This document shows, in pieces, positions 1 through 64,000 of a stretch of 64,000 nt of DNA. Under the pieces are notes generated by a model. The model saw only the letters and a program-made list of their open reading frames with translations, had not been told where the DNA came from and did not search any database. This stretch comes from Streptomyces sp. NBC_01481 (GTDB lineage Bacteria > Actinomycetota > Actinomycetes > Streptomycetales > Streptomycetaceae), in NCBI RefSeq assembly GCF_026339995.1, contig NZ_JAPEPT010000007.1:124001-188000 (forward strand), written 5' to 3'. Made by a program: the position numbers and the translations under genes. Numbering within the stretch: position 1 is the stretch's first letter; each line of letters begins with the position of its first letter.

Positions 1-867
1 GGCGTACATGAAGAAGCTGACGCCGTTCGCCGTGGCGAAGCCGCGCAGCCGGAACAGGCCGAGGGGAACCATCGGATTGCGGGCACGCCGCTGCCAGGCG
101 ACGAAGCAGGCCACGAGCGCTGCCCCGGCCAGCAGCGAGGAGATCACTTCGGCACTCTCCCAGCCGACCGTGTTCGCGCGCACCAGCCCCCAGGTCAGGC
201 CGAAGAAGCCCGCTCCGGCCAGAGCGAGTCCCAGCAGGTCGAGGCGGGGCCTCGGCCCGAAGCTCTCGGTCAGCCGGCGGAGCGCCAGCGGGACCAGGAC
301 AAGACCGATCGGGACGTTGAGCCAGAAGATCCACTGCCAGTCGAGACCGTTGGTGATGGCTCCGCCGACGACCGGTCCCATGGCGACCGCCGTTCCGGCG
401 ATGCCGCCCCAGAGCCCGATGGCCATCCCGCGCTTCTCCGCCGGGAAGGCCTGGCTGATCAGGGTGAGCGTCAGGGGCATCACGATCGCGGCGGCTCCGC
501 CCTGCACCGCGCGGGCCGCGATCAGTGCTCCGACGGAGGTCGAGAGGGCCGCCCCGGCCGAGGCGACGGCGAAGGCGAAGAGCCCGATGGCGTACATACG
601 CCGCCTGCCGAAGCGGTCGCCGAGCGCGGCCCCGGTCAACAGCAGGCAGGCAAAGCTCAGGTTGTAGGCGTTGACCGTCCATTCGAGGTCGGTGAGTTTC
701 GCGTCCAGGTCGACGCGCAGCACGGGCAGCGCGGTGGCCACGACGAGGGTGTCGAGGGCGACCATGAACAGCCCGAAGGAGGCCAGGACCAAGGTCCATC
801 CCTTGTGGGGGCCGACTGCGGCGGGGACGCGGGGGGTGGTTTCGTACGGCACGTTTTCCTGCGGCAT
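1..867 (-). CDS. MFS drug-efflux transporter (EmrB/QacA-like, DHA2), C-terminus beyond left edge
   Basis: The reverse strand is open for 289 codons from the ATG at 867 to the window edge, so the C-terminal part is missing. The product starts with a short polar tail and then a regular series of hydrophobic segments. Between the second and third segments it carries the MFS loop motif GDRFGRRRMY (about residue 62). The order of segments fits a 12-14 helix proton-driven exporter of the DHA2 group, which acts in the cytoplasmic membrane. It is transcribed away from the DGPF/sigma pair at 1055-2711, leaving a divergent gap of 187 bp. Substrate cannot be read from sequence. Confidence 0.85.
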   Translation of the reverse strand, partial: MPQENVPYETTPRVPAAVGPHKGWTLVLASFGLFMVALDTLVVATALPVLRVDLDAKLTDLEWTVNAYNLSFACLLLTGAALGDRFGRRRMYAIGLFAFAVASAGAALSTSVGALIAARAVQGGAAAIVMPLTLTLISQAFPAEKRGMAIGLWGGIAGTAVAMGPVVGGAITNGLDWQWIFWLNVPIGLVLVPLALRRLTESFGPRPRLDLLGLALAGAGFFGLTWGLVRANTVGWESAEVISSLLAGAALVACFVAWQRRARNPMVPLGLFRLRGFATANGVSFFMYA

Positions 868-1054
868 GGCTTTCCGCTCCTTGCGGATCGTTGTCTCGGA
901 ATCCGTCTCACTCCCTCGACGGGCGGGGAGGGGGCGAATCGACACAGACCGCAGGAAAATTGCTGGGGAGAGGCTGTCGATCCGGGCGGGTGCCGTACGT
1001 CGGCATCATCAGAAGGCCCGAGCGGCGGGCCCACGAGCGAGAAGGGATCGCGCC

Positions 1055-1402
1055 ATGGCGCAGTACCTGATCCTGATCTACCACGACGAGCAGGCCTGGG
1101 CGGATGCCCCGCAGGAAGTGTGGGACCGGACTCTGAAGGAGCACCGCGCCTTCCAGGAGGCCAACGGGGGAGCCATCCTCGGGAGCAACGCCCTGCACCC
1201 GACCGCCACGGCCACCTGCGTCCGCACGGACGACTCGGGTGCCCTGGCCGTCACGGACGGACCGTTCGCCGAGACGAAGGAGGCGCTCGGCGGCTACTAC
1301 CTCGTGGAAGCCGCCGACCTGGACGAGGCCATCGCCGTGGCCAAGCAGTGCCCGATGGCCTTCGGCGGTATCGAGGTACGGCCCGTTCAGATCTTCCACT
1401 GA
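1055..1402 (+). CDS. YCII-related DGPF-domain protein, partner of ECF sigma factor
   Basis: A 115-residue protein that is all one YCII/DGPF domain. The signature TDGPFAETKE lies at about residues 67-76, and the N-terminus begins with the family's typical MAQYLILIYHDE. The ATG at 1055 is preceded by GAGAAGGGA. The gene ends 13 bp before the start of a sigma factor gene of the ECF42 type. ECF42 genes are known to be accompanied by one or more DGPF proteins, which supports both calls. The biochemical role of DGPF proteins is not settled; YCII folds are dimeric alpha/beta barrels. Probably co-transcribed with the sigma gene. Confidence 0.9.
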   Translation: MAQYLILIYHDEQAWADAPQEVWDRTLKEHRAFQEANGGAILGSNALHPTATATCVRTDDSGALAVTDGPFAETKEALGGYYLVEAADLDEAIAVAKQCPMAFGGIEVRPVQIFH

Positions 1403-1415
1403 CGGGAGGCCCCCG

Positions 1416-2711
1416 GTGGCCAGGGACGGCGCGGCCGGCGGGGTCCGCACGGACCCCGCGGTCGCCGCCGCTGTCGCGGACGCGCACCGCCGCGAGTGGG
1501 CCTTCGTGCTCGCCGCGACAGCGCGCCTGACGCACGACCTCGACCTGGCGGAGGAGTGCGTGCAGGACGCGTACGCCAAGGCGCTGACAGTGTGGGGCGA
1601 GCGCGGCATCCCGCGCCGCCCCGGCGCCTGGCTGACCACTACCGCCCGCAACCGGGCACTGGACGTGCTCCGGCGGGACGCGACCCTGCGCAGGTCGCTG
1701 CCCCAGCTCCTGGACCTCTCTGGCGATCCCTTCACGGAACCGGAGGCTCTGGTGGACGGGGACGGGCCGGAGGAGTTCCCCGACGACCGGCTGCGGCTGA
1801 TCTTCACCTGCTGCCACCCCGCGCTCGCCGAAGAGGCGAAGGTCGCCCTCACATTGCGGCTGCTGTGCGGCCTGACGACCGCGGAGGTGGCGCGCGCCTT
1901 TCTGGTCGGCGAGCCCGCGATGGCCGCCCGGATCACCCGGGCGAAGAAGAAGATCGCCGCCGCGCGGATCCCCTACCGGGTGCCGCCCGCCGACGAGCTG
2001 CCCGCCCGTATCGAAGCGGTACTCACCGTGGTGCATCTGCTCTTCACCACCGGGCACACCGCTCCTGCAGGCGCCGACCTCGTCCGCCGCGACCTCGTGG
2101 AACGGGCGCTCGACCTCGCCAGGATGCTGCGCACGCTGCTGCCCGACGACGCGGGCGTCGCCGGACTGCTGGCCCTGATCCTGCTGACCGACGCGCGCCG
2201 CGACACCCGCTCGGGCGACGACGGGCGGCTGCTGCTGCTCGCCGAGCAGGACCGTACGCAATGGGACCGCGCCGCGATCGGGGAAGGGATCGCGCTGGTG
2301 CGCGAGGCCCTGCGCCGCAGACCTCCGGGGCGCTTCGCGCTCATGGCGGCCATCGCCGCGGTCCACGCCGAGGCGCCGAGCTGGGAGGAGACCGACTGGC
2401 GGGAGGTGGTGGCGCTCTACGACCTGCTGGTGCAGATCTGGCCGTCGCCGGTGGTGGCCCTCAACCGGGCCGTGGCGGTGGGCTTCGCGGGCGGCCCGGC
2501 AGCCGGGCTCGCCGCGGTCGACGCGCTGGCCGCCGAGCCCCAGCTGGCGGGGTACGGCTATCTGGCCGCGGCCCGCGCCGACTTCCTGCGCAGGCTCGGC
2601 CGCACCGCGGAGGCGAGATCGGCGTACGAGGAGGCGCTCCTGCTCACGGAGAACGCCGTCGAGAGCGACTTCCTGGCGGGCCGCCTGGAGCAGCTGGGCA
2701 GCGCGGACTGA
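1416..2711 (+). CDS. ECF RNA polymerase sigma factor with long C-terminal extension (ECF42-type)
   Basis: A 431-residue protein. Residues about 20-90 form sigma region 2 and about 125-180 region 4 with its helix-turn-helix. The remaining ~250 residues are the alpha-helical TPR-like extension (DUF6596) that defines the ECF42 group. The GTG at 1416 is chosen because GGGAGG (1404-1409) sits 6 bases upstream and translation from here starts just before region 2. No anti-sigma factor gene is adjacent; in this group the C-terminal extension and the DGPF partner are thought to replace it. It presumably directs RNA polymerase to its own operon. Tail sequence and partner agree, so confidence is high. 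Confidence 0.9.
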   Translation: MARDGAAGGVRTDPAVAAAVADAHRREWAFVLAATARLTHDLDLAEECVQDAYAKALTVWGERGIPRRPGAWLTTTARNRALDVLRRDATLRRSLPQLLDLSGDPFTEPEALVDGDGPEEFPDDRLRLIFTCCHPALAEEAKVALTLRLLCGLTTAEVARAFLVGEPAMAARITRAKKKIAAARIPYRVPPADELPARIEAVLTVVHLLFTTGHTAPAGADLVRRDLVERALDLARMLRTLLPDDAGVAGLLALILLTDARRDTRSGDDGRLLLLAEQDRTQWDRAAIGEGIALVREALRRRPPGRFALMAAIAAVHAEAPSWEETDWREVVALYDLLVQIWPSPVVALNRAVAVGFAGGPAAGLAAVDALAAEPQLAGYGYLAAARADFLRRLGRTAEARSAYEEALLLTENAVESDFLAGRLEQLGSAD

Positions 2712-2879
2712 TACGGAGCGGTCCGAACCTGAGCCCACTGAACCCGTGCGACGGCCTATCGTTTAAGCACATCCGGTCAGCGCATCCGCTCGGCACCACA
2801 GCTCAGCACCACAGCTCAGCGATCTGCTCAGCCGCAGCCTCAGCCTCATCCGCCTCCGTCTCGAAGGACCCAGACTCAG

Positions 2880-3464
2880 ATGACCCGCGTGATCGCCGGC
2901 GCGGCCGGCGGGCGCCGTATCGCCGTCCCGCCCGGCACCGGCACCCGCCCCACATCCGACCGCGCTCGCGAGGGGCTCTTCTCCAGCTGGGAGTCCCTCC
3001 TCGGCACCCTGGGCGGCATCCGTGTCGCCGACCTGTACGCGGGCTCCGGCGCCGTCGGCCTGGAGGCACTGTCCCGGGGCGCGTCCCACGCCCTCCTCGT
3101 CGAGGCGGACAACCGCGCCGCCCGCATCGTCCGGGAGAACGTCCGGGCGCTCGGACTGCCCGGTGCCGAGGTCCGTACCGGCAAAGCGGAACAGATCGTG
3201 ACAGGCCCGGCGCCCGAGCTCCCGTACGACGTCGTCTTCCTCGACCCTCCGTACGCCGTCACCGATGACGATCTTCGGGAGATTCTGCTCACACTCCGTC
3301 GCCAGGGCTGGCTCGCGGACGATGCTCTCGCCACCGTGGAGCGCAGCACCAGAGGCGGCGAATTCGTCTGGCCGCAGGGCTTTGAGCCACTGCGGGCCCG
3401 TCGCTACGGCGAGGGCACGCTTTGGTACGGTCGCGCCGCCTCTACGTGCGAAGACGCACGATGA
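2880..3464 (+). CDS. rsmD: 16S rRNA (guanine(966)-N(2))-methyltransferase RsmD
   Basis: A 194-residue class I SAM-dependent methyltransferase that modifies G966 of 16S rRNA in the 30S subunit. The SAM-binding motif I reads [11 protein letters not shown] (about 50-60), an acidic residue closing strand 2 is in LLVEADN (about 72-78), and the catalytic motif IV is DPPY (122-125). Length is normal for the family. The ATG at 2880 gives the family's usual N-terminus [14 protein letters not shown]. The gene abuts coaD, an arrangement conserved widely in bacteria, so the two are probably one operon. Confidence 0.95.
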
Positions 3465-3490
3465 CCGGTTCGGAGAGCGAGGGACTTCAG

Positions 3491-3970
3491 TTGCGCCGCG
3501 CAGTCTGTCCGGGGTCATTCGACCCCATCACCAATGGGCACCTCGACATCATTGCCCGCGCCTCCAAGCTGTACGACGTCGTACATGTCGCGGTGATGAT
3601 CAACCAGTCCAAGCAGGGACTGTTCACGGTCGAAGAGCGGATGGAGATGATCCGCCAGGTCACCAGCGAGTACGGGAACGTCGTCGTGGAGTCCCACCAC
3701 GGCCTCCTCGTCGACTTCTGCAAGGAGCGCGACATTCCGGCCATCGTCAAGGGTCTGCGCGCGGTCAGCGACTTCGACTACGAGCTGCAGATGGCCCAGA
3801 TGAACAACGGGCTCACGGGTGTCGAGACCCTCTTCGTCCCGACCAACCCCACCTACAGCTTCCTGTCCTCCAGCCTCGTCAAGGAGGTCGCCGCCTGGGG
3901 CGGCGACGTCTCTCACCTGCTGCCTCCGGTTGTTCACGAGGCCCTGACCCGGCGCCTCGCCCCGAAGTGA
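3491..3970 (+). CDS. coaD: Phosphopantetheine adenylyltransferase
   Basis: Catalyses transfer of AMP from ATP to 4'-phosphopantetheine, the fourth step of coenzyme A synthesis. The nucleotidyltransferase signature [12 protein letters not shown] begins at residue 6, with the TxGH phosphate-binding motif in TNGH; the C-terminal SSSLVKEV motif is also present. The TTG at 3491 gives 159 residues, the usual family length, and is preceded by GAGGGA (3479-3484) at good spacing. An ATG at 3461 overlaps the rsmD stop (ATGA) and would add 10 residues without homology; translation could be coupled there. Follows rsmD directly. Confidence 0.93.
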
Positions 3971-4068
3971 CGAACTGACAGTCCGTCACCCGGTGTCGGG
4001 CGGGCGCCGACTGCCCGTACAGTCGTCCCGTCCGTCTCCCATCAGTTCTAGAGAGTGGCGAACCCACG

Positions 4069-5121
4069 GTGGACGTCCAGAAGAAGCTCGACGAGATCGT
4101 CGAGGCGGTCGGCAACGCCCGGTCCATGCCCATGTCGGCCTCCTGCGTGGTCAACCGCGCCGAGCTGCTCGCCATGCTCGAAGAGGTCCGTCAGGCCCTG
4201 CCGGGCTCCCTGGCCCAGGCCCAGGAGCTGATCGGCGGCCGTGAGCAGATGGTCGAGCAGGCCCGCCAGGAGGCCGAGCGGATCATCGAGACCGCCCACG
4301 CCGAGCGCGGCTCGCTGGTCTCGGACACCCACGTCGCCCGCCAGTCCCAGGAGGAGGCCGACCGCATCCTCGCGGAGGCCCGCCGGGAGGCCGAGGAGAT
4401 CCGTGCCGAGGCCGACGACTACGTCGACTCCAAGCTCGCCAACTTCGAGGTCGTCCTCACCAAGACCATCGGCTCGGTCGACCGCGGCCGCGAGAAGCTG
4501 CTGGGCCGTGGCCCCGGCCTGGACGAGCAGGGCTTCGCCGACGAGGACGCCCCTGAGTACAGCGCTGACCCGCAGACCCTGATCCAGCGGGCCGACGCCT
4601 ACGTGGACACCAAGCTGGGCGCCTTCGAGGCCGTGCTCTCCAAGACTCTCGACGCCGTCGGCCGCGGCCGCCAGAAGCTGCACGGCCGGACCACCAGCGA
4701 CGCCCTCGGCGAGCACATGGCCGCCCAGGACGCGGCGGGCACCCAGCAGCACGCCAGCGACGCCGACTATCTGGCCGGGCTCGCCGAGCTGCCCGAGCCG
4801 CAGCCGCAGGCTCAGCCCCAGCACCAGTACCAGCCGGTGGCCGAACAGCAGCCCCAGATCCCGGCCCAGCAGGATCCGTATACCTACCAGCCGCAGGAGG
4901 CGTACGCCGGCTATCAGGCCGACCCGTACGCCGCGTACCAGCAGCAGGGCTACGACCAGCAGCAGTACGCCCAGCAGGACCCGTACGCCTACCAGCAGCA
5001 GGCCCAGCACCAGCCGCAGCAGCAGGTCCGGCAGCAGGGCGCCGCCCTTGACGAGACCAGCCTGTTCGACACCAGCATGATCGACCTGGAGCAGCTGCGC
5101 CGGTACGAGCAGGGGCGCTGA
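4069..5121 (+). CDS. Coiled-coil protein with duplicated segment and Q/Y-rich tail (DivIVA/ATP synthase subunit b-like annotation)
   Basis: A 350-residue protein conserved at this place in streptomycetes but without a certain function. Residues about 45-130 are a charged E/A/R-rich coiled coil. A segment is repeated: YVDSKLANFEVVLTKTI near 122 and YVDTKLGAFEAVLSKTL near 178, each followed by a GR(G)REKL/RQKL helix. From about 240 to the end it is low complexity, rich in Q, P and Y, ending in a short helix. Automatic pipelines call it ATP synthase subunit b or DivIVA-like from the coiled coil alone; neither is established. The GTG at 4069 has only a weak GAGAG upstream. It stands between coaD and DUF177. 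Confidence 0.8.
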   Translation: MDVQKKLDEIVEAVGNARSMPMSASCVVNRAELLAMLEEVRQALPGSLAQAQELIGGREQMVEQARQEAERIIETAHAERGSLVSDTHVARQSQEEADRILAEARREAEEIRAEADDYVDSKLANFEVVLTKTIGSVDRGREKLLGRGPGLDEQGFADEDAPEYSADPQTLIQRADAYVDTKLGAFEAVLSKTLDAVGRGRQKLHGRTTSDALGEHMAAQDAAGTQQHASDADYLAGLAELPEPQPQAQPQHQYQPVAEQQPQIPAQQDPYTYQPQEAYAGYQADPYAAYQQQGYDQQQYAQQDPYAYQQQAQHQPQQQVRQQGAALDETSLFDTSMIDLEQLRRYEQGR

Positions 5122-5303
5122 ACGGCTGCCGGGAGGCGCGGATTGGGTCTACGGCGGCCCGTCCAGTATCCTGGCTCTTCGGTCGCGCGTAGCTCCGCGA
5201 TCACGGCTGCCCGCTTCGCACCGAGAAGCCCGGGACGGCCCTTCCTCACGATCCGAAAGCAGGAAAAACCCTGAGCACGCGCCTCGACCACCGCAACCCC
5301 CTC

Positions 5304-5909
5304 GTGTTCGACACACACGAGCTGGGGCGGCGTCCTGGTGCCCTCCAGCGGCTGACCCGCTCGGTCGATGCCCCCAAGGACTTCGGTATCGCAGGGGTCA
5401 TCGGTGTGCCGGAAGGCGCACCCGTGAAGCTCGACCTCCGTCTGGAGTCGGTCATGGAAGGTGTGCTTGTCACAGGCACCGCCCGTGCATCGGCCGAAGG
5501 GGAGTGCGTAAGGTGTCTGGAGCCGCTGAGCCAAGAGGTCGCGGCGGACTTCCAGGAGATGTTTTCGTACCCCGACGCCGATGACCGGGGCCGCAGTCGC
5601 ACTGCGGAGCCGGTCGACGACGCCGAGGACGAGGACGTGCTCTTTCTCGAGGACGGCATGTTCGACCTCGAGCCCGTGCTGCGTGATGCGGTGGTGCTCG
5701 CACTGCCGATGCAGCCGGTGTGCCGGGAGACCTGTGCCGGTCTGTGTCCCGAATGCGGGATCAGGCTGGATGAGAACCCGGACCACCACCATGACGCCGT
5801 CGACATTCGTTGGGCGGCACTGCAGGGACTCGCCGAGACCATTCAGGACGGCGAGAAGGACAACATGGGCGGCGCCGAAGCGGGCGTCGACGAGAAGCAG
5901 GAGAAGTAG
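5304..5909 (+). CDS. DUF177 (YceD) family protein, rpmF-linked
   Basis: A YceD/DUF177 protein of about 200 residues. The family is genetically linked to ribosomal protein L32 and 23S rRNA biogenesis in bacteria and plastids. It has the family's CVRCLEPL motif (about residue 68), an acidic central region and a CxxxC...CPECG cysteine group near the end of the domain. The GTG at 5304 is the first standard start. The reading frame and recognisable homology (a segment reading [17 protein letters not shown]) continue upstream to a CTG at 5271, which has AGGA (5261-5264) placed correctly, so the true start may be CTG. It ends 2 bp before rpmF. Confidence 0.88.
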
Positions 5910-5911
5910 CC

Positions 5912-6085
5912 GTGGCTGTTCCGAAGCGGAAGATGTCGCGCAGCAACACGCGCCACCGCCGGTCGCAGTGGAAGGCTGCGGTCCCCACCCTGGTTTCGTG
6001 TGAGCGTTGCCAGGAGCCGAAGCAGCAGCACATCGCGTGCCCGAGCTGCGGCACCTACAACAAGCGCCAGGTCCTCGAGGTCTGA
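5912..6085 (+). CDS. rpmF: 50S ribosomal protein L32 (zinc-binding form)
   Basis: A 57-residue L32. It begins [20 protein letters not shown] and has two CxxC pairs (CERC and CPSC), so it is the zinc-ribbon C+ form. Streptomycetes often have zinc-free paralogues under Zur control elsewhere; this one is the housekeeping copy. The GTG start lies 2 bp after the DUF177 stop, so the pair is almost surely translated from one message, and rnc follows after 19 bp. Confidence 0.97.
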
Positions 6086-6104
6086 GCGGCTGGTGAGAGG
6101 CCCG

Positions 6105-6998
6105 ATGTCTGAGCTGTCCAATGCCAAGAAGCAGGCGGACAACGTCAACGCAGCCTCGTCCCACACGCTTCTGGAAGGGCGGCTCGGGTATCACCTCGAG
6201 TCCGCCCTTCTGGTGCGTGCGCTGACCCACCGTTCGTACGCGTACGAGAACGGCGGTCTGCCCACCAACGAGCGTCTCGAATTCCTCGGGGATTCGGTGC
6301 TCGGCCTGGTGGTCACGGACACGCTGTACCGCACCCACCCCGACCTGCCCGAAGGCCAGCTGGCCAAACTGCGGGCCGCGGTGGTCAATTCTCGTGCGCT
6401 GGCGGAGGTCGGCCGCGGCCTCGAACTCGGCCTCTTCATCCGGCTCGGCCGGGGCGAAGAGGGCACGGGAGGCCGGGACAAGGCGTCCATCCTCGCCGAC
6501 ACCCTTGAAGCGGTGATCGGTGCGGTCTATCTCGACCAGGGCCTCGAAGCGGCCTCGGAGCTGGTGCACCGGCTCTTCGACCCGCTGATCGAGAAGTCCT
6601 CGAACCTGGGCGCGGGCCTGGACTGGAAGACCAGTCTCCAGGAGCTCACCGCCGCCGAGGGGCTCGGAGTTCCGGAGTATCTCGTCACCGAGACCGGCCC
6701 GGACCACGAGAAGACCTTCACTGCTGCCGCCCGCGTCGGTGGTGTCTCGTACGGCACCGGCACCGGCCGCAGCAAGAAGGAAGCGGAGCAGCAGGCGGCG
6801 GAGTCCGCATGGCGGGAGATCCGTGCCGCCGCGGACGAGCGCGCGGCTGCGGCGAAGGCCGAAGCGGAGGCCGGGGCCAAGGCCCGGGCCGAGGCGGAGG
6901 CTCTGGCCGACGCGGAAGCCGAAGCGACCGCTGCTGATGACGAAGGGGCCGCCGACGCCCCTTCGGCCTCGGAATCCGGGGACCGGGCCTCGGCCTGA
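6105..6998 (+). CDS. rnc: Ribonuclease III
   Basis: A 297-residue RNase III that cleaves double-stranded RNA, including rRNA precursors. The catalytic signature [12 protein letters not shown] is at 56-67, with the second acidic cluster ([13 protein letters not shown]) near 140. A double-stranded RNA-binding domain lies at about 175-245. After it comes a ~50-residue A/E/D-rich tail that is extra compared with E. coli. In S. coelicolor the gene is also absB, a global regulator of antibiotic synthesis. The ATG at 6105 follows GAGAGG; a GTG at 6093 is possible. Operon with rpmF and mutM. Confidence 0.96.
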
Positions 6999-7123
6999 GT
7001 CCGCGTTTCCGCTTTCCCCCGCGGGGCCCCTCGCTCTTCAGGAGCGCAGGGGCTTCGCGGTTTTCCGCCTCAGGCGCGGAGGTACGCTGCGGGCGTCACG
7101 CTGAGATTGCCCGAAGGAGCCCC

Positions 7124-7993
7124 GTGCCCGAGTTGCCCGAGGTCGAAGTCGTACGTCGCGGACTCCAGCGCTGGGTCAGCGGGCGGACGATCGCCGAGGT
7201 GGAGGTGCTGCACCCGCGCGCGGTCCGCCGCCATCCGGCCGGCGCCGGGGACTTCGCGGCCCGGCTCAAGGGCCACAGCGTCGGGATCGCCCGCCGCCGC
7301 GGCAAGTACCTCTGGCTGCCGCTTGCGGACACGGACACCTCGATCCTCGGCCATCTCGGCATGAGCGGCCAGCTGCTCGTGCAGCCCGAGGACGCTGCCG
7401 ACGAGAAGCATCTGCGGATCCGGATCCGCTTCGACGACCGGCTCGGCACCGAGCTGCGCTTCGTCGACCAGCGCACCTTCGGCGGTCTGTCACTGCACGA
7501 CAACACTCCTGAGGGGCTCCCGGACGCGATCGCCCATATCGCCCGCGATCCGCTGGACCCGGCCTTCGACGACGCGGCCTTCCATGTCGCGCTGCGGCTG
7601 CGCCGTACGACGGTGAAGCGCGCGCTGCTCGACCAGTCGCTGATCAGCGGCGTCGGGAACATCTACGCGGACGAGGCACTGTGGCGCGCCCGGCTCCACT
7701 TCGAGCGCCCCACCGCGACCCTGACGCGCCCCCGCTCGGCCGAACTGCTCAGTCATGTACGGGACGTGATGAACGCGGCCCTGGCCGTCGGCGGCACCAG
7801 CTTCGACAGCCTCTATGTGAACGTGAACGGCGAATCGGGCTATTTCGACCGGTCGTTGGATGCGTACGGCCGCGAGGACGAGCCCTGCCGACGCTGCGGC
7901 ACACCCATGCGCCGCCGTCCCTGGATGAACCGTTCCAGCTACTTCTGCCCCCGCTGTCAGCGGGCACCGAGACCTTCGCGCACCTCGTCGTAG
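7124..7993 (+). CDS. mutM: Formamidopyrimidine-DNA glycosylase (Fpg)
   Basis: A bifunctional DNA glycosylase/AP lyase that removes 8-oxoguanine. The N-terminus [14 protein letters not shown] supplies the catalytic proline and the active-site glutamate. The middle carries the H2TH domain ([17 protein letters not shown]). The C-terminus is the zinc finger of the form CRRCG...CPRC. Length (289) is normal. The 3' end overlaps the oppositely oriented HxlR gene by 37 bp. Position downstream of rnc is conserved in actinobacteria. Confidence 0.96.
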
Positions 7994-8346
7994 CGCTCGC
8001 GCGCGGCGAGCACCTCGGGCATCCGGCCCTCGACCAGGTGGATCAGCCCGAGCAGTCGCTCGGCGACGGAGCGTCCCAGCGCGGTGAGTTCATAGTCCAC
8101 ACGCGGGGGATTGGTGGTCTGTGCCTCCCGGTGGACCAGGCCGTCGCGCTCCAGCGCGTGCAGCGTCTGGGAGAGCATCTTCTCGCTCACACCGTCGACG
8201 CGCCGGCGCAGTTCGTTGAAGCGGAGGGACCCTTCGTACAGGGCCCCGATCGTCAGGCTGCCCCAGCGGCCCGTCACGTGCTCGAGCGTGCCGCGTGAGG
8301 GGCACTGCTTGGAGAAAACGTCGAAGGGGTGGCCGTCGTCGTCCAT
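7957..8346 (-). CDS. HxlR-family winged-helix transcriptional regulator
   Basis: A protein of 129 residues made of one HxlR/MarR-like winged helix domain. The family's conserved N-terminal cysteine is in [17 protein letters not shown], followed by the recognition helix region [21 protein letters not shown] and a wing. Members often sense oxidants or aldehydes through that cysteine and repress a divergent gene. No obvious target is next to it: upstream lies the CAP-domain gene pointing the same way. The ATG at 8346 is preferred; a GTG three codons earlier (8355) is possible. Tail-to-tail overlap with mutM. Confidence 0.88.
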
Positions 8347-8398
8347 GACGGCCACCCTACTCCGGTGTACTAACTATTCGTAAGCGTTGCAGGAGCGG

Positions 8399-9277
8399 CT
8401 AGAAGCCGAAGTCCTGGGTCCACCAGGGGCCGCCGTCGCCCATGACCACACCGATGCCCAGCGTCTTGTAGTCACAGTTGAGGATGTTGGCGCGGTGACC
8501 GTCGCTGTTCATCCAGGAGTTCATCACCGCGGCGGCGTCGGCCTGCCCGCGGGCTATGTTCTCGCCGCCCAGTCCCTTGACGCCCGCCTGGTCGGCGCGG
8601 TCCCAGGGAGTGTCCCCGTCGGGGTCGGTGTGGTCGAAGAAGCCGCGCGCGGCCATGTCGGCGCTGAAGTCACTGGCGAGATCCCCAAGACCGGCATCGG
8701 GGCGCACCGGGCTGCAGCCCACCTTCGCGCGCTCCTTGTTGACCAGGGTGAGCACCTCGGCCTCGGCGGCCGCCGCGCCCGAGACGGGGGGCTTGGCCCG
8801 CTCGGACGAACGGTCGGAGGCGCGGGTCTCGGTACGGGTCGGGGCCGTCGTCTTCTTCTCCGCCTGCGGGGCCTTCGTCTGCTTCGACGGCGTCGCCGAC
8901 GGCTTGGTCGGCGTGGGGGAGGGGGTCTTCGACGGTGCCTGCGGGCGCGGCGCGGTGGGGCTCGCGGGTGCCGAGGTCCCCTTCGTCGGCTCGGCGCTCG
9001 CGTCGCCCTGGGTCTGCAGCTGGGCGGAGCCCTCGCTGCGTATCTGCCCGCTCGGCTCGCTGCCGCCGCTGACGTCGAACTTGTCGCCGCCCGGCAGCAG
9101 GCCGGACGCGACGGCGACAGCGCCTACGGCCATGGCCGCGGAGGCGCCGAGCAGCCCGGTGCGCACGGGCATGCCCGACCGCTTCTTCCGGCGTGCACCA
9201 CCCCGGTGCCGGCCTGCGGCTCCGTCCGCATGGTCGTGCGCGGCGGGTGCGTCGGCGGAGCGTCGATGGCGTCCCAT
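8399..9277 (-). CDS. Exported CAP-domain (SCP/PR1-like) protein
   Basis: A 292-residue protein. It begins MGRHRR with a basic stretch, followed by one hydrophobic segment (about 45-65) that is a signal peptide or membrane anchor. Next is a long S/T/P/K/A-rich linker (about 75-165). The C-terminal ~125 residues form a CAP domain, with [23 protein letters not shown] and the final WWTQDFGF typical of the family. Function of bacterial CAP proteins is mostly unknown. The ATG at 9277 is preceded by AGGAAGG; an earlier in-frame start at 9325 lacks support. Confidence 0.9.
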
Positions 9278-9427
9278 CTGCTGTGCCTTCCTGATGCTCG
9301 ACGAAGCTCGACGGTCAAACGTCAAACTGACTCACCCATATGGGTGAAGCTCATTTCGACGGGACTGTACGCCATGACGCGTGGGGGTGAAGTGCTCTGT
9401 GTGCAATTGGCCCGTTACCTTGCACGC

Positions 9428-9709
9428 ATGAACGATGACGCACGGCTCACCGCCTGGGTACGCGGCCGGGTACAGGGAGTGGGCTTCCGCTGGTTCACCA
9501 GGGCGAACGCTCTTCAGATCGGGAGCCTCACGGGATTCGCCGTCAATCTCGACGACGGCAGAGTGCAGGTTGTGGCAGAGGGGCCACGTGAGAATTGCCA
9601 CCGACTGCTGGAGTGGCTGCGCTCGGACGACACACCCGGGCGGGTCGAAGGTGTCACCGAGATCTGGGACACCCCGCGCGGCGGCTACGAAGGCTTCGCG
9701 ATCCGCTGA
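9428..9709 (+). CDS. Acylphosphatase
   Basis: A 93-residue enzyme that hydrolyses acylphosphates. The active-site loop [12 protein letters not shown] contains the catalytic arginine, and the catalytic asparagine lies in [13 protein letters not shown]. The length is that of a complete single-domain acylphosphatase. The ATG at 9428 gives the family start. It stands alone on this strand between the divergent CAP-domain gene and a small coiled-coil gene, in the position usual for streptomycetes upstream of smc. Confidence 0.95.
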
Positions 9710-10099
9710 GGTCATCGCGCATTTCCTCGCGAAAGTCGGTCCTGCGGGCATGCCGCGGGCACCTGCCGCGGCAGAAATTGGCTGGTGGTTGCCAAGAAGG
9801 GCTTGTCGTGCCAGGCTGCGCCAGTAAGAATGATCTCTACGCCCCCTGGGCCCCGCTGAGAGGCTTCGCCGCACGTTCCGCGGCCGTACGCCCCCGGGTT
9901 TGCCCGCCGACGCGGGGCGTGATCGTGTTGACCGTCAAACTTTTTGGTGAGACTCTGGAAGCCCCGCGCACCTTAGCTGTTTGGCAGTAAGAACCGCAGC
10001 CGTATTCAGCACTAACAAGCACTGTCGAGCACCGCGGGTGCGAATCCCTCACGACCCACACCGCTTCGGTCGGTCACTCAGTGTGGAGGACCATCCATC
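9710..10099 (+). other. Intergenic region, 390 bp, no gene seen
   Basis: No reading frame here has convincing codon bias on either strand. The part near 9925-10000 is less GC-rich (a TTGACC at about 9929 and a run of T) and may hold the promoter of the small gene at 10100. A good ribosome binding site, GGAGG, is at about 10084. Confidence 0.5.
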
Positions 10100-10318
10100 A
10101 TGGCAAAGGCGCTTCTCGGTTACGTCGGCGGTAACGACCCGCGACTCCTCGCCGAGATGCGACGGCTTCAGCAGCGCGTCCAGGACCTCGAATCCGAGCT
10201 TGTACGGATTCAGTCCGAGAACGACGCGCTCAACGCTGCCGTCGCTCAGCACCCTGGAGAGTCGTTGCTCGAAGGCATCGACATCGACGTACCCCAGGCG
10301 GAGCCTGCGCTCACCTGA
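10100..10318 (+). CDS. Small conserved coiled-coil protein, function unknown
   Basis: A 72-residue protein starting MAKALLGYVGG. Residues about 17-50 form a predicted coiled coil (MRRLQQRVQDLESELVRIQ), then a short acidic tail. It is conserved at this position in streptomycetes, which supports it being a real gene despite its size; GGAGG lies ahead of the ATG. It is closed off by a strong terminator at 10359-10380, so it is likely monocistronic. I know of no function. Confidence 0.85.
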   Translation: MAKALLGYVGGNDPRLLAEMRRLQQRVQDLESELVRIQSENDALNAAVAQHPGESLLEGIDIDVPQAEPALT

Positions 10319-10358
10319 GCACGGCGTTCGCTGGAGAATCATCGCGCACAAGATATGC

Positions 10359-10392
10359 AAGGGACGCCTCGGCGTCCCTTCTTTCTTTTGCG
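10359..10392 (+). terminator. Rho-independent terminator after the small coiled-coil gene
   Basis: A perfect 10-bp stem AAGGGACGCC / GGCGTCCCTT separated by TC, followed by CTTCTTTCTTTT. It lies 40 bp after the stop codon at 10318. Confidence 0.85.
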
Positions 10393-10572
10393 CTCCGCCC
10401 CTTACAGTCCTTCCCTTACCGTCTGATGTGCCCTGCACCTTCATAGGTGAAACCGCGAGCACTGTGTCTTCCCGGGGGCAACCCCCGGACCCCCGGCAGA
10501 AAACGCCTCGTGGCGGGCCCGAGCCAACGTGCTCCGGCCTTTCGAGCGAAGCGCACGGTAGAGTCCGGCCGC

Positions 10573-13500
10573 GTGCACCTCAAGGCCATGACCCTGCGCG
10601 GGTTCAAATCCTTCGCGTCCGCCACGACGCTGCGCTTCGAGCCGGGCATCACCTGCGTCGTGGGGCCCAACGGGTCGGGCAAGTCCAATGTGGTGGACGC
10701 GCTCTCCTGGGTCATGGGTGAGCAGGGGGCCAAGTCGCTGCGCGGCGGCAAGATGGAGGACGTCATCTTCGCCGGGACGACCGGGCGGCCCCCGCTGGGC
10801 CGCGCCGAGGTCTCCCTCACCATCGACAACTCCGACGGCGCGCTCCCCATCGACTACGCCGAAGTCACCATCACACGGATCATGTTCCGCAACGGCGGAA
10901 GCGAGTACCAGCTCAACGGCGACACCTGCCGGCTCCTCGACATCCAGGAGCTGCTGTCCGACTCCGGCATCGGCCGCGAGATGCACGTCATCGTCGGCCA
11001 GGGCCAGCTCGACTCCGTACTGCACGCCGATCCGATGGGACGCAGGGCCTTCATCGAGGAGGCCGCGGGCGTCCTCAAGCACCGTAAGCGCAAGGAGAAG
11101 GCGCTGCGGAAGCTTGACGCGATGCAGGCCAACCTCGCGCGCGTACAGGATCTGACCGACGAACTGCGCCGCCAGCTCAAGCCGCTGGGACGGCAGGCCG
11201 CCGTCGCCCGGCGGGCCGCCGTGATCCAGGCCGATCTGCGTGACGCCCGGCTGCGGCTGCTCGCCGACGATCTCGTACGGCTGCGCGAGGCGCTGCGCAG
11301 CGAGATCGCCGACGAGGCCGCGCTGAAGGAACGTAAGGACGCGGCCGAGGCGGAGCTCAAGGCCGCGCTGACGCGCGAGGCGGAGCTGGAGGACGAGGTA
11401 CGGCGGCTCGCGCCACGGCTGCAGCAGGCCCAGCAGAGCTGGTACGAGCTCTCCCAGCTGGCCGAGCGGGTGCGCGGCACGATCTCGCTGGCCGACGCGC
11501 GGGTCAAGAGCGCGAGCGCCGTGCCCGCGGACGAACGGCGCGGCCGCGACCCGGAGGACATGGAGCGCGAGGCCGCCAGGATCCGTGAGCAGGAGGCGGA
11601 GCTGGAGGCCGCGCTGGAGGCGGCCGAGCGCGCCCTGGAGGACACCGTCGCCCACCGCGCCGAGCTGGAGCGGGAGTTGACGGTCGAGGAGCGGCGGCTC
11701 AAGGACGTCGCCCGGGCGATCGCCGACCGGCGCGAGGGTCTTGCCCGGCTCAACGGCCAGGTCAACGCGGCACGCAGCAGGGCCGCTTCGGCGCAGGCCG
11801 AGATCGACCGGCTGGCCGCCGCACGCGACGAGGCCCAGGAGCGGGCCGTCGCCGCGCAGGAGGAGTACGAGCAGCTCAAGGCCGAGGTCGACGGGCTCGA
11901 CGCCGATGACTCCGCGCTCGGCGAGCAGCACGACGCGGCCAAGCGGGAGCTGTCCGAGGCGGAGGCCGCACTCGGCGCGGCCCGTGAGGCGCTCACCGCC
12001 GCCGAACGCAAGCGCGCCGCCGTCGCCGCCCGCCGTGAAGCACTCGCCCTGGGCCTGCGCCGCAAGGACGGCACGGGCGCGCTGCTCGCCGCGAAGGACC
12101 GGTTGAGCGGACTGCTGGGACCGGCGTCGGAGCTGCTGACGGTGGCCACCGGCTACGAGGTTGCGGTGGCCGCGGCGCTCGGCGCGGCCGCGGACGCCGT
12201 GGCCGTGTCCAGCCCGGCGACGGCCGCCGAAGCGCTGCGGCTGCTGCGCAAGGCCGACGCCGGGCGCGCCGCGATACTGCTGAGCGGCGCCCCGGAGTCC
12301 GCGGCGCCCGAGCGGCGCCCGGACGGTTCCCCGTACGCGGCCGATCTGGTGCGCGGGCCCGAGGAGCTGATGCCCGCCGTGCGCAGACTGCTCCGGGGCA
12401 TCGTCGTCGTCGGGACGCTGGAGGACGCCGAGGATCTGGTCTACGGGCGGCCCGAACTCACCGCCGTGACCGCCGAGGGCGACGTCCTCGGCGCGCACTT
12501 CGCGCAGGGTGGCTCCGCCGGTGCGCCCAGCCTGCTGGAGGTGCAGGCATCCGTCGACGAGGCCGCCGCCGAGCTGGAGGAGCTGGCCGTCCAGTGCGAG
12601 GAACTGGCCGCCACCCAGCAGCAGGCCACCGCCCGCCGCCGCGAATGCGCCGCGCTGGTCGAGGAGCTGGGGGAGCGCCGCCGAGCCGCAGACCGCGAGA
12701 AGTCCGCGGTGTCGGGGCAGCTCGGGCGGCTCGCCGGCCAGGCGCGCGGCGCCGCGGGCGAGGCCGAGCGGACGACCGCGGCCGTGGCCCGGGCGCAGGA
12801 GGCGCTGGAGCGGGCTCGCGAGGAGGCCGAGGAGCTGGCCGAGCGGCTGCTGGTCGCCGAGGAGGCTCCCGCCGAGGAGGAACCGGACACGCATGTACGG
12901 GACCGGCTCGCGGCCGACGGCGCCAACGCCCGCCAGACCGAGATGGAGGCCCGCCTCCAGGTCCGTACGCACGAGGAGCGCGTCAAGGGGCTCGCGGGAC
13001 GCGCGGACTCGCTCGACCGGGGAGCGCGCGCCGAGCGCGAGGCGCGGGTGCGGGCCGAACAGCGGCGCGCCCGGCTGCGCCACGAGGCGGAGGTGGCCTC
13101 CGCGGTGGCGAGCGGCGCCCGCCAGCTGCTGGCCCATGTCGAGGTCTCCCTCGTGCGCGCCGAGGCGGAACGGGTCGCCGCCGAGGCGGCCAAGGCCGAG
13201 CGCGAACAGGATCTGAGCGCCGCCCGCAACCAGGGGCGCGACCTCAAGGGCGAGCTCGACAAGCTGACCGACTCGGTGCACCGCGGCGAGGTGCTCGGGG
13301 CCGAAAAGCGGCTGCGGATCGAGCAGTTGGAGACCAAGGCTCTGGAGGAGCTCGGCGTGGAACCGGCCGGGCTGATCTCGGAGTACGGGCCCGACCAGCT
13401 GGTGCCGCCCTCACCGCCCGCCGAGGGCGAGGAACTGCCGGAGGACCCCGAGCACCCGCGGAACCTGCCGAAACCTTTCGCACGCGGCGAGCAGGAGAAG

Positions 13501-14127
13501 CGCCTCAGGTCCGCCGAACGCGCCTACCAGCAGCTCGGGAAGGTGAATCCGCTCGCGCTGGAGGAGTTCTCGGCACTGGAGGAGCGCCACAAGTTCCTCT
13601 CCGAGCAGCTCGAAGACCTCAAGAAGACCAGGACCGACCTCCTTCAGGTGATCAAGGAGGTCGACGAGCGCGTCGAGCAGGTCTTCACCGATGCGTACCG
13701 GGACACCGCCCGCGAGTTCGAGGGCGTTTTCTCGCGGCTCTTCCCCGGTGGTGAGGGACGGCTGATTCTGACCGATCCCGACAACATGCTCACCACGGGT
13801 GTGGATGTCGAGGCCAGGCCGCCCGGCAAGAAGGTGAAAAGGCTCTCGCTGCTCTCGGGCGGGGAGCGGTCGCTGACCGCGGTGGCGCTGCTCGTGTCGA
13901 TCTTCAAGGCCCGGCCGAGCCCGTTCTATGTCATGGACGAGGTCGAGGCGGCGCTCGACGACACCAACCTCCAGCGGCTGATCCGGATCATGCAGGAGCT
14001 CCAGGAGTCCTCGCAGCTGATCGTGATCACGCACCAGAAGCGGACGATGGAGGTCGCGGACGCGCTGTACGGCGTGTCCATGCAGGGTGACGGCGTCTCC
14101 AAGGTCATCAGTCAGCGCCTTCGCTGA
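10573..14127 (+). CDS. smc: Chromosome segregation protein SMC
   Basis: An 1184-residue SMC ATPase that, with ScpA/ScpB, compacts and helps segregate the chromosome. The N-terminal head has the Walker A motif GPNGSGKSN (31-39). Long coiled coils follow on both sides of a hinge (about 510-660). The C-terminal head has the ABC signature LSGGERSLTA and the Walker B segment FYVMDEVEAALD. The GTG at 10573 gives the family N-terminus (MHLKAMTLRGFKSF); the frame is open further upstream but without homology. Monocistronic, before the sugar permease. Confidence 0.96.
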   Translation: MHLKAMTLRGFKSFASATTLRFEPGITCVVGPNGSGKSNVVDALSWVMGEQGAKSLRGGKMEDVIFAGTTGRPPLGRAEVSLTIDNSDGALPIDYAEVTITRIMFRNGGSEYQLNGDTCRLLDIQELLSDSGIGREMHVIVGQGQLDSVLHADPMGRRAFIEEAAGVLKHRKRKEKALRKLDAMQANLARVQDLTDELRRQLKPLGRQAAVARRAAVIQADLRDARLRLLADDLVRLREALRSEIADEAALKERKDAAEAELKAALTREAELEDEVRRLAPRLQQAQQSWYELSQLAERVRGTISLADARVKSASAVPADERRGRDPEDMEREAARIREQEAELEAALEAAERALEDTVAHRAELERELTVEERRLKDVARAIADRREGLARLNGQVNAARSRAASAQAEIDRLAAARDEAQERAVAAQEEYEQLKAEVDGLDADDSALGEQHDAAKRELSEAEAALGAAREALTAAERKRAAVAARREALALGLRRKDGTGALLAAKDRLSGLLGPASELLTVATGYEVAVAAALGAAADAVAVSSPATAAEALRLLRKADAGRAAILLSGAPESAAPERRPDGSPYAADLVRGPEELMPAVRRLLRGIVVVGTLEDAEDLVYGRPELTAVTAEGDVLGAHFAQGGSAGAPSLLEVQASVDEAAAELEELAVQCEELAATQQQATARRRECAALVEELGERRRAADREKSAVSGQLGRLAGQARGAAGEAERTTAAVARAQEALERAREEAEELAERLLVAEEAPAEEEPDTHVRDRLAADGANARQTEMEARLQVRTHEERVKGLAGRADSLDRGARAEREARVRAEQRRARLRHEAEVASAVASGARQLLAHVEVSLVRAEAERVAAEAAKAEREQDLSAARNQGRDLKGELDKLTDSVHRGEVLGAEKRLRIEQLETKALEELGVEPAGLISEYGPDQLVPPSPPAEGEELPEDPEHPRNLPKPFARGEQEKRLRSAERAYQQLGKVNPLALEEFSALEERHKFLSEQLEDLKKTRTDLLQVIKEVDERVEQVFTDAYRDTAREFEGVFSRLFPGGEGRLILTDPDNMLTTGVDVEARPPGKKVKRLSLLSGGERSLTAVALLVSIFKARPSPFYVMDEVEAALDDTNLQRLIRIMQELQESSQLIVITHQKRTMEVADALYGVSMQGDGVSKVISQRLR

Positions 14128-14211
14128 CGCTTCTTCCACACGGTGAACACTTCTTCAACACTTGAATGAAGACTGAGATCGATGTTGCGCGAGTCGGCTT
14201 GATCTCCCCTC

Positions 14212-14239
14212 TTGACTTCGAAACTTGAACGAATAGTCT
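14212..14239 (+). promoter_or_regulatory. Probable sigma-70-type promoter of the sugar permease gene
   Basis: TTGACT (14212-14217) and TAGTCT (14234-14239) are separated by 16 bp, a good match to the streptomycete housekeeping promoter. The window around it is unusually AT-rich for this genome. Transcription would begin at about 14246, inside the palindrome described next. Confidence 0.6.
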
Positions 14240-14241
14240 CT

Positions 14242-14251
14242 GCAACGTTGC
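14242..14251. promoter_or_regulatory. LacI/GalR-type operator palindrome
   Basis: GCAACGTTGC is a perfect 10-bp palindrome with the central CG step typical of LacI-family operators. It overlaps the predicted transcription start of the permease gene, where a bound repressor would block initiation. The regulator is not encoded nearby. Confidence 0.5.
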
Positions 14252-14347
14252 TTTTACCTTCAAGTGGTGGGCGGCGGCTTGTTGTACGCCGCTTGAAGGG
14301 CTCGCCCCCCACGCCCGGCGGCGCTGCCGGACGCCCGAGGAGTACAT

Positions 14348-15769
14348 GTGACCAGCACCGCGCAGCCACCACCTGTATCGGGAGCCCGTGAGGCCCACCC
14401 CGACCACCTCGGCCATGTCATCTTCATCACGGCCGCCGCCGCGATGGGCGGTTTCCTCTTCGGCTACGACAGTTCGGTCATCAACGGCGCTGTCGAGGCC
14501 ATCCGCGACCGCTACGACATAGGCTCCGGAACGCTCGCCCAGGTCATCGCGGTCGCCCTGATCGGCTGCGCCATCGGCGCCGCCACCGCCGGCCGGATCG
14601 CAGACCGCATCGGCCGCATCCGCTGTATGCAGATCGCCGCCGCGCTCTTCACCGTCAGCGCTGTCGGCTCCTGCGTCCCCTTCGCCCTCTGGGACCTCGC
14701 CTTCTGGCGCATCGTCGGCGGTTTCGCCATCGGCATGGCATCGGTCATCGGCCCGGCCTATATCGCCGAGGTCTCCCCGCCCGCCTACCGCGGCCGGCTC
14801 GCCTCCTTCCAGCAGGCCGCGATCGTCATCGGCATCGCCGTGTCCCAGCTGGTGAACTACGGCATCCTGCAGCTCGCCGACGGTGAGCAGCGCGGCGAGA
14901 TCGCCGGGCTCGAGGCCTGGCAGTGGATGCTCGGCGTCATGGTCGTGCCCGCGGTGCTCTACGGACTGCTCTCCTTCGCGATCCCCGAGTCGCCCCGCTT
15001 CCTGATCTCCGTCGGCAGGACCGACCGGGCGAAGGAGGTCCTCGGCGAGGTCGAGGGCCACAGCGTGGACCTGGACGCCCGCGTCGCCGAGATCGACCTG
15101 GCAATGCGCAGCGAGCACAAGTCGACCTTCAAGGACCTGCTGGGCAGCCGCTTGGGCTTCCTGCCCATCGTCTGGGTCGGCATCGGACTCTCGGTCTTCC
15201 AGCAGCTCGTCGGCATCAACGTCGCGTTCTACTACTCCTCGACGCTGTGGCAGTCCGTCGGCATCGACCCGACCGATTCGTTCCTCTACTCCTTCACCAC
15301 CTCGATCATCAACATCATCGGCACCGTGATCGCGATGGTCTTCGTGGACAGGGTCGGCCGCCGCCCGCTCGCCCTCATCGGCTCGGCCGGCATGGCGATC
15401 GCGCTGGCCTTCGAGGCCTGGGCCTTCTCCGCCGATCTCGTCGACGGCAAGCTGCCCACCACCCAGGGCGTCGTGGCCCTGGTCGCCGCCCATGTCTTCG
15501 TGCTCTTCTTCGCGCTCTCCTGGGGCGTTGTGGTCTGGGTCTTCCTGGGCGAGATGTTCCCCAACCGGATCCGCGCCGCGGCGCTCGGCGTCGCCGCCTC
15601 CGCCCAGTGGATCGCCAACTGGGCCATCACCGCGAGCTTCCCGAGCCTGTCGGACTGGAACCTCTCGGGCACGTACGTCATCTACACAGCCTTCGCCGTG
15701 CTCTCGATCCCCTTCGTGCTCAGGTACGTCAAGGAGACGAAGGGCAAGGCGTTGGAGGAGATGGGCTAA
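14348..15769 (+). CDS. glcP: Sugar porter MFS permease, probable glucose permease GlcP
   Basis: A 473-residue major facilitator of the sugar porter family with 12 hydrophobic segments. It shows the family signatures GRIADRIGR after helix 2, PESPRF after helix 6, FQQLVGINVAFYYS in helix 7 and DRVGRRPL after helix 8. In S. coelicolor the gene at this place (glcP1, SCO5578) encodes the main glucose:H+ symporter that feeds glucokinase and carbon catabolite control; synteny supports the same role here. The GTG at 14348 is preceded by GAGGAG. A promoter and operator-like palindrome lie 100 bp upstream, so sugar-dependent control is likely. Confidence 0.88.
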   Translation: MTSTAQPPPVSGAREAHPDHLGHVIFITAAAAMGGFLFGYDSSVINGAVEAIRDRYDIGSGTLAQVIAVALIGCAIGAATAGRIADRIGRIRCMQIAAALFTVSAVGSCVPFALWDLAFWRIVGGFAIGMASVIGPAYIAEVSPPAYRGRLASFQQAAIVIGIAVSQLVNYGILQLADGEQRGEIAGLEAWQWMLGVMVVPAVLYGLLSFAIPESPRFLISVGRTDRAKEVLGEVEGHSVDLDARVAEIDLAMRSEHKSTFKDLLGSRLGFLPIVWVGIGLSVFQQLVGINVAFYYSSTLWQSVGIDPTDSFLYSFTTSIINIIGTVIAMVFVDRVGRRPLALIGSAGMAIALAFEAWAFSADLVDGKLPTTQGVVALVAAHVFVLFFALSWGVVVWVFLGEMFPNRIRAAALGVAASAQWIANWAITASFPSLSDWNLSGTYVIYTAFAVLSIPFVLRYVKETKGKALEEMG

Positions 15770-15797
15770 TCCCCGCTGCCCCTCTCCTTGCCACGGA

Positions 15798-15830
15798 ACT
15801 GCCCCGGCTCATCCAGTGAGCCGGGGCAGT
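15798..15830. terminator. Bidirectional terminator between the convergent permease and oxidoreductase genes
   Basis: A perfect 14-bp stem, ACTGCCCCGGCTCA / TGAGCCGGGGCAGT, with the 5-base loop TCCAG. It includes the stop codon of the reverse-strand gene ending at 15809, and also terminates the forward permease gene. Confidence 0.8.
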
Positions 15831-16780
15831 ACCTGTTCGCACATCAGCTGCAGGCTGCGCCAGCCCTCGTCCACCGGCATGCCGCCGCACAGCGGATGCA
15901 GTACGAGACTCTCGGCGCCCAGCGCCACGCACTCGTCCGGCGTGACGATCCGGTACACGCCCTCGGCGCGGAGCTCGTCGACGGTGGTGGCGGCGGACTT
16001 CACCGCCGAGCGGATGTCCTTGGACTGCCACGAGGCGTACATCCGGGCCTCGTGCAGGAAGTGCTTTCCGTATTCGGCCCAGGTGCGGTCCGGGTCGTCG
16101 GACAGATGCAGGAGCGGCGTCTTCTCGGCGGGCATCATCGTCCAGCCCTCGGTGCCGTATTCGGCGAGCCTGTCCTGGTAGTACGCCTGAAGTTCCGGCA
16201 GATGCGCGCTCGGGAAGAACGGCAGCCCGAGGCGGGCGGCGCGGCGGGCCGCCGCCTTCGACGAGCCGCCGACGAGCAGCAGCGGGTGGGGCTGGGTGTA
16301 CGGGCGCGGGGTGACCCGTACCGTACGGCCCTCGTAGGTGAAGGGCTCGCCCGTCCATGCCTTGAGGAGGGTCTCCAGGAGCAGATCCTGGATCTTGCCG
16401 CGCCTGCCCCAGTCGACGCCGTGGGCCTCGTACTCCTCGGGCCGGTAGCCGATGCCCGCGACAGTGACCAGTCGTCCTTTGCCGATCAGGTCGAGCACGG
16501 CGATGTCCTCGGCCAGCCGCAGCGGATCGTAGAGCGGGCCGATGATCGCGGAGACGGTGACCGCGATACGGCGGGTGGACCCGAGGACCGCGCCGGCGAA
16601 GACGAACGGGGAGGGCAGCCAGTTGTTGCCGGCGCCGTGGTGCTCCTCGGTCTGGATGGTGTCGATGCCGCGGTCGTCGGCGTACGCGGCCATCTCCAGG
16701 GCGGCGCGATAGCGGGCCGCGAGGGTCTCGGGTGTCGCGTCGGGATCGACGAGATTGAAGCGGGCCACCGTGAAGGCCAT
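15809..16780 (-). CDS. LLM-class flavin/F420-dependent oxidoreductase
   Basis: A 323-residue luciferase-like monooxygenase fold protein (TIM barrel). Recognisable blocks are IQTEEHHGAGNNWLPSPFV near the N-terminus, LGSTRRIAVTVSAIIGPLY, and LLVGGSSKAAARRAARLGL in the middle. Actinobacterial members mostly use reduced F420 or FMN; the substrate cannot be told. It stands alone, convergent with the sugar permease and divergent from ftsY. The ATG at 16780 gives the family's normal N-terminus. Confidence 0.9.
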   Translation of the reverse strand: MAFTVARFNLVDPDATPETLAARYRAALEMAAYADDRGIDTIQTEEHHGAGNNWLPSPFVFAGAVLGSTRRIAVTVSAIIGPLYDPLRLAEDIAVLDLIGKGRLVTVAGIGYRPEEYEAHGVDWGRRGKIQDLLLETLLKAWTGEPFTYEGRTVRVTPRPYTQPHPLLLVGGSSKAAARRAARLGLPFFPSAHLPELQAYYQDRLAEYGTEGWTMMPAEKTPLLHLSDDPDRTWAEYGKHFLHEARMYASWQSKDIRSAVKSAATTVDELRAEGVYRIVTPDECVALGAESLVLHPLCGGMPVDEGWRSLQLMCEQVLPRLTG

Positions 16781-17016
16781 GGGAACGTCCCCCTCCGCAG
16801 CGTATGAGCACGGCGAAGAGGGACGGTAGCTGACGTTGCGTCAGATTGATAGAGCGGCGGACCCGGGTTCTTCGAGCGGCTCGGCGACCACGACGGTGGC
16901 CGCTCAGCCCGGGCTCGCGCACGAGACCGGGCGGCGGACCGGCCCTTCCCGCAGGGCGTGCAGCCCCGCAGCGGGAGCGAACGGCCATCTGCGAGGTCAC
17001 GCATACTGGTCGGGTT

Positions 17017-18222
17017 ATGGAAATCCTCATCCTTGCTGTAGTCATCGCCCTGGTCGCGGTCGGCGCGATCAGCGGGCTCGTGGTCAGCAGCCGCAAGAAG
17101 AAGCAGCTGCCGCCCTCGGCACCGTCGAGCACGCCGACCATCACTGCCCCGCCCGCCGAGCCTCAGGTCGGTGAGGACGCCGCCCCGACGGTCGAGGAGC
17201 CGCGGCGCACGATCGAGGAGGTCGATCTCCCCGACGCCACGGGAGCCACGGCTCCGGTCGTCGTCGAGGAGCCCCTCGCCCCCGAGATCGAGATTCCCGA
17301 GCCGACCGCGGGCCGGCTGGTCCGGCTGCGCGCGCGTCTCGCCCGCTCCCAGAACTCCCTCGGCAAGGGTCTGCTCACGCTCCTGTCGCGCGAGCACCTC
17401 GACGAGGAGACCTGGGAGGAGATCGAGGACACCCTGCTCACCGCGGACGTCGGCGTCGCGCCGACCCAGGAGCTGGTCGAGCGGCTGCGCGAGCGGGTGA
17501 AGGTGCTCGGCACGCGTACGCCCGACGACCTGCGCGGGCTGCTGCGCGAGGAGCTGCTGCACCTCCTCGGCACCGACTTCGACCGCGCGGTGAAGACCGA
17601 GAGCGGTCTGGACACCCCGGGCGTCGTCATGGTCGTCGGTGTCAACGGCACCGGAAAGACCACCACGACCGGAAAGCTGGCGCGGGTGCTCGTCGCGGAC
17701 GGCCGCTCGGTGGTTCTCGGTGCGGCGGACACGTTCCGCGCGGCGGCCGCGGACCAGCTCCAGACCTGGGGCGAGCGGGTCGGCGCGCGCACGGTGCGCG
17801 GGCCCGAGGGCGGCGACCCGGCGTCGGTCGCGTTCGACGCGGTCAAGGAGGGCATCGCCGAGGGCGCGGACGTCGTACTGATCGACACCGCGGGCCGGCT
17901 GCACACCAAGACGGGCCTGATGGACGAGCTCGGCAAGGTCAAGCGCGTCGTCGAGAAGCACGGCCCGCTGGACGAGATCCTGCTGGTCCTGGACGCCACT
18001 ACGGGTCAGAACGGCCTGGTGCAGGCCCGGGTCTTCGCGGAGGTCGTGGACATCACCGGCATCGTGCTGACCAAGCTGGACGGCACGGCCAAGGGCGGCA
18101 TCGTGGTCGCGGTCCAGCGCGAGCTGGGCGTTCCGGTGAAGCTGGTGGGCCTGGGCGAGGGGCCGGACGACCTGGCACCGTTCGAGCCGGAGGCGTTCGT
18201 CGACGCGCTGATCGGCGAGTAG
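17017..18222 (+). CDS. ftsY: Signal recognition particle receptor FtsY
   Basis: A 401-residue SRP GTPase that docks ribosome-SRP complexes at the membrane. Unlike E. coli FtsY it begins with a true membrane segment (residues about 2-25, followed by SSRKKKQ), then an acidic P/E-rich linker. The NG domain starts near 105; G1 is GVNGTGKTT (about 208), G3 DTAGR (about 289) and G4 TKLDG (about 351). The ATG at 17017 is chosen because it starts exactly at the membrane segment. Its partner Ffh is encoded 7 kb downstream. Confidence 0.96.
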   Translation: MEILILAVVIALVAVGAISGLVVSSRKKKQLPPSAPSSTPTITAPPAEPQVGEDAAPTVEEPRRTIEEVDLPDATGATAPVVVEEPLAPEIEIPEPTAGRLVRLRARLARSQNSLGKGLLTLLSREHLDEETWEEIEDTLLTADVGVAPTQELVERLRERVKVLGTRTPDDLRGLLREELLHLLGTDFDRAVKTESGLDTPGVVMVVGVNGTGKTTTTGKLARVLVADGRSVVLGAADTFRAAAADQLQTWGERVGARTVRGPEGGDPASVAFDAVKEGIAEGADVVLIDTAGRLHTKTGLMDELGKVKRVVEKHGPLDEILLVLDATTGQNGLVQARVFAEVVDITGIVLTKLDGTAKGGIVVAVQRELGVPVKLVGLGEGPDDLAPFEPEAFVDALIGE

Positions 18223-18233
18223 CTCGCCCTTTA

Positions 18234-18343
18234 CCGGGGCTCCGCCCCGGACCCCGTATGCGACCTTCGGCCGCATGTCCTCAAACGCCGGACGGGCTGG
18301 ATGTGCGGCAGGGGAGCGGGGGTCCGGGGGGCGGAGCCCCCGG
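18234..18343. repeat. Streptomyces-type extragenic palindromes / bidirectional terminator
   Basis: The convergent gap between ftsY and the primase-like gene holds two GC stem-loops: CCGGGGC-TCC-GCCCCGG (18234-18250) and CCGGGGGGC-GGA-GCCCCCGG (18324-18343), with CTCAAACGCCGGACGGGCTG between them. This combination recurs between convergent genes throughout streptomycete chromosomes. Confidence 0.75.
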
Positions 18344-18344
18344 T

Positions 18345-19001
18345 TCAGGAACGGTGGCAGACGTACGCCAGCGTCCCCAGCAGCAGCCGCGCCTCCGGCG
18401 GCGCCGCCGCCGTGTCCAGCGACGGCGGCCGCAGCCAGCTGACCGGCCCAAGACCCGCGTGGTCCGACGGCGGTGCCGTGATGTGCGCGCCCGGGCCCAG
18501 GCAGTGCAGGTCCAGATCCGCGTCGTCCCAGCCCATCCGGTAGAGCAGCTGCGGGAGTTCGTCGGCCGCGCCCGGCGCGACGAAGAACTGGCAGCGGCCC
18601 TCCGGCGTGGCCGTCACCGGGCCGAGCGGCAGGCCCATCCGCTCCAGGCGCACCAGCGCCCGCCGGCCCGCCGGGGCGGCGACGTCCAGGATGTCGAAGG
18701 TGCGGCCGACCGGCAGCAGCAGCGCCGCGCCCGGTACCCGGGCCCATGCCCTGGCGACCTCGTCCAGCGTGGCGCCCGCGGGGACCTCGGGGGCGAAGCC
18801 GAGTGGATGAGCCCCCGGGGACGCGCAGTCGCCCGCCCCGCAGGAACACTCGCCGGAAGCCGCTCGCGCCCCCGGCGCCACGTCCCAGCCCCACAGCCCC
18901 GTGTACTCCGCCACCACGGTGCACTCCGCGGTGCGCGCACGGCGCCGTGAGCCGGGCCTGATCTGACTGATCCCCCGGCTGCCGCCGATTGTGAAGCCCA
19001 T
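18345..19001 (-). CDS. Bifunctional DNA primase/polymerase-like (prim-pol N-terminal domain) protein
   Basis: A 218-residue protein resembling the N-terminal domain of AEP-type primase/polymerases of plasmids and phages. It has the YTGLWGWDVAPG start, the CSCGAGDCASPGAHPLG cysteine segment and the LLLPVGRTFDILDVAA strand with its acidic residues. No helicase domain follows, so it is a stand-alone short form. Such genes are chromosomal and conserved in streptomycetes at this place; role unknown. The ATG at 19001 has no strong ribosome site visible. Whether it is an active polymerase is uncertain. Confidence 0.8.
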   Translation of the reverse strand: MGFTIGGSRGISQIRPGSRRRARTAECTVVAEYTGLWGWDVAPGARAASGECSCGAGDCASPGAHPLGFAPEVPAGATLDEVARAWARVPGAALLLPVGRTFDILDVAAPAGRRALVRLERMGLPLGPVTATPEGRCQFFVAPGAADELPQLLYRMGWDDADLDLHCLGPGAHITAPPSDHAGLGPVSWLRPPSLDTAAAPPEARLLLGTLAYVCHRS

Positions 19002-19429
19002 GCCCCCTCCAACGGGTCGAATCGCCGGTGGTTACGACCCGAAGTCTGCTCGTGACACTGCGTCGCAATCGGTGAAGCTCCGGCGGCGCACAGTGGCGAG
19101 AGGGGTGGTGCGGCCCGGGTCGCGCGCCTGTGCGTGCACCGCTCCGCTGACTCCTGATCGTCGTGTGTCAAGTGAATCGCGCCTGGCGGCAGGGGAGTTC
19201 ATTCGAAGGGGTGGCGAATGGTGGCGTTTCTGGAATCGCCCTCGCTGGAGGGGTGATCGTAGGACTACTTTCAGTACACGAACCCTGGAGTTCTGCGCAT
19301 CCGCGGGTATGCCGGAGGCAAGTCGGTTTCCTGTTCGATGGGGCGCAACCTCCCTCCGGAGAGCCTCAACTCAGGGCATTCTGGTAAGGGTTCGGGCGAC
19401 AGAGCTTTTCGGCGGATGGGGGCAATCCA
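19002..19429. other. Intergenic region between divergent primase-like gene and nsdA, 428 bp
   Basis: No coding frame is supported. It must hold the promoters of both divergent genes. A TTGACA-like sequence occurs on the reverse strand near 19168-19173, but no convincing -10 partner was found on either strand. Confidence 0.4.
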
Positions 19430-20899
19430 GTGGGCGGCACCGGCGCAGGCGGTACGAATACCGGCAAGCGCCCGAACGAGCAGTTGGGTTCGTGGTTCGT
19501 GCGCAGCGGTTGGTCGAAGGGCGAGCTGGCGCGCCAAGTGAACCGCAGGGCACGCCAGATGGGCGCACACCACATCAGCACCGACACCTCGCGGGTGCGC
19601 CGCTGGCTCGACGGCGAACAGCCGCGCGAGCCGATCCCGCGCATCCTCTCCGAGCTGTTCTCCGAGCGCTTCGGGTGTGTTGTCGCCATCGAGGACATCG
19701 GTCTGCGCTCGGCGCACCAGTCACCGTCGGTGTCCGGGGTCGACCTGCCGTGGGCCGGCGAGCAGACCGTCGCCCTCCTCAGTGAGTTCTCGCGCAGCGA
19801 TCTGATGCTGGCGCGGCGCGGCTTCCTCGGCACCTCGCTCGCCCTGGCCGCGGGCCCCGCCCTCGTCGAGCCGATGCAGCGCTGGCTGGTGCCCTCCCCG
19901 GCCGGCGAGCCGGGAGCGCCGCCGAGCGCAGCGCGCAGGTCCTCGCGGCTCTCCGGGCCCGAGCTCGATCTGCTGGAGTCCACCACCGCGATGTTCCGCC
20001 AGTGGGACGCCCAGTGCGGCGGCGGACTGCGCCGCAAGGCCGTGGTGGGCCAACTGCACGAGGTCACCGACCTGTTGCAGGAGCCGCAGCCCGAAGCCAC
20101 CGCCCAGCGGCTGTTCAAGTGCGCGGCCGAGCTCGCCGAGCTGGCCGGGTGGATGAGTTACGACGTCGGCCTGCAGCCCACCGCGCAGAAGTACTTCGTG
20201 CTCGCGCTGCATGCCGCCAAGGAGGCGGCCGACAAGCCTCTCGGCTCGTACATCCTGTCGTCCATGAGCCGCCAGATGATCCACCTGGGGCGGCCGGACG
20301 ACGCCCTGGAGCTCGTCCATCTCGCGCAGTACGGCAGCCGCGACTGTGCGACCCCGCGCACCCAGGCGATGCTGTATGCGATGGAGGCCCGGTCGTACGC
20401 CAATATGGGCCAGCCCAGCAAGTGCAAGCGAGCCGTCCGGATGGCCGAGGACACCTTCGCCGACGCCGGTCTCGACGGCGAGCCCGAGCCCGACTGGATC
20501 CGCTTCTTCTCCGAGGCCGAGCTCAATGCCGAGAACGCGCACTCGTACCGCGATCTGGCCTATGTGGCGGGCCGCAGCCCCACGTACGCCTCGCTCGCCG
20601 AGCCGATAATGCAGCGCGCCGTGGAGCTCTTCGGCAAGGACGAGGAGCACCAGCGGTCGTACGCACTGAATCTGATCGGCATGGCCACCGTTCATCTGCT
20701 CAAGAGGGAGCCCGAACAGTCGACGGACCTGGCCGGGCAGGCGCTGAAGGTCGCCAAGCGGATCCGCTCCGAGCGCGTCAACACCCGGCTGCGCAAGACC
20801 GTCGACACCGCGGCCCGCGACTTCGGCGACGTGGCCGAGGTCGCCCACTTCACCGACCAGCTCACCTCCCAGCTGCCCGAGACCGCTGAAGCGGTCTGA
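19430..20899 (+). CDS. nsdA: NsdA, negative regulator of differentiation and antibiotic production
   Basis: A 489-residue protein matching NsdA of streptomycetes (SCO5582 in S. coelicolor). Loss of nsdA increases sporulation and antibiotic output there. The N-terminal ~100 residues resemble an HTH-type region (LARQVNRRARQMGAHHISTDT). A hydrophobic stretch near 130 (RRGFLGTSLALAAGPAL) follows. Residues about 180-480 are helical TPR repeats. The GTG at 19430 gives the expected start; ribosome site is weak (GGGGG). It is transcribed alone, upstream of the nitrogen operon. Confidence 0.88.
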   Translation: MGGTGAGGTNTGKRPNEQLGSWFVRSGWSKGELARQVNRRARQMGAHHISTDTSRVRRWLDGEQPREPIPRILSELFSERFGCVVAIEDIGLRSAHQSPSVSGVDLPWAGEQTVALLSEFSRSDLMLARRGFLGTSLALAAGPALVEPMQRWLVPSPAGEPGAPPSAARRSSRLSGPELDLLESTTAMFRQWDAQCGGGLRRKAVVGQLHEVTDLLQEPQPEATAQRLFKCAAELAELAGWMSYDVGLQPTAQKYFVLALHAAKEAADKPLGSYILSSMSRQMIHLGRPDDALELVHLAQYGSRDCATPRTQAMLYAMEARSYANMGQPSKCKRAVRMAEDTFADAGLDGEPEPDWIRFFSEAELNAENAHSYRDLAYVAGRSPTYASLAEPIMQRAVELFGKDEEHQRSYALNLIGMATVHLLKREPEQSTDLAGQALKVAKRIRSERVNTRLRKTVDTAARDFGDVAEVAHFTDQLTSQLPETAEAV

Positions 20900-21061
20900 G
20901 AGGGCTGCGCCCAGCAGGCCCCGGCCGCGACGTTCACCTCGAAACAGCCCGACTCGGCTCCCCCATTTGCCAGGTCAGCCGGGTGACGTCGCGGCCGGTT
21001 CTGCGGGGCGGCTGAAGGGGCTCTTCTCCGGGGGCCCGTGACGTGCGCAGAGGGTACTCCC

Positions 21062-21077
21062 GTTACGTACTCGTGAC
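21062..21077. promoter_or_regulatory. Possible additional GlnR half-site pair
   Basis: GTTAC-n6-GTGAC lies 39 bp upstream of the better GlnR box. It keeps the 6-bp spacing of GlnR sites but the second half deviates from GAAAC. Confidence 0.3.
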
Positions 21078-21099
21078 CCCGCTGTTCATGGCGGTGTAA

Positions 21100-22935
<1,836 letters not shown>

Positions 22936-22970
22936 GTCGCGGACCGCTCTACAGAATCAGGAGCTACTGG

Positions 22971-25424
22971 GTGACGAGCCTCGAAGTGACCACCGAAGCG
23001 GAAGACTCGGGACCCAGCGGCTATGCGGCGGCCCGGCTGCACCTTCTCAACGAGAAGGAGCAGTCCGGGCCGCCGCGCCGTGCGGCCCTGGCCACGCTGA
23101 CCGACGAGTGGCTGTCCGCGCTCTTCACCACCGCCTGTAAGGAGGCGAAGGTGCGCGGCGCGGCGCTCGTCGCCGTCGGCGGCTACGGACGCGGGGAGCT
23201 GTCCCCGCGCAGCGACCTCGATCTGCTCCTGCTGCACGACGGGAGCGCCGGAGCGGGCGCGCTCGCCGCGCTCGCGGACCGGATCTGGTACCCGGTGTGG
23301 GACCTGGGGCTCGCCCTCGACCACTCCGTACGCACCCCTGCCGAGGCCCGCAAGACCGCGGGCGAGGATCTGAAGGTGCAGCTGGGGCTGCTGGACGCGC
23401 GCCCGGTCGCGGGTGATCTGGGTCTGGTCGCCGGGCTGCGCACCGCTGTACTGGCCGACTGGCGCAACCAGGCCCCCAAACGGCTGCCCCAGCTCGACGA
23501 GCTCTGCCGCGAACGGGCCGAGCGCCAGGGCGAGCTGCAGTTCCTTCTGGAGCCCGACCTGAAAGAGGCGCGCGGCGGCTTGCGCGACGCCACCGCACTG
23601 CGCGCCGTCGCCGCCTCCTGGCTCGCCGACGCGCCGCGCGAAGGGCTCGCCGAGGCGCGCCGGACGCTGCTGGACGCCCGCGACGCGCTGCATCTGACGA
23701 CCGGGCGGGCCACCGACCGCCTCGCCCTCCAGGAGCAGGACCAGGTCGCCGCCGAGCTGGGCCTGCTGGACGCCGACGCGCTGCTGCGCCAGGTGTACGA
23801 GGCGGCGCGCACCGTCTCGTACGCCACCGATGTCACCTGGCGCGAGGTGAACCGGGTGCTCAGGTCACGGGCCGTACGGCCCCGGCTGCGCGCCATGCTC
23901 GGCGGTGGCCGCGGACAGCAGCCCGAGCGCACTCCGCTCGCCGAAGGCGTCGTCGAGCAGGACGGCGAGGTGGTGCTCGCCCGCACCGCCAAGCCCGAGC
24001 GCGACCCCGTGCTCCCGCTGCGGGCCGCTGCCGCGGCCGCCCAGTCGGATCTGCCGATCTCGCTTCACGCGGTGCGGCGACTCGCCGCGACCACCCGGCC
24101 ACTGCCCGTGCCCTGGCCCGCCGAGGCGCGCGAGGAGCTCGTCACCCTGCTCGGCGCGGGGGAGTCGACGATCGGCGTGTGGGAGGCGCTGGAGGCCGAG
24201 GGCCTGATCACCCGGCTGCTGCCCGACTGGGAGCGCGTACGGTGCCGCCCGCAGCGCAATGCCGTACACACCTGGACCGTCGACCGGCATCTCGTCGAGG
24301 CCGCGGTCAAGGCCTCGGCGCTGACCCGCCGCGTCGGCCGCCCCGACCTGCTGCTGATCGCCGCCCTGCTGCACGACATCGGCAAGGGCTGGCCCGGCGA
24401 CCACTCGGTGGCCGGCGAGACCATCGCGCGGGACGTCGCCACCCGGATCGGATTCGACCGGGCCGACGTGGCCGTCATCGCCACCCTCGTACGCCACCAT
24501 CTGCTGCTGATCGAAACAGCCACCCGGCGCGATCTGGACGATCCCGCGACGGTCGCCTCCGTCGCCGAGGTCGTGGGATCGGTGAGCACCCTGGAGCTGT
24601 TGCACGCCCTCACCGAGGCCGACGCGCTCGCCACCGGGCCCGCGGCCTGGTCGGCCTGGCGCGGCTCGCTCGTGACCGACCTGGTCAAGCGGGTGGCGGC
24701 GGTCCTCGCGGGCAACGCCCCGGCCGAACCGGAGCCGGCGGCGCCCAGTGCCGAACAGGAACGGCTCGCCATCGAGGCGCTGCGTACCGGCGAACCCGTA
24801 CTCGCGCTGCACGCCCAGACCGAGGCACCCGCCGGGGACGAACCCGAACCGGTCGGCGTCGAGCTGCTGATCGCCCTGCCCGACCAGCCGGGCGTACTGC
24901 CCGCCGCCGCCGGAGTGCTCGCCCTGCACCGGCTGACCGTACGCGCCGCCGATCTGAGCTCCATCGAGCTGCCCAGTGAACTGGGCGGACCCGCCGGCGT
25001 ACTGCTGCTGAGCTGGCGCGTCGCCGCCGAGTACGGCTCCCTTCCGCAGGCCGCCCGCCTCCGCAGCGATCTCGTCCGGGCGCTGGACGGCTCGCTCGAC
25101 ATCCCGGCCAGGCTCGCCGAGCGGGAGTCGGCCTACCCGCGCCGCCGCGGGGTGCAGGCTCCGCCACCGCAGGTGACGGTGGCCGCTGCAGGTTCGAGCC
25201 TGGCCACGGTCATCGAGGTCCGCGCCCAGGATGCGCCGGGCCTGCTGCACCGGATCGGCCGGGCACTGGAGGACGAGGCGGTACGGGTGCGCAGCGCCCA
25301 TGTCTCCACCCTCGGCTCGAACGCCGTCGACGCCTTCTATGTGACCGATCCCGAGGGGGCGCCACTGCCCGCCGAGGAGGCCGCCCGGACCGCCCGTGCC
25401 CTGGAGGCCGTGCTGCGGTCATGA
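22971..25424 (+). CDS. glnD: PII nucleotidyltransferase (GlnD)
   Basis: An 817-residue modifier of GlnK. Domains in order: nucleotidyltransferase with GGYGRGELSPRSDLDLL (about 66-82), a helical GlnE-like linker, an HD hydrolase domain with LLHDIGKGWPGDHS (about 466-479), and two ACT domains at about 610-690 and 740-815. In S. coelicolor the enzyme is an adenylyltransferase. The GTG at 22971 has AGGAG (22959-22963) at the right distance; the frame is open far upstream through glnK but without homology. Confidence 0.95.
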   Translation: MTSLEVTTEAEDSGPSGYAAARLHLLNEKEQSGPPRRAALATLTDEWLSALFTTACKEAKVRGAALVAVGGYGRGELSPRSDLDLLLLHDGSAGAGALAALADRIWYPVWDLGLALDHSVRTPAEARKTAGEDLKVQLGLLDARPVAGDLGLVAGLRTAVLADWRNQAPKRLPQLDELCRERAERQGELQFLLEPDLKEARGGLRDATALRAVAASWLADAPREGLAEARRTLLDARDALHLTTGRATDRLALQEQDQVAAELGLLDADALLRQVYEAARTVSYATDVTWREVNRVLRSRAVRPRLRAMLGGGRGQQPERTPLAEGVVEQDGEVVLARTAKPERDPVLPLRAAAAAAQSDLPISLHAVRRLAATTRPLPVPWPAEAREELVTLLGAGESTIGVWEALEAEGLITRLLPDWERVRCRPQRNAVHTWTVDRHLVEAAVKASALTRRVGRPDLLLIAALLHDIGKGWPGDHSVAGETIARDVATRIGFDRADVAVIATLVRHHLLLIETATRRDLDDPATVASVAEVVGSVSTLELLHALTEADALATGPAAWSAWRGSLVTDLVKRVAAVLAGNAPAEPEPAAPSAEQERLAIEALRTGEPVLALHAQTEAPAGDEPEPVGVELLIALPDQPGVLPAAAGVLALHRLTVRAADLSSIELPSELGGPAGVLLLSWRVAAEYGSLPQAARLRSDLVRALDGSLDIPARLAERESAYPRRRGVQAPPPQVTVAAAGSSLATVIEVRAQDAPGLLHRIGRALEDEAVRVRSAHVSTLGSNAVDAFYVTDPEGAPLPAEEAARTARALEAVLRS

Positions 25425-25521
25425 CGTGAGACTCCCCACGGGGCAGACCCCACCTCGCGCGGCCGGATACCCTGGGGGACACTGTCCGCCCGCTCCCGAC
25501 ATCTGAGGATCCGCGACCACC

Positions 25522-27072
25522 GTGTTCGACACCCTCTCCGACCGCCTTGCCGCGACATTCAAGAACCTCCGGGGCAAGGGCCGCCTGTCCGAGGCGGACA
25601 TCGACGCCACGGCGCGCGAGATCCGTATCGCGCTGCTCGAGGCCGACGTGGCGCTGCCCGTCGTCCGTGCCTTCATCAAGCAGATCAAGGAACGCGCGAC
25701 CGGCGCCGAGGTCTCCCAGGCACTGAACCCGGCCCAGCAGGTCATCAAGATCGTCAACGAGGAGCTCGTCGGCATCCTCGGTGGCGAGACGCGGCGCCTG
25801 CGCTTCGCCAAGCAGCCGCCGACCGTGATCATGCTCGCGGGTCTCCAGGGTGCCGGTAAGACCACGCTCGCCGGAAAGCTGGGCCTCTGGCTCAAGGGCC
25901 AGGGCCACGCGCCGCTGCTCGTCGCCTGTGACCTGCAGCGCCCCAACGCGGTCAACCAGCTCGCCGTCGTCGCCGAGCGCGCGGGCGTCGCGGTCTACGC
26001 GCCGGAGCCGGGCAACGGTGTCGGCGACCCGGTCAAGGTCGCCAAGGACTCCATCGAGCACGCCAGGGCCAAGCAGTACGACGTCGTCATCGTCGACACC
26101 GCCGGCCGCCTCGGCATCGACCAGGAGCTGATGCAGCAGGCCGCGGACATCCGCGACGCCGTCAGCCCCGACGAGGTCCTCTTCGTCGTCGACGCGATGA
26201 TCGGTCAGGACGCGGTCAACACCGCGGAGGCCTTCCGCGACGGCGTCGGCTTCGACGGCGTGGTGCTCTCCAAGCTCGACGGCGACGCCCGCGGTGGTGC
26301 GGCGCTCTCCATCGCGCATGTCACCGGCCGCCAGATCATGTTCGCCTCCAACGGCGAGAAGCTGGACGACTTCGACGCGTTCCACCCGGACCGCATGGCG
26401 TCCCGCATCCTCGGCATGGGCGACATGCTCAGCCTGATCGAGAAGGCCGAGCAGACCTTCAGCCAGGAAGAGGCCGCCAAGATGGCCTCGAAGCTGGCGA
26501 GCAGTAAGGGCAAGGACTTCACGCTCGACGACTTCCTGGCCCAGATGGAGCAGGTCAGGAAGATGGGCTCCATCTCCAAGCTGCTCGGAATGCTGCCCGG
26601 CATGGGTCAGATCAAGGACCAGATCAACAACATCGACGAGCGGGACGTGGACCGTACCGCCGCGATCATCAAGTCGATGACCCCGGCCGAGCGCCAGGAC
26701 CCGACGATCATCAACGGCTCGCGCCGGGCCCGTGTGGCCAAGGGCTCGGGTGTCGAGGTCAGCGCCGTGAAGAGCCTGGTGGAGCGGTTCTTCGAGGCCC
26801 GCAAGATGATGTCGAGGATGGCCCAGGGCGGCGGGATGCCGGGAATGCCCGGGATGCCGGGCATGGGTGGCGGCCCCGGCCGTCAGAAGAAGCAGATCAA
26901 GCAGGCCAAGGGCAAGCGCAAGAGCGGCAACCCGATGAAGCGCAGGGCCGAGGAGCAGGCGGCAGCGGCCCGCCGCGAGCAGGCGGCGCAGGGCGGGGCA
27001 TTCGGACTGCCGGCCGGTGAGCAGGGCAAGGACTTCGAACTGCCCGACGAGTTCAAGAAGTTCATGGGCTGA
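25522..27072 (+). CDS. ffh: Signal recognition particle protein Ffh (SRP54)
   Basis: A 516-residue SRP GTPase that binds signal peptides and 4.5S RNA. The N domain (1-90) is followed by the G domain with G1 GLQGAGKTT (about 107) and DTAGR (about 192). The methionine-rich M domain lies at about 300-435 (KLLGMLPGMGQ). A G/M/P-rich linker GGGMPGMPGMPGM and a basic tail complete it, longer than the E. coli protein. The GTG at 25522 gives the family start. A strong terminator follows 12 bp after the stop. Confidence 0.97.
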   Translation: MFDTLSDRLAATFKNLRGKGRLSEADIDATAREIRIALLEADVALPVVRAFIKQIKERATGAEVSQALNPAQQVIKIVNEELVGILGGETRRLRFAKQPPTVIMLAGLQGAGKTTLAGKLGLWLKGQGHAPLLVACDLQRPNAVNQLAVVAERAGVAVYAPEPGNGVGDPVKVAKDSIEHARAKQYDVVIVDTAGRLGIDQELMQQAADIRDAVSPDEVLFVVDAMIGQDAVNTAEAFRDGVGFDGVVLSKLDGDARGGAALSIAHVTGRQIMFASNGEKLDDFDAFHPDRMASRILGMGDMLSLIEKAEQTFSQEEAAKMASKLASSKGKDFTLDDFLAQMEQVRKMGSISKLLGMLPGMGQIKDQINNIDERDVDRTAAIIKSMTPAERQDPTIINGSRRARVAKGSGVEVSAVKSLVERFFEARKMMSRMAQGGGMPGMPGMPGMGGGPGRQKKQIKQAKGKRKSGNPMKRRAEEQAAAARREQAAQGGAFGLPAGEQGKDFELPDEFKKFMG

Positions 27073-27083
27073 CAGCAGTTCTG

Positions 27084-27118
27084 AAGGGCCCGCGGCCGGA
27101 CCGGCCGCGGGCCCTTTT
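27084..27118 (+). terminator. Rho-independent terminator after ffh
   Basis: A self-complementary GC-rich stem of up to 16 bp (AAGGGCCCGCGGCCGG and its complement) followed by CTTTTGC. It lies just after the ffh stop at 27072. Confidence 0.85.
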
Positions 27119-27226
27119 GCTGTCCCGCCCCGCGCGAGTACCCCCGGATACGTCCTCGGCTGGCGACGCCAGGGGATCCATGCGGTCATGGGCACAGGGG
27201 CCGAGGCAGGGCGGAGGAGAACAGGC

Positions 27227-29140
27227 GTGGCCAACCCCGTACCCCCACGCGACCGGACGGACCATCCGTGGCGCTCGGAAGGCGCGCCCCCACCGCCTGC
27301 GCCGAGGAAGAGGATGCCCGGCGGCTGGATCGGGCTGGTCCTTGCCGCGCTCGTCGTCTATCTGATCGCCAACCTTCTGCTGTCCTTCTTCAACGGCGTC
27401 GGCGAGCCCACCATCCCGTACACGGAGTTCAGCAAGCAGGTCGCGGCCGGCAATGTCTCCAAGATCTACTCCGAAGGCGACGCGATCCAGGGCAGGCTCA
27501 AGCAGAAGGCCCCGGCCCCCGACGGCGAGGGCGACTACACGACCTTCAAGACCCAGCGTCCGGCCTTCGCCGACGACAGGCTGTGGGACGAGCTGAGCAG
27601 GCAGCAGGTCACCGTGACGGCCCAGCCGGTCGTCCAGGAGCGCAGCATTCTGGCCAATCTGCTGATCTCCCTCGCACCGATGGCGCTTCTCGTGCTGCTG
27701 TGGGTGTATTTCGCCCGTCGCATGGGCGCCCCGCTGGGCGGCGGCATGCTCGCCCCCAAGCCGCCGTCCGGACCGGTCGAGTTCGAGGCGGGCAAACGCA
27801 CCACGTTCGAGGACATCGCCGGGATCGACGAGGTCGAGGCGGAGCTCAACGATGTCGTCGACTTCCTCAAGAACCCGCAGGCGTACGGGAGGATGGGCGC
27901 CCGGATGCCCGGCGGCGTGCTGCTCGCGGGGCCGCCCGGGACCGGGAAGACGCTGCTCGCGCGGGCGGTGGCGGGGGAGGCGGGCGTGCCGTTCTTCTCG
28001 GCATCGGCGTCGGAGTTCATCGAGATGATCGTCGGGGTCGGCGCGAGCCGGGTCCGTGAACTCTTCGCCGAAGCCCGCGAGGCGGCCCCCGCCATCCTCT
28101 TCATCGACGAGATCGACACAATCGGGCGGGCGCGCGGCGGCGGGACGGGCCTGGGCGGGCACGACGAGCGCGAGCAGACGCTCAACCAGATCCTCGGCGA
28201 AATGGACGGCTTCACCGGCTCGGAGGGCGTGGTCGTCATCGCCGCCACCAACCGGCCGGACGTGCTCGATCCCGCGCTGACCCGGCCCGGCCGTTTCGAC
28301 CGGGTCGTCCAGGTCTCACCGCCGGACAGGGGCGGCCGGGAGGCGATCCTGAGGATCCACACCCGGGAGATCCCGCTCGCCGACGACGTCGACCTGGGCC
28401 GGATCGCCGGTGCGACACCGGGGATGACGGGCGCGGAACTCGCCAAGCTGGCGAACGAGGCGGCGCTCCTCGCGGTCAAGCGCAAGGAGCCCGCGGTCAC
28501 CCGGTCCGACCTCTTCGCCGCACTGGAGAAGGTCCAACTCGGCGCGGAACGCGCACTGGTGATGCCGGAGGAGGAACGCCGTCGCACCGCCTACCACGAG
28601 AGCGGCCACGCCCTTCTCGGCATGCTCCAGCCGGGCGCCGACCCGGTCCGCAAGGTGACCATCGTGCCGCGCGGCCGGGCGCCTGGTGTCGCGATCTCCA
28701 CCCCGGACGCCGACAGGTACGCGTACACGGAGGAGTATCTGCGCGGCCGCATCGTCGGCTCGCTGGGTGGTATGGCGGCCGAGCATGTCGTCTTCGACGT
28801 GATCACGACGGGCTCGGAAAGCGACCTCGAACAGGTCACCCAATTGGCCCGGGGCATGGTCGGCCGCTGGGGCCTGAGCCAGCGCGTCGGCAGACTGACC
28901 GCGATCCCGGGGGACGCCCAGCAGCCGTACGGCCTCACGGCGGCGCCAGCGACGCTGGACGCGGTGGACCACGAGATGCGCCGCATCGTCGACGAGTGCT
29001 ACGAGAGCGCCTGCCGCCAACTCCGCGACAACCGCGACCGCCTGGACGCCCTGGCGGAGGCGCTCCTGACCCACGAGACACTCGACGAGGAAGCGGCCTA
29101 CCGCGCGGCGGGCATCGCACGCCTCACCCAGGACACGTAG
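27227..29140 (+). CDS. ftsH: FtsH-family ATP-dependent zinc metalloprotease (second copy)
   Basis: A 637-residue membrane AAA+ protease. A membrane helix is at about 33-55, an extracytoplasmic domain follows, and a second helix lies at about 140-160. The AAA domain has Walker A GPPGTGKT (about 235), Walker B ILFIDEID (about 289) and the second region of homology [18 protein letters not shown]. The zinc site is HESGH (about 457), matching HExxH. Streptomycetes have another FtsH near hpt/folE; this is the ffh-linked one. The GTG at 27227 is chosen for its GGAGGAGA site; an ATG at 27188 is possible. Confidence 0.93.
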
Positions 29141-29189
29141 GCGCCGCGAACTGCGCCGCGCGCCATGCGCCGCGAACGGGCGTCACGGT

Positions 29190-30090
29190 CGGCGCCTGCG
29201 GCACGAAGCTGCCGCCCTCTTGGGGCCGGGGGCCTGCCCCAACAGTCGGGCCTGGCGCAGCGAACCGGCGCCGCATGGTCCGGCGCGAAGCTGCGCCTGC
29301 GGGGCTTCGGTCCTGCCCCGATAGTCGGCCGGGCGATTTGAACCGGCGCGCACCCTGCGGCGCGAAGCTGCCGCCCCCGTGGGGCCGGGGGCCTGCCCCC
29401 AATAGTCGGGCCTGGCGCCGCGAACGGCGCCGCCTGGTCCGGCGCGAAGCTGCCGCCTTGGGGGCTCCGGGCCTCCCCCCGATGGTCGGCGGGGCGGCTT
29501 GAACCGGCGCGCACCCTGCGGCGCGAAGCTGCCGCCCGGTAGGGCGCGGGGGCCCGCGCCGTGCGCCGCGTACGGGCGCACAGTGCGCTGCGAAGCTGCT
29601 GCCCGGTGGGGCGGGCCTGCGTCCCGCCATGCGCAAGGGCACGCACAGTGCGGCGCTGCCGCTCATGGATCCGGGGCCTGCCGCCTGATGGTCGGCCATG
29701 GCGGCGTGAACCGGCAGCCCGCACCCTGCGGCGCGAAGCTGCGGCCCCGCGCACACCGCTGCGGAGCAACGGGCCCACAGAGTGCCCGGCGAAGCTGCCG
29801 CCCGTGGGGTTCCGGGGGCCTGCCCGGGTAGTGAGCAGTGTTGACGCGAACCGGCCCGCAAGCTGCGCCACTCACGCACGCGTCCGCACAGTGCGGCGCG
29901 AAGTGCCGCCTGCCGGGTCGGCCCGGGACGGCGCGAACCGGCGCGCACTGCGGCGCGAAGCTGCCACCCGGTGTGGCCGCAGGGCCTGCTCCGGCGTCGA
30001 GTCCGAGCCGCACCGTGCGTCGCGCACGGGCCCGCACCCCGCGGCGCGAGGCTGCCGCCCCCGTGGGGTCCGGGGCTTGCCCCGGTTGTG
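29190..30090. repeat. Degenerate tandem repeat array, ~80-bp unit, ~160-bp higher-order unit
   Basis: The 1,024 bp between ftsH and the methyltransferase hold no supported gene. Instead the motif GCGCGAAGCTGCCGCC recurs at about 29204, 29286, 29363, 29445, 29524, 29591, 29734, 29790, 29899, 29956 and 30047, usually followed by GTGGGGCCGGGGGCCTGCCCC. The first five copies are spaced 77-82 bp. Two longer blocks beginning near 29231 and 29390 (offset 159 bp) match over their whole length, so the array has a two-unit period. All frames stay open because of composition, which is why long spurious reading frames occur here. Function unknown. Confidence 0.8.
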
Positions 30091-30164
30091 GGAAGGGGCG
30101 GGTAGGGGAAAGCCCCGCGCAGCGGCCCCACCCCACCCCGCGCCACCCGAACTGCCCCGCCCCC

Positions 30165-31004
30165 TCAGCGCGTCCGCGCAATCAGGTACCGGAACACATT
30201 CGGCATCCACACCGTCCCGTCCCGCCGCCGATGCGGATGCAGCGCCTCCGTCATCTCCTTCTCCACCTGCGACACATCCGTCGCCCGCACCGCCGCCCCG
30301 TACAGCCCCGTCGACAGCAGCCCCCGCACCGCGCTCTCCATGTCCGCGTAGCCGAAGGGGCACGCCACCCGCCCCGAGCCGTCGGGCTTCAGGCCGGCCC
30401 GGGACGCGACGTCCTCCAGGTCGTCCCGACGGGCCGCGCGCCAGCCGCCCGTGCGCAGGGGGTCCGTCAGCCGGCCCGCCACCCGCAGGACGCCCGACGT
30501 GGCGCACCGCTCCGGCGGGCCCCAGCCGTTCAGGACCACCGCGCTGCCGTGTTCGGCCAGTTCCACGGCTGCCGTCAGCGCCGGAACGAGACCCTCAGAG
30601 TCACCCGCCATACAGCCGATCGGCTGAAACGCGGTGATCAGGTTGTACGCGGGCCGCGCCGGATCCGCCGCCGCCTCGCCTTCCACCAGTTCGACATCAC
30701 GGTGCGCACCCGCGTCCGGAGCCATCCGTTCCCGCGCCAGCGCCAGCCGTTCGCGGTCCGTGTCGCAGCCGGTCACGCTCGCACCGCGCGCCGACGCGAT
30801 CAGCAGCGCCAGACCGGACCCGCAGCCGAGACCGAGCAGCCGCGTCCCCGGACCGACCTCCAGGCGCTCGTACACCGCCTCGTAGAGCGGCACCAGCATC
30901 CGTTCCTGGATCTCGGCCCAGTCCCGGGCCCGCGCGTACGCCTCCGCCGGGGACGGAGCCGCGGACGCCGCATGGGGTCGGTGCTGGACGAGAGTCGGTG
31001 TCAT
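30165..31004 (-). CDS. SAM-dependent methyltransferase
   Basis: A 279-residue class I methyltransferase. Motif I is LLGLGCGSGLALLI (about 58-71), with the acidic residue of strand 2 in VTGCDTDRERLALA and a substrate-side motif LITAFQPIGCMAG. The rest matches no subfamily I can name. The ATG at 31004 is taken as start; a TTG at 31019 is unlikely. It is divergent from proS with a 211-bp gap, and its 3' end faces the repeat array. The CGPSG-like glycine motif has LGLGCGSG instead of the more common D/ExGxGxG, a mild deviation. Confidence 0.85.
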   Translation of the reverse strand: MTPTLVQHRPHAASAAPSPAEAYARARDWAEIQERMLVPLYEAVYERLEVGPGTRLLGLGCGSGLALLIASARGASVTGCDTDRERLALARERMAPDAGAHRDVELVEGEAAADPARPAYNLITAFQPIGCMAGDSEGLVPALTAAVELAEHGSAVVLNGWGPPERCATSGVLRVAGRLTDPLRTGGWRAARRDDLEDVASRAGLKPDGSGRVACPFGYADMESAVRGLLSTGLYGAAVRATDVSQVEKEMTEALHPHRRRDGTVWMPNVFRYLIARTR

Positions 31005-31215
31005 CAGAAAGCGCCCCAATCCGCCAAGAGGTCAGCCGAGCCCTGAAGGACAGCCCCCCGTGTGCGTACGCCTGCGCTCCCCCCGTATGCCAGAGAACTC
31101 CGCATGCGTCCGCAAGTCCAGGGGTTGAATGGCAATGCTTGCGTGCCACCGGCGTGCGCCCCCAGGACGCAGGCCGATTCACGTTCGGCACCGGTGTCGC
31201 CGTACGATGCGCGCC

Positions 31216-32628
31216 ATGGCAAAGGCACCTGTTCTCACGCCCCAGTCGGAAGACTTCCCACGCTGGTACCAGGACCTGATCAACAAGGCCGAGCTGGCGG
31301 ACAACGGCCCGGTGCGCGGCACCATGGTCATCCGACCGTACGGATACGGCCTGTGGGAGCGGATGCAGCAGGAGATGGACGCCCGCATCAAGGATGCGGG
31401 CGCCCAGAACGCCTACTTCCCGCTCTTCATCCCACAGTCTTACCTGACTCGGGAAGCTGAGCACGTCGAGGGCTTCGCGCCCGAGCTCGCGGTTGTCACC
31501 CACGGGGGCGGCAAGGAGCTCGAGGAGCCCGTCGTCGTACGCCCCACCTCCGAGACGATCATCAACGACTACTTCTCGAAGTGGATCCAGAGCTACCGAG
31601 ACCTGCCGCTCCTGATCAACCAGTGGGCCAACGTGGTCCGTTGGGAGATGCGTCCGCGCGTCTTCCTCCGTACGACGGAATTCCTCTGGCAGGAGGGCCA
31701 CACCGCCCACGCCACCTACGAGGACGCCCGCGACTACGCCGCGTACATCCACAAGGAGGTCTACGCGGACTTCATGGTCAACGTCCTCGGCATCGACGTG
31801 GTGCTCGGCCGCAAGACGCCCAGGGAGCGCTTCGCCGGCGCCATCAACACCCTCACGCTCGAAGGCATGATGGGCGACGGCAAGGCCCTGCAGATGGGTA
31901 CGAGCCATGAGCTCGGCACCAACTTCTCCAAGGCCTTCAACACCACGTATCTGTCGAAGGACGGCCGGCAGGAGCTCGCCTGGCAGACCTCCTGGGGCAC
32001 CTCCACCCGGATGGTCGGCGGCCTGATCATGTCCCACGGCGACGACAACGGACTGCGCGTCCCGCCCCGCCTCGCCGCCGTCCAGGTGGTCGTCATGGCC
32101 ATCAAGGGCGACGAGGCCGTCGCCAAGGTCCGCGAGATCGGCGACCGGCTCAAGGCCGCGGGCCTGCGCGTACAGGTCGACGACCGCACCGACACCCCGT
32201 TCGGCCGTCGCGCGGTCGACTGGGAGCTCAAGGGCGTGCCGGTACGGATCGAGATCGGACCGCGGGACCTGGAGGCGGGCACCGCGATGCTGGCCCGCCG
32301 TATCCCGGGAGGCAAGGAGCCGGTGCGCCTCGACGCCCTGGCCGAGCTGCTGCCCGCGGTACTGCAGGAGGACCAGGCGCAGTTGCTGCGCGAGTCGAGG
32401 GAGCGCCGTGAGTCCCGTACGACCGAGGTGCGGACGATCGACGAGGCCGCCGAGGCCGCGGTCGCGGGCGGCTGGGCGCGAATCCCGTGGTCGACGCTGG
32501 GCCAGGAGGGTGAGGCCCGGCTCGCCGAACAGGCGGTGTCCGTACGGTGTCTGGTCGCCGAGGACGGGTCGGTGCCGGAGGCCGACGACGCCCCCGGTAC
32601 TGTCGCGATCGTGGCCCGCGCCTACTGA
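31216..32628 (+). CDS. proS: Prolyl-tRNA synthetase, archaeal/eukaryotic type
   Basis: A 470-residue class II aminoacyl-tRNA synthetase. The core shows VRPTSETIIN, the motif 2 loop FLRTTEFLWQEGHTAH and the motif 3 region ending in the anticodon-binding domain (VQVVVMAIKGDEAVAKV) and a C-terminal zinc-free extension. It begins EDFPRWYQDLINKAELADN and has no room for the ~180-residue editing insertion of bacterial-type ProRS, so it is the archaeal/eukaryotic type. Streptomycetes usually also carry a bacterial-type proS elsewhere. The ATG at 31216 gives the family start. A terminator hairpin follows the stop. Confidence 0.93.
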   Translation: MAKAPVLTPQSEDFPRWYQDLINKAELADNGPVRGTMVIRPYGYGLWERMQQEMDARIKDAGAQNAYFPLFIPQSYLTREAEHVEGFAPELAVVTHGGGKELEEPVVVRPTSETIINDYFSKWIQSYRDLPLLINQWANVVRWEMRPRVFLRTTEFLWQEGHTAHATYEDARDYAAYIHKEVYADFMVNVLGIDVVLGRKTPRERFAGAINTLTLEGMMGDGKALQMGTSHELGTNFSKAFNTTYLSKDGRQELAWQTSWGTSTRMVGGLIMSHGDDNGLRVPPRLAAVQVVVMAIKGDEAVAKVREIGDRLKAAGLRVQVDDRTDTPFGRRAVDWELKGVPVRIEIGPRDLEAGTAMLARRIPGGKEPVRLDALAELLPAVLQEDQAQLLRESRERRESRTTEVRTIDEAAEAAVAGGWARIPWSTLGQEGEARLAEQAVSVRCLVAEDGSVPEADDAPGTVAIVARAY

Positions 32629-32635
32629 GGCTTGA

Positions 32636-32655
32636 GCTACCCGCAAGCGGGTAGC
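32636..32655 (+). terminator. Hairpin after proS
   Basis: GCTACCCGC-AA-GCGGGTAGC, a perfect stem 8 bp after the proS stop at 32628. There is no T-run, as is common in streptomycetes. Confidence 0.65.
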
Positions 32656-32854
32656 CGCCCCGGCGCGCGAAGCTTGCCTACGCGCTGGGGCGTACGCGCC
32701 GCTACGTACCACCTTGTTGTGAGCTGCGAGGCTTCTCCGCAGATCAGCGCACCCGCCCTCGTCAGGACGCATCAATGGCAACTGACGGGTACGTGCAAAA
32801 TATTTGGGATGCCCCGGAATGGAACCCGCAAGCGCTTCGGCTCGTTATCACGAC

Positions 32855-33448
32855 GTGAGCACGACACCACCTGTTCTCGCCGCAGAGCTGGCACAGGCGT
32901 GGGCCGATATTCAGCGGCACCACCCCGAGCTGCCGGATCTTGCCGCGCCAGAGTCCCTGATCGGAGAGTCCTCGTCCGCCTGTGGCGCCGAGCTCTCCTT
33001 CGAGCGACTGCTCCATGAGGCAGTCCATGGCATCGCCGCCGCCCGAGGTGTCCGCGACACCTCACGCGCCGGCCGCTATCACAACCGCCGATTCCTGGCG
33101 ATCGCCGAGGAGATGGGCCTGGACCATGTCGACGAGCCGCATCCGAGCAGCGGCTTCTCACTGGTCATGCTCAATCCCGAGGCGAAGAGACGGTACCGAC
33201 CCACGATCGAAAGACTGCAGCGCGCCCTCAAGGCGCACACGGTCGCGACGGCCTCCGACACCAAGCGCTCCTTCCGCGGGCCGGCCGCCCGGCACGGCTC
33301 GTCCGGCGGTGGTGTGCGCGTGAAGGCGGTCTGCGACTGCGGGCGCAATGTCCGGGTCGTTCCGTCCGTTCTCGCCCAGGCTCCCATTGTCTGCGGCGGC
33401 TGCGGCAAGCCCTTCCGGATCCCGGAAGTGGCCGCCGCGGCGAGCTGA
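32855..33448 (+). CDS. SprT-like putative zinc metalloprotein with C-terminal zinc ribbon
   Basis: A 197-residue conserved streptomycete protein. HEAVH at 54-58 fits the HExxH zinc-protease motif, followed by a G-rich turn (GIAAARGVRDTSRAGRYHN). The C-terminus has two cysteine pairs (CDCG and CGGCG), consistent with a zinc ribbon, as in SprT-type proteins. Substrate and process are unknown; SprT relatives act in DNA-protein crosslink repair in eukaryotes, which is only an analogy. The GTG at 32855 gives the conserved N-terminus; an ATG at 32819 would add 12 residues, and neither has a clear ribosome site. Confidence 0.8.
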   Translation: MSTTPPVLAAELAQAWADIQRHHPELPDLAAPESLIGESSSACGAELSFERLLHEAVHGIAAARGVRDTSRAGRYHNRRFLAIAEEMGLDHVDEPHPSSGFSLVMLNPEAKRRYRPTIERLQRALKAHTVATASDTKRSFRGPAARHGSSGGGVRVKAVCDCGRNVRVVPSVLAQAPIVCGGCGKPFRIPEVAAAAS

Positions 33449-33667
33449 CCGCCACGCCCGCCGGGTCGGGCCGCCCGACGGGGGCGGTGCGACTCCGGTC
33501 GGGTGCGAGGCCGCCGCAGGTGTGTGGCACAATGGCTAGCTGTACTCGACAGCCGCACAGGAACCCTCTCGCCTCCGGCTGACGCGTCCATCGGGCACCC
33601 GAGTACCGCAACCCCACGTGGCATCTCGTTGTGCCCAACCACGTCAAGACCAGGAGACACCACTTCC

Positions 33668-34117
33668 GTGGCAGTCAAGATCAAGCTGAAGCGTCTGGGC
33701 AAGATCCGTTCGCCTCACTACCGCATCGTCGTTGCCGACTCCCGTACCCGCCGTGACGGCCGGGCCATCGAGGAGATCGGCCTGTACCACCCGGTGCAGA
33801 ACCCCTCGCGCATCGAGGTCGACTCCGAGCGCGCGCAGTACTGGCTGTCCGTCGGCGCCCAGCCGACCGAGCCGGTTCTCGCCATCCTGAAGCTCACCGG
33901 TGACTGGCAGAAGCACAAGGGCCTGCCGGCCCCGGCGCCGCTGCTCGTCGCGGAGCCGAAGGACAAGCGCGCGGCGTTCGAGGCCTTCACCAAGGGCCTC
34001 GAGGGCGACGAGCCGAAGGGTGAGGCCATCACCCCGAAGGCGAAGAAGGCCGACAAGAAGGCGGACGAGGCCGAGGCTGCCTCGTCGGCGTCCGCCGCTG
34101 AGTCGACCGAGGCCTGA
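33668..34117 (+). CDS. rpsP: 30S ribosomal protein S16
   Basis: A 149-residue S16. The first ~85 residues are the ribosomal domain ([20 protein letters not shown] at the start). The last ~50 residues are a K/A/E-rich tail not found in E. coli S16 but usual in streptomycetes. GTG start at 33668 after GGAGACAC. First gene of the rpsP-khpA-rimM-trmD cluster; khpA begins 2 bp after its stop. Confidence 0.97.
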
Positions 34118-34119
34118 GC

Positions 34120-34359
34120 ATGCTCGAGGAGGCTCTCGAGCACCTCGTGAAGGGCATCGTCGACAACCCGGACGACGTGCAGGTTGCCTCGCGCACCCTG
34201 CGCCGCGGGCGTGTGCTCGAGGTCCGGGTCCACCCCGACGACCTCGGTAAGGTGATCGGCCGCAACGGCCGCACCGCACGCGCACTGCGCACCGTCGTGG
34301 GCGCCATTGGCGGCCGTGGCATCCGCGTCGACCTTGTCGACGTGGACCAGGTTCGCTGA
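34120..34359 (+). CDS. khpA: KH-domain RNA-binding protein KhpA (YlqC)
   Basis: A 79-residue single KH domain. The GxxG loop is [14 protein letters not shown] (about 46-59), inside the KH helix-turn-helix. KhpA binds RNA, in several Gram-positives together with KhpB (Jag). The gene lies 2 bp after rpsP, the common bacterial arrangement with rimM and trmD downstream, so all four are expected to be co-expressed for ribosome and tRNA maturation. Confidence 0.93.
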
Positions 34360-34438
34360 CACGTTGTTGAACACCGGCTCGGGCCGGGGAGGGCTTACGA
34401 GCCCGCCCCGGCCCGTAGTCGTATCGAAGGAGAAGCAT

Positions 34439-34984
34439 GTGCAGCTGGTAGTCGGGCGTATCGGCCGGGCCCACGGCATCAAGGGCGAGGTCACCGTCGA
34501 GGTGCGCACGGACGAGCCGGAACTGCGGCTCGCCCCCGGCGCCGTGCTGGCCACCGACCCGGCCGCGGTGGGGCCGCTGACGATCGAGACCGGCCGGGTG
34601 CACAGCGGCAGGCTGCTGCTGCGCTTCGAGGGCGTACGGGACCGAAACGCGGCCGAGGCCCTGCGCAACACCCTGCTGATCGCGGACGTGGACCCACAAG
34701 AGCTGCCCGGGGAACCGGACGAGTACTACGACCACCAGCTGATGGACCTCGATGTCGTCCTCGCCGACGGCACCGAGATCGGCCGGATCACCGAGATCAG
34801 CCATCTGCCCTCGCAGGACCTCTTCATCGTCGAGCGGCCGGACGGCAGCGAGGTGATGATCCCCTTCGTCGGCGACATCGTGAGCGAGATCGACCTGGAG
34901 AAGCAGCGGGCCGTCATCACGCCGCCGCCCGGGCTGATCGACGACAGTGAGGCCGAGATCGCATCGTCGAGGGACGAGAACTGA
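34439..34984 (+). CDS. rimM: 16S rRNA processing protein RimM
   Basis: A 181-residue 30S assembly factor. Its N-terminal barrel starts [19 protein letters not shown]. The C-terminal PRC barrel holds the conserved [11 protein letters not shown] and the closing motif [10 protein letters not shown]...EVMIPFV. The GTG at 34439 has GGAG 6-7 bases upstream. Its stop overlaps the trmD start (TGATG), indicating translational coupling. Confidence 0.96.
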
Positions 34985-35805
34985 TGAGGCTCGACGTCGT
35001 CACGATCTTCCCCGAATACCTCGAACCGCTGAACGTCTCGCTCGTCGGCAAGGCACGCGCGCGTGGACAGCTCGATGTCCATGTGCACGACCTGCGCCGG
35101 TGGACGTACGACCGGCACAACACCGTCGACGACACTCCGTACGGCGGCGGTCCCGGCATGGTCATGAAGACCGATCCCTGGGGCGACGCCCTCGACGACG
35201 CGCTCGCGAGCGGCTACGAGACGGGCGCGCACGGCCCGGTCATGGTCGTGCCCACCCCCAGCGGCCGCCCCTTCACCCAGGAACTCGCCGTCGAGCTCTC
35301 CGAGCGGCCGTGGCTGATCTTCACCCCCGCCCGCTACGAGGGCATCGACCGCCGGGTCATCGACGAGTACGCGACCCGGATACCGGTCTACGAGGTATCC
35401 ATCGGGGACTACGTCCTGGCCGGCGGCGAGGCCGCCGTCCTGGTGATCACCGAGGCCGTGGCCCGGCTGCTGCCGGGCGTCCTGGGCAATGCCGAGTCGC
35501 ACCGGGACGACTCCTTCGCACCCGGCGCGATGGCCAATCTGCTCGAAGGCCCCGTCTACACCAAGCCGCCCGAGTGGCGAGGCCGCGCCATTCCGGACGT
35601 GCTGGTCAGCGGGCACCACGGGAAGATCGCGCGCTGGCGGCGGGACGAGGCGCTGCGGCGTACGGCCGCCAACAGGCCCGATCTGATTGAGCGTTGCGAT
35701 CCCTCCGCCTTCGACAAGAAGGACCGGGAGATCCTGTCCATCCTGGGCTGGTCGCCGGAGCCCGGCGGCCGATTTTGGCGCAGGCCCGAGGCCGTGGAAG
35801 AATAG
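34984..35805 (+). CDS. trmD: tRNA (guanine(37)-N(1))-methyltransferase
   Basis: A 273-residue SPOUT methyltransferase that makes m1G37 in tRNAs and prevents frameshifting. The N-terminus [16 protein letters not shown], the DDTPYGGGPGMVMK loop and the SAM-binding knot segment VSIGDYVLAGGEAAVL are all present. Length is slightly above the family's ~250 owing to a C-terminal extension. One-base overlap with rimM. Confidence 0.97.
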   Translation: MRLDVVTIFPEYLEPLNVSLVGKARARGQLDVHVHDLRRWTYDRHNTVDDTPYGGGPGMVMKTDPWGDALDDALASGYETGAHGPVMVVPTPSGRPFTQELAVELSERPWLIFTPARYEGIDRRVIDEYATRIPVYEVSIGDYVLAGGEAAVLVITEAVARLLPGVLGNAESHRDDSFAPGAMANLLEGPVYTKPPEWRGRAIPDVLVSGHHGKIARWRRDEALRRTAANRPDLIERCDPSAFDKKDREILSILGWSPEPGGRFWRRPEAVEE

Positions 35806-35936
35806 GCCGCTGCTGTGCGTCCGGTCGGCGCCCCTGCCACAGGGGGAACGACGCCCGCCCGACGCGGCCAGCACCCTGATTCTCATCTCGATCGTTCCGC
35901 TGATGACCTGTGGCATCGGCGAGGAAGCAGACCAAC

Positions 35937-36287
35937 ATGGCTCACCTGCTCGACAACGTCAACGCGGCTTCGCTGCGCAGCGACGTCCCCGCCTTCCGTC
36001 CCGGCGACACCGTGAACGTCCACGTGCGCGTCATCGAGGGCAACCGCTCGCGTATCCAGCAGTTCAAGGGCGTTGTCATCCGCCGCCAGGGCTCGGGCGT
36101 CAGCGAGACCTTCACGGTCCGCAAGGTCTCCTTCTCCGTCGGCGTCGAGCGCACCTTCCCGGTGCACAGCCCGATCTTCGAGAAGATCGAGCTCGTCACC
36201 CGCGGTGACGTCCGTCGCGCGAAGCTGTACTACCTCCGCGACCTGCGCGGCAAGGCCGCCAAGATCAAGGAGAAGCGCGACAACTGA
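35937..36287 (+). CDS. rplS: 50S ribosomal protein L19
   Basis: A 116-residue L19, complete: core [20 protein letters not shown], then [12 protein letters not shown] and the basic end [20 protein letters not shown]. The ATG at 35937 follows GAGGAAG. A 131-bp gap separates it from trmD, so it may also have its own promoter. Ends the ribosomal part of the cluster. Confidence 0.97.
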
Positions 36288-36368
36288 GCCTCGGCTCGCC
36301 TCTCGCGCCTGAGCTTCGGCTCACACTCACGCCGGGTTCACATAGGGGCCGGATAGGCTCTGGCCCCG

Positions 36369-37172
36369 ATGGACACCGAAGCGAAGTACACGGAGCGCGA
36401 CCGCTCTTCCGCCCCCGGCACCGGGGAAGAGGAAGAGGGGTCGCGCTCTGTGCGTTCATCACGCCCCTCCGGGCACCTGGGTAAACGTCTCTCCGGGATG
36501 TCCTGGCGCGGGGCCGGGCTGCTCGGTCTCGCCTGCACGGTCGTTGTGCTGCTGTTCAGCCATTTCGTGGTGCAGCCGTTCCAGATCCCCAGCAGCTCGA
36601 TGGAACCCACCCTTCAGGTCGGGGACCGGGTTCTGGTGAACAAGCTGGCGTACCGTTTCGGTTCGGGGCCGGAGCGGGGGGACGTCGTCGTCTTCGACGG
36701 CACCGGATCCTTCGTACAGGAGGGTCTGCAGGAGAACCCGGTCAGTGCGGCGACGCGTGGCGTGTTCGCAGCGCTGGGACTGGCCGAACCCGCCGAGACC
36801 GACTTCGTGAAGCGCGTGGTCGGCGTGGGCGGTGACCGCGTGGTGTGCTGCGACAAGGGGGGAAGAGTCGAGGTGAACGGCGTACCCGTCGACGAGGGAT
36901 ATCTGCACCCCGGTGACGTCCCGTCAGAGGTTCCCTTCGACATCGTCGTCCCACAGGGCACTCTGTGGGTCATGGGGGACCACCGGAGCAATTCGCGCGA
37001 CTCCCGCGACCATCTGGGGGAGCCCGGCGGCGGCATGGTGCCCGTCGACAGGGTGATCGGACGGGCGGACTGGATCGGCTGGCCGGTCGGCCGCTGGACC
37101 TCGCTGGAGCCGTCCGGTGCCTTTGCGCGCGTCGGGGAGGCGGAACGAATGCCGGGCGGCGCCCATGGGTAA
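36369..37172 (+). CDS. sipW: Type I signal peptidase SipW
   Basis: First of four tandem leader peptidases. 267 residues: a charged N-terminal tail, one membrane helix (about 50-70), then the extracytoplasmic catalytic domain. The catalytic serine is S77 in IPSSSMEP and the lysine general base is in FVKRVVGVGGD (about 157). The box WVMGDHRSNSRDSR is present. No second membrane segment is seen at the C-terminus, unlike the next three. The start is the ATG at 36369. The stop overlaps the sipX start by 8 bp. Confidence 0.93.
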   Translation: MDTEAKYTERDRSSAPGTGEEEEGSRSVRSSRPSGHLGKRLSGMSWRGAGLLGLACTVVVLLFSHFVVQPFQIPSSSMEPTLQVGDRVLVNKLAYRFGSGPERGDVVVFDGTGSFVQEGLQENPVSAATRGVFAALGLAEPAETDFVKRVVGVGGDRVVCCDKGGRVEVNGVPVDEGYLHPGDVPSEVPFDIVVPQGTLWVMGDHRSNSRDSRDHLGEPGGGMVPVDRVIGRADWIGWPVGRWTSLEPSGAFARVGEAERMPGGAHG

Positions 37173-38220
37173 CCGCGGGCGTCGAGCGAGCCACCGGGCC
37201 GACACCAGGCTGCCCACCGGGACCCGGCCGACGAACGGTTCCCGGACGCTGCCGGGCCGTGCGGAACGGCGCAGGCTCGCTCAGAAGGTGAAGCGCAAGC
37301 GCCGCCGTTCGGCAGTGAAGGAGATACCTCTCCTGATCACCGTGGCGCTGATGATCGCGCTGGTTCTCAAGACGTTCCTGGTGCAGGCCTTTGTGATCCC
37401 GTCGGGCTCGATGGAGCAGACGATCCGGATCCAGGACCGCGTGCTCGTGGACAAGCTCACTCCCTGGTTCGGCTCGAAGCCCCAGCGCGGTGACGTCGTG
37501 GTCTTCAGGGACCCGGGCGGCTGGCTCCGGCAAGAGGAGAAGCCGAAGACGGACGACCCGATCGTCGTCAAGCAGGTCAAGCAGGGCCTGACCTTCATCG
37601 GACTGCTGCCCTCCGACGACGAGCAGGATCTGATCAAGCGCGTGGTCGCGGTCGGCGGGGACACCGTCAAGTGCTGCGACAAGGACGGGCGGGTCACCGT
37701 CAACGGTGTACCGCTCATCGAGCCGTACCTGAACCCCGGAAACGTTCCCTCGACGCTGAAGTTCGAGGTCAAGGTGCCGGCCGGGCGGATCTTCGTCATG
37801 GGCGACCACCGGGCCAACTCGGCCGACTCGCGCTTCCATCTCGACGAGAAGGACCGGGGCACGGTCTCGGAGGACCAGGTCGTCGGACGTGCCATGGTCA
37901 TCGCCTGGCCGATCGGCCACTGGCGGAAGCTGGAGGAGCCCGAGACGTACGCATCCGTGCCGAACGCGCGTGCCGGGTCGACATCAGCACTCCACCCGTC
38001 GAATAGGGTGTCACCTCAGGATCTCAACGGAATGATCCTGCTCCCGAGCCCTGCGGAACTCCCGCTCGTTATGGGAGTAGTGGGCCTGCTCCGGATCCGG
38101 GGCAGGCGGTTCGCACGGACTGAGGAGTGGATGTGGGGGACGTGGCGGTCGGCGCACGATCCGGACACGACGGGCCGGAGGAGAGGCCGGGGAAACCCGC
38201 CGAGTCACCCGCAGCTGTGA
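37165..38220 (+). CDS. sipX: Type I signal peptidase SipX
   Basis: A 351-residue leader peptidase. A basic N-terminal tail precedes a membrane helix (about 55-75). Catalytic Ser is S82 in IPSGSMEQT, Lys in LIKRVVAVGGD, and the conserved box is FVMGDHRANSADSR. A second hydrophobic segment (about 295-310) is followed by a basic, R-rich tail. It overlaps sipW by 8 bp and sipY by about 90 bp. In S. lividans the four Sip enzymes are all functional but differ in importance. Confidence 0.92.
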   Translation: MGNRGRRASHRADTRLPTGTRPTNGSRTLPGRAERRRLAQKVKRKRRRSAVKEIPLLITVALMIALVLKTFLVQAFVIPSGSMEQTIRIQDRVLVDKLTPWFGSKPQRGDVVVFRDPGGWLRQEEKPKTDDPIVVKQVKQGLTFIGLLPSDDEQDLIKRVVAVGGDTVKCCDKDGRVTVNGVPLIEPYLNPGNVPSTLKFEVKVPAGRIFVMGDHRANSADSRFHLDEKDRGTVSEDQVVGRAMVIAWPIGHWRKLEEPETYASVPNARAGSTSALHPSNRVSPQDLNGMILLPSPAELPLVMGVVGLLRIRGRRFARTEEWMWGTWRSAHDPDTTGRRRGRGNPPSHPQL

Positions 38221-39095
38221 CGGACGAATCGGCGGCGCGTACGCCGGGGACGGCGGGCGGCGTGGACGACGAGAGCGTCCAGGGCGCCGGGGGCGGATCC
38301 TCCGAGGGCAGTGGTACGGGACAGAAGAAGCAGCGATCCTTCTGGAAGGAACTGCCGCTCCTGATCGGTATCGCGCTGCTTCTCGCGCTGCTCATCAAGA
38401 CCTTCCTGGTACAGGCGTTCTCGATCCCCTCGGACTCGATGCAGAACACCCTCCAGCGCGGTGACCGGGTGCTGGTCGACAAACTCACCCCGTGGTTCGG
38501 CTCGGAGCCGGAGCGCGGCGAGGTCGTCGTCTTCCACGACCCGGGCGGCTGGCTGGACGGTGAGCCCACCCCCAAGCCGAACGCCGTGCAGAACTTCCTC
38601 AGCTTCATCGGCCTGATGCCGTCGTCCGAGGAGAAGGACCTGATCAAGCGGACGATCGCGGTCGCCGGCGACACGGTGGAGTGCAAGAAGGGCGGCCCGG
38701 TCAAGGTCAACGGCAAGGCGCTCGACGAGCCGTACATCTTCCCGGGCAGCACCGCCTGCGACGACCAGCCCTTCGGCCCCTTCAAGGTGCCGAAGGACCG
38801 GATCTGGGTGATGGGCGACAACCGCCAGAACTCCCGTGACTCCCGCTACCACATGGAAGACGTGAACGGCGGCTTCGTTCCGGTCGACAAGGTCGTCGGA
38901 CGTGCCGTGGTGGTGGCCTGGCCGCTGGACCGCTGGGCGACGCTGCCGGTGCCCGAGACCTTCGACCAGCCGGGCATCAACTCCGCTGCCGCGGCTGCCG
39001 CCTCGGCCGCGCCCCTGGCGCTGGGCACGATCGGCGCCCTGCCGATCGTGCTCCTGCGCCGGAGGAGGCTGACCTCCGGGCGTACCGCCGGGTAG
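38133..39095 (+). CDS. sipY: Type I signal peptidase SipY
   Basis: A 320-residue leader peptidase. The first ~70 residues are a long acidic/Gly-rich cytoplasmic tail. The membrane helix is at about 73-93, the catalytic Ser is S102 in IPSDSMQNT, the Lys is in LIKRTIAVAGD and the box WVMGDNRQNSRDSR follows. A C-terminal A-rich hydrophobic segment ends in RRRR. The GTG at 38133 is chosen because GAGGAG lies 5-6 bases upstream; GTG at 38127 is also possible. SipY is described as the major signal peptidase in S. lividans. Confidence 0.92.
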   Translation: MGDVAVGARSGHDGPEERPGKPAESPAAVTDESAARTPGTAGGVDDESVQGAGGGSSEGSGTGQKKQRSFWKELPLLIGIALLLALLIKTFLVQAFSIPSDSMQNTLQRGDRVLVDKLTPWFGSEPERGEVVVFHDPGGWLDGEPTPKPNAVQNFLSFIGLMPSSEEKDLIKRTIAVAGDTVECKKGGPVKVNGKALDEPYIFPGSTACDDQPFGPFKVPKDRIWVMGDNRQNSRDSRYHMEDVNGGFVPVDKVVGRAVVVAWPLDRWATLPVPETFDQPGINSAAAAAASAAPLALGTIGALPIVLLRRRRLTSGRTAG

Positions 39096-39168
39096 GGTGC
39101 CGTCCCAGATCGCCGATCCCCGGGGCACGATGCCCGGGGACCGAATCTCCGAGGTGGGGAGCGCTGGG

Positions 39169-39930
39169 ATGAGCGGAACAGTACGTACGGACGACGGCCA
39201 CGGCCGGCTCGGCAATGCACTGTCGGGTCTGGCCGTGGCCGTCGGCTCTGTGCTCTTCCTCGGAGGGTTCATCTGGGGGGCCGTGGTCTACCAGCCGTAC
39301 ACCGTGCCGACCGACTCGATGACGCCGACCGTGCAGGCCGGAGACCGGGTGCTTGCGGAGCGGATAGACGGCGACCAGGTGCGGCGCGGGGACATCGTGG
39401 TCTTCCGGGACAAACAGTGGGGCGACATGCCGATGGTGAAGCGTGTGGTCGGCGTGGGCGGCGACACGATCGCCTGCTGCGGGGACGGCGGCAAGCTGAC
39501 CGTCAACGGCAAGGCCGTCGAGGAACCGTATCTGCGCACCAAGGGACCCGCGTCGAACAGCTTCACGGCGAGCGTGCCCAAGGGGCAGCTGTTCCTGCTG
39601 GGCGACGAGCGCATGGGTTCGCAGGACTCGCGCGTACACCTTCAGGACCCCGGCCAGGGGTCGGTGCCGCGCTCGGCCGTGGAGGCCCGGCTGGACGCCG
39701 TGGCATGGCCCCTGGACGGCGGTCTGCTGGAGCGGCCCGACGGCTTCGCCGCGCTGCCGGGCGGGGTGTCCCCGCCGGGACCGGTGAAGCTGGTGGTCGG
39801 GTCGGTGGCGGTCGGGGCAGGGCTGATCGTGGCCGGGGCTCTGTACGGTCCCATCGCGCGCAGGCTGTCGGGGAGGCGGCGTGGGGCCGCGGGCGCCGGG
39901 CGCAAGAAGGCGACCGCCGGTGTCGGATGA
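39169..39930 (+). CDS. sipZ: Type I signal peptidase SipZ
   Basis: A 253-residue leader peptidase, the fourth of the cluster. N-terminal helix about 18-40; catalytic Ser S50 in VPTDSMTPT; Lys in MVKRVVGVGGD. The conserved box is varied (FLLGDERMGSQDSR, with E where the others have H or N). A second hydrophobic helix lies near 210-230 and the tail is basic. The ATG at 39169 follows GGTGGGGAG. Its end overlaps the NUDIX gene start. Confidence 0.92.
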   Translation: MSGTVRTDDGHGRLGNALSGLAVAVGSVLFLGGFIWGAVVYQPYTVPTDSMTPTVQAGDRVLAERIDGDQVRRGDIVVFRDKQWGDMPMVKRVVGVGGDTIACCGDGGKLTVNGKAVEEPYLRTKGPASNSFTASVPKGQLFLLGDERMGSQDSRVHLQDPGQGSVPRSAVEARLDAVAWPLDGGLLERPDGFAALPGGVSPPGPVKLVVGSVAVGAGLIVAGALYGPIARRLSGRRRGAAGAGRKKATAGVG

Positions 39931-40459
39931 GCCATCGGCGCACGGCGAGCCGGTGTCGGATGAGGAGCCGGCGCTCGGCGAGCTGCGGAAGGTGGCCCGG
40001 GTCGTCCTGCTCGATCCCGACGACCGCATCCTCCTGATGCACGGGTACGAGCCGCAGGATCCGGCCGACCGCTGGTGGTTCACGCCGGGCGGCGGACTGG
40101 AGGGCGAGGAGACCCGGGAGGAGGCCGCCCTGCGCGAGCTGGCCGAGGAGACGGGGATCACAGAGGTCGAACTGGGGCCGGTGCTGTGGCGGCGGACCTG
40201 CTCCTTTCCGTTCGACGGACGCCGCTGGGACCAGGACGAGTGGTACTTCCTGGCGCGTACGGCGCAGACGGCGACGGCCCCGGGCGGACTGACGGAGCTT
40301 GAGCGGCGCAGTGTCGGGGGTCTGAGGTGGTGGACCTCCGCCGAACTGTCGGCGGCCCGTGAGACGGTATATCCGACCAGGCTCGCCGAGCTGCTGCGAA
40401 CGCTGCTCGACGAGGGTCCTCCGAGTGCGCCGATTGTCCTGGCCCCCGAAATCGTCTAG
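39920..40459 (+). CDS. NUDIX hydrolase
   Basis: A 179-residue protein with a complete NUDIX box: GGGLEGEE then REEAALRELAEETG (about 61-83), which binds the divalent metal and cleaves nucleoside diphosphates linked to another moiety. An acidic ~25-residue tail precedes the domain. The GTG at 39920 overlaps the end of sipZ; a second in-frame GTG at 39953 is an alternative. MutT-like genes follow the sip cluster in other streptomycetes. Substrate unknown. Confidence 0.88.
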   Translation: MSDEPSAHGEPVSDEEPALGELRKVARVVLLDPDDRILLMHGYEPQDPADRWWFTPGGGLEGEETREEAALRELAEETGITEVELGPVLWRRTCSFPFDGRRWDQDEWYFLARTAQTATAPGGLTELERRSVGGLRWWTSAELSAARETVYPTRLAELLRTLLDEGPPSAPIVLAPEIV

Positions 40460-40514
40460 GGGCCCGTGGGGCTGGCGCACAATAGGGGGACGCACGGCTG
40501 AAGGGGAACATGCC

Positions 40515-40823
40515 ATGAGCGCCGAGGACCTCGAGAAGTACGAGACCGAGATGGAGCTGAAGCTCTACCGGGAGTACCGAGACGTCGTCGGGCTGTTCAA
40601 ATATGTGATCGAGACCGAGCGTCGCTTCTACCTCACCAATGACTACGAGATGCAGGTGCACTCGGTGCAGGGCGAGGTCTTCTTCGAAGTCTCGATGGCG
40701 GACGCATGGGTCTGGGACATGTACCGACCGGCCAGGTTCGTCAAGCAGGTGCGGGTGCTCACGTTCAAGGACGTGAATATCGAAGAGCTCAACAAGAGCG
40801 ATCTGGAACTCCCGAGCGGCTGA
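40515..40823 (+). CDS. DUF2469 conserved actinobacterial protein
   Basis: A 102-residue protein almost invariant in actinobacteria. It begins MSAEDLEKYETEMELKLYRE and contains RRFYLTNDYEM and DAWVWDMYRPARFVKQVRV. No function is known to me. ATG at 40515 after AAGGGGAAC. Stands between the NUDIX gene and yraN, its usual place. Confidence 0.95.
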   Translation: MSAEDLEKYETEMELKLYREYRDVVGLFKYVIETERRFYLTNDYEMQVHSVQGEVFFEVSMADAWVWDMYRPARFVKQVRVLTFKDVNIEELNKSDLELPSG

Positions 40824-40955
40824 ACTCCCGGGTGAGTGCACTCCGTGGTGCTTGCACTCCTGGGTGACTGAGTTATCCACAATCGACGGGCTGTCCACCA
40901 AGATCCACCAGTGGACGCCCGACGCGTCACAGTCGGTGCCGGAGGTGGTGCCGAT

Positions 40956-41318
40956 ATGAACGCGACGGGGGCACTGGGGCGGTACGGCGAGGATCTGGCG
41001 GCGCGGCTGCTGGCCGAGGCCGGAATGACGGTGCTGGCGAGGAACTGGCGCTGCGGGCGGGCCGGTGAGATCGACATCGTGGCCCGGGACGGCGACACCG
41101 TGGTCGTCTGCGAGGTCAAGACCCGCAGGGCGGGCACGTTCCAGCATCCGATGGCCGCGGTCACGCCGGCGAAGGCGGAGCGGCTGAGACGACTGGCCGA
41201 GTGCTGGCTGGAGCGCACCGGGGGGCCGCCGCCCGGTGGCGTGCGCATCGACCTGGTGGGTGTGGTGCTGCCCAGGCGCGGCGCACCCACCGTCGAGCAT
41301 GCGCGGGGGGTGGCCTGA
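40956..41318 (+). CDS. YraN family (UPF0102) nuclease-like protein
   Basis: A 120-residue protein with a restriction-endonuclease-like fold. The core E...D...ExK pattern is visible in [29 protein letters not shown]. Function is unproven; the gene regularly sits next to comM and dprA. The ATG at 40956 is preceded by GGAGG. Its stop overlaps the next start by one base. Confidence 0.93.
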
Positions 41319-42934
41319 TGGGGTTCGCGCGTGCGTGTTCCGTGGCGCTGGTCGGCGTCGAGGGCGTGGTGGTCGAAGTCCAGGCGGACCTGGAGCCGGG
41401 CGTGGCAGCCTTCACGCTGGTGGGGCTGCCCGACAAGAGCCTGTCGGAGAGCCGGGACCGGGTGAGGGCAGCGGTGGTGAACTCCGGCGCGGAATGGCCG
41501 CAGAAGAAACTGACCGTAGGGCTCAGCCCGGCTTCCGTCCCCAAAGGCGGCAGCGGATTCGATCTGGCGGTGGCCTGCGCGGTGCTCGGTGCGGCGGAAC
41601 GCATCGACGCCAAGGACATCGCCGATCTGGTCATGATCGGAGAGCTTGGCCTGGACGGCCGGGTGAGACCGGTACGCGGAGTGCTGCCGGCCGTTCTCGC
41701 GGCCGCCGAGGCGGGCTACCGGCAGGTGGTCGTCCCGGAGCAGACCGCGGGGGAGGCCTCACTGGTGCCGGGGGTCTCGGTGCTGGGCGTCCGCAGTCTG
41801 CGCCAGCTCATCGCCGTACTGACCAATGAACCGGTGCCCGAGGAGGAACCGGTCCCGGAAGGCAGACCGGATCCCATGCTGGCCGGACTGATGGTGCCGG
41901 GCGCGGGGGTTGGCACGGGGCTGGCGAGGGAGCCAGGCGAAGGACCGGACCTGGCCGATGTCGCCGGGCAGCGCGCCGCACGGACGGCGCTGGAGGTCGC
42001 GGCGGCCGGCGGCCACCATCTCCTTCTGCACGGACCGCCCGGCGCGGGCAAGACCATGCTGGCCGAGCGGCTGCCCGGCTTGCTGCCGCAGCTGACCAGA
42101 CGGGAGTCCTTGGAGGTCACCGCCGTTCACTCGGTGGCGGGCATCCTGCCGCCGGGCGAGCCTTTGGTACGGACCGCTCCGTACTGCGCGCCGCACCATT
42201 CGGCGACGATGCAGTCGCTCGTCGGCGGAGGAAACGGCCTGCCGAGGCCCGGGGCGGTCTCGCTCGCCCACAGGGGCGTGCTGTTCCTCGATGAGACGCC
42301 CGAGTTTTCGGGCAAGGCGCTCGATGCCTTGAGGCAGCCGCTGGAATCCGGGCATGTGGTGGTGGCGCGGAGCGCGGGAGTGGTGCGGCTGCCGGCCCGG
42401 TTCCTGATGGTCCTGGCGGCCAATCCATGCCCGTGTGGGCGGCACACCCTGCAAGGGGCGGGCTGCGAGTGCCCGCCGTCGGTGATCCGGCGGTATCAGG
42501 CGCGGCTGTCCGGGCCCTTGCTCGACCGGGTCGATCTGCGGGTCGGGGTCGAGCCCGTCAACCGCGGAGAGCTGATGTGCCAGGGCGGCCGTGGGGAGCC
42601 GACGGCAGTCGTCGCGGCCCGGGTGGGGGAGGCCAGGGAGCGTGCCGCGGCCCGGCTGCAGGGCACGCCGTGGACGGTCAACAGCGAGGTGCCGGGGCAT
42701 GAGCTGCGTACGCGCTGGCTCGTCGCGCCCGGGGCGCTGGCCGCGGCCGAGCGGGACATGGAACGGGGACTGCTCACGGCGCGGGGGATCGACCGGGTGC
42801 TGCGGGTGGCGTGGACGATCGCGGACCTCGCGGGGCGGGACCGGCCGCAGGTCTGCGACGTCGACCTGGCCCTGGAGCTGCGTACGGGCATCGCGCGCGG
42901 TGCGCCCATGCCCGTCGGCGCGGGAGGGCCGTGA
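41318..42934 (+). CDS. YifB/ComM family AAA ATPase (Mg-chelatase-like)
   Basis: A 538-residue AAA+ protein. The N-terminal Lon-like/ChlI-N domain (PDKSLSESRDRVRAAV) is followed by the AAA core with Walker A GPPGAGKTM (about 240) and Walker B LFLDETPEF (about 328). A cysteine cluster (NPCPCGRH...CECPP) comes next, then the C-terminal Mg-chelatase domain. ComM helps branch migration during natural transformation in Gram-negatives; the role in streptomycetes is unclear. Coupled to yraN and dprA by single-base overlaps. Confidence 0.94.
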   Translation: MGFARACSVALVGVEGVVVEVQADLEPGVAAFTLVGLPDKSLSESRDRVRAAVVNSGAEWPQKKLTVGLSPASVPKGGSGFDLAVACAVLGAAERIDAKDIADLVMIGELGLDGRVRPVRGVLPAVLAAAEAGYRQVVVPEQTAGEASLVPGVSVLGVRSLRQLIAVLTNEPVPEEEPVPEGRPDPMLAGLMVPGAGVGTGLAREPGEGPDLADVAGQRAARTALEVAAAGGHHLLLHGPPGAGKTMLAERLPGLLPQLTRRESLEVTAVHSVAGILPPGEPLVRTAPYCAPHHSATMQSLVGGGNGLPRPGAVSLAHRGVLFLDETPEFSGKALDALRQPLESGHVVVARSAGVVRLPARFLMVLAANPCPCGRHTLQGAGCECPPSVIRRYQARLSGPLLDRVDLRVGVEPVNRGELMCQGGRGEPTAVVAARVGEARERAAARLQGTPWTVNSEVPGHELRTRWLVAPGALAAAERDMERGLLTARGIDRVLRVAWTIADLAGRDRPQVCDVDLALELRTGIARGAPMPVGAGGP

Positions 42935-44121
42935 TGCCGGACGCAGCGGGAGAGCGCCGGGCGGTCGCCGGGGAGCGTGAGCGGTTCGCGCGGGCCGCGC
43001 TGACGCGGGTGATCGAGCCGGGGGACGAGCATGGCGGGCGGTGGCTGCGCGAGTTCGGCGCTCAAGGGCTCATGGCGCGGCTGACCGCAGCGGAGCACGA
43101 GGAGGCAGGGCTGACCGGAGCCACGGCCAGGCGGCTCGCGGGCTACCGGATACGGGCTGCGGGGGCCGACCCCGACCGCGACTTGGCGGCGGTCGCCTCG
43201 GTCGGTGGCCGCTTCATCTGCCCGGGCGACCAGGAATGGCCGACCCAGCTCGACGACCTCCGTGACGCGAGACCGATCGGACTCTGGGTGCGGGGACGGG
43301 CCGACCTGCGGAAATGGGCACTGCGCTCGGTCGCCGTCGTCGGAGCCCGGGCCTGCACTCCGTACGGGGCGCACATGGCGGCCACCCTCGGCTCGGGGCT
43401 TGCCGAGCGCGGCTGGGTCGTGGTGTCGGGGGCGGCCTACGGGGTCGACGGCTCGGCGCACCGGGGCACACTCGCCGCGGGCGGAGCCACCGTCGCCGTA
43501 CTCGCCTGCGGGGTCGATGTCGTCTATCCGCGCGGGCATGCCGAATTGATCGGACGCATCGCCGAACAGGGGCTGGTCATCGGAGAGTTGGCGCCCGGCG
43601 ACCATCCCACGCCCAGCAGATTCGTCCTGCGCAACCGGGTCATCGCAGCCCTCACCAGGGGCACAGTGGTCATCGAGGCCGAATACCGCAGCGGTTCGCT
43701 GGTCACCGCGCGCAGCGCACAGAAGCTCGGCCGCTACACGATGGGAGTCCCGGGACCGGCCACCAGCGGGCTCTCGGCGGGCGTGCACGAACTCCTGCGC
43801 GGGGAGGGTGTGCTGGTCACCGATGCTGCCGAAGTGGCCGAGCTGGTCGGGGACATCGGTGATCTCGCCCCTGACCGGCGGGGGCCCGTGCTCCCGAGGG
43901 ATCTGCTGGATCCCGTCAGCGCGCGGGTTCTTGAGGCCATGCCGGCGCGCGGCGCGGCCGACGGTGGCCGGCTGGCGCGGGCTGCCGGGACGACGACCGA
44001 CGAGACGCTCGGCAGGCTGTACGAACTGCACTCGCTGGGGTTCGTCGAACGGCATGGAGACGGATGGCACTTGACGCGCGGCGCGATCCGCGGTTCGAAC
44101 GCGCGGCGAGGCGGTCCTTGA
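42934..44121 (+). CDS. dprA: DNA-processing protein DprA
   Basis: A 395-residue DprA/Smf. The Rossmann-like domain is intact: FICPGDQEWP, SVAVVGARACTPYG, the phosphate-binding VVSGAAYGVDGSAHRGTL, and RFVLRNRVIAALTRGTVVIEA. The C-terminal winged helix runs from about 325 (LLDPVSARVLEAMPARG). DprA loads RecA on single-stranded DNA. The ATG at 42934 overlaps the preceding stop by one base. Its presence does not prove competence, since it is conserved in streptomycetes. Confidence 0.95.
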   Translation: MPDAAGERRAVAGERERFARAALTRVIEPGDEHGGRWLREFGAQGLMARLTAAEHEEAGLTGATARRLAGYRIRAAGADPDRDLAAVASVGGRFICPGDQEWPTQLDDLRDARPIGLWVRGRADLRKWALRSVAVVGARACTPYGAHMAATLGSGLAERGWVVVSGAAYGVDGSAHRGTLAAGGATVAVLACGVDVVYPRGHAELIGRIAEQGLVIGELAPGDHPTPSRFVLRNRVIAALTRGTVVIEAEYRSGSLVTARSAQKLGRYTMGVPGPATSGLSAGVHELLRGEGVLVTDAAEVAELVGDIGDLAPDRRGPVLPRDLLDPVSARVLEAMPARGAADGGRLARAAGTTTDETLGRLYELHSLGFVERHGDGWHLTRGAIRGSNARRGGP

Positions 44122-44364
44122 CCTGGAGCATTCGGGTGAAAAGGTGATGCCGATGAGCTTTGCAGGCCTGTCGGCGACATCTGAGAGCCCGGCGCGCGCG
44201 GTGGCCGCCCCGGTTCGAAGGTGTGGGCGACAGCAGATACCCGCACAGGTTCGTTCCCTCGTCCTTCGCCCACCGCAACGCTGCAGTCACGCTACGCTCA
44301 CCAAGGTTCCGGCCCAGACGCTCGTCCCCCTCCCCCCTCACAGCAGAACGGCTCAAGGCAACGC

Positions 44365-45201
44365 ATGCCCCAGCACACCTCCGGGTCTGACCGCGCGGCA
44401 GTGCCCCCCGCTGCCCGTGGCACCGTGCGGCCCCCCGCTCCTTCGTCGCTCGACGAGTTGTGGCGGTCGTACAAGGCCACGGGTGACGAGCGGCTGCGGG
44501 AGCAGTTGATCCTGCATTACTCACCTCTGGTGAAGTACGTCGCGGGACGGGTGAGCGTGGGGCTGCCGTCCAATGTTGAACAAGCGGACTTCGTCTCCTC
44601 CGGAGTCTTCGGACTCATCGACGCCATCGAGAAGTTCGACATCGACCGGTCGATCAAGTTCGAGACGTACGCGATCACCCGCATCCGTGGCGCGATGATC
44701 GACGAACTGCGGGCCCTGGACTGGATTCCGCGCTCCGTGCGGCAGAAGGCCAGGGCCGTGGAGCGGGCCTACGGCACGCTGGAGGCGCAGCTGCGGCGTA
44801 CGCCCACGGAGTGCGAGGTCGCCGCCGAGATGGGGATCGCGGTGGACGAACTGCACGCGGTTTTCAGCCAGTTGTCGCTGGCGAACGTTGTGGCGCTGGA
44901 GGAGCTGCTGCATGTGGGCGGCGAGGGTGGCGACCGGCTCAGCCTGATGGACACCCTTGAGGACACGGCCGCCGACAACCCGGTCGAGGTGGCCGAGGAC
45001 CGGGAGTTGCGCCGGCTGCTCGCCCGCGCGATCAACACCCTGCCCGAGCGCGAGAAGACCGTCGTCACCCTCTACTACTACGAGGGCCTCACCCTCGCCG
45101 AGATCGGCAATGTCCTCGGTGTCACCGAGAGCCGCGTCAGCCAGATCCACACGAAGTCGGTCCTGCAACTGCGCGCGAAGCTGGCCGACGTCGGGCGCTG
45201 A
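44365..45201 (+). CDS. whiG: Sporulation sigma factor WhiG
   Basis: A 278-residue sigma factor of the FliA/SigD type, which in streptomycetes commits aerial hyphae to sporulation (targets include whiH and whiI). Region 2 is around 55-125 ([38 protein letters not shown]), region 3 around 130-200, and region 4 at 225-275 with [19 protein letters not shown]. The ATG at 44365 gives the known N-terminus (280 residues in S. coelicolor). It is activated when c-di-GMP releases it from RsiG, which is not encoded here. Confidence 0.95.
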
Positions 45202-45219
45202 CGCCGAATCCTCCCTGCC

Positions 45220-46578
45220 TCATCGGCCGGCATCCGTACAGTGGAGGCGTGCCAAGGATTCGAGCGGCCTCCGTGGCCGAGCACCGGACGATGCAGCGCG
45301 GCGCCCTGCTGGACGCCGCGCGCTCCTTGCTGTCCGAGGGCGGCACGGAGGCGCTGACCTTCCCCGCCCTCGCCGAGCGCACGGGCCTGGCCAGGTCCTC
45401 CGTCTATGAGTACTTCCGCTCTCGGGCCTCGGTCGTCGAAGAGCTGTGCGCCGTCGACTTCCCCGTCTGGGCGGCGGAGGTCGAGACCGCGATGCAGCAG
45501 GCGGACACGGCGGAGGGCAAGGTCGAGGCGTACGTACGCAAGCAGCTGGATCTCGTGGGCGACCGGCGTCACCGGGCGGTTGTCGCGATCTCCGCGAGCG
45601 AGCTGGACGCCGGGGCACGGGAGAAGATCCGTGCCGCGCACGGCGGGCTGATCGCGATGATCGTCGAGGCGCTGGGCGAGCTGGGCCAGGAGCAGCCCCG
45701 GCTGGCGGCGATGCTGCTGCAGGGTGTCGTGGACGCGGCGGTGCGCCGTATCGAGATCGGTGCCGCGGAGGACCCGGAGGCGATCGCCGACGCGGCCGTG
45801 GCGATGGCTCTGCGAGGCGTACGGGGCTGAGCCGGCGCGTGCTTGTTTCGGGCCACGAGCCTCGCGGACCCTGCCCGCGCGGGCCGGTCGCCCGGCCACG
45901 CCGCAGCGCCCACTGGGACACGGCGGCCGTGACCGCGAGCAGCACAGCGTGCAGCGCCCCGCCCGCCCCCGCGAGAACCGGCGCGCGCACCGGCGCGTGC
46001 ACCAGAGGAACATCCGCAGCAGCGGTCGACTCCAGAGCCGGGACGCCGAACACCGGCAGCAGCCGGGACGGGGGACGGCGCAGCAGCCAGGGCGGCAGCA
46101 GGGACAGCGGATCCAGATACTCCCTCCCGCGCAGCAGCCCCCAGTGCAGGCACCCCGAGGCACAGTGCGACGGCCCCGCCTCCATGGTCGCCACCACCTG
46201 GCCCGCGCTCACCTCCGCGCCCTCGGGCAGCAGCGGGCGCACCGGTTCGTAGGTCGTGCGCAGCGGCGGCTCACCCGTACCGGTGAGGGTCACGGACAGC
46301 ACGCGGCGGCCCGCGACCCGGCCCGCGAATGAGACCCGGCCGGGCGCGGCCGCCCGTACCTCTGTGCCGGGTGGCGCGGCCAGATCCACCCCGCGGTGCC
46401 CCGCCCCGTACGCCGAGGCCGGCGGCTCCCACCCGCGCGCGACGACGGGACGGGGCGGCCCCAGCGGCCAGCTCCGGCCGCGGGAATCGTCGGCCCGGGC
46501 GGGGCCAGTGCCCGCCCAGGCCAGGGAAAGCATCAGAACGAGCAGGACGAGAAGACTGCGAAACAGGGCGCGGTTCAT
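45220..46578 (-). CDS. Secreted M23-family metallopeptidase; 3' part of frame doubtful
   Basis: From the ATG at 46578 the protein has a signal peptide (residues about 5-32, FRSLLVLLVLMLSLAWA...ARA) and then a LytM/M23 domain. Zinc-ligand motifs are HRGVDLAAPPGTEV and CLHWGLLRG, close to lysostaphin-type endopeptidases that cut peptidoglycan crosslinks. Recognisable sequence stops near 45830 (about residue 250). After that the frame has no stop until 45220 and runs antisense through the whole TetR gene, so the last ~200 residues are probably not functional coding, or the natural stop has been lost. Confidence 0.72.
   Translation of the reverse strand: MNRALFRSLLVLLVLMLSLAWAGTGPARADDSRGRSWPLGPPRPVVARGWEPPASAYGAGHRGVDLAAPPGTEVRAAAPGRVSFAGRVAGRRVLSVTLTGTGEPPLRTTYEPVRPLLPEGAEVSAGQVVATMEAGPSHCASGCLHWGLLRGREYLDPLSLLPPWLLRRPPSRLLPVFGVPALESTAAADVPLVHAPVRAPVLAGAGGALHAVLLAVTAAVSQWALRRGRATGPRGQGPRGSWPETSTRRLSPVRLAEPSPRPRRRSPPGPPRHRSRYGAPPRPRHPAAASPPAGAAPGPARPAPRRSSRSARRARHGSSPVPRRPARSRRSRQPPGDAGRPRDPAACVRTPRPCPPPCPPAASRSRPPPPRRGSRRRTALRRPRPESGSTHRRRTWPGPCARRGRGRSAPPCRPRTARSARRPAGRRAASSGARPRRPLESLARLHCTDAGR
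45249..45830 (+). CDS. TetR-family transcriptional regulator
   Basis: A 193-residue TetR-type repressor. The N-terminal HTH is in AARSLLSEGGTEALTFPALAERTGLARSSVYEYFRSRA (positions about 23-60), followed by a helical ligand/dimer domain. The GTG at 45249 is supported by the fit to the family's usual distance before the HTH. It lies 47 bp after whiG, so it may be co-transcribed. The opposite strand frame of the M23 gene covers it completely; codon bias and the HTH favour this strand. Ligand and targets unknown. Confidence 0.88.
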   Translation: MPRIRAASVAEHRTMQRGALLDAARSLLSEGGTEALTFPALAERTGLARSSVYEYFRSRASVVEELCAVDFPVWAAEVETAMQQADTAEGKVEAYVRKQLDLVGDRRHRAVVAISASELDAGAREKIRAAHGGLIAMIVEALGELGQEQPRLAAMLLQGVVDAAVRRIEIGAAEDPEAIADAAVAMALRGVRG

Positions 46579-46835
46579 GGCACAGACCGTCCCGCGAATC
46601 CCGCAGCCGAGTGGATCATGGTCCCGATCTGTGGAGTACCGACCGGTTGTGGACAGCGCCGTCACCCGGCACTGCGCGGGTCCCGTACACTTCTTCTGGC
46701 GATCCGGGTCACCGGGTCGACTTCGCACGCCCCGCCACCACACCCTCTTCAGGTCGGTGGCCGCGCTCCTCGGTCCCTTGTGGCACGGCGCGTCGGGGCG
46801 TCAGGACATAACCGAGAACCCAAGGAGATACGGCC

Positions 46836-47765
46836 ATGGCCGTCGTCACGATGCGGGAGCTGCTGGAAAGCGGCGTCCACTTCGGTCACCAGACCCGTCG
46901 TTGGAACCCGAAGATGAAGCGATTCATCTTCACGGAGCGCAACGGCATCTACATCATCGACCTGCTCCAGTCGCTGTCGTACATCGACCGCGCCTACGAG
47001 TTCGTCAAGGAGACCGTCGCCCACGGCGGCTCCATCATGTTCGTCGGCACCAAGAAGCAGGCCCAGGAGGCCATCGCCGAGCAGGCGACGCGCGTTGGCA
47101 TGCCGTACGTCAACCAGCGTTGGCTGGGCGGCATGCTCACCAACTTCTCCACCGTCTACAAGCGCCTTCAGCGTCTGAAGGAGCTGGAGCAGATCGACTT
47201 CGAGGATGTGGCCGCGTCCGGCCTCACCAAGAAGGAGCTCCTGGTCCTCTCCCGCGAGAAGGCCAAGCTGGAGAAGACCCTTGGTGGTATCCGCGAGATG
47301 CAGAAGGTGCCCAGCGCCGTCTGGATCGTCGACACCAAGAAGGAGCACATCGCCGTCGGTGAGGCGCGCAAGCTCCACATCCCGGTCGTCGCGATCCTGG
47401 ACACCAACTGCGACCCGGACGAGGTCGACTACAAGATCCCGGGCAACGACGACGCCATCCGCTCCGTCACCCTGCTCACCCGCGTGATCGCCGACGCCGT
47501 CGCCGAGGGCCTCATCGCCCGTTCCGGCGTCGCCACCGGTGACTCCAAGCCGGGCGAGAAGGCCGCCGGTGAGCCGCTGGCCGAGTGGGAGCGCGACCTC
47601 CTCGAGGGCGAGAAGAAGGCTGACGACGCCGAGGCTCCGGCCGCCGCCGAGGCCGAGAAGCCGGCCGAGGCTGCTGCTGAGGCTCCGGCTGCCGAGGCTC
47701 CGGCCGCTGAGGCCGCCCCGGCCGCCGAGGCTGAGAAGCCGGCCGCGGACGCCGAGCAGGCCTGA
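46836..47765 (+). CDS. rpsB: 30S ribosomal protein S2
   Basis: A 309-residue S2. The N-terminus [33 protein letters not shown] and [19 protein letters not shown] are family hallmarks. The final ~70 residues are A/E/P repeats, typical of actinobacterial S2 and absent from E. coli. The ATG at 46836 has AAGGAGA upstream. First gene of rpsB-tsf. Confidence 0.98.
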
Positions 47766-47787
47766 CCACACAGGTTCGGTAGTTGAC

Positions 47788-47822
47788 GGCGGGGGACGGT
47801 GCCACAAGCGCCGGCCCCCGCC
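47788..47822 (+). terminator. Hairpin between rpsB and tsf (attenuator candidate)
   Basis: GGCGGGGGACGG pairs with CCGGCCCCCGCC with one mismatch around an 11-base loop. No T-run follows, so it may lower rather than end transcription into tsf, as is known for this operon in other bacteria. Confidence 0.6.
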
Positions 47823-47871
47823 GCTCACCCGTAGATCTTCGACTTTCGACTTTCGAGAGAGATTCAAGGAC

Positions 47872-48708
47872 ATGGCGAACTACACCGCCGCTGACGTCAA
47901 GAAGCTCCGCGAGCTCACCGGCGCCGGCATGATGGACTGCAAGAAGGCCCTGGACGAGGCCGAGGGCAACGTCGACAAGGCCGTCGAGGCCCTGCGCATC
48001 AAGGGCCAGAAGGGCGTCGCCAAGCGCGAGGGCCGCTCTGCCGAGAACGGTGCCGTCGTCTCCCTGATCGCCGACGACAACACCTCCGGTGTCCTCGTCG
48101 AGCTGAAGTGCGAGACGGACTTCGTCGCCAAGGGTGAGAAGTTCCAGGCCGTCGCCAACGCCCTGGCCGTCCACGTCGCCGCGACCTCTCCGGCCGACCT
48201 CGACGCGCTGCTCGCCTCCGAAATCGAGGCCGGCAAGACAGTCCAGGCGTTCGTCGACGAGGCCAACGCCAACCTCGGCGAGAAGATCGTCCTCGACCGC
48301 TTCGCGCAGTTCTCCGGTGCCTACGTCACGGCGTACATGCACCGCACCATGCCTGACCTCCCGCCCCAGATCGGTGTCCTTGTCGAGCTCGACAAGGCGA
48401 ACGCCGAGGTCGCCAAGGGCGTCGCGCAGCACATCGCCGCCTTCGCGCCGAAGTACCTCTCCCGCGAGGACGTCCCGGCGGAGGTCGTCGAGACCGAGCG
48501 CCGCGTCGCCGAGGAGACCACCCGCGCCGAGGGCAAGCCCGAGGCCGCCCTCCCGAAGATCGTCGAGGGTCGGGTCAACGGCTTCTTCAAGGAGGCCACC
48601 CTCCTTGGCCAGCCCTACGCGCTCGACAACAAGAAGTCCGTCCAGAAGGTTCTGGACGAGGCCGGTGTCACGCTGAAGCGCTTCTCGCGCATCAAGGTCG
48701 GCATCTGA
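47872..48708 (+). CDS. tsf: Elongation factor Ts
   Basis: A 278-residue nucleotide exchange factor for EF-Tu. The N-terminal UBA-like domain is [20 protein letters not shown], followed by the signature [15 protein letters not shown]. The full core domain is present. The ATG at 47872 follows AAGGA. Normal length for actinobacteria. Confidence 0.98.
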
Positions 48709-48797
48709 CCCGTTAAGCGATCGACACGGGAGCCCGCTAGGGTTTCTTACGCAGTCGCCGGTCGCGCTCGCGCCGGACGACCGCAGATCTGACGAGG

Positions 48798-48841
48798 AGG
48801 CCATTGCCGACAGGGACACCAGAACCCCAAGGCAATGGCCT
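48798..48841 (+). terminator. Terminator/attenuator between tsf and pyrH
   Basis: AGGCCATTGCC (48798-48808) is perfectly complementary to GGCAATGGCCT (48831-48841), with a 22-base loop, followed by TCTTCG. It ends 28 bp before the pyrH start. Confidence 0.7.
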
Positions 48842-48868
48842 TCTTCGTATGTGCACGAGGAGATCTCC

Positions 48869-49651
48869 ATGAACAAGGGCGCGGACGCCAACCAGGCAGC
48901 CGACGACAAGAGCGACCACGACGTCAACAAGGCCGGGCGCTTCATGCTGAAGCTGTCCGGTGAGGCCTTCGCCGGCGGCGGCGGACTCGGCGTCGACCCC
49001 GACGTCGTACACGCCATCGCGCGTGAGATCGCCGCGGTCGTCCGCGACGGTGCGCAGATCGCGGTCGTCATCGGTGGCGGCAACTTCTTCCGCGGGGCCG
49101 AGCTGCAGCAGCGCGGCATGGACCGGGCCCGCTCCGACTACATGGGCATGCTCGGCACGGTGATGAACTGCCTCGCCCTCCAGGACTTCCTGGAGAAGGA
49201 GGGCATCGACTCCCGTGTCCAGACCGCCATCACCATGGGGCAGGTCGCGGAGCCGTACATCCCGCTGCGCGCCGTGCGCCACCTGGAGAAGGGGCGCGTG
49301 GTCATCTTCGGCGCCGGTATGGGTATGCCGTACTTCTCCACCGACACCACCGCCGCGCAGCGCGCCCTGGAGATCGACGCCGAAGCCCTGCTGATGGGCA
49401 AGAACGGCGTCGACGGGGTCTACGACTCCGACCCCAAGACCAACCCCGACGCGGTGAAGTTCGACGCGTTGGAGTACGGCGAGGTGCTCTCCCGCAACCT
49501 CAAGGTCGCCGACGCCACGGCCATCACTCTCTGCCGCGACAACGCCCTTCCGATCCTTGTCTTCGAACTGCTCGCTGAAGGCAATATCGCTCGGGCCGTC
49601 AAGGGTGAGAAGATCGGCACGCTCGTGAGCGACCAGGGCACCAGGGCCTGA
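48869..49651 (+). CDS. pyrH: UMP kinase
   Basis: A 260-residue bacterial UMP kinase (amino-acid kinase fold). Motifs are [13 protein letters not shown] near 30, [11 protein letters not shown], and [20 protein letters not shown]. The ATG at 48869 is chosen because GAGGAG is 6 bases upstream; it leaves a ~25-residue charged N-terminal tail common in streptomycetes. UMP kinase is usually inhibited by UTP. First gene of pyrH-frr-cdsA. Confidence 0.97.
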
Positions 49652-49777
49652 CCCCGGGCTTCCCTTGAGGGATGGACAAAGTCCTGCCGGTCGGACACCG
49701 TGCAGGGAAAAGACGCGACGCAGGTTCCGCCGGCCCAGTCGAACGCCGGGCCTACTCAAGACACGCAGGAGCAAGTG

Positions 49778-50335
49778 GTGATCGAAGAGACCCTCCTCGA
49801 GGCCGAGGAGAAGATGGAGAAGGCCGTCCTGGTCGCCAAGGATGACTTCGCCGCGATCCGCACCGGACGTGCGCACCCGGCGATGTTCAACAAGATCGTG
49901 GCGGACTACTACGGTGCGTTGACCCCGATCAACCAGCTGGCCTCGTTCTCGGTTCCCGAGGCGCGGATGGCCGTGGTGACCCCGTTCGACAAGAGCGCGC
50001 TGCGCAATATCGAGCAGGCCATCCGCGACTCCGACCTCGGCGTCAACCCGAGCAACGACGGCAACATCATCCGGGTGGTGTTCCCGGAGCTGACGCAGGA
50101 CCGCCGCAAGGAGTTCATCAAGGTCGCCAAGACCAAGGCCGAGGACTCCAAGATCTCGATCCGTTCCGTGCGCCGCAAGGCCAAGGAGACGATCGACAAG
50201 TTCATCAAGGACGGCGAGGTCGGCGAGGACGAGGGCCGCCGTGCGGAGAAGGAGCTCGACGACACCACCGCGAAGTACGTCACGCAGGTGGACGAGCTGC
50301 TCAAGCACAAGGAAGCCGAGCTGCTCGAGGTCTGA
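49778..50335 (+). CDS. frr: Ribosome recycling factor
   Basis: A 185-residue RRF, the exact usual length when translated from the GTG at 49778, which has AGGAG (49767-49771) at proper spacing. Recognisable segments are [35 protein letters not shown] and [14 protein letters not shown]. It splits post-termination ribosomes with EF-G. Stop overlaps the cdsA start (TGATG). Confidence 0.97.
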
Positions 50336-51444
50336 TGAACGACTCTTCCTGGGGGGCCCCGCCGAGAGCCGGTTTCTGGGGACCGCCCGACCAGGGGCCT
50401 GCCCCGGCGGGTCCCGCATACGATGAGCATGACGCACAGCAGACTCGGCCCATGCCCATCGTGCCGGACTTTCCCGACGCAGGTAGAGACGCCGAAGACC
50501 GTAACGACCGCGACCAGAACGACGACCGCGACCGGGGGGCCGCTCGGCTGAGCGGCCCTCTGTTCCGGGACGAGATTCCGCAGGAGCCCATGCCCACCCC
50601 GCCGCCGGCGTCCGAGCCGCCGCAGAAGAAGCGGGCCGGCCGTGATCTGCGGGCGGCCATAGGGGTCGGTGTCGGGCTCGGCGCTGTGATCGTGGCATCG
50701 CTGTTCATCGTCAAAGCCGTGTTCGTAGGCGTGATAGCGGTCGCGGTCGTCGTCGGGCTGTGGGAGCTCACCTCGCGTCTCGAGGAGCGCAAGCAGATCA
50801 AGGCGCCGCTGGTACCGCTCGCAGTGGGCGGCGCGGCGATGGTCGTGGCCGGTTATGTCCGCGGTGCGGAGGGTGCCTGGGTCGCGATGGCGCTCACGGC
50901 GCTCGCGGTCCTGGTCTGGCGGATGACGGAGCCGCCCGAGGGATATCTGAAGGACGTCACGGCGGGTGTCTTCGCCGCGTTCTACGTGCCGTTCCTGGCG
51001 ACGTTCGTCGCGATGATGCTCACCGCCGACGACGGACCGCAGCGGGTGCTCACCTTCCTGGTGCTGACCGTGGTCAGCGACACGGGTGCGTACGCCGTCG
51101 GCTGGCGCTTCGGCAAGCACAAGCTCGCGCCGCGCATCAGCCCCGGGAAGACCCGCGAGGGCCTGGTCGGCGCGGTGACGTTCGCGATGGCGGCGGGCGC
51201 GCTGCTGATGGAGTTCGTGATCGACGACGGCACTTGGTGGCAGGGCCTGTTGCTGGGCTTCGCGGTCGCGGCCACTGCGACGCTCGGTGACCTGGGCGAG
51301 TCGATGATCAAGCGGGACCTCGGCATCAAGGACATGGGCACGCTGCTGCCGGGACACGGCGGCATCATGGACCGGCTCGACTCCCTGCTGCCGACGGCTC
51401 CCGTGGTGTGGCTGCTGATGGTGATCTTCGTCGGATCCGGCTGA
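50335..51444 (+). CDS. cdsA: Phosphatidate cytidylyltransferase
   Basis: A 369-residue integral membrane enzyme that makes CDP-diacylglycerol for phospholipid synthesis. The first ~110 residues are a polar, P/D-rich cytoplasmic extension. About eight hydrophobic segments follow, and the signature SDTGAYAVG...KLAPRISPGKTREG leads to the end motif DLGIKDMGTLLPGHGGIMDRLDS. One-base overlap with frr. Last gene before the island. Confidence 0.96.
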   Translation: MNDSSWGAPPRAGFWGPPDQGPAPAGPAYDEHDAQQTRPMPIVPDFPDAGRDAEDRNDRDQNDDRDRGAARLSGPLFRDEIPQEPMPTPPPASEPPQKKRAGRDLRAAIGVGVGLGAVIVASLFIVKAVFVGVIAVAVVVGLWELTSRLEERKQIKAPLVPLAVGGAAMVVAGYVRGAEGAWVAMALTALAVLVWRMTEPPEGYLKDVTAGVFAAFYVPFLATFVAMMLTADDGPQRVLTFLVLTVVSDTGAYAVGWRFGKHKLAPRISPGKTREGLVGAVTFAMAAGALLMEFVIDDGTWWQGLLLGFAVAATATLGDLGESMIKRDLGIKDMGTLLPGHGGIMDRLDSLLPTAPVVWLLMVIFVGSG

Positions 51445-51468
51445 CCGGCTGACCTGCGCGTTTGGGCC

Positions 51469-51536
51469 GAGGGGTTCGTTGTCCCTCCCCCATAGCCCTT
51501 CGGGCATGGGGGTACCCCCAGGACGGCGAACCCCTC
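51469..51536 (+). terminator. Terminator after cdsA (common Streptomyces nested hairpin)
   Basis: The outer stem GAGGGGTTCG / CGAACCCCTC encloses an inner one, CCCCCAT / ATGGGGG with a CCCTTCGGG tip. This nested hairpin recurs in streptomycetes. It ends only 8 bp before the left direct repeat. Confidence 0.8.
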
Positions 51537-51544
51537 TTGGTATC

Positions 51545-51586
51545 TCTGCGACACTGGTAACACCATGCCCAAGCCCGGAGAACTCA
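51545..51586 (+). repeat. Left attachment-type repeat (attL): truncated copy of the rlmN 5' end
   Basis: 42 bp from TCTGCGACACTGG to GGAGAACTCA, matching 62476-62517 at 40 positions; the only difference is AA versus GG at 51559-51560. It contains the rlmN ATG (51565) and codons for MPKPGEL. After it the sequence no longer matches rlmN, so an orphan start codon remains here. Confidence 0.9.
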
Positions 51587-51604
51587 TAGTCTCGCGGACA
51601 AGAA

Positions 51605-51640
51605 AGCCCTCTACCAGCGGTTTCCCGCCGGTAGAGGGCT
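51605..51640. terminator. Long hairpin just inside the left repeat
   Basis: AGCCCTCTACC (51605-51615) and GGTAGAGGGCT (51630-51640) form a perfect 11-bp arm; with inner pairs the stem reaches 16 pairs with one mismatch around TTTC. It could end transcripts entering from cdsA or act as an arm site of the integration region. Confidence 0.6.
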
Positions 51641-51654
51641 GCTTGCAGACATCG

Positions 51655-51672
51655 GGGCCGTCTGTGGGCCGT
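51655..51672 (+). repeat. Left copy of an 18-bp direct repeat near the island ends
   Basis: GGGCCGTCTGTGGGCCGT is identical to 62379-62396 and in the same direction. Left copy is 69 bp inside attL; right copy is 80 bp inside attR. Possible arm-type recombinase or excisionase sites. Confidence 0.5.
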
Positions 51673-51733
51673 GGGGCTACGGAAAACTGTCCGGAGGTAG
51701 CTCGGGTCCGCAACCTGGCGGTTACTCGACCAA

Positions 51734-51952
51734 TCAAACTTGGAAGACGCGCTCAGGTTCCACAGACTCGACGCCGTCCACGGCTCGCAGCTTCGGCAGG
51801 GAAATTTCAGGTGCGCTGCCCACGACAGTCCCGATCGCTGGCTGCTTGGACCTGATGATCAGGCCAGCCTTGCGCACCGACTCGAGAACCTCGTCGTATC
51901 GGTCGAGGTCGAGCGCGACGACGATATTGACTGTTCGTTCAACTTCGCTCAT
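51734..51952 (-). CDS. Small I9-like (subtilisin propeptide/inhibitor-like) protein
   Basis: A 72-residue protein. The ATG at 51952 has GGTGGAGC just upstream; a longer frame from 51994 lacks support. It reads as a compact beta-alpha-beta domain: VNIVVALDLDRYDEVLES, IGTVVGSAPEISLPKLRAVDGVESVEPERVFQV. The ending VESVEPERV is the typical close of an I9 propeptide domain and resembles the end of the neighbouring protease's own prodomain (ILHVEQERV). It lies 45 bp downstream of the protease gene on the same strand. Inference: an inhibitor or folding partner acting in trans on that protease. Confidence 0.7.
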   Translation of the reverse strand: MSEVERTVNIVVALDLDRYDEVLESVRKAGLIIRSKQPAIGTVVGSAPEISLPKLRAVDGVESVEPERVFQV

Positions 51953-51997
51953 TGCGCTCCACCTGTTTCCGTCGAACTTAATCAATCCTCTCACGCA

Positions 51998-53311
51998 CTA
52001 CGGAGCCTGCACCAAACCCGCTCCAACATCGACCACCTCGTCGTGGAGGTGGGATGCGCCCGTGATGAGGTAGTTCTTGATGTCTGCTGGCGTGGCATGG
52101 GGGTGCTTTTGCCATAGCAGTGCGGCCACGCCAGCCACATGCGGGGCTGCCATGCTGGTGCCTGAGAGCCGCCTGTGTCCTGATGGTGAGGATGAGAACA
52201 CGTCTACCCCGGGCGCCGCTAGGTTAACTTCACCACCGCCAGAATTGAGCCCCGCACAGGAGAACGGCGCGACCCTGCGATCTGGCCCGATGCCGGCCAC
52301 CGACAGCACGGAGGGGCAGTTTGCTGGGTGACCGACAGGCGCGCTGTGGTGTGGACGCGAACTATCGTTCCCGGCCGCAGCAACGAGTAGCTTTCCTCGC
52401 CGTGCCGCTACCTGAGCGGCTCTCTCGAAGAGCCAGGAGGGAGGCTGCCCTTGTGCCACCGCTGCACTGAAGGACATCGAGACAACCTTGACCTGAGACT
52501 GCGTGATGGCCCAATTGAGGCCGGTGAGGATCTGCCCTTCTTCCCCTCTACCCTGGTCGTTCAGGACCTTGCCGATGTAGAGGTTGGCCTCGCAGGCTAC
52601 GCCGTAGCGGGGCCTGCCCGGGCTGTGCTTCGGGCCACACGCTGTTCCAGCGCAGTGAGTCCCGTGACCGTTGCCATCATCCGCCGTTTCCCCCGGTACG
52701 AAGGTAACGCGATCGGCGATTCGTGTATCGAAGTCCTGGTGCGACGGTGCAAAACCGGTGTCGAGTACGGCAACCCCCACGCCGCTCCCTGTCAGCTCAG
52801 TCCTGTGGGCTAGGACGGCCTGGATGCCCCAGGTTGCTTCGGACTCCCCCCAATCGACATCGACGTGCTTGGTGCGGACCCCTTCGGCCACGCGATTGTC
52901 CGGGCAGTCTCCTCGTCCAGCTCTGTAACCTCTGTCGTACCCCCTGAGGTACTCATCAGCCGCAGTGCAGGCGTACAGCACTCTCTCTTGTTCGACATGG
53001 AGGATGGCGGAGTTAGCGGTCACGGCCCCCGCCAGCGCCGGGCGCTGGTCCAGATCCACCGAGACGATCGCGACGCCCAGGTCGTCGAGGACGATGCTTT
53101 GGCCTTCGGCGAGCGCTTGCGAAGCCGACGCGGCTTCCGCTCCGGAAACATGCTCTGGCTTCGAGATCCCAGCCTGTTTTTCCAGTGCTGCCACACCGCT
53201 AGTGAGGTTCTCACTGTCGAGGAGAACAAGGTAGCGGCCTGTGTATTCGCCCCCTGGGATCTTTGCGACGCCGGCGTCCGCCATCACTGAGGTGCCTCCC
53301 ATGTCGCTCAT
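51998..53311 (-). CDS. Subtilisin-like serine protease (S8), no signal peptide
   Basis: A 437-residue S8 peptidase. Residues about 25-112 look like a propeptide (I9-like). The catalytic domain begins near 155, with Asp184 in VAVLDTGF, His216 in GHGTHCAG, oxyanion Asn315 in AAAGND and Ser386 in SGTSMAAPH, so the triad is intact. No hydrophobic signal peptide precedes it from the ATG at 53311, which has AAAGGGC upstream; an earlier in-frame start would add only shadow sequence. It is probably intracellular. Paired with the I9-like gene downstream. Role unknown; self-controlled proteases occur in several anti-phage systems, which is only an analogy here. Confidence 0.85.
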   Translation of the reverse strand: MSDMGGTSVMADAGVAKIPGGEYTGRYLVLLDSENLTSGVAALEKQAGISKPEHVSGAEAASASQALAEGQSIVLDDLGVAIVSVDLDQRPALAGAVTANSAILHVEQERVLYACTAADEYLRGYDRGYRAGRGDCPDNRVAEGVRTKHVDVDWGESEATWGIQAVLAHRTELTGSGVGVAVLDTGFAPSHQDFDTRIADRVTFVPGETADDGNGHGTHCAGTACGPKHSPGRPRYGVACEANLYIGKVLNDQGRGEEGQILTGLNWAITQSQVKVVSMSFSAAVAQGQPPSWLFERAAQVAARRGKLLVAAAGNDSSRPHHSAPVGHPANCPSVLSVAGIGPDRRVAPFSCAGLNSGGGEVNLAAPGVDVFSSSPSGHRRLSGTSMAAPHVAGVAALLWQKHPHATPADIKNYLITGASHLHDEVVDVGAGLVQAP

Positions 53312-53432
53312 CGCGTTGCCCTTTCGCTCGTCTGACCCGGAGGGCGACCACCGGTCTGGTGGACCCAGTGCCGGTTCGAGCATCCGGTGAGGGCAGCTGG
53401 GAGCGCGCGCCATGTACCGCCGATCGGGGCAC

Positions 53433-53615
53433 GGCCCGTCGCCTGCGTAGCGCCTGATCGACGGCACGCCGGGTCCGCTCGCGACTCGTTGGCATCAGAT
53501 GTGTGTAGACCCTCAGCGTGAGTGCCGGGTCAGAGTGCCCCAGGTACTGGCAGACGGCTTTGATGCTCTCTCCGGCGTCCAGCAGAACGGACGCATAGAA
53601 GTGCCTCAGCGCGCC
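53433..53615 (-). pseudogene. C-terminal remnant of a tyrosine recombinase (integrase)
   Basis: About 60 codons matching only the last part of a phage-type integrase: GALRHFYASVLLDAG, QYLGHSDPALTLRVYTHLMP. The second catalytic Arg, the His of LGH and the nucleophile Tyr (in VYTHLM) can be seen. The N-terminal three quarters, with the first catalytic Arg, are missing, and no start codon belongs to it. The frame is joined upstream to unrelated sequence and overlaps the last codons of the gene at 53606-53926. Direct evidence that the island once integrated by this kind of enzyme. Confidence 0.85.
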
Positions 53616-53926
53616 ATGCGGGCATCGACCTGCTCCCCGCTCGGCACGCTGGTCCACCACGGATCCGTGATGACGGCGGCCGAGAGCCGGAGTAGCCGGC
53701 GCCGGAACTGTCGCTCCAGCGTTACCTGCTCGGGGGTGTAGCCGGGAGAGTCGGCGAAGGACACGGTCCGGGTCGCTGGCCCCATCGTCGACTTCTCTTC
53801 GTAGGTCCAGCCGGGGGTGGGGTCGACGGACCAGGGCAGGGACCGGCACAGCTGCTCGTACTGGGCGCGGACGCCGTGCAGCTGCACCGCCTGCAGCCGC
53901 GGGGGGAAGTGGTAGGCGGTGCTCAC
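53606..53926 (-). CDS. Small conserved protein of streptomycete mobile elements, function unknown
   Basis: A 106-residue protein with start GTG at 53926 (an upstream GTG at 53941 is possible). It begins STAYHFPPRLQAVQLHGVRA and contains ERQFRRRLLRLSAAVITDPWW near the end. This YHFP...LRRRLLRLS...HP(F/W)W pattern occurs in short hypothetical proteins of other streptomycete elements as far as I recall. Codon use is ordinary. The end overlaps the integrase remnant, and a deletion may have removed what once lay between them. Confidence 0.6.
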   Translation of the reverse strand: MSTAYHFPPRLQAVQLHGVRAQYEQLCRSLPWSVDPTPGWTYEEKSTMGPATRTVSFADSPGYTPEQVTLERQFRRRLLRLSAAVITDPWWTSVPSGEQVDARMAR

Positions 53927-53992
53927 CCCAGAAAGGTACACCCGTTCGAATCTGTCGTTCTGTATCCGCCACGCTGGGCCGTACAGCATTCT

Positions 53993-54724
53993 GTGCGGGT
54001 GATTGAAGCGCTGGTGGCCACCGCCACCGCCATGCCCGTGGCCGTCCTCAGCTGGTGGCTTACCAACAAGTCCCGCGACCAGGCCGACGCGAAAGCAGAG
54101 CGCGCGACATTGGAGGCGCAGGCCGACGCCTTGATCCTGGCCGTGGCGGATCTGAAGGCGACCGCCACCACCAACCACATCCTGTGGGAGGGACCGGTCG
54201 AGCAATGGCGGTCATTCCTGCTGGCCTGCCTTGCAGCGGCAGGCGGCTACTCCCGCGCCCGCCTGACCGGGCGCGGCTCGGATCGGCTGTGGGGAGCGGC
54301 GGGCCTCGCCGCGGCGGGCCGATCGCTGAGCCAGGACCGCCGCGACGCAAAGCTCGCCACGGCCGGCGTCACCGCATCCGCCCATCGGCTCGCGGCCGCG
54401 GCCGTGCCTCTGCTACGTCACCCAGACCGTGACCTGGCAACTGCCACCCGGCGCCTCGTCGAAGCCGCACACGACGTACGGAACCCCGCGCAAGTGGATG
54501 CCGCTGGCGAGGCGTTCGGTCAGGCGGTCAGTGCCGCCCTTTCGCCGCCTCCGTCTCGGTGGAGGAGGCGGTCCTCTTCTTCGGCTGCCGGGGCACAGAC
54601 TTCTCCCGGTCCAGATGCCCGTACACCGTCGACCGCGGCACCCCGAACAGGTCGGCGATCTGCTGGACCGTCTTCTCCCGCGCGTCGTACAGCTGCTGAG
54701 CCAGCGCCGCCTGATCGCGGGTGA
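53993..54724 (+). CDS. Hypothetical membrane-anchored helical protein, C-terminus probably altered
   Basis: From the GTG at 53993 (another at 53999) the product begins with one hydrophobic segment (about 3-24, ALVATATAMPVAVLSWWLT) and then a long alpha-helical A/R-rich region (KSRDQADAKAERATLEAQAD...). After about residue 185 (FGQAVSAAL) the sequence turns into P/S/R-rich text that is antisense to the recombinase remnant. The original C-terminus has probably been lost at the junction near 54540. No known family recognised. Confidence 0.5.
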   Translation: MRVIEALVATATAMPVAVLSWWLTNKSRDQADAKAERATLEAQADALILAVADLKATATTNHILWEGPVEQWRSFLLACLAAAGGYSRARLTGRGSDRLWGAAGLAAAGRSLSQDRRDAKLATAGVTASAHRLAAAAVPLLRHPDRDLATATRRLVEAAHDVRNPAQVDAAGEAFGQAVSAALSPPPSRWRRRSSSSAAGAQTSPGPDARTPSTAAPRTGRRSAGPSSPARRTAAEPAPPDRG

Positions 54725-54740
54725 GCTTGGGGCAGCTGCC
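54528..54740 (-). pseudogene. C-terminal HTH remnant of a serine recombinase (resolvase-like)
   Basis: About 70 codons. PKLTRDQAALAQQLYDAREK followed by TVQQIADLFGVPRSTVYGHL is the typical C-terminal helix-turn-helix of Hin/resolvase-type recombinases, then a basic tail to the stop at 54528. The catalytic N-terminal domain is absent; the frame upstream runs into antisense of the pentapeptide gene, which ends at 54749. A deletion therefore joined the two. An alternative is a fragment of another HTH protein with the same domain. Confidence 0.65.
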
Positions 54741-54748
54741 GCCGACGG

Positions 54749-56939
54749 CTACCGTTTGATGCGGCCGCGGACGGCGAGGCCGAGTAGTACAGGTTCGGTG
54801 AGGCGGGAGGCCATTTCCGTGTAGGTACCGGCGGTGGTGAGGTCCTGCCCGGAGGAGCGGAAGATGACCGAATTGACCACCGCGCGCAGGCTCTTCTCGA
54901 ACCGATCGGTCGATATCCGTTCGTGGTAGGCGTTGGTGGGGTTGACCGGGTCGGGGGTTTCGGTGGTGAGCCGGATGTCCTGACCCGTCACCTTCCCGGT
55001 CGCCTCTGCCTTTGGATCGTCGACGGGCAGACCCCAAAGCATCATCGCGAACAGCGTCCCGGTCATCGCCAGCAGCAACCACACCAAGGCGCGGGTGGCA
55101 CGCAGCCCGTATCCGGACAGGGCCCAATAGCCAGCCAGCAACCACCGCTCCGCCCGCGGTGTCTCCTCATCCGCGCGGCGCATCTCCATCTCGCCGTAGT
55201 AGAAGTCTGCTGCTCCCGGCTCGTTCTTCCCGTCCTCGAAGGCCTTCCGCAGTGACCGGTACAGCGCCGCCAGCGCGGCCGGGCCCACCGTGTCGGCGCC
55301 CTCGGGCGCTGGTGTCCAGCCGGGAAGGGCCGCTGGCTGCCCAGCACGCCAGTACTGCTCCTCGGCGAGCGTGCGCCGCTGGGTGAACCGCACGAGGCGC
55401 GCTCGGCGCCCGTAGAGGCCCTCCGGCACCTGTGCGAAGGACGTGCGTCCCTCCAGGCGCAGCTGGTCCAGGTGTACGGTCCCGGCGAACCGGCACTTGC
55501 TCATGTCGAGGTCGGTGAGGACCAGGTGGGCTGCGTCCACTCCCTGTAACGACAGCATTCGTACGGTCGCAGGCCGTTCTGACAGGACCCCTTCCTGCAG
55601 TACTTCACCCTGAGCCAGGGTGAAGGGGGCGGGCGTGGGCGGCGATGCTGAGCGGATACTCGAAGACCGTGTCGGTGAAGTCCACTTCGGCGTACCGCAG
55701 CCGTAGGCCAGCTGCTGAGGACCAGCGGGTGCGGCGGCAAACCACGTGCCGGGCGGCCGCCTCGATCGTGACCGGACCCCCGAACGATGCGGACGACAGA
55801 TCGAAAACGCCTGCGCATGTCAGAGGGCCCACCTGCGGTGCCCGCTCAAACACGGCCGAGCCGAACCGGGCGTCGCCGTTGAAGGTGGCCGAATCGAACC
55901 GGGCGCTGCTGTCGAACGAGGCTGAGGAGAACTCTGCAGCGCCATTGAACGTGGCCGATCCGAATCCGGCGGTGCCATTGAACGCGACCGACCCGAATCG
56001 GGCCCTGCGGGAAAAAGTGGCCGAGTCGAACCGGGCGCTGCAGGTAAAGGTGACCGACTCGAACCGGGCGTCGCGGGTGAACGTGGTCGAACTGAACCAG
56101 GCGTCTTGGGTGAAGGTGGCTGAGGCGAACCTGGCTTCGCCGCTGAATGTGGCTGAGCCGAACCGGGCGTCGCGGGTAAAGGTGGCCGAACTGAAACTGG
56201 AGTCGCGGGTGAACCTGGCCGACTCGAACCGGGCGTCGCGGGTGAACCTGGCCGAGCCGAACCAGGCGCCGCAGGTGAACGTGGTCGAGGTGAAGAGGGC
56301 GGTGTCGTTGAAGGTCGCTGACCCGAAGTGGGCGTCGCCGCTGAAGGTGGCCGACTCGAACCGGGCGCTGCGGGTAAAGGTGACCGAGCCGAAACGTGCT
56401 TCGCCGATGAATGTGGCTGAGTTGAATCCGGCGCTGCCATTGAACTTGGCTGAGTTGAATCCGGCGCTGCCAATGAAGGTCGCTGAGTCGAATCCGGCGG
56501 TGCTGGTGAAGGCGACCGAGCCGAAGAAGGCGGGGGCGTCGAAGGTGGCCGAGCCGAACCGGGCGTCGCCGCTGAAGGTGGCCGACTTGAACCAGGCGGT
56601 GCCCTTGAAGGTCGCTGAGTCGAACCGGGCGTCGCGGGTAAAGGTGGCCGACTCGAACCGGGCGTCGCCGATCGTTGGGCGCTGAGTGCCGGGATCTCGT
56701 ACTGCATCGAGCAGCTGGCCGAGGAGGCCCTCATCCAACTCTGTGCCGCGATGATCGAGGTCGCTGCCGGGAGCGAGAGTGGCGACGTAGGTCTCTCGGT
56801 CCTCGGTGGTGAGGTGGACCAGGCACGCGTTATACGGGTCCACGCGTCGGCCGCGGCAGCCGACCTGATCGCCGCCGAGAGCCGGGTCGGCTCCATCACC
56901 GCAGTGCGGCCATTCCGGCGGGGGAGCGGTTGAGGTCAT
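54749..56939 (-). pseudogene. Pentapeptide-type repeat membrane protein, split by a one-base frameshift
   Basis: Two adjoining reverse-strand frames (56939-55605 and 55558-54749) make one ~730-residue protein if one base is removed from the G-run at 55625-55629. The first part has a Cys/His-containing start (WPHCGDGADPALGG), then 25 units of an 11-residue repeat of the form ARFxSATFxxD, and a second fold (RCRRTRW-like, LRYAEVDFTDTVFEY). The second part continues the same fold (LVLTDLDMSKCRFAGTVHL) and ends with two membrane segments (ALVWLLLAMTGTLFAMML) and a helical tail. Intact relatives in streptomycetes are single proteins. Could also be a sequencing error. Confidence 0.8.
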
Positions 56940-56982
56940 GAACTCAGGGACAGCTGCAGACAGCGACTGGTTGCCCGCTTAG

Positions 56983-57005
56983 CCGAGAGAGAGAACCTCT
57001 CTCGG
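56983..57005. terminator. Hairpin downstream of the STAND ATPase gene
   Basis: CCGAGAGAG-AGAAC-CTCTCTCGG, a perfect 9-bp stem, 20 bp after the reverse-strand stop at 57025 and before the pentapeptide gene. Likely terminator. Confidence 0.65.
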
Positions 57006-57024
57006 CAGACTGCCCTGCCGTCCA

Positions 57025-59373
57025 TCAATCGATCGAATCCTCCACATCCGATGCACCGGCAGCCGCTTCGGCCTCCAGAGTGGCCAGATATTCGGCGGCT
57101 GACTGCGCTTCGGCCGCGCCGATGCACTGGTAGATATCGATGGCTGCACGCAGTTCAGGCGCAGCGGCCGTGTGATCGCCGATACGAGCCAGACAGCGGG
57201 CCGCTCCTTCGAGCGCCCGCGCCTCGTCCAGGGGGCTGCGGATCTGACGTGCTAGTTCCAGTGCCTTCCGGTACGGGGTGAGGGCCGCTTGTGGCCCGGT
57301 GGAATCGGCCAAAAGCGCCCCTACGTTGTTCAGCACCTCGGCCTCTCCTTGCGGATCGCCAACCTCCTGGAACAGGGCCAAGGCCTGCTCCAGGAGCCGG
57401 ACCGCCTCCGCATACTCGCCGACCGCCCGCCGCGCACGGCCCAGCTCGTTGAGGGCGTTGGCCTGCCCGAGCCGGTCGCCGAGGTTCTCATACAGGGCCA
57501 AGGCCTGCTTCTGAAGCCGGATCGCCTGCACGTACTCGCCGGTCAGGTACCGCACACGACCCAGGGCGTTGAGGGCGTTGGCCTGCCCGTGCTGGTGGCC
57601 GAGGTTCTCATACAGGGCCAAGGCCCGCTCCTGAAGCCGGACCGCCTGCGCATACTCGCCGACCGCCTGCCGCACATGGCCCAGCTCGTGGAGGGTGTTG
57701 GCCTGCCCGGGCCGGTGGCCGAGGTTCTCATACAGGGCCAAGGCCTGCTCCAGGAGCCGGACCGCCTGCGCATACTCGCTGAACGCCCGCCGCGCACGGC
57801 CCAGCTCGTTGAGGGCGTTGGCCTGCCCGAGCCGGTGGCCGAGGTTCTCATACAGGGCCAAGGCCTGCTTCTGAAGCCGAACCGCCTGCGCGTACGCGCA
57901 GGTCAGGTACCGCACGGTGCCCAGCTCGTGGAGGGCGTTGGCTTCGCCGGAGGGGTCGGTGGCGTGGCGGGCGGCGGTGACAGCGCGTTGGTGGAGGGTA
58001 GCGGCCTGGAGCCAGGGGCCGTCCTGAAGGAGGAAGGCGGCCATGGCAGCGGTCAGGTGGACCACGCGGGGTGCCTGGCCTTGGGTGGCGGTGTCGAGGT
58101 AGGCGAGGAGGTTGGCGCGTTCAGTGCGCATCCAGGCCAGGGCGCCCGCCCGGTCGGGCAGGTCCGGGGCGGCTGCGGGCGGGGCGGTGGTCGGGGTGTC
58201 GGGGCGGGGGGCGCGGTTCAGGTGGTGGTCGGCCCTCAGGTGGTGGTCGGCCCTCAGGGCGGTGTGCTGGTAGTAGTCCAGGAGCCGTTCGGTGGCCTGG
58301 GCACGCTCGTCGGGCGGGTCGTTGCAGGTGAGGGTTTGGGCGTAGGCGCGCAGGAGGTCGTGGGGCTGGTAGCGGCCGGGGGTGGTTTCGTCGAGGAGGT
58401 GGTCGGTGTAGAGGGCCTCCAGGCGGCGGCGGGTGTCGGTGAGGGATGTGTTGTCGAGGGCAGCCGCGGCGTACGCGTCGAGGTCGGTGCCGGGGTGCAG
58501 GACGATGCGGCGGAACAGGCGCTGCTGGCCCTCGGGCAGGTCCTGGTAGGAGAGAGTGAAGGCGGTGTACACGGCGCGGTTTTCGCCGTCGTCGAGTTCG
58601 CCCAGGCGGTCCTGGGCGTCGGCGAACTCGGCGGCGAACCGGGCAATGGACCACTTCTCCTCGTCCTTGTGGCGCAGGCGGCCGGCGAGCAGGACGATCG
58701 CGAGCGGCAGATACCCGCACAGCCGAACCACCTCGGCGACCGCGTCCTGTTCGCTGCCGGTGGGGGCGCGGTGGCAGCGGCTGGTGAACAGGTCGGCGGC
58801 TTCGGCGGGGGTGAGCGGGTCGAGGGACAGGGGGTCGGCGCCGTCGAGGGCGATGAGGCGGCGGCGGCTGGTGACCAGGGTCAGGCAGCCGGGACTGCCG
58901 GGCAGGAGAGGCTGGATCTGAGCGTGGCCGGCGGCATCGTCCAGCACCAGCAGCACGCGTTTGCCGGTGAGCCGGTCGCGCCACAGGTGCGAGCGGCCTT
59001 CGAGGGTCGGGGGCAGGTTGCGCGGGTCGATGCCCAGGCCGGTCAGCAGCACCGCCAGCACGTCGACGGGTTTGGCGGAGGTCTGGCCGGGGGTGTGGGC
59101 GTGCAGTTCGTAGAAGAACTGCCCGTCCGGAAACCGCTCGGCGAGCCGATGTGCGGCGCGGGTGACCAGGGCAGTCTTGCCCACCCCCGGCATCCCGTCC
59201 ACGGTATACACGTTCACCACCCGGCCCGGGGCCGCCGCGGCCAGCAGGTACTTCAGCTCGCGCCCGCGCCCAATGAAGCCCGCGATGTCCTGGGGCAGAC
59301 CATGGGTGACCACCGGCCGGGCGGGCGGCGGCGCATCGTGCACCGTCGTCTTGTACATGTCGCCGGCCGGCAT
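57025..59373 (-). CDS. STAND NTPase: NB-ARC domain plus TPR array
   Basis: A 782-residue signalling ATPase. Walker A is GMPGVGKT (60-67), Walker B LLVLDD (141-146), the NB-ARC sensor LVTSR is at 166-170, and the GLPL-like motif is GYLPLAI (about 214). A winged-helix/ARC region follows to about 400. The C-terminal half is TPRs: five nearly identical 40-residue units (120 bp each), such as QAVRLLEQALALYENLGHR, then diverged ones. Start ATG at 59373 with GGGGGAA upstream. There is no N-terminal effector domain, so a partner may supply output. Upstream gene 59445-59870 is in the same operon. Relatives occur in streptomycete regulators and in some bacterial NLR-like defence proteins; function here unknown. 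Confidence 0.88.
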   Translation of the reverse strand: MPAGDMYKTTVHDAPPPARPVVTHGLPQDIAGFIGRGRELKYLLAAAAPGRVVNVYTVDGMPGVGKTALVTRAAHRLAERFPDGQFFYELHAHTPGQTSAKPVDVLAVLLTGLGIDPRNLPPTLEGRSHLWRDRLTGKRVLLVLDDAAGHAQIQPLLPGSPGCLTLVTSRRRLIALDGADPLSLDPLTPAEAADLFTSRCHRAPTGSEQDAVAEVVRLCGYLPLAIVLLAGRLRHKDEEKWSIARFAAEFADAQDRLGELDDGENRAVYTAFTLSYQDLPEGQQRLFRRIVLHPGTDLDAYAAAALDNTSLTDTRRRLEALYTDHLLDETTPGRYQPHDLLRAYAQTLTCNDPPDERAQATERLLDYYQHTALRADHHLRADHHLNRAPRPDTPTTAPPAAAPDLPDRAGALAWMRTERANLLAYLDTATQGQAPRVVHLTAAMAAFLLQDGPWLQAATLHQRAVTAARHATDPSGEANALHELGTVRYLTCAYAQAVRLQKQALALYENLGHRLGQANALNELGRARRAFSEYAQAVRLLEQALALYENLGHRPGQANTLHELGHVRQAVGEYAQAVRLQERALALYENLGHQHGQANALNALGRVRYLTGEYVQAIRLQKQALALYENLGDRLGQANALNELGRARRAVGEYAEAVRLLEQALALFQEVGDPQGEAEVLNNVGALLADSTGPQAALTPYRKALELARQIRSPLDEARALEGAARCLARIGDHTAAAPELRAAIDIYQCIGAAEAQSAAEYLATLEAEAAAGASDVEDSID

Positions 59374-59444
59374 GTTGAGTTCCCCCGGCCCGAGGACCGT
59401 GCCCTGCTGCTCGACGCGCGTGGCGGGCGGCTGGTCGGGCGGGG

Positions 59445-59870
59445 TCAGACTTTTGGGGCCGGCGGCTCCCTGTACACGTCCCGCCCGGCGACGATGCTCG
59501 TGCCGCCGTGCACGGTGGTGTTCTGGAAGACGGAGTACACCCGCTCACGCTCGCCCGGGTTCAGGGCCGGCCCGAGCTGGTCATCCAGCAGTCGGCGCAG
59601 CCCATCGGCCGCCGTCGGGTCCTGCTGCAGCAGTGCCTGCAACTGCAGCCGCCACATGCCCTCCAGGGCCTGCTCGGTGTCGGGGTCGTGGTCGTGGCGG
59701 GCCTGGAGGACCTGAGTCCGCAGTGCCTCCAGCTCGCCGCCCACCTGCTCGGCCCGCTCAGGATGGATCCGCCGCCACAGGGCGACCACGCCGTCCCGGG
59801 CCTGCTGCCAGGCATCCGTGGCCATCGCCGCCACCAGCGCCGACCCAGCCGCCATCGTCACAGCATCCAT
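59445..59870 (-). CDS. Small partner protein of the STAND ATPase, function unknown
   Basis: A 141-residue protein from the ATG at 59870. A hydrophobic/Ala-rich N-terminus (MDAVTMAAGSALVAAMATD) could be a weak membrane segment. An alpha-helical region (HPERAEQVGGELEALRTQVL) follows, ending in NTTVHGGTSIVAGRDVYRE, a pattern seen in small proteins encoded before NB-ARC genes in other streptomycetes. It lies 71 bp upstream of the STAND gene on the same strand, so both are probably one operon. The longer frame from 59999 has no support. Confidence 0.7.
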   Translation of the reverse strand: MDAVTMAAGSALVAAMATDAWQQARDGVVALWRRIHPERAEQVGGELEALRTQVLQARHDHDPDTEQALEGMWRLQLQALLQQDPTAADGLRRLLDDQLGPALNPGERERVYSVFQNTTVHGGTSIVAGRDVYREPPAPKV

Positions 59871-60279
59871 CCCGCACCCCCACCAGCGTCGCCTGCCGTG
59901 CAGTTCCCAGTGTGACGCCCACCCGGCCAGCGGAGCCATAGCCCGAAGGGCATCGAGCACGGCCCATCTCCTCCGTGATGCAGGGGCTGCTCGCCGCATT
60001 TCCAGGGTGATCGAAAATGCAAAAATCCACTCCGCTAAGTGACTCCATATCTACGGAGAGCCATTTATGGGGGTCTTTTCGGGGAGCTATCTCACATGCT
60101 GGAACGTCAAGTGACGGAAAACGCACCCCGTGCTTACCTCTTCGGCGACGGCGAAATGCTCTGTCCTCAAGCTCCACTTGAGGCCCAACAGAGCCCTGCC
60201 ACCACCAGGTTGCCGTCGCCATGGAGTCCGGCACGGATCGCGAAGGCTGCGAACGCGCCCGGGGGGCGGCAACGCTAAA
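59871..60279. other. Upstream region of the STAND operon, about 410 bp, no gene seen
   Basis: This stretch is clearly less GC-rich than its surroundings (for example around 60000-60075). Short frames on both strands, including a 79-codon one from 60039, have no ribosome site and no codon bias. It should hold the promoter of the reverse-strand operon. Confidence 0.4.
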
Positions 60280-60310
60280 AGCGGCCTCCCGCACCACACG
60301 GGAGGCCGCT
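60280..60310. terminator. Strong bidirectional hairpin
   Basis: AGCGGCCTCCCG-CACCACA-CGGGAGGCCGCT, a perfect 12-bp stem, 46 bp before the small gene at 60357. It would insulate that gene from upstream transcription. Confidence 0.75.
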
Positions 60311-60356
60311 ATGGAGTCCAGCGGATCCCCTTCTCAGGGCTGAGGAAAGGGAAAAC

Positions 60357-60659
60357 GTGAACGCGCAGAACCATACGGGCGGACAGTCGCGTCCGTCGAA
60401 TGCTCAGATGCCGCCGATCCCCCCGCAGGGGCAGCGTCTTTCGGAGCGTCCGACTGACACGACGCCCGTGGAGCGGCCGAAGTTGCGGCCGAGCTGGAAC
60501 GTCGAGGCGCCCTCCGCGGAGACCGCAGCCATCGCGACAATCGGCGTAGCCGAGGCCGCCAACCTGGCGGGGTACGTCGACGGATCGATCGCTGGCGGCG
60601 CCATGGTGTTGGGCGTGCTGGCCTTCCTCGTGAAGAAGTGCATCAAGCGCAATCCCTGA
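60357..60659 (+). CDS. Small membrane protein, function unknown
   Basis: A 100-residue protein. The first ~50 residues are polar and P/Q/S-rich (PPIPPQGQRLSERPTD). The C-terminal part is AEAANLAGYVDGSIAGGAMV then LGVLAFLVKKCIKRNP: one membrane segment with a basic end. The GTG at 60357 has GGAAAGGGAAAA upstream, a good ribosome site. It is framed by terminators on both sides, so it is a separate transcription unit. A small single-helix protein in an island could be a toxin or a membrane partner; nothing in the sequence decides this. Confidence 0.65.
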   Translation: MNAQNHTGGQSRPSNAQMPPIPPQGQRLSERPTDTTPVERPKLRPSWNVEAPSAETAAIATIGVAEAANLAGYVDGSIAGGAMVLGVLAFLVKKCIKRNP

Positions 60660-60669
60660 CGACGCACGC

Positions 60670-60702
60670 AGAGGGGCCCCGGCAACCAGCCGGGGCCCCT
60701 CT
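60670..60702 (+). terminator. Terminator after the small membrane protein gene
   Basis: AGAGGGGCCCCGG / CCGGGGCCCCTCT, a perfect 13-bp stem with loop CAACCAG, 11 bp after the stop at 60659. Confidence 0.8.
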
Positions 60703-60758
60703 GGCATGACACTTCAGAGACGGGTCGTAGGCGGGTGCCGCGCCCTGGCAGCCCAAGA

Positions 60759-61334
60759 TCAGTGGTAGCCCTCCTGGTACTCCCGTGCCCTTTCCTCCAT
60801 CACCTCCAAGTAGTTCGCTTCGACCTCACGGGCCTGGCTTAGCCCCCTGCTCTCCTCGGGAAGAGGTTCGTCGCGCGCACAGGCTCCCAGACAGTCCAGA
60901 GCGTGATCGCACAGCGCCGCGAAGAGCCCATCCGAGCCTCCAAGTCCTGGCTCGGACACGTCCGGCCAGGAGAGGAGCTCAGCAATCTTGTCGAGTCGCA
61001 TGCGGACCGCCTCGTCCCGGATTCTGAGCACGGTCGGTTCAACCTTAAGCACCTGCTGCTGAAGCGCCTTCTGCCAGACCTGGTTGCGTTGTTGCGCTCC
61101 CTCCCCATGGTCGGAGGGCCTACCGCGGATGTGCTGCTTGATCTGGAAGAACGCTTGGATTGCCGCGTCCACTGCCGTGTCGACACGTTGAGCGATCACC
61201 AGTTGCCTGGCTGCCTTTGCCTGTTGCCGCTGGGCAATGATCGATGCCCAGATCGAGAGTCCGCCCCCGACCACCGTGCCGCACAGCCCGAAGACGGCTC
61301 CCACCAACACCCCTGCATCCATACAGGTCATCAT
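60759..61334 (-). CDS. Hypothetical membrane-anchored protein
   Basis: A 191-residue protein with one N-terminal membrane segment (about 5-31, LVGAVFGLCGTVVGGGLSIW). A cytoplasmic helical domain rich in Q and A (AQRQQAKAARQLVIAQRVDT) follows, and a Cys-containing region near 150. The ATG at 61334 is followed by further ATGs at 61331 and 61322; no ribosome site is clear. Codon bias supports coding. No family recognised. The arrangement (membrane helix plus coiled helices) resembles phage- and element-encoded proteins of unknown function. Confidence 0.65.
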   Translation of the reverse strand: MMTCMDAGVLVGAVFGLCGTVVGGGLSIWASIIAQRQQAKAARQLVIAQRVDTAVDAAIQAFFQIKQHIRGRPSDHGEGAQQRNQVWQKALQQQVLKVEPTVLRIRDEAVRMRLDKIAELLSWPDVSEPGLGGSDGLFAALCDHALDCLGACARDEPLPEESRGLSQAREVEANYLEVMEERAREYQEGYH

Positions 61335-61449
61335 GTCGATGGGGCCAGCCCCAGGCGGCCGATCCCGTCAGCTCCTCCTCAATGGCCATGGTCCGGCTTC
61401 GTTTCAACAGCCGCACTTGCCGCAGTACTCCATGAGTTCAGGCCCTCCG

Positions 61450-61469
61450 GCCGTAGGGCGCCCTACGGC
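61450..61469. repeat. Perfect 20-bp palindrome
   Basis: GCCGTAGGGCGCCCTACGGC reads the same on both strands. In a non-coding part of the island 116 bp upstream of the reverse-strand gene starting at 61334; possible operator or recombination site. Confidence 0.6.
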
Positions 61470-61539
61470 GGGTTGCATTGACCTCGGCCAATAGCCACGT
61501 CCCCCGCGTCCCGATGGCACCGCCACGCCGTGACAGGGC

Positions 61540-61574
61540 TCTGGGAGAAATCTGGGAGAAGATCTTCTCCCAGA
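61540..61574. repeat. 24-bp perfect palindrome with an extra direct half-site
   Basis: TCTGGGAGAA at 61551-61560 is followed by GATC and its exact complement, making a 24-bp palindrome (61551-61574). A third copy, TCTGGGAGAA, sits in direct orientation at 61540-61549. This 3-half-site layout suits a dimeric DNA-binding protein or a hairpin. Confidence 0.65.
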
Positions 61575-61892
61575 CGCTGCCCAGGCACCGTGTCATACCA
61601 ACCAGTACCGAAGGCCTGACATGCGACAACAACCGGACCAAGTGATGCGGCGCGGGCCCGGACCTTATTCGGGACGAAGAGGTCGTGAATTCTCGGGCTA
61701 AGTTTCCGCGGCCTCCTCAGAACCTGTGTCAGTGCCGTACTGACCTGACATCGCGACCGCCTGAGCGCGACCAGCGACTCTCTCCGGCAGCGCTGCGATC
61801 TGTGCGCGGATCTTCACCGGCGTATGTGCCGGTAGCGCAGTGCACGACGCTTGGTGCCATGCCCACGTCTTGAGGCTGTGACGGTTCTCGGT

Positions 61893-62233
61893 TCACAGCA
61901 CACGGAGGTCTGTGTCGGGTCGGCAGTACGGGCACGCCATGATGCCCTCTTCCGTGATTGCGCGGAGTGCCTGCTCGCGGGTCAGTCGTTTCGTGGGGTT
62001 GCCGGCCATGCGGCCGTCGATCGTGTGCACCGCGTCCGGGCTGGGTTTGCCACCTGCCCGGAGCATCGACAGCTTCCACGCAGGCTCGCGCGGGGGCAGA
62101 GTGCGTGGCGCACGCGCAGCGGCCGCCTCCTGGCGCGCTAGTTCCGCGATGGATTCGTCGGTGCGGAGCAGCTGCCACGCGAGCCACTGGCGGACGCTGC
62201 GCAGACGCTCCAGGCGGGCACTTGTTCGGACAC
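61893..62233 (-). pseudogene. DUF6233-like small protein, frameshifted
   Basis: Reading in the frame ending at the stop 61893-61895 gives [20 protein letters not shown], then a Pro-rich middle, and the ending LTREQALRAITEEG...ACPYCRPDTDLRVL, which closely follows the small streptomycete DUF6233 family (CPxCRPDTxLxxL at the end). That frame has no start codon; a stop (TAG) lies 10 codons before LERL. The expected N-terminus (VSEQVPA from GTG at 62233) is in another frame, so one base has been gained or lost near 62213. The family identification is from memory. Confidence 0.6.
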
Positions 62234-62378
62234 GTGTTCGAGTCTAGGTCGCGACAGTGCTGGTCCGACAGGGAGGGCCATGGCGGGGGAGAGGTTCGCC
62301 ATGCCGTCGTCGGCGGACCCAGGGGGTTCGCTCGCACTCCCCGTTGGCGTTCTGGCCAGCCGGAACGTGCTCCGGGCT

Positions 62379-62396
62379 GGGCCGTCTGTGGGCCGT
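62379..62396 (+). repeat. Right copy of the 18-bp direct repeat
   Basis: GGGCCGTCTGTGGGCCGT, identical to 51655-51672. Itself made of two GGCCGT blocks. Confidence 0.5.
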
Positions 62397-62475
62397 CCGA
62401 GGGTGCCCAGCGGTGACCAACAACGACCGTCAATGCCCACCCCGGACGTCAACGGCCGCAGGTCACGAGATTCGG

Positions 62476-62517
62476 TCTGCGACACTGGTGGCACCATGCC
62501 CAAGCCCGGAGAACTCA
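62476..62517 (+). repeat. Right attachment-type repeat (attR) over the rlmN start
   Basis: The 42-bp partner of attL at 51545-51586, with GG in place of AA at 62490-62491. Includes 20 bp before the rlmN ATG and its first seven codons. Confidence 0.9.
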
Positions 62518-63602
62518 CTTTCGTCGCGCCCCGCGGAGCCAAGAAGCCCCCGCGGCATCTCGCCGACCTCACGCCCGCCGAGCGCAAGGAAGCCGTCGCC
62601 GCGATCGGCGAGAAGCCGTTTCGTGCCAAGCAGCTCTCACAGCACTACTTCGCGCGGTACGCCCACGACCCCGCCCAGTGGACCGACATCCCCGCGTCCG
62701 CGCGCGAGAAGCTCGCCGCCGAGCTGCTGCCGGATCTGATGTCCGTCGTACGGCACATCTCGTGCGACGAAGACACCACCCGCAAGACCCTGTGGCGGCT
62801 TCACGACGGGACGCTGGTCGAGTCCGTGCTCATGCGCTACCCGGACCGGGTGACCATGTGCATCTCGTCGCAGGCCGGCTGCGGAATGAACTGCCCCTTC
62901 TGCGCCACCGGGCAGGCGGGACTCGACCGCAATCTGTCGACCGCCGAGATCGTGCACCAGATCGTCGACGGAATGCGCGCGCTGCGTGACGGCGAGGTGC
63001 CCGGAGGCCCGGCGCGGCTGTCCAACATCGTCTTCATGGGCATGGGCGAGCCGCTCGCCAACTACAAGCGGGTCGTCGGCTCCATCCGCCGTCTCACCGA
63101 CCCCGAGCCGGACGGTCTCGGTCTCTCGCAGCGCGGGATCACCGTCTCCACCGTCGGTCTGGTGCCCGCGATGCTGCGCTTCGCCGACGAGGGCTTCAAG
63201 TGCCGCCTCGCCGTCTCGCTGCACGCGCCGGACGACGAGCTGCGCGACACCCTGGTCCCGGTCAACACGCGCTGGAATGTCCGCGAGGTCCTGGACGCGG
63301 CATGGGAGTACGCGGAGAAGTCCGGCCGCCGTATCTCCATCGAGTACGCGCTGATCAGGGACATCAATGACCAGGCGTGGCGGGGCGATCTGCTGGGCCG
63401 CCTGCTCAAGGGCAAGCGCGTCCACGTGAATCTGATCCCGCTCAACCCGACGCCGGGCTCGAAGTGGACGGCATCGCGCCCCGAGGACGAGAAGGCCTTC
63501 GTGGAGGCGATCGCGGCCCACGGCGTGCCCGTGACCGTACGGGACACCCGTGGCCAGGAGATCGACGGAGCGTGCGGACAGCTCGCGGCGTCCGAGCGGT
63601 AG
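62496..63602 (+). CDS. rlmN: Dual-specificity RNA methyltransferase RlmN
   Basis: A 368-residue radical-SAM enzyme that methylates C2 of A2503 in 23S rRNA and A37 in some tRNAs. The [4Fe-4S] cluster cysteines are C129, C133 and C136 in [12 protein letters not shown]; the GGEP-type motif is [10 protein letters not shown], and the conserved C-terminal cysteine is in GACGQL. The ATG at 62496 is the start shared with attL. The gene is complete, but everything upstream of the 42-bp core, including the promoter, now comes from the island. Confidence 0.97.
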
Positions 63603-63627
63603 TCTGGGCTCGAATCATTTGCATATT

Positions 63628-63737
63628 CCGACAGGGGAGCGCCACAGCGCTGAGAGTGCGGCACATGCTTGGAAACAAGCACGTGGTCGCAGACCCTCTG
63701 AACCTTGCCCAGGTCATTCTGGGTAGGAAGTTCGGTC
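63628..63737 (+). ncRNA. TPP riboswitch (THI element)
   Basis: Contains the conserved aptamer blocks in order: ACAGGGGAGC, GCTGAGAGTGCGG, the pyrophosphate-side CAGACCCTCTGAACCT, and GGTCATTCTGGGTAGGAAG, closing with TTCGG. It lies between rlmN and the thiamine transporter gene, exactly where thiamine diphosphate should switch off expression. Confidence 0.95.
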
Positions 63738-63755
63738 ATCACTCAAGCTGTTGCG

Positions 63756-63780
63756 CCCTGCTCACGCCATGTGAGCAGGG
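63756..63780 (+). terminator. Expression-platform hairpin of the TPP riboswitch
   Basis: CCCTGCTCAC-GCCAT-GTGAGCAGGG, a perfect 10-bp stem, 24 bp before the AGGAGG ribosome site. Probably the terminator arm that forms when TPP is bound. Confidence 0.7.
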
Positions 63781-63815
63781 CCGCGTCTCTTCCTGGTCAC
63801 TCCAGGAGGAATTCA

Positions 63816-64000
63816 GTGAGCACCACCAAGAAAGTGGCGGTTTCCGCCATCGCCGTCGCGCTCGGCGTCTCGACGCTCGCCGCGTGCGGGGAGTCCAAGG
63901 ACTCCACCACGGACAGCGGTCCGAAATCCAAGACCGTGACGCTCGTCAGCCATGACTCATTCGTCGCCTCGCCCGCCGTACTGAAGCAGTTCACCAAGGA
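63816..64000 (+). CDS. thiB: Thiamine ABC transporter substrate-binding lipoprotein, N-terminal part only
   Basis: Starts at the GTG 63816 after AGGAGG (63804-63809) and runs off the right edge (61 complete codons). The N-terminus is a lipoprotein signal: KKVAVSAIAVALGVSTLAACG with the lipobox LAAC. It is followed by a polar spacer and KTVTLVSHDSFVASPAVL, the start of a ThiB/AfuA-type binding protein. The TPP riboswitch just upstream supports thiamine (or a derivative) as ligand. ABC permease and ATPase genes are expected beyond the edge. Confidence 0.88.
   Translation, partial: MSTTKKVAVSAIAVALGVSTLAACGESKDSTTDSGPKSKTVTLVSHDSFVASPAVLKQFTK

What the first reader, a model, noticed from the sequence alone, without database searches (positions are those of the whole stretch)
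51734..53311. Intracellular subtilisin-like protease with a separate I9-like partner
An intact S8 protease (D184, H216, S386) without signal peptide has its own prodomain-like region, and the next gene encodes a 72-residue protein whose end (VESVEPERV) resembles that prodomain's end. A protease plus a trans-acting inhibitor in a mobile island suggests a controlled cytoplasmic protease, as in toxin/immunity or phage-defence modules.
Basis: partly seen in the sequence, partly recalled or inferred. Interest (0 to 1): 0.65.

Follow-up and report, generated by a model that had tools for sequence, protein, structure and literature searches.

The report
Cytoplasmic protease with separate inhibitor-like partner
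Two neighbouring bacterial genes, one for a protein-cutting enzyme that appears to stay inside the cell and one for a tiny protein shaped like that kind of enzyme's built-in safety cap, travel together across very distant bacteria, which suggests an undescribed enzyme-and-brake unit whose purpose is still unknown.

Summary
An intact S8 protease (437 aa, no signal peptide seen) has its own N-terminal prodomain and is followed by a 72-aa protein. That protein models confidently as the subtilisin-propeptide (I9) fold (pLDDT 93; best PDB match Tk-subtilisin propeptide). The two genes form a conserved unit. Among 392 Streptomyces genomes the same 36 carry both, always adjacent. In a scan of named genomes (best 80 loci kept), 22 of 24 close protease relatives, from six phyla, carry the small gene directly downstream, against 0 of 56 other S8 loci. 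On a quick tree the pairing needs two changes. A 4-nt stop/start overlap is possible in 41 of 69 pairs.

Best reading: a cytoplasmic subtilase held in check by a dedicated, trans-encoded propeptide-like inhibitor. Inhibition is inferred, not shown.

This copy lies in a ~10.9-kb element flanked by 42-bp repeats at the rlmN start, so 'mobile island' is supported. 'Toxin/immunity or phage defence' is not established: no recurrent neighbours, and one intact protease without a partner. Ten full-text searches of open papers showed no such bacterial pair.

The parts
51998..53311 (-). S8 (subtilisin-like) protease, 437 aa, no signal peptide seen
   Evidence: Translation; Pfam PF00082 3e-50; no hydrophobic N-terminus
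52967..53248 (-). cis prodomain of the protease (about residues 22-115), I9-like in the model
   Evidence: Model; VIA-align aligns residues 25-438 together to unprocessed pro-subtilisin E 3whi_A (Z 45.4, 336 residues, rmsd 2.5) and 25-439 to pro-Tk-subtilisin 2e1p (Z 43.7); alignment A11
52001..52843 (-). catalytic domain (about residues 157-437); D184 (52760-52762), H216 (52664-52666), N315 (52367-52369), S386 (52154-52156)
51734..51952 (-). 72-aa propeptide-like (I9-fold) partner protein, ATG start, same frame as the protease, 45 nt after its stop
   Evidence: AlphaFold2 model pLDDT 93.0; Foldseek best hit Tk-subtilisin propeptide 2z58_B
51957..51964 (-). Shine-Dalgarno-like AGGTGGAG before the small gene
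   Evidence: Sequence read directly
51545..51586 (.). left copy of a 42-bp direct repeat (att-like), copy of the rlmN start region
   Evidence: 40 of 42 identical to 62476-62517; own-genome BLAST E = 2.9e-11
62476..62517 (.). right copy of the direct repeat, spanning the start codon of rlmN (ATG 62496)
53493..53612 (-). remnant of a tyrosine integrase (40 residues of the C-terminal end)
   Evidence: PF00589 2.4e-5, profile positions 131-169 of 172, 24.6 bits against a Pfam cut-off of 27.1

Best explanation
The two genes are one linked unit: a cytoplasmic subtilase made as a zymogen with its own propeptide-like prodomain, and a second, separately made propeptide-like protein that binds the same protease in trans. 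SHOWN by computation: gene linkage, the propeptide fold of the partner, the canonical placing of the cis prodomain in the model, conserved catalytic residues, no recognisable export signal. INFERRED: after autoprocessing in the disordered linker (residues 119-148) the cis prodomain leaves; the partner then sits on the same face of the enzyme with its C-terminal tail in the substrate cleft and keeps the mature protease off until the partner is removed, diluted or degraded. The tail either ends near the place equivalent to the propeptide's cleavage site (this window: ...FQV) or runs on as a Pro-rich stretch (LPPPDSPIQ in many), so it offers a poor scissile bond, as expected of a lasting inhibitor rather than a throw-away propeptide. 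The cellular job of the protease is open; the rivals below on cellular role do not all exclude this mechanism.
For: Same 36 of 392 Streptomyces genomes hold the protease (E <= 1e-75) and the strong small match (E <= 1e-20), adjacent in all 36. In the genome-contig scan (best 80 of 497 relatives kept) 22 of 24 close relatives have the small gene downstream against 0 of 56 other S8 loci. Of 14 plasmid records matched, six were fetched and all six have it. Tree: 2 changes of the pair label, shuffled mean 31. A start codon overlapping the stop by 4 nt in 41 of 69 pairs. Propeptide fold: pLDDT 93, strand-helix-strand-strand-helix-strand; best PDB hit Tk-subtilisin propeptide 2z58_B (E 8e-4, TM 0.69/0.75), and 14 of the top 20 are subtilisin propeptides or pro-subtilisins. 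Four of the five best PDB sequence-profile hits are Tk-subtilisin propeptides, though weak (E 0.06-0.14). In 22 of 34 further loci the frame hit by the small-protein profile also holds an S8 match, C-terminal to the hit in 21 and overlapping it in one; in 98 S8 proteins all 8 hits, weak ones, lie N-terminal of the core. Tail: at least 2 Pro in the last 12 residues in 62 of 70, Pro 26% in the tail against 5% in the body. Distances of the two proteins correlate (r = 0.64, best of 1000 permutations 0.22, n = 40; shared descent alone could give this).
Against: In the read-through model it is the cis prodomain, not the partner, that takes the canonical site. Pfam Inhibitor_I9 does not match the partner. 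One intact protease (L174, Saccharopolyspora) has no partner in its locus or genome, and Chryseobacterium L197 has only a positionally equivalent 65-aa ORF whose kinship is not shown. Eight of 70 partners lack the Pro-rich tail, this window's among them. This window's pair lacks the 4-nt overlap.
Confidence: 0.6

Rival explanations
1. Trans-acting folding helper: the partner is mainly a foldase (with passing inhibition) for the protease, as ORF2 is for the Aeromonas sobria serine protease.
For: ORF2 is encoded just downstream of its subtilase, is needed for maturation, its C-terminal region contacts the catalytic site and it inhibits (IC50 84 nM) (PMC5638518, passages read). Same gene order here, with a possible 4-nt overlap in 41 of 69 pairs.
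Against: That protease has no propeptide of its own (PMC9549277, passages), whereas this one has a cis prodomain that docks canonically in the model. One intact protease has no detectable partner.
Confidence: 0.2
2. Toxin-antitoxin or anti-phage module: the protease harms the cell (or an infected cell) when the labile partner is lost.
For: S8 proteases are reported toxins of island and chromosomal modules (SgiAT of SGI1, PMC5006074, and a mycoplasma module, PMC8562856; passages). This unit is patchy (36 of 392 Streptomyces), lies in scattered places (28 upstream context groups among 40 loci), on plasmids and in a repeat-flanked element here. A locus with a decayed protease still keeps an intact small gene (L038). 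Ten PADLOC models hit one flanking protein each, among them MADS components, AriA and ZorB.
Against: The S8 toxins in those papers pair with an AAA-ATPase, not an inhibitor-like protein. No neighbour family recurs. Protease-first gene order. Intact protease without partner (L174). NCBIfam's anti-phage S8 model scores 36 bits against a cut-off of 900.
Confidence: 0.2
3. Regulated housekeeping or stress proteolysis, the counterpart of Bacillus intracellular subtilisin and its protein inhibitor, spread by gene transfer.
For: No export signal, no recurrent dedicated neighbours; 15 of the 36 Streptomyces loci lie on contigs of over 7 Mb, so on chromosomes. A Bacillus intracellular subtilisin has a separate proteinaceous inhibitor (PMC3901451, seen as search listing and abstract start only).
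Against: Not found in 356 of 392 Streptomyces genomes and scattered in position, unlike a housekeeping gene. The Bacillus inhibitor has an Ig-like fold.
Confidence: 0.3
4. The small protein is a substrate or peptide precursor: the protease frees its conserved C-terminal tail as an active peptide.
For: Conserved tail across phyla (for example PPPDSPIQ; last residue Q in 47 of 70).
Against: The body is a well-folded propeptide-like domain, the tail is absent in this window's copy and in others, and no family of neighbours recurs.
Confidence: 0.05

Closest known systems
Stand-alone subtilisin-propeptide mimics of eukaryotes (Plasmodium SUB1-ProM, Toxoplasma MIC5, Pleurotus POIA1, yeast peptidase B inhibitor, an Arabidopsis inhibitor)
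   Same: Small separate protein with the propeptide fold; SUB1-ProM is encoded beside subtilase genes and potently inhibits SUB1 (PMC6993865, passages). POIA1 (1itp) matches the small model at TM 0.56.
   Different: Those are eukaryotic; this is a bacterial pair without export signal, in six phyla, with frequent gene overlap. Inhibition not shown here.
Aeromonas sobria serine protease and its external chaperone ORF2
   Same: Subtilase followed by a gene for a protein whose C-terminal end works at the active site (PMC5638518, passages).
   Different: That enzyme is secreted and has no propeptide; this one has no export signal and has its own prodomain. Kinship of ORF2 with the partner was not tested.
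IetAS / SgiAT / mycoplasma AAA-ATPase-subtilase toxin-antitoxin modules
   Same: S8 protease in a two-gene unit, on plasmids and islands among other places (PMC5006074, PMC8562856, passages).
   Different: Partner is an AAA-ATPase there, a 72-aa propeptide-like protein here; the IetS-type models score low.
Tk-subtilisin propeptide
   Same: Closest solved fold and, weakly, closest PDB sequence profile to the small protein.
   Different: It is cut from its own enzyme (recalled); the partner here is a separate gene and the protease keeps a prodomain as well.
Bacillus intracellular subtilisin and its inhibitor IPI
   Same: Intracellular subtilase with a separate protein inhibitor (PMC3901451, listing and abstract start).
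   Different: IPI is Ig-like; [quoted passage not shown]
Type VII secretion mycosins
   Same: Best NCBIfam match of the protease (133 bits).
   Different: Far below that model's cut-off of 278.75 bits; no signal peptide seen here.

Membership tests
Peptidase S8 (subtilase) | S8 domain with Asp-His-Ser triad | tested here: met
   PF00082 3e-50; triad invariant in the 21 rows of A7; motifs present in 71 of 72 family members, the one lacking them being the remnant L038
Secreted subtilisin | N-terminal signal peptide | tested here: not met
   No hydrophobic segment in the 49 of 70 members that could be tested by a Kyte-Doolittle window; no SignalP run
[quoted passage not shown]
   Model; Foldseek (NapD and other proteins of similar topology also score)
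I9 propeptide-like inhibitors | Match to Pfam Inhibitor_I9 (PF05922) | tested here: not met
   No match for P0002 at E <= 10 nor for 11 members at E <= 1; in the own genome PF05922 matches five other places, not this gene. Known stand-alone I9 proteins also lack significant sequence similarity (PMC6993865)
I9 propeptide-like inhibitors | Inhibits a subtilase | not testable with these tools
   Needs an enzyme assay
IetAS-type toxin-antitoxin system | AAA-ATPase antitoxin gene next to the S8 gene | tested here: not met
   The next gene is the small protein in the 70 pairs; no recurrent ATPase family among 123 neighbours
IetAS-type toxin-antitoxin system | S8 protein scores over the IteS/IetS model | tested here: not met
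   36.1 bits against a cut-off of 900; PADLOC IetS models at most 38.1 bits, no cut-off given
Aeromonas protease / ORF2 type | Protease lacks its own propeptide | tested here: not met
   cis prodomain present and docked as in pro-subtilisin E
Toxin-antitoxin module (any type) | Protease toxic alone, neutralised by partner | not testable with these tools
   Needs expression tests

The most novel reading that the evidence does not exclude
A broadly spread new class of bacterial conflict or cell-fate module in which a cytoplasmic subtilase is the effector and a separately encoded copy of the propeptide fold is its antidote: loss or degradation of the antidote (plasmid loss, phage attack, stress) would unleash proteolysis inside the cell.
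Probability: 0.2. Interest if true: 0.85.

Novelty: new variant of a known kind. Interest (0 to 1): 0.6.

Why it matters
Stand-alone propeptide mimics that guard subtilases are described from a fungus, yeast, a plant and parasites (PMC6993865). This would be a bacterial counterpart: gene-linked, kept together in six phyla, and not recognised by Pfam in the members tested. It gives a simple, testable system for how cells keep an active subtilase in the cytoplasm, a family of natural candidate subtilase inhibitors, and a candidate for a proteolytic toxin-antitoxin or defence unit that differs from the known ATPase-controlled ones.

Tried and rejected
Pfam, NCBIfam, PADLOC and PHROGs do not know the small protein. 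Rfam and tRNA scans of the window were empty. Phage records: in 28 records with a match none covers 80% of the protease. Of 80 viral-contig loci one, L272, has the pair; its flanking genes look bacterial by eye, so I do not call it viral. The 56 control S8 loci were tested with the small-protein profile only, within 2.5 kb; a very divergent partner there could be missed. In the tree L197 was labelled as paired although kinship of its small ORF was later not shown; counting it as unpaired could add one change. One control, L212, was dropped from the tree for length. A search of plasmids with the L197 small ORF found nothing. The phylum search gave one further strong match, G906, whose neighbours I did not inspect. 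Four of the 12 weak-match genomes were not fetched, nor eight of the 14 plasmid records. No conserved gene was run as a control for the context grouping. The alignment score of the 42-bp repeat region (75) is not far above the best of 190 random pairs of stretches (69, mean 24); the BLAST E-value is the better measure.

Limits of the fold work: the read-through model joins protease and partner by reading the TAG stop as Gln; this is a modelling device, not a claim that read-through happens. It carries no interface score, so the partner's place on the enzyme is unknown. VIA-align rows cover model residues 25-440 in the main (one row, 3afg_A, runs to 522), so the partner was tested by its own model.

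Full report
OBSERVATION. The protease (51998-53311) has an S8 domain (PF00082, 3e-50, residues 175-427) with D184, H216, N315 and S386 invariant in a 21-row alignment. No export signal is seen: in the 49 of 70 family members that could be tested, the most hydrophobic 14-residue stretch before the prodomain averages at most 0.72 on the Kyte-Doolittle scale, this protein being the maximum. The next gene (51734-51952) starts at ATG 51952, 45 nt after the TAG stop, behind AGGTGGAG. Protease and partner do not align by BLASTP. Profile against profile they do, over 43 columns at the prodomain end (P 1.6e-5, probability 79%).

THE PARTNER IS A PROPEPTIDE-LIKE PROTEIN. An AlphaFold2 model from 32 family sequences has pLDDT 93.0, with strands and helices in the order E7-14 H16-28 E32-37 E42-48 H49-57 E61-66. 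Foldseek's best PDB match is the Tk-subtilisin propeptide (2z58_B, E 8e-4, TM 0.69/0.75). 14 of the top 20 rows are subtilisin propeptides or pro-subtilisins, mixed with NapD and other proteins of similar topology; the stand-alone inhibitor POIA1 (1itp) is at TM 0.56. Sequence-profile search of the PDB has Tk-subtilisin propeptides in four of the first five rows, but weakly (E 0.06-0.14). Pfam does not recognise the family. Run on other genomes, the partner's profile gives weak hits inside larger frames. Of 34 such loci looked at (two of them, L144 and L145, being genuine pairs), 22 hold an S8 match in the same frame, some of it weak, C-terminal to the hit in 21 and overlapping it in one. Among 98 S8 proteins all 8 hits, weak ones, lie N-terminal of the core. 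So the partner is kin to S8 prodomains in general. Nothing suggests a recent copy of its neighbour's own prodomain.

THE PROTEASE KEEPS ITS OWN PRODOMAIN. A model of the window's protease and partner, joined by reading the TAG as Gln, has pLDDT 87.1 and pTM 0.79. VIA-align aligns residues 25-438 together to unprocessed pro-subtilisin E (3whi_A, Z 45.4, 336 residues, rmsd 2.5) and 25-439 to pro-Tk-subtilisin (2e1p, Z 43.7). The cis prodomain therefore takes the canonical site in the model. The linker 119-148 is disordered, a likely place for autoprocessing (inference). The partner could use the same site only once the cis prodomain has left.

CO-OCCURRENCE. In 100 genomes around the window's own, protease matches below 1e-90 and partner matches below 1e-10 fall in the same genomes: the own one, G033, G049, G054 and G055. 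In 392 genomes of the genus the protease profile matches 36 at E <= 1e-75. The partner profile matches 48 at E <= 1e-3, of which 36 at E <= 1e-20. The two sets of 36 are identical, and each partner lies directly after its protease. The other 12 genomes have only weak matches. I fetched nine weak-match loci (L100-L108: eight of these genomes and a second match in G412); eight of the nine also hold a weak S8 match in the same frame. At least five genomes outside the genus, in four family groups, have the pair or its remnant among 394 genomes of the class.

ACROSS PHYLA. They split cleanly. 24 match the protease profile at over 350 bits, and 22 of these have a partner-profile match directly downstream. 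56 score under 250 bits, and none has one within 2.5 kb. The 22 come from Actinomycetota, Chloroflexota, Cyanobacteriota, Bacteroidota, Pseudomonadota and Acidobacteriota; several are metagenome-assembled. Of the two exceptions, Chryseobacterium L197 has a 65-aa ORF in the right place whose kinship is not shown. Saccharopolyspora L174 has an intact protease and no partner detected in its locus or genome. Of 14 plasmid records matched by the protease I fetched six, and all six carry the small gene. On a quick tree of 97 catalytic domains the label 'paired' needs 2 changes (shuffled mean 31), best read as one gain and one loss; phyla are mixed within the clade. Counting L197 as unpaired could add one.

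EXPRESSION LINK AND TAIL. In 41 of 69 pairs a possible start codon of the small gene overlaps the protease stop by 4 nt, mostly GTGA, which suggests translational coupling; this window's copy does not. In 62 of 70 partners the last 12 residues hold at least two prolines; Pro is 26% there and 5% in the body. In the PDB-profile alignment the last aligned residue of the family core meets the second-last residue of the Tk-subtilisin propeptide chain, whose end is the cleavage site (recalled). So the partner either stops about there (this window) or goes on as a Pro-rich tail. I infer that it offers a poor scissile bond. Protein distances of the two partners correlate (r 0.64, permutation maximum 0.22 of 1000, n 40), which shared descent would also give; among the 163 comparisons with catalytic identity under 50% r is 0.25.

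SETTING IN THE WINDOW. The pair lies between cdsA (50335-51444) and rlmN (62496-63602). A 42-bp direct repeat (40 of 42) stands at 51545-51586 and at 62476-62517, the second spanning the rlmN start. The BLAST of the rlmN region finds this copy in the own genome at E 2.9e-11, and finds similar extra copies about 12.9 kb and 4.4 kb from rlmN in two other Streptomyces genomes (G005, G007). In 6 of 11 relatives' loci cdsA stands within 1.5 kb of rlmN; in the other 5 it does not. So about 10.9 kb was most likely inserted at the rlmN start, a site that seems to be used repeatedly. The only integrase match found in it is a 40-residue remnant, so it may no longer move by itself. Elsewhere the pair is scattered: 40 Streptomyces loci fall into 28 upstream and 26 downstream context groups (contig ends shorten some flanks, the test is DNA-level, and no conserved gene was run as control).

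WHAT IT DOES. Linkage, fold and the tail point to a dedicated brake on a cytoplasmic protease. That the partner inhibits is inference from the propeptide fold and from known stand-alone propeptide mimics (PMC6993865, passages). A folding-helper role is the nearest mechanistic rival, as for the Aeromonas protease and ORF2 (PMC5638518, passages), weakened by the cis prodomain here. A toxin-antitoxin role has good precedent in S8 toxins (PMC5006074, PMC8562856, passages), but those use an AAA-ATPase partner. A flank survey of 123 proteins from 27 loci found no Pfam family in more than 3 and no PADLOC model in more than 1; ten PADLOC models had one hit each, among them three MADS components, AriA and ZorB, untraced and without a background rate. 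A locus with a decayed protease and intact partner (L038) fits a toxin-antitoxin view; L174 speaks against it.

NOVELTY. Ten full-text searches of open papers showed no report of a bacterial subtilase with a gene-linked stand-alone propeptide-like partner. Subscription papers are mostly not held, so this is not proof. I rate it a new variant of a known kind: the parts and their logic are known, the bacterial unit and its spread appear not to be.

Noticed in passing
window 51545-62517; G005:C1:5569639-5582526; G007:C1:7882759-7887182: The 5' end of rlmN looks like a repeated insertion site for elements in Streptomyces: a 40-42-bp copy of the rlmN start is found again several kb away in three genomes.
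   Followed up: partly
window 57025-59373: NB-ARC ATPase with many TPR repeats (STAND-like) inside the same element as the pair; possible signalling or defence protein, not tested.
   Followed up: no
window 55605-56939: Pentapeptide-repeat protein with six repeat stretches (PF13576) in the same element.
   Followed up: no
L038 9427-10067: In another actinomycete family (G092) only the C-terminal end of the protease is left, but the small gene is intact.
   Followed up: partly
L254 10001-11312: On a Streptomyces avidinii plasmid the protease is annotated as two overlapping frames, a likely frameshift in its N-terminal part, with the small gene still present.
   Followed up: no
L100-L103, L105, L106: Frames of about 1,500 residues in Streptomyces in which the partner's profile matches a segment just before a weakly recognised, split S8 match: probably large S8 proteins with an I9-like prodomain.
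   Followed up: no
L197 9245-9442: Chryseobacterium relative has a 65-aa ORF in the partner's place; the profile comparison does not support kinship, though its pattern looks alike by eye.
   Followed up: partly
L352 (G906:C130:7469-7705): One more strong partner match (E 5.2e-21) outside the class, found in the phylum search; neighbours not inspected.
   Followed up: no
PADLOC model PDLC03014: A PADLOC model named only 'subtilase' matches the protease at 98 bits; which system it belongs to I could not find out (paper search empty).
   Followed up: partly
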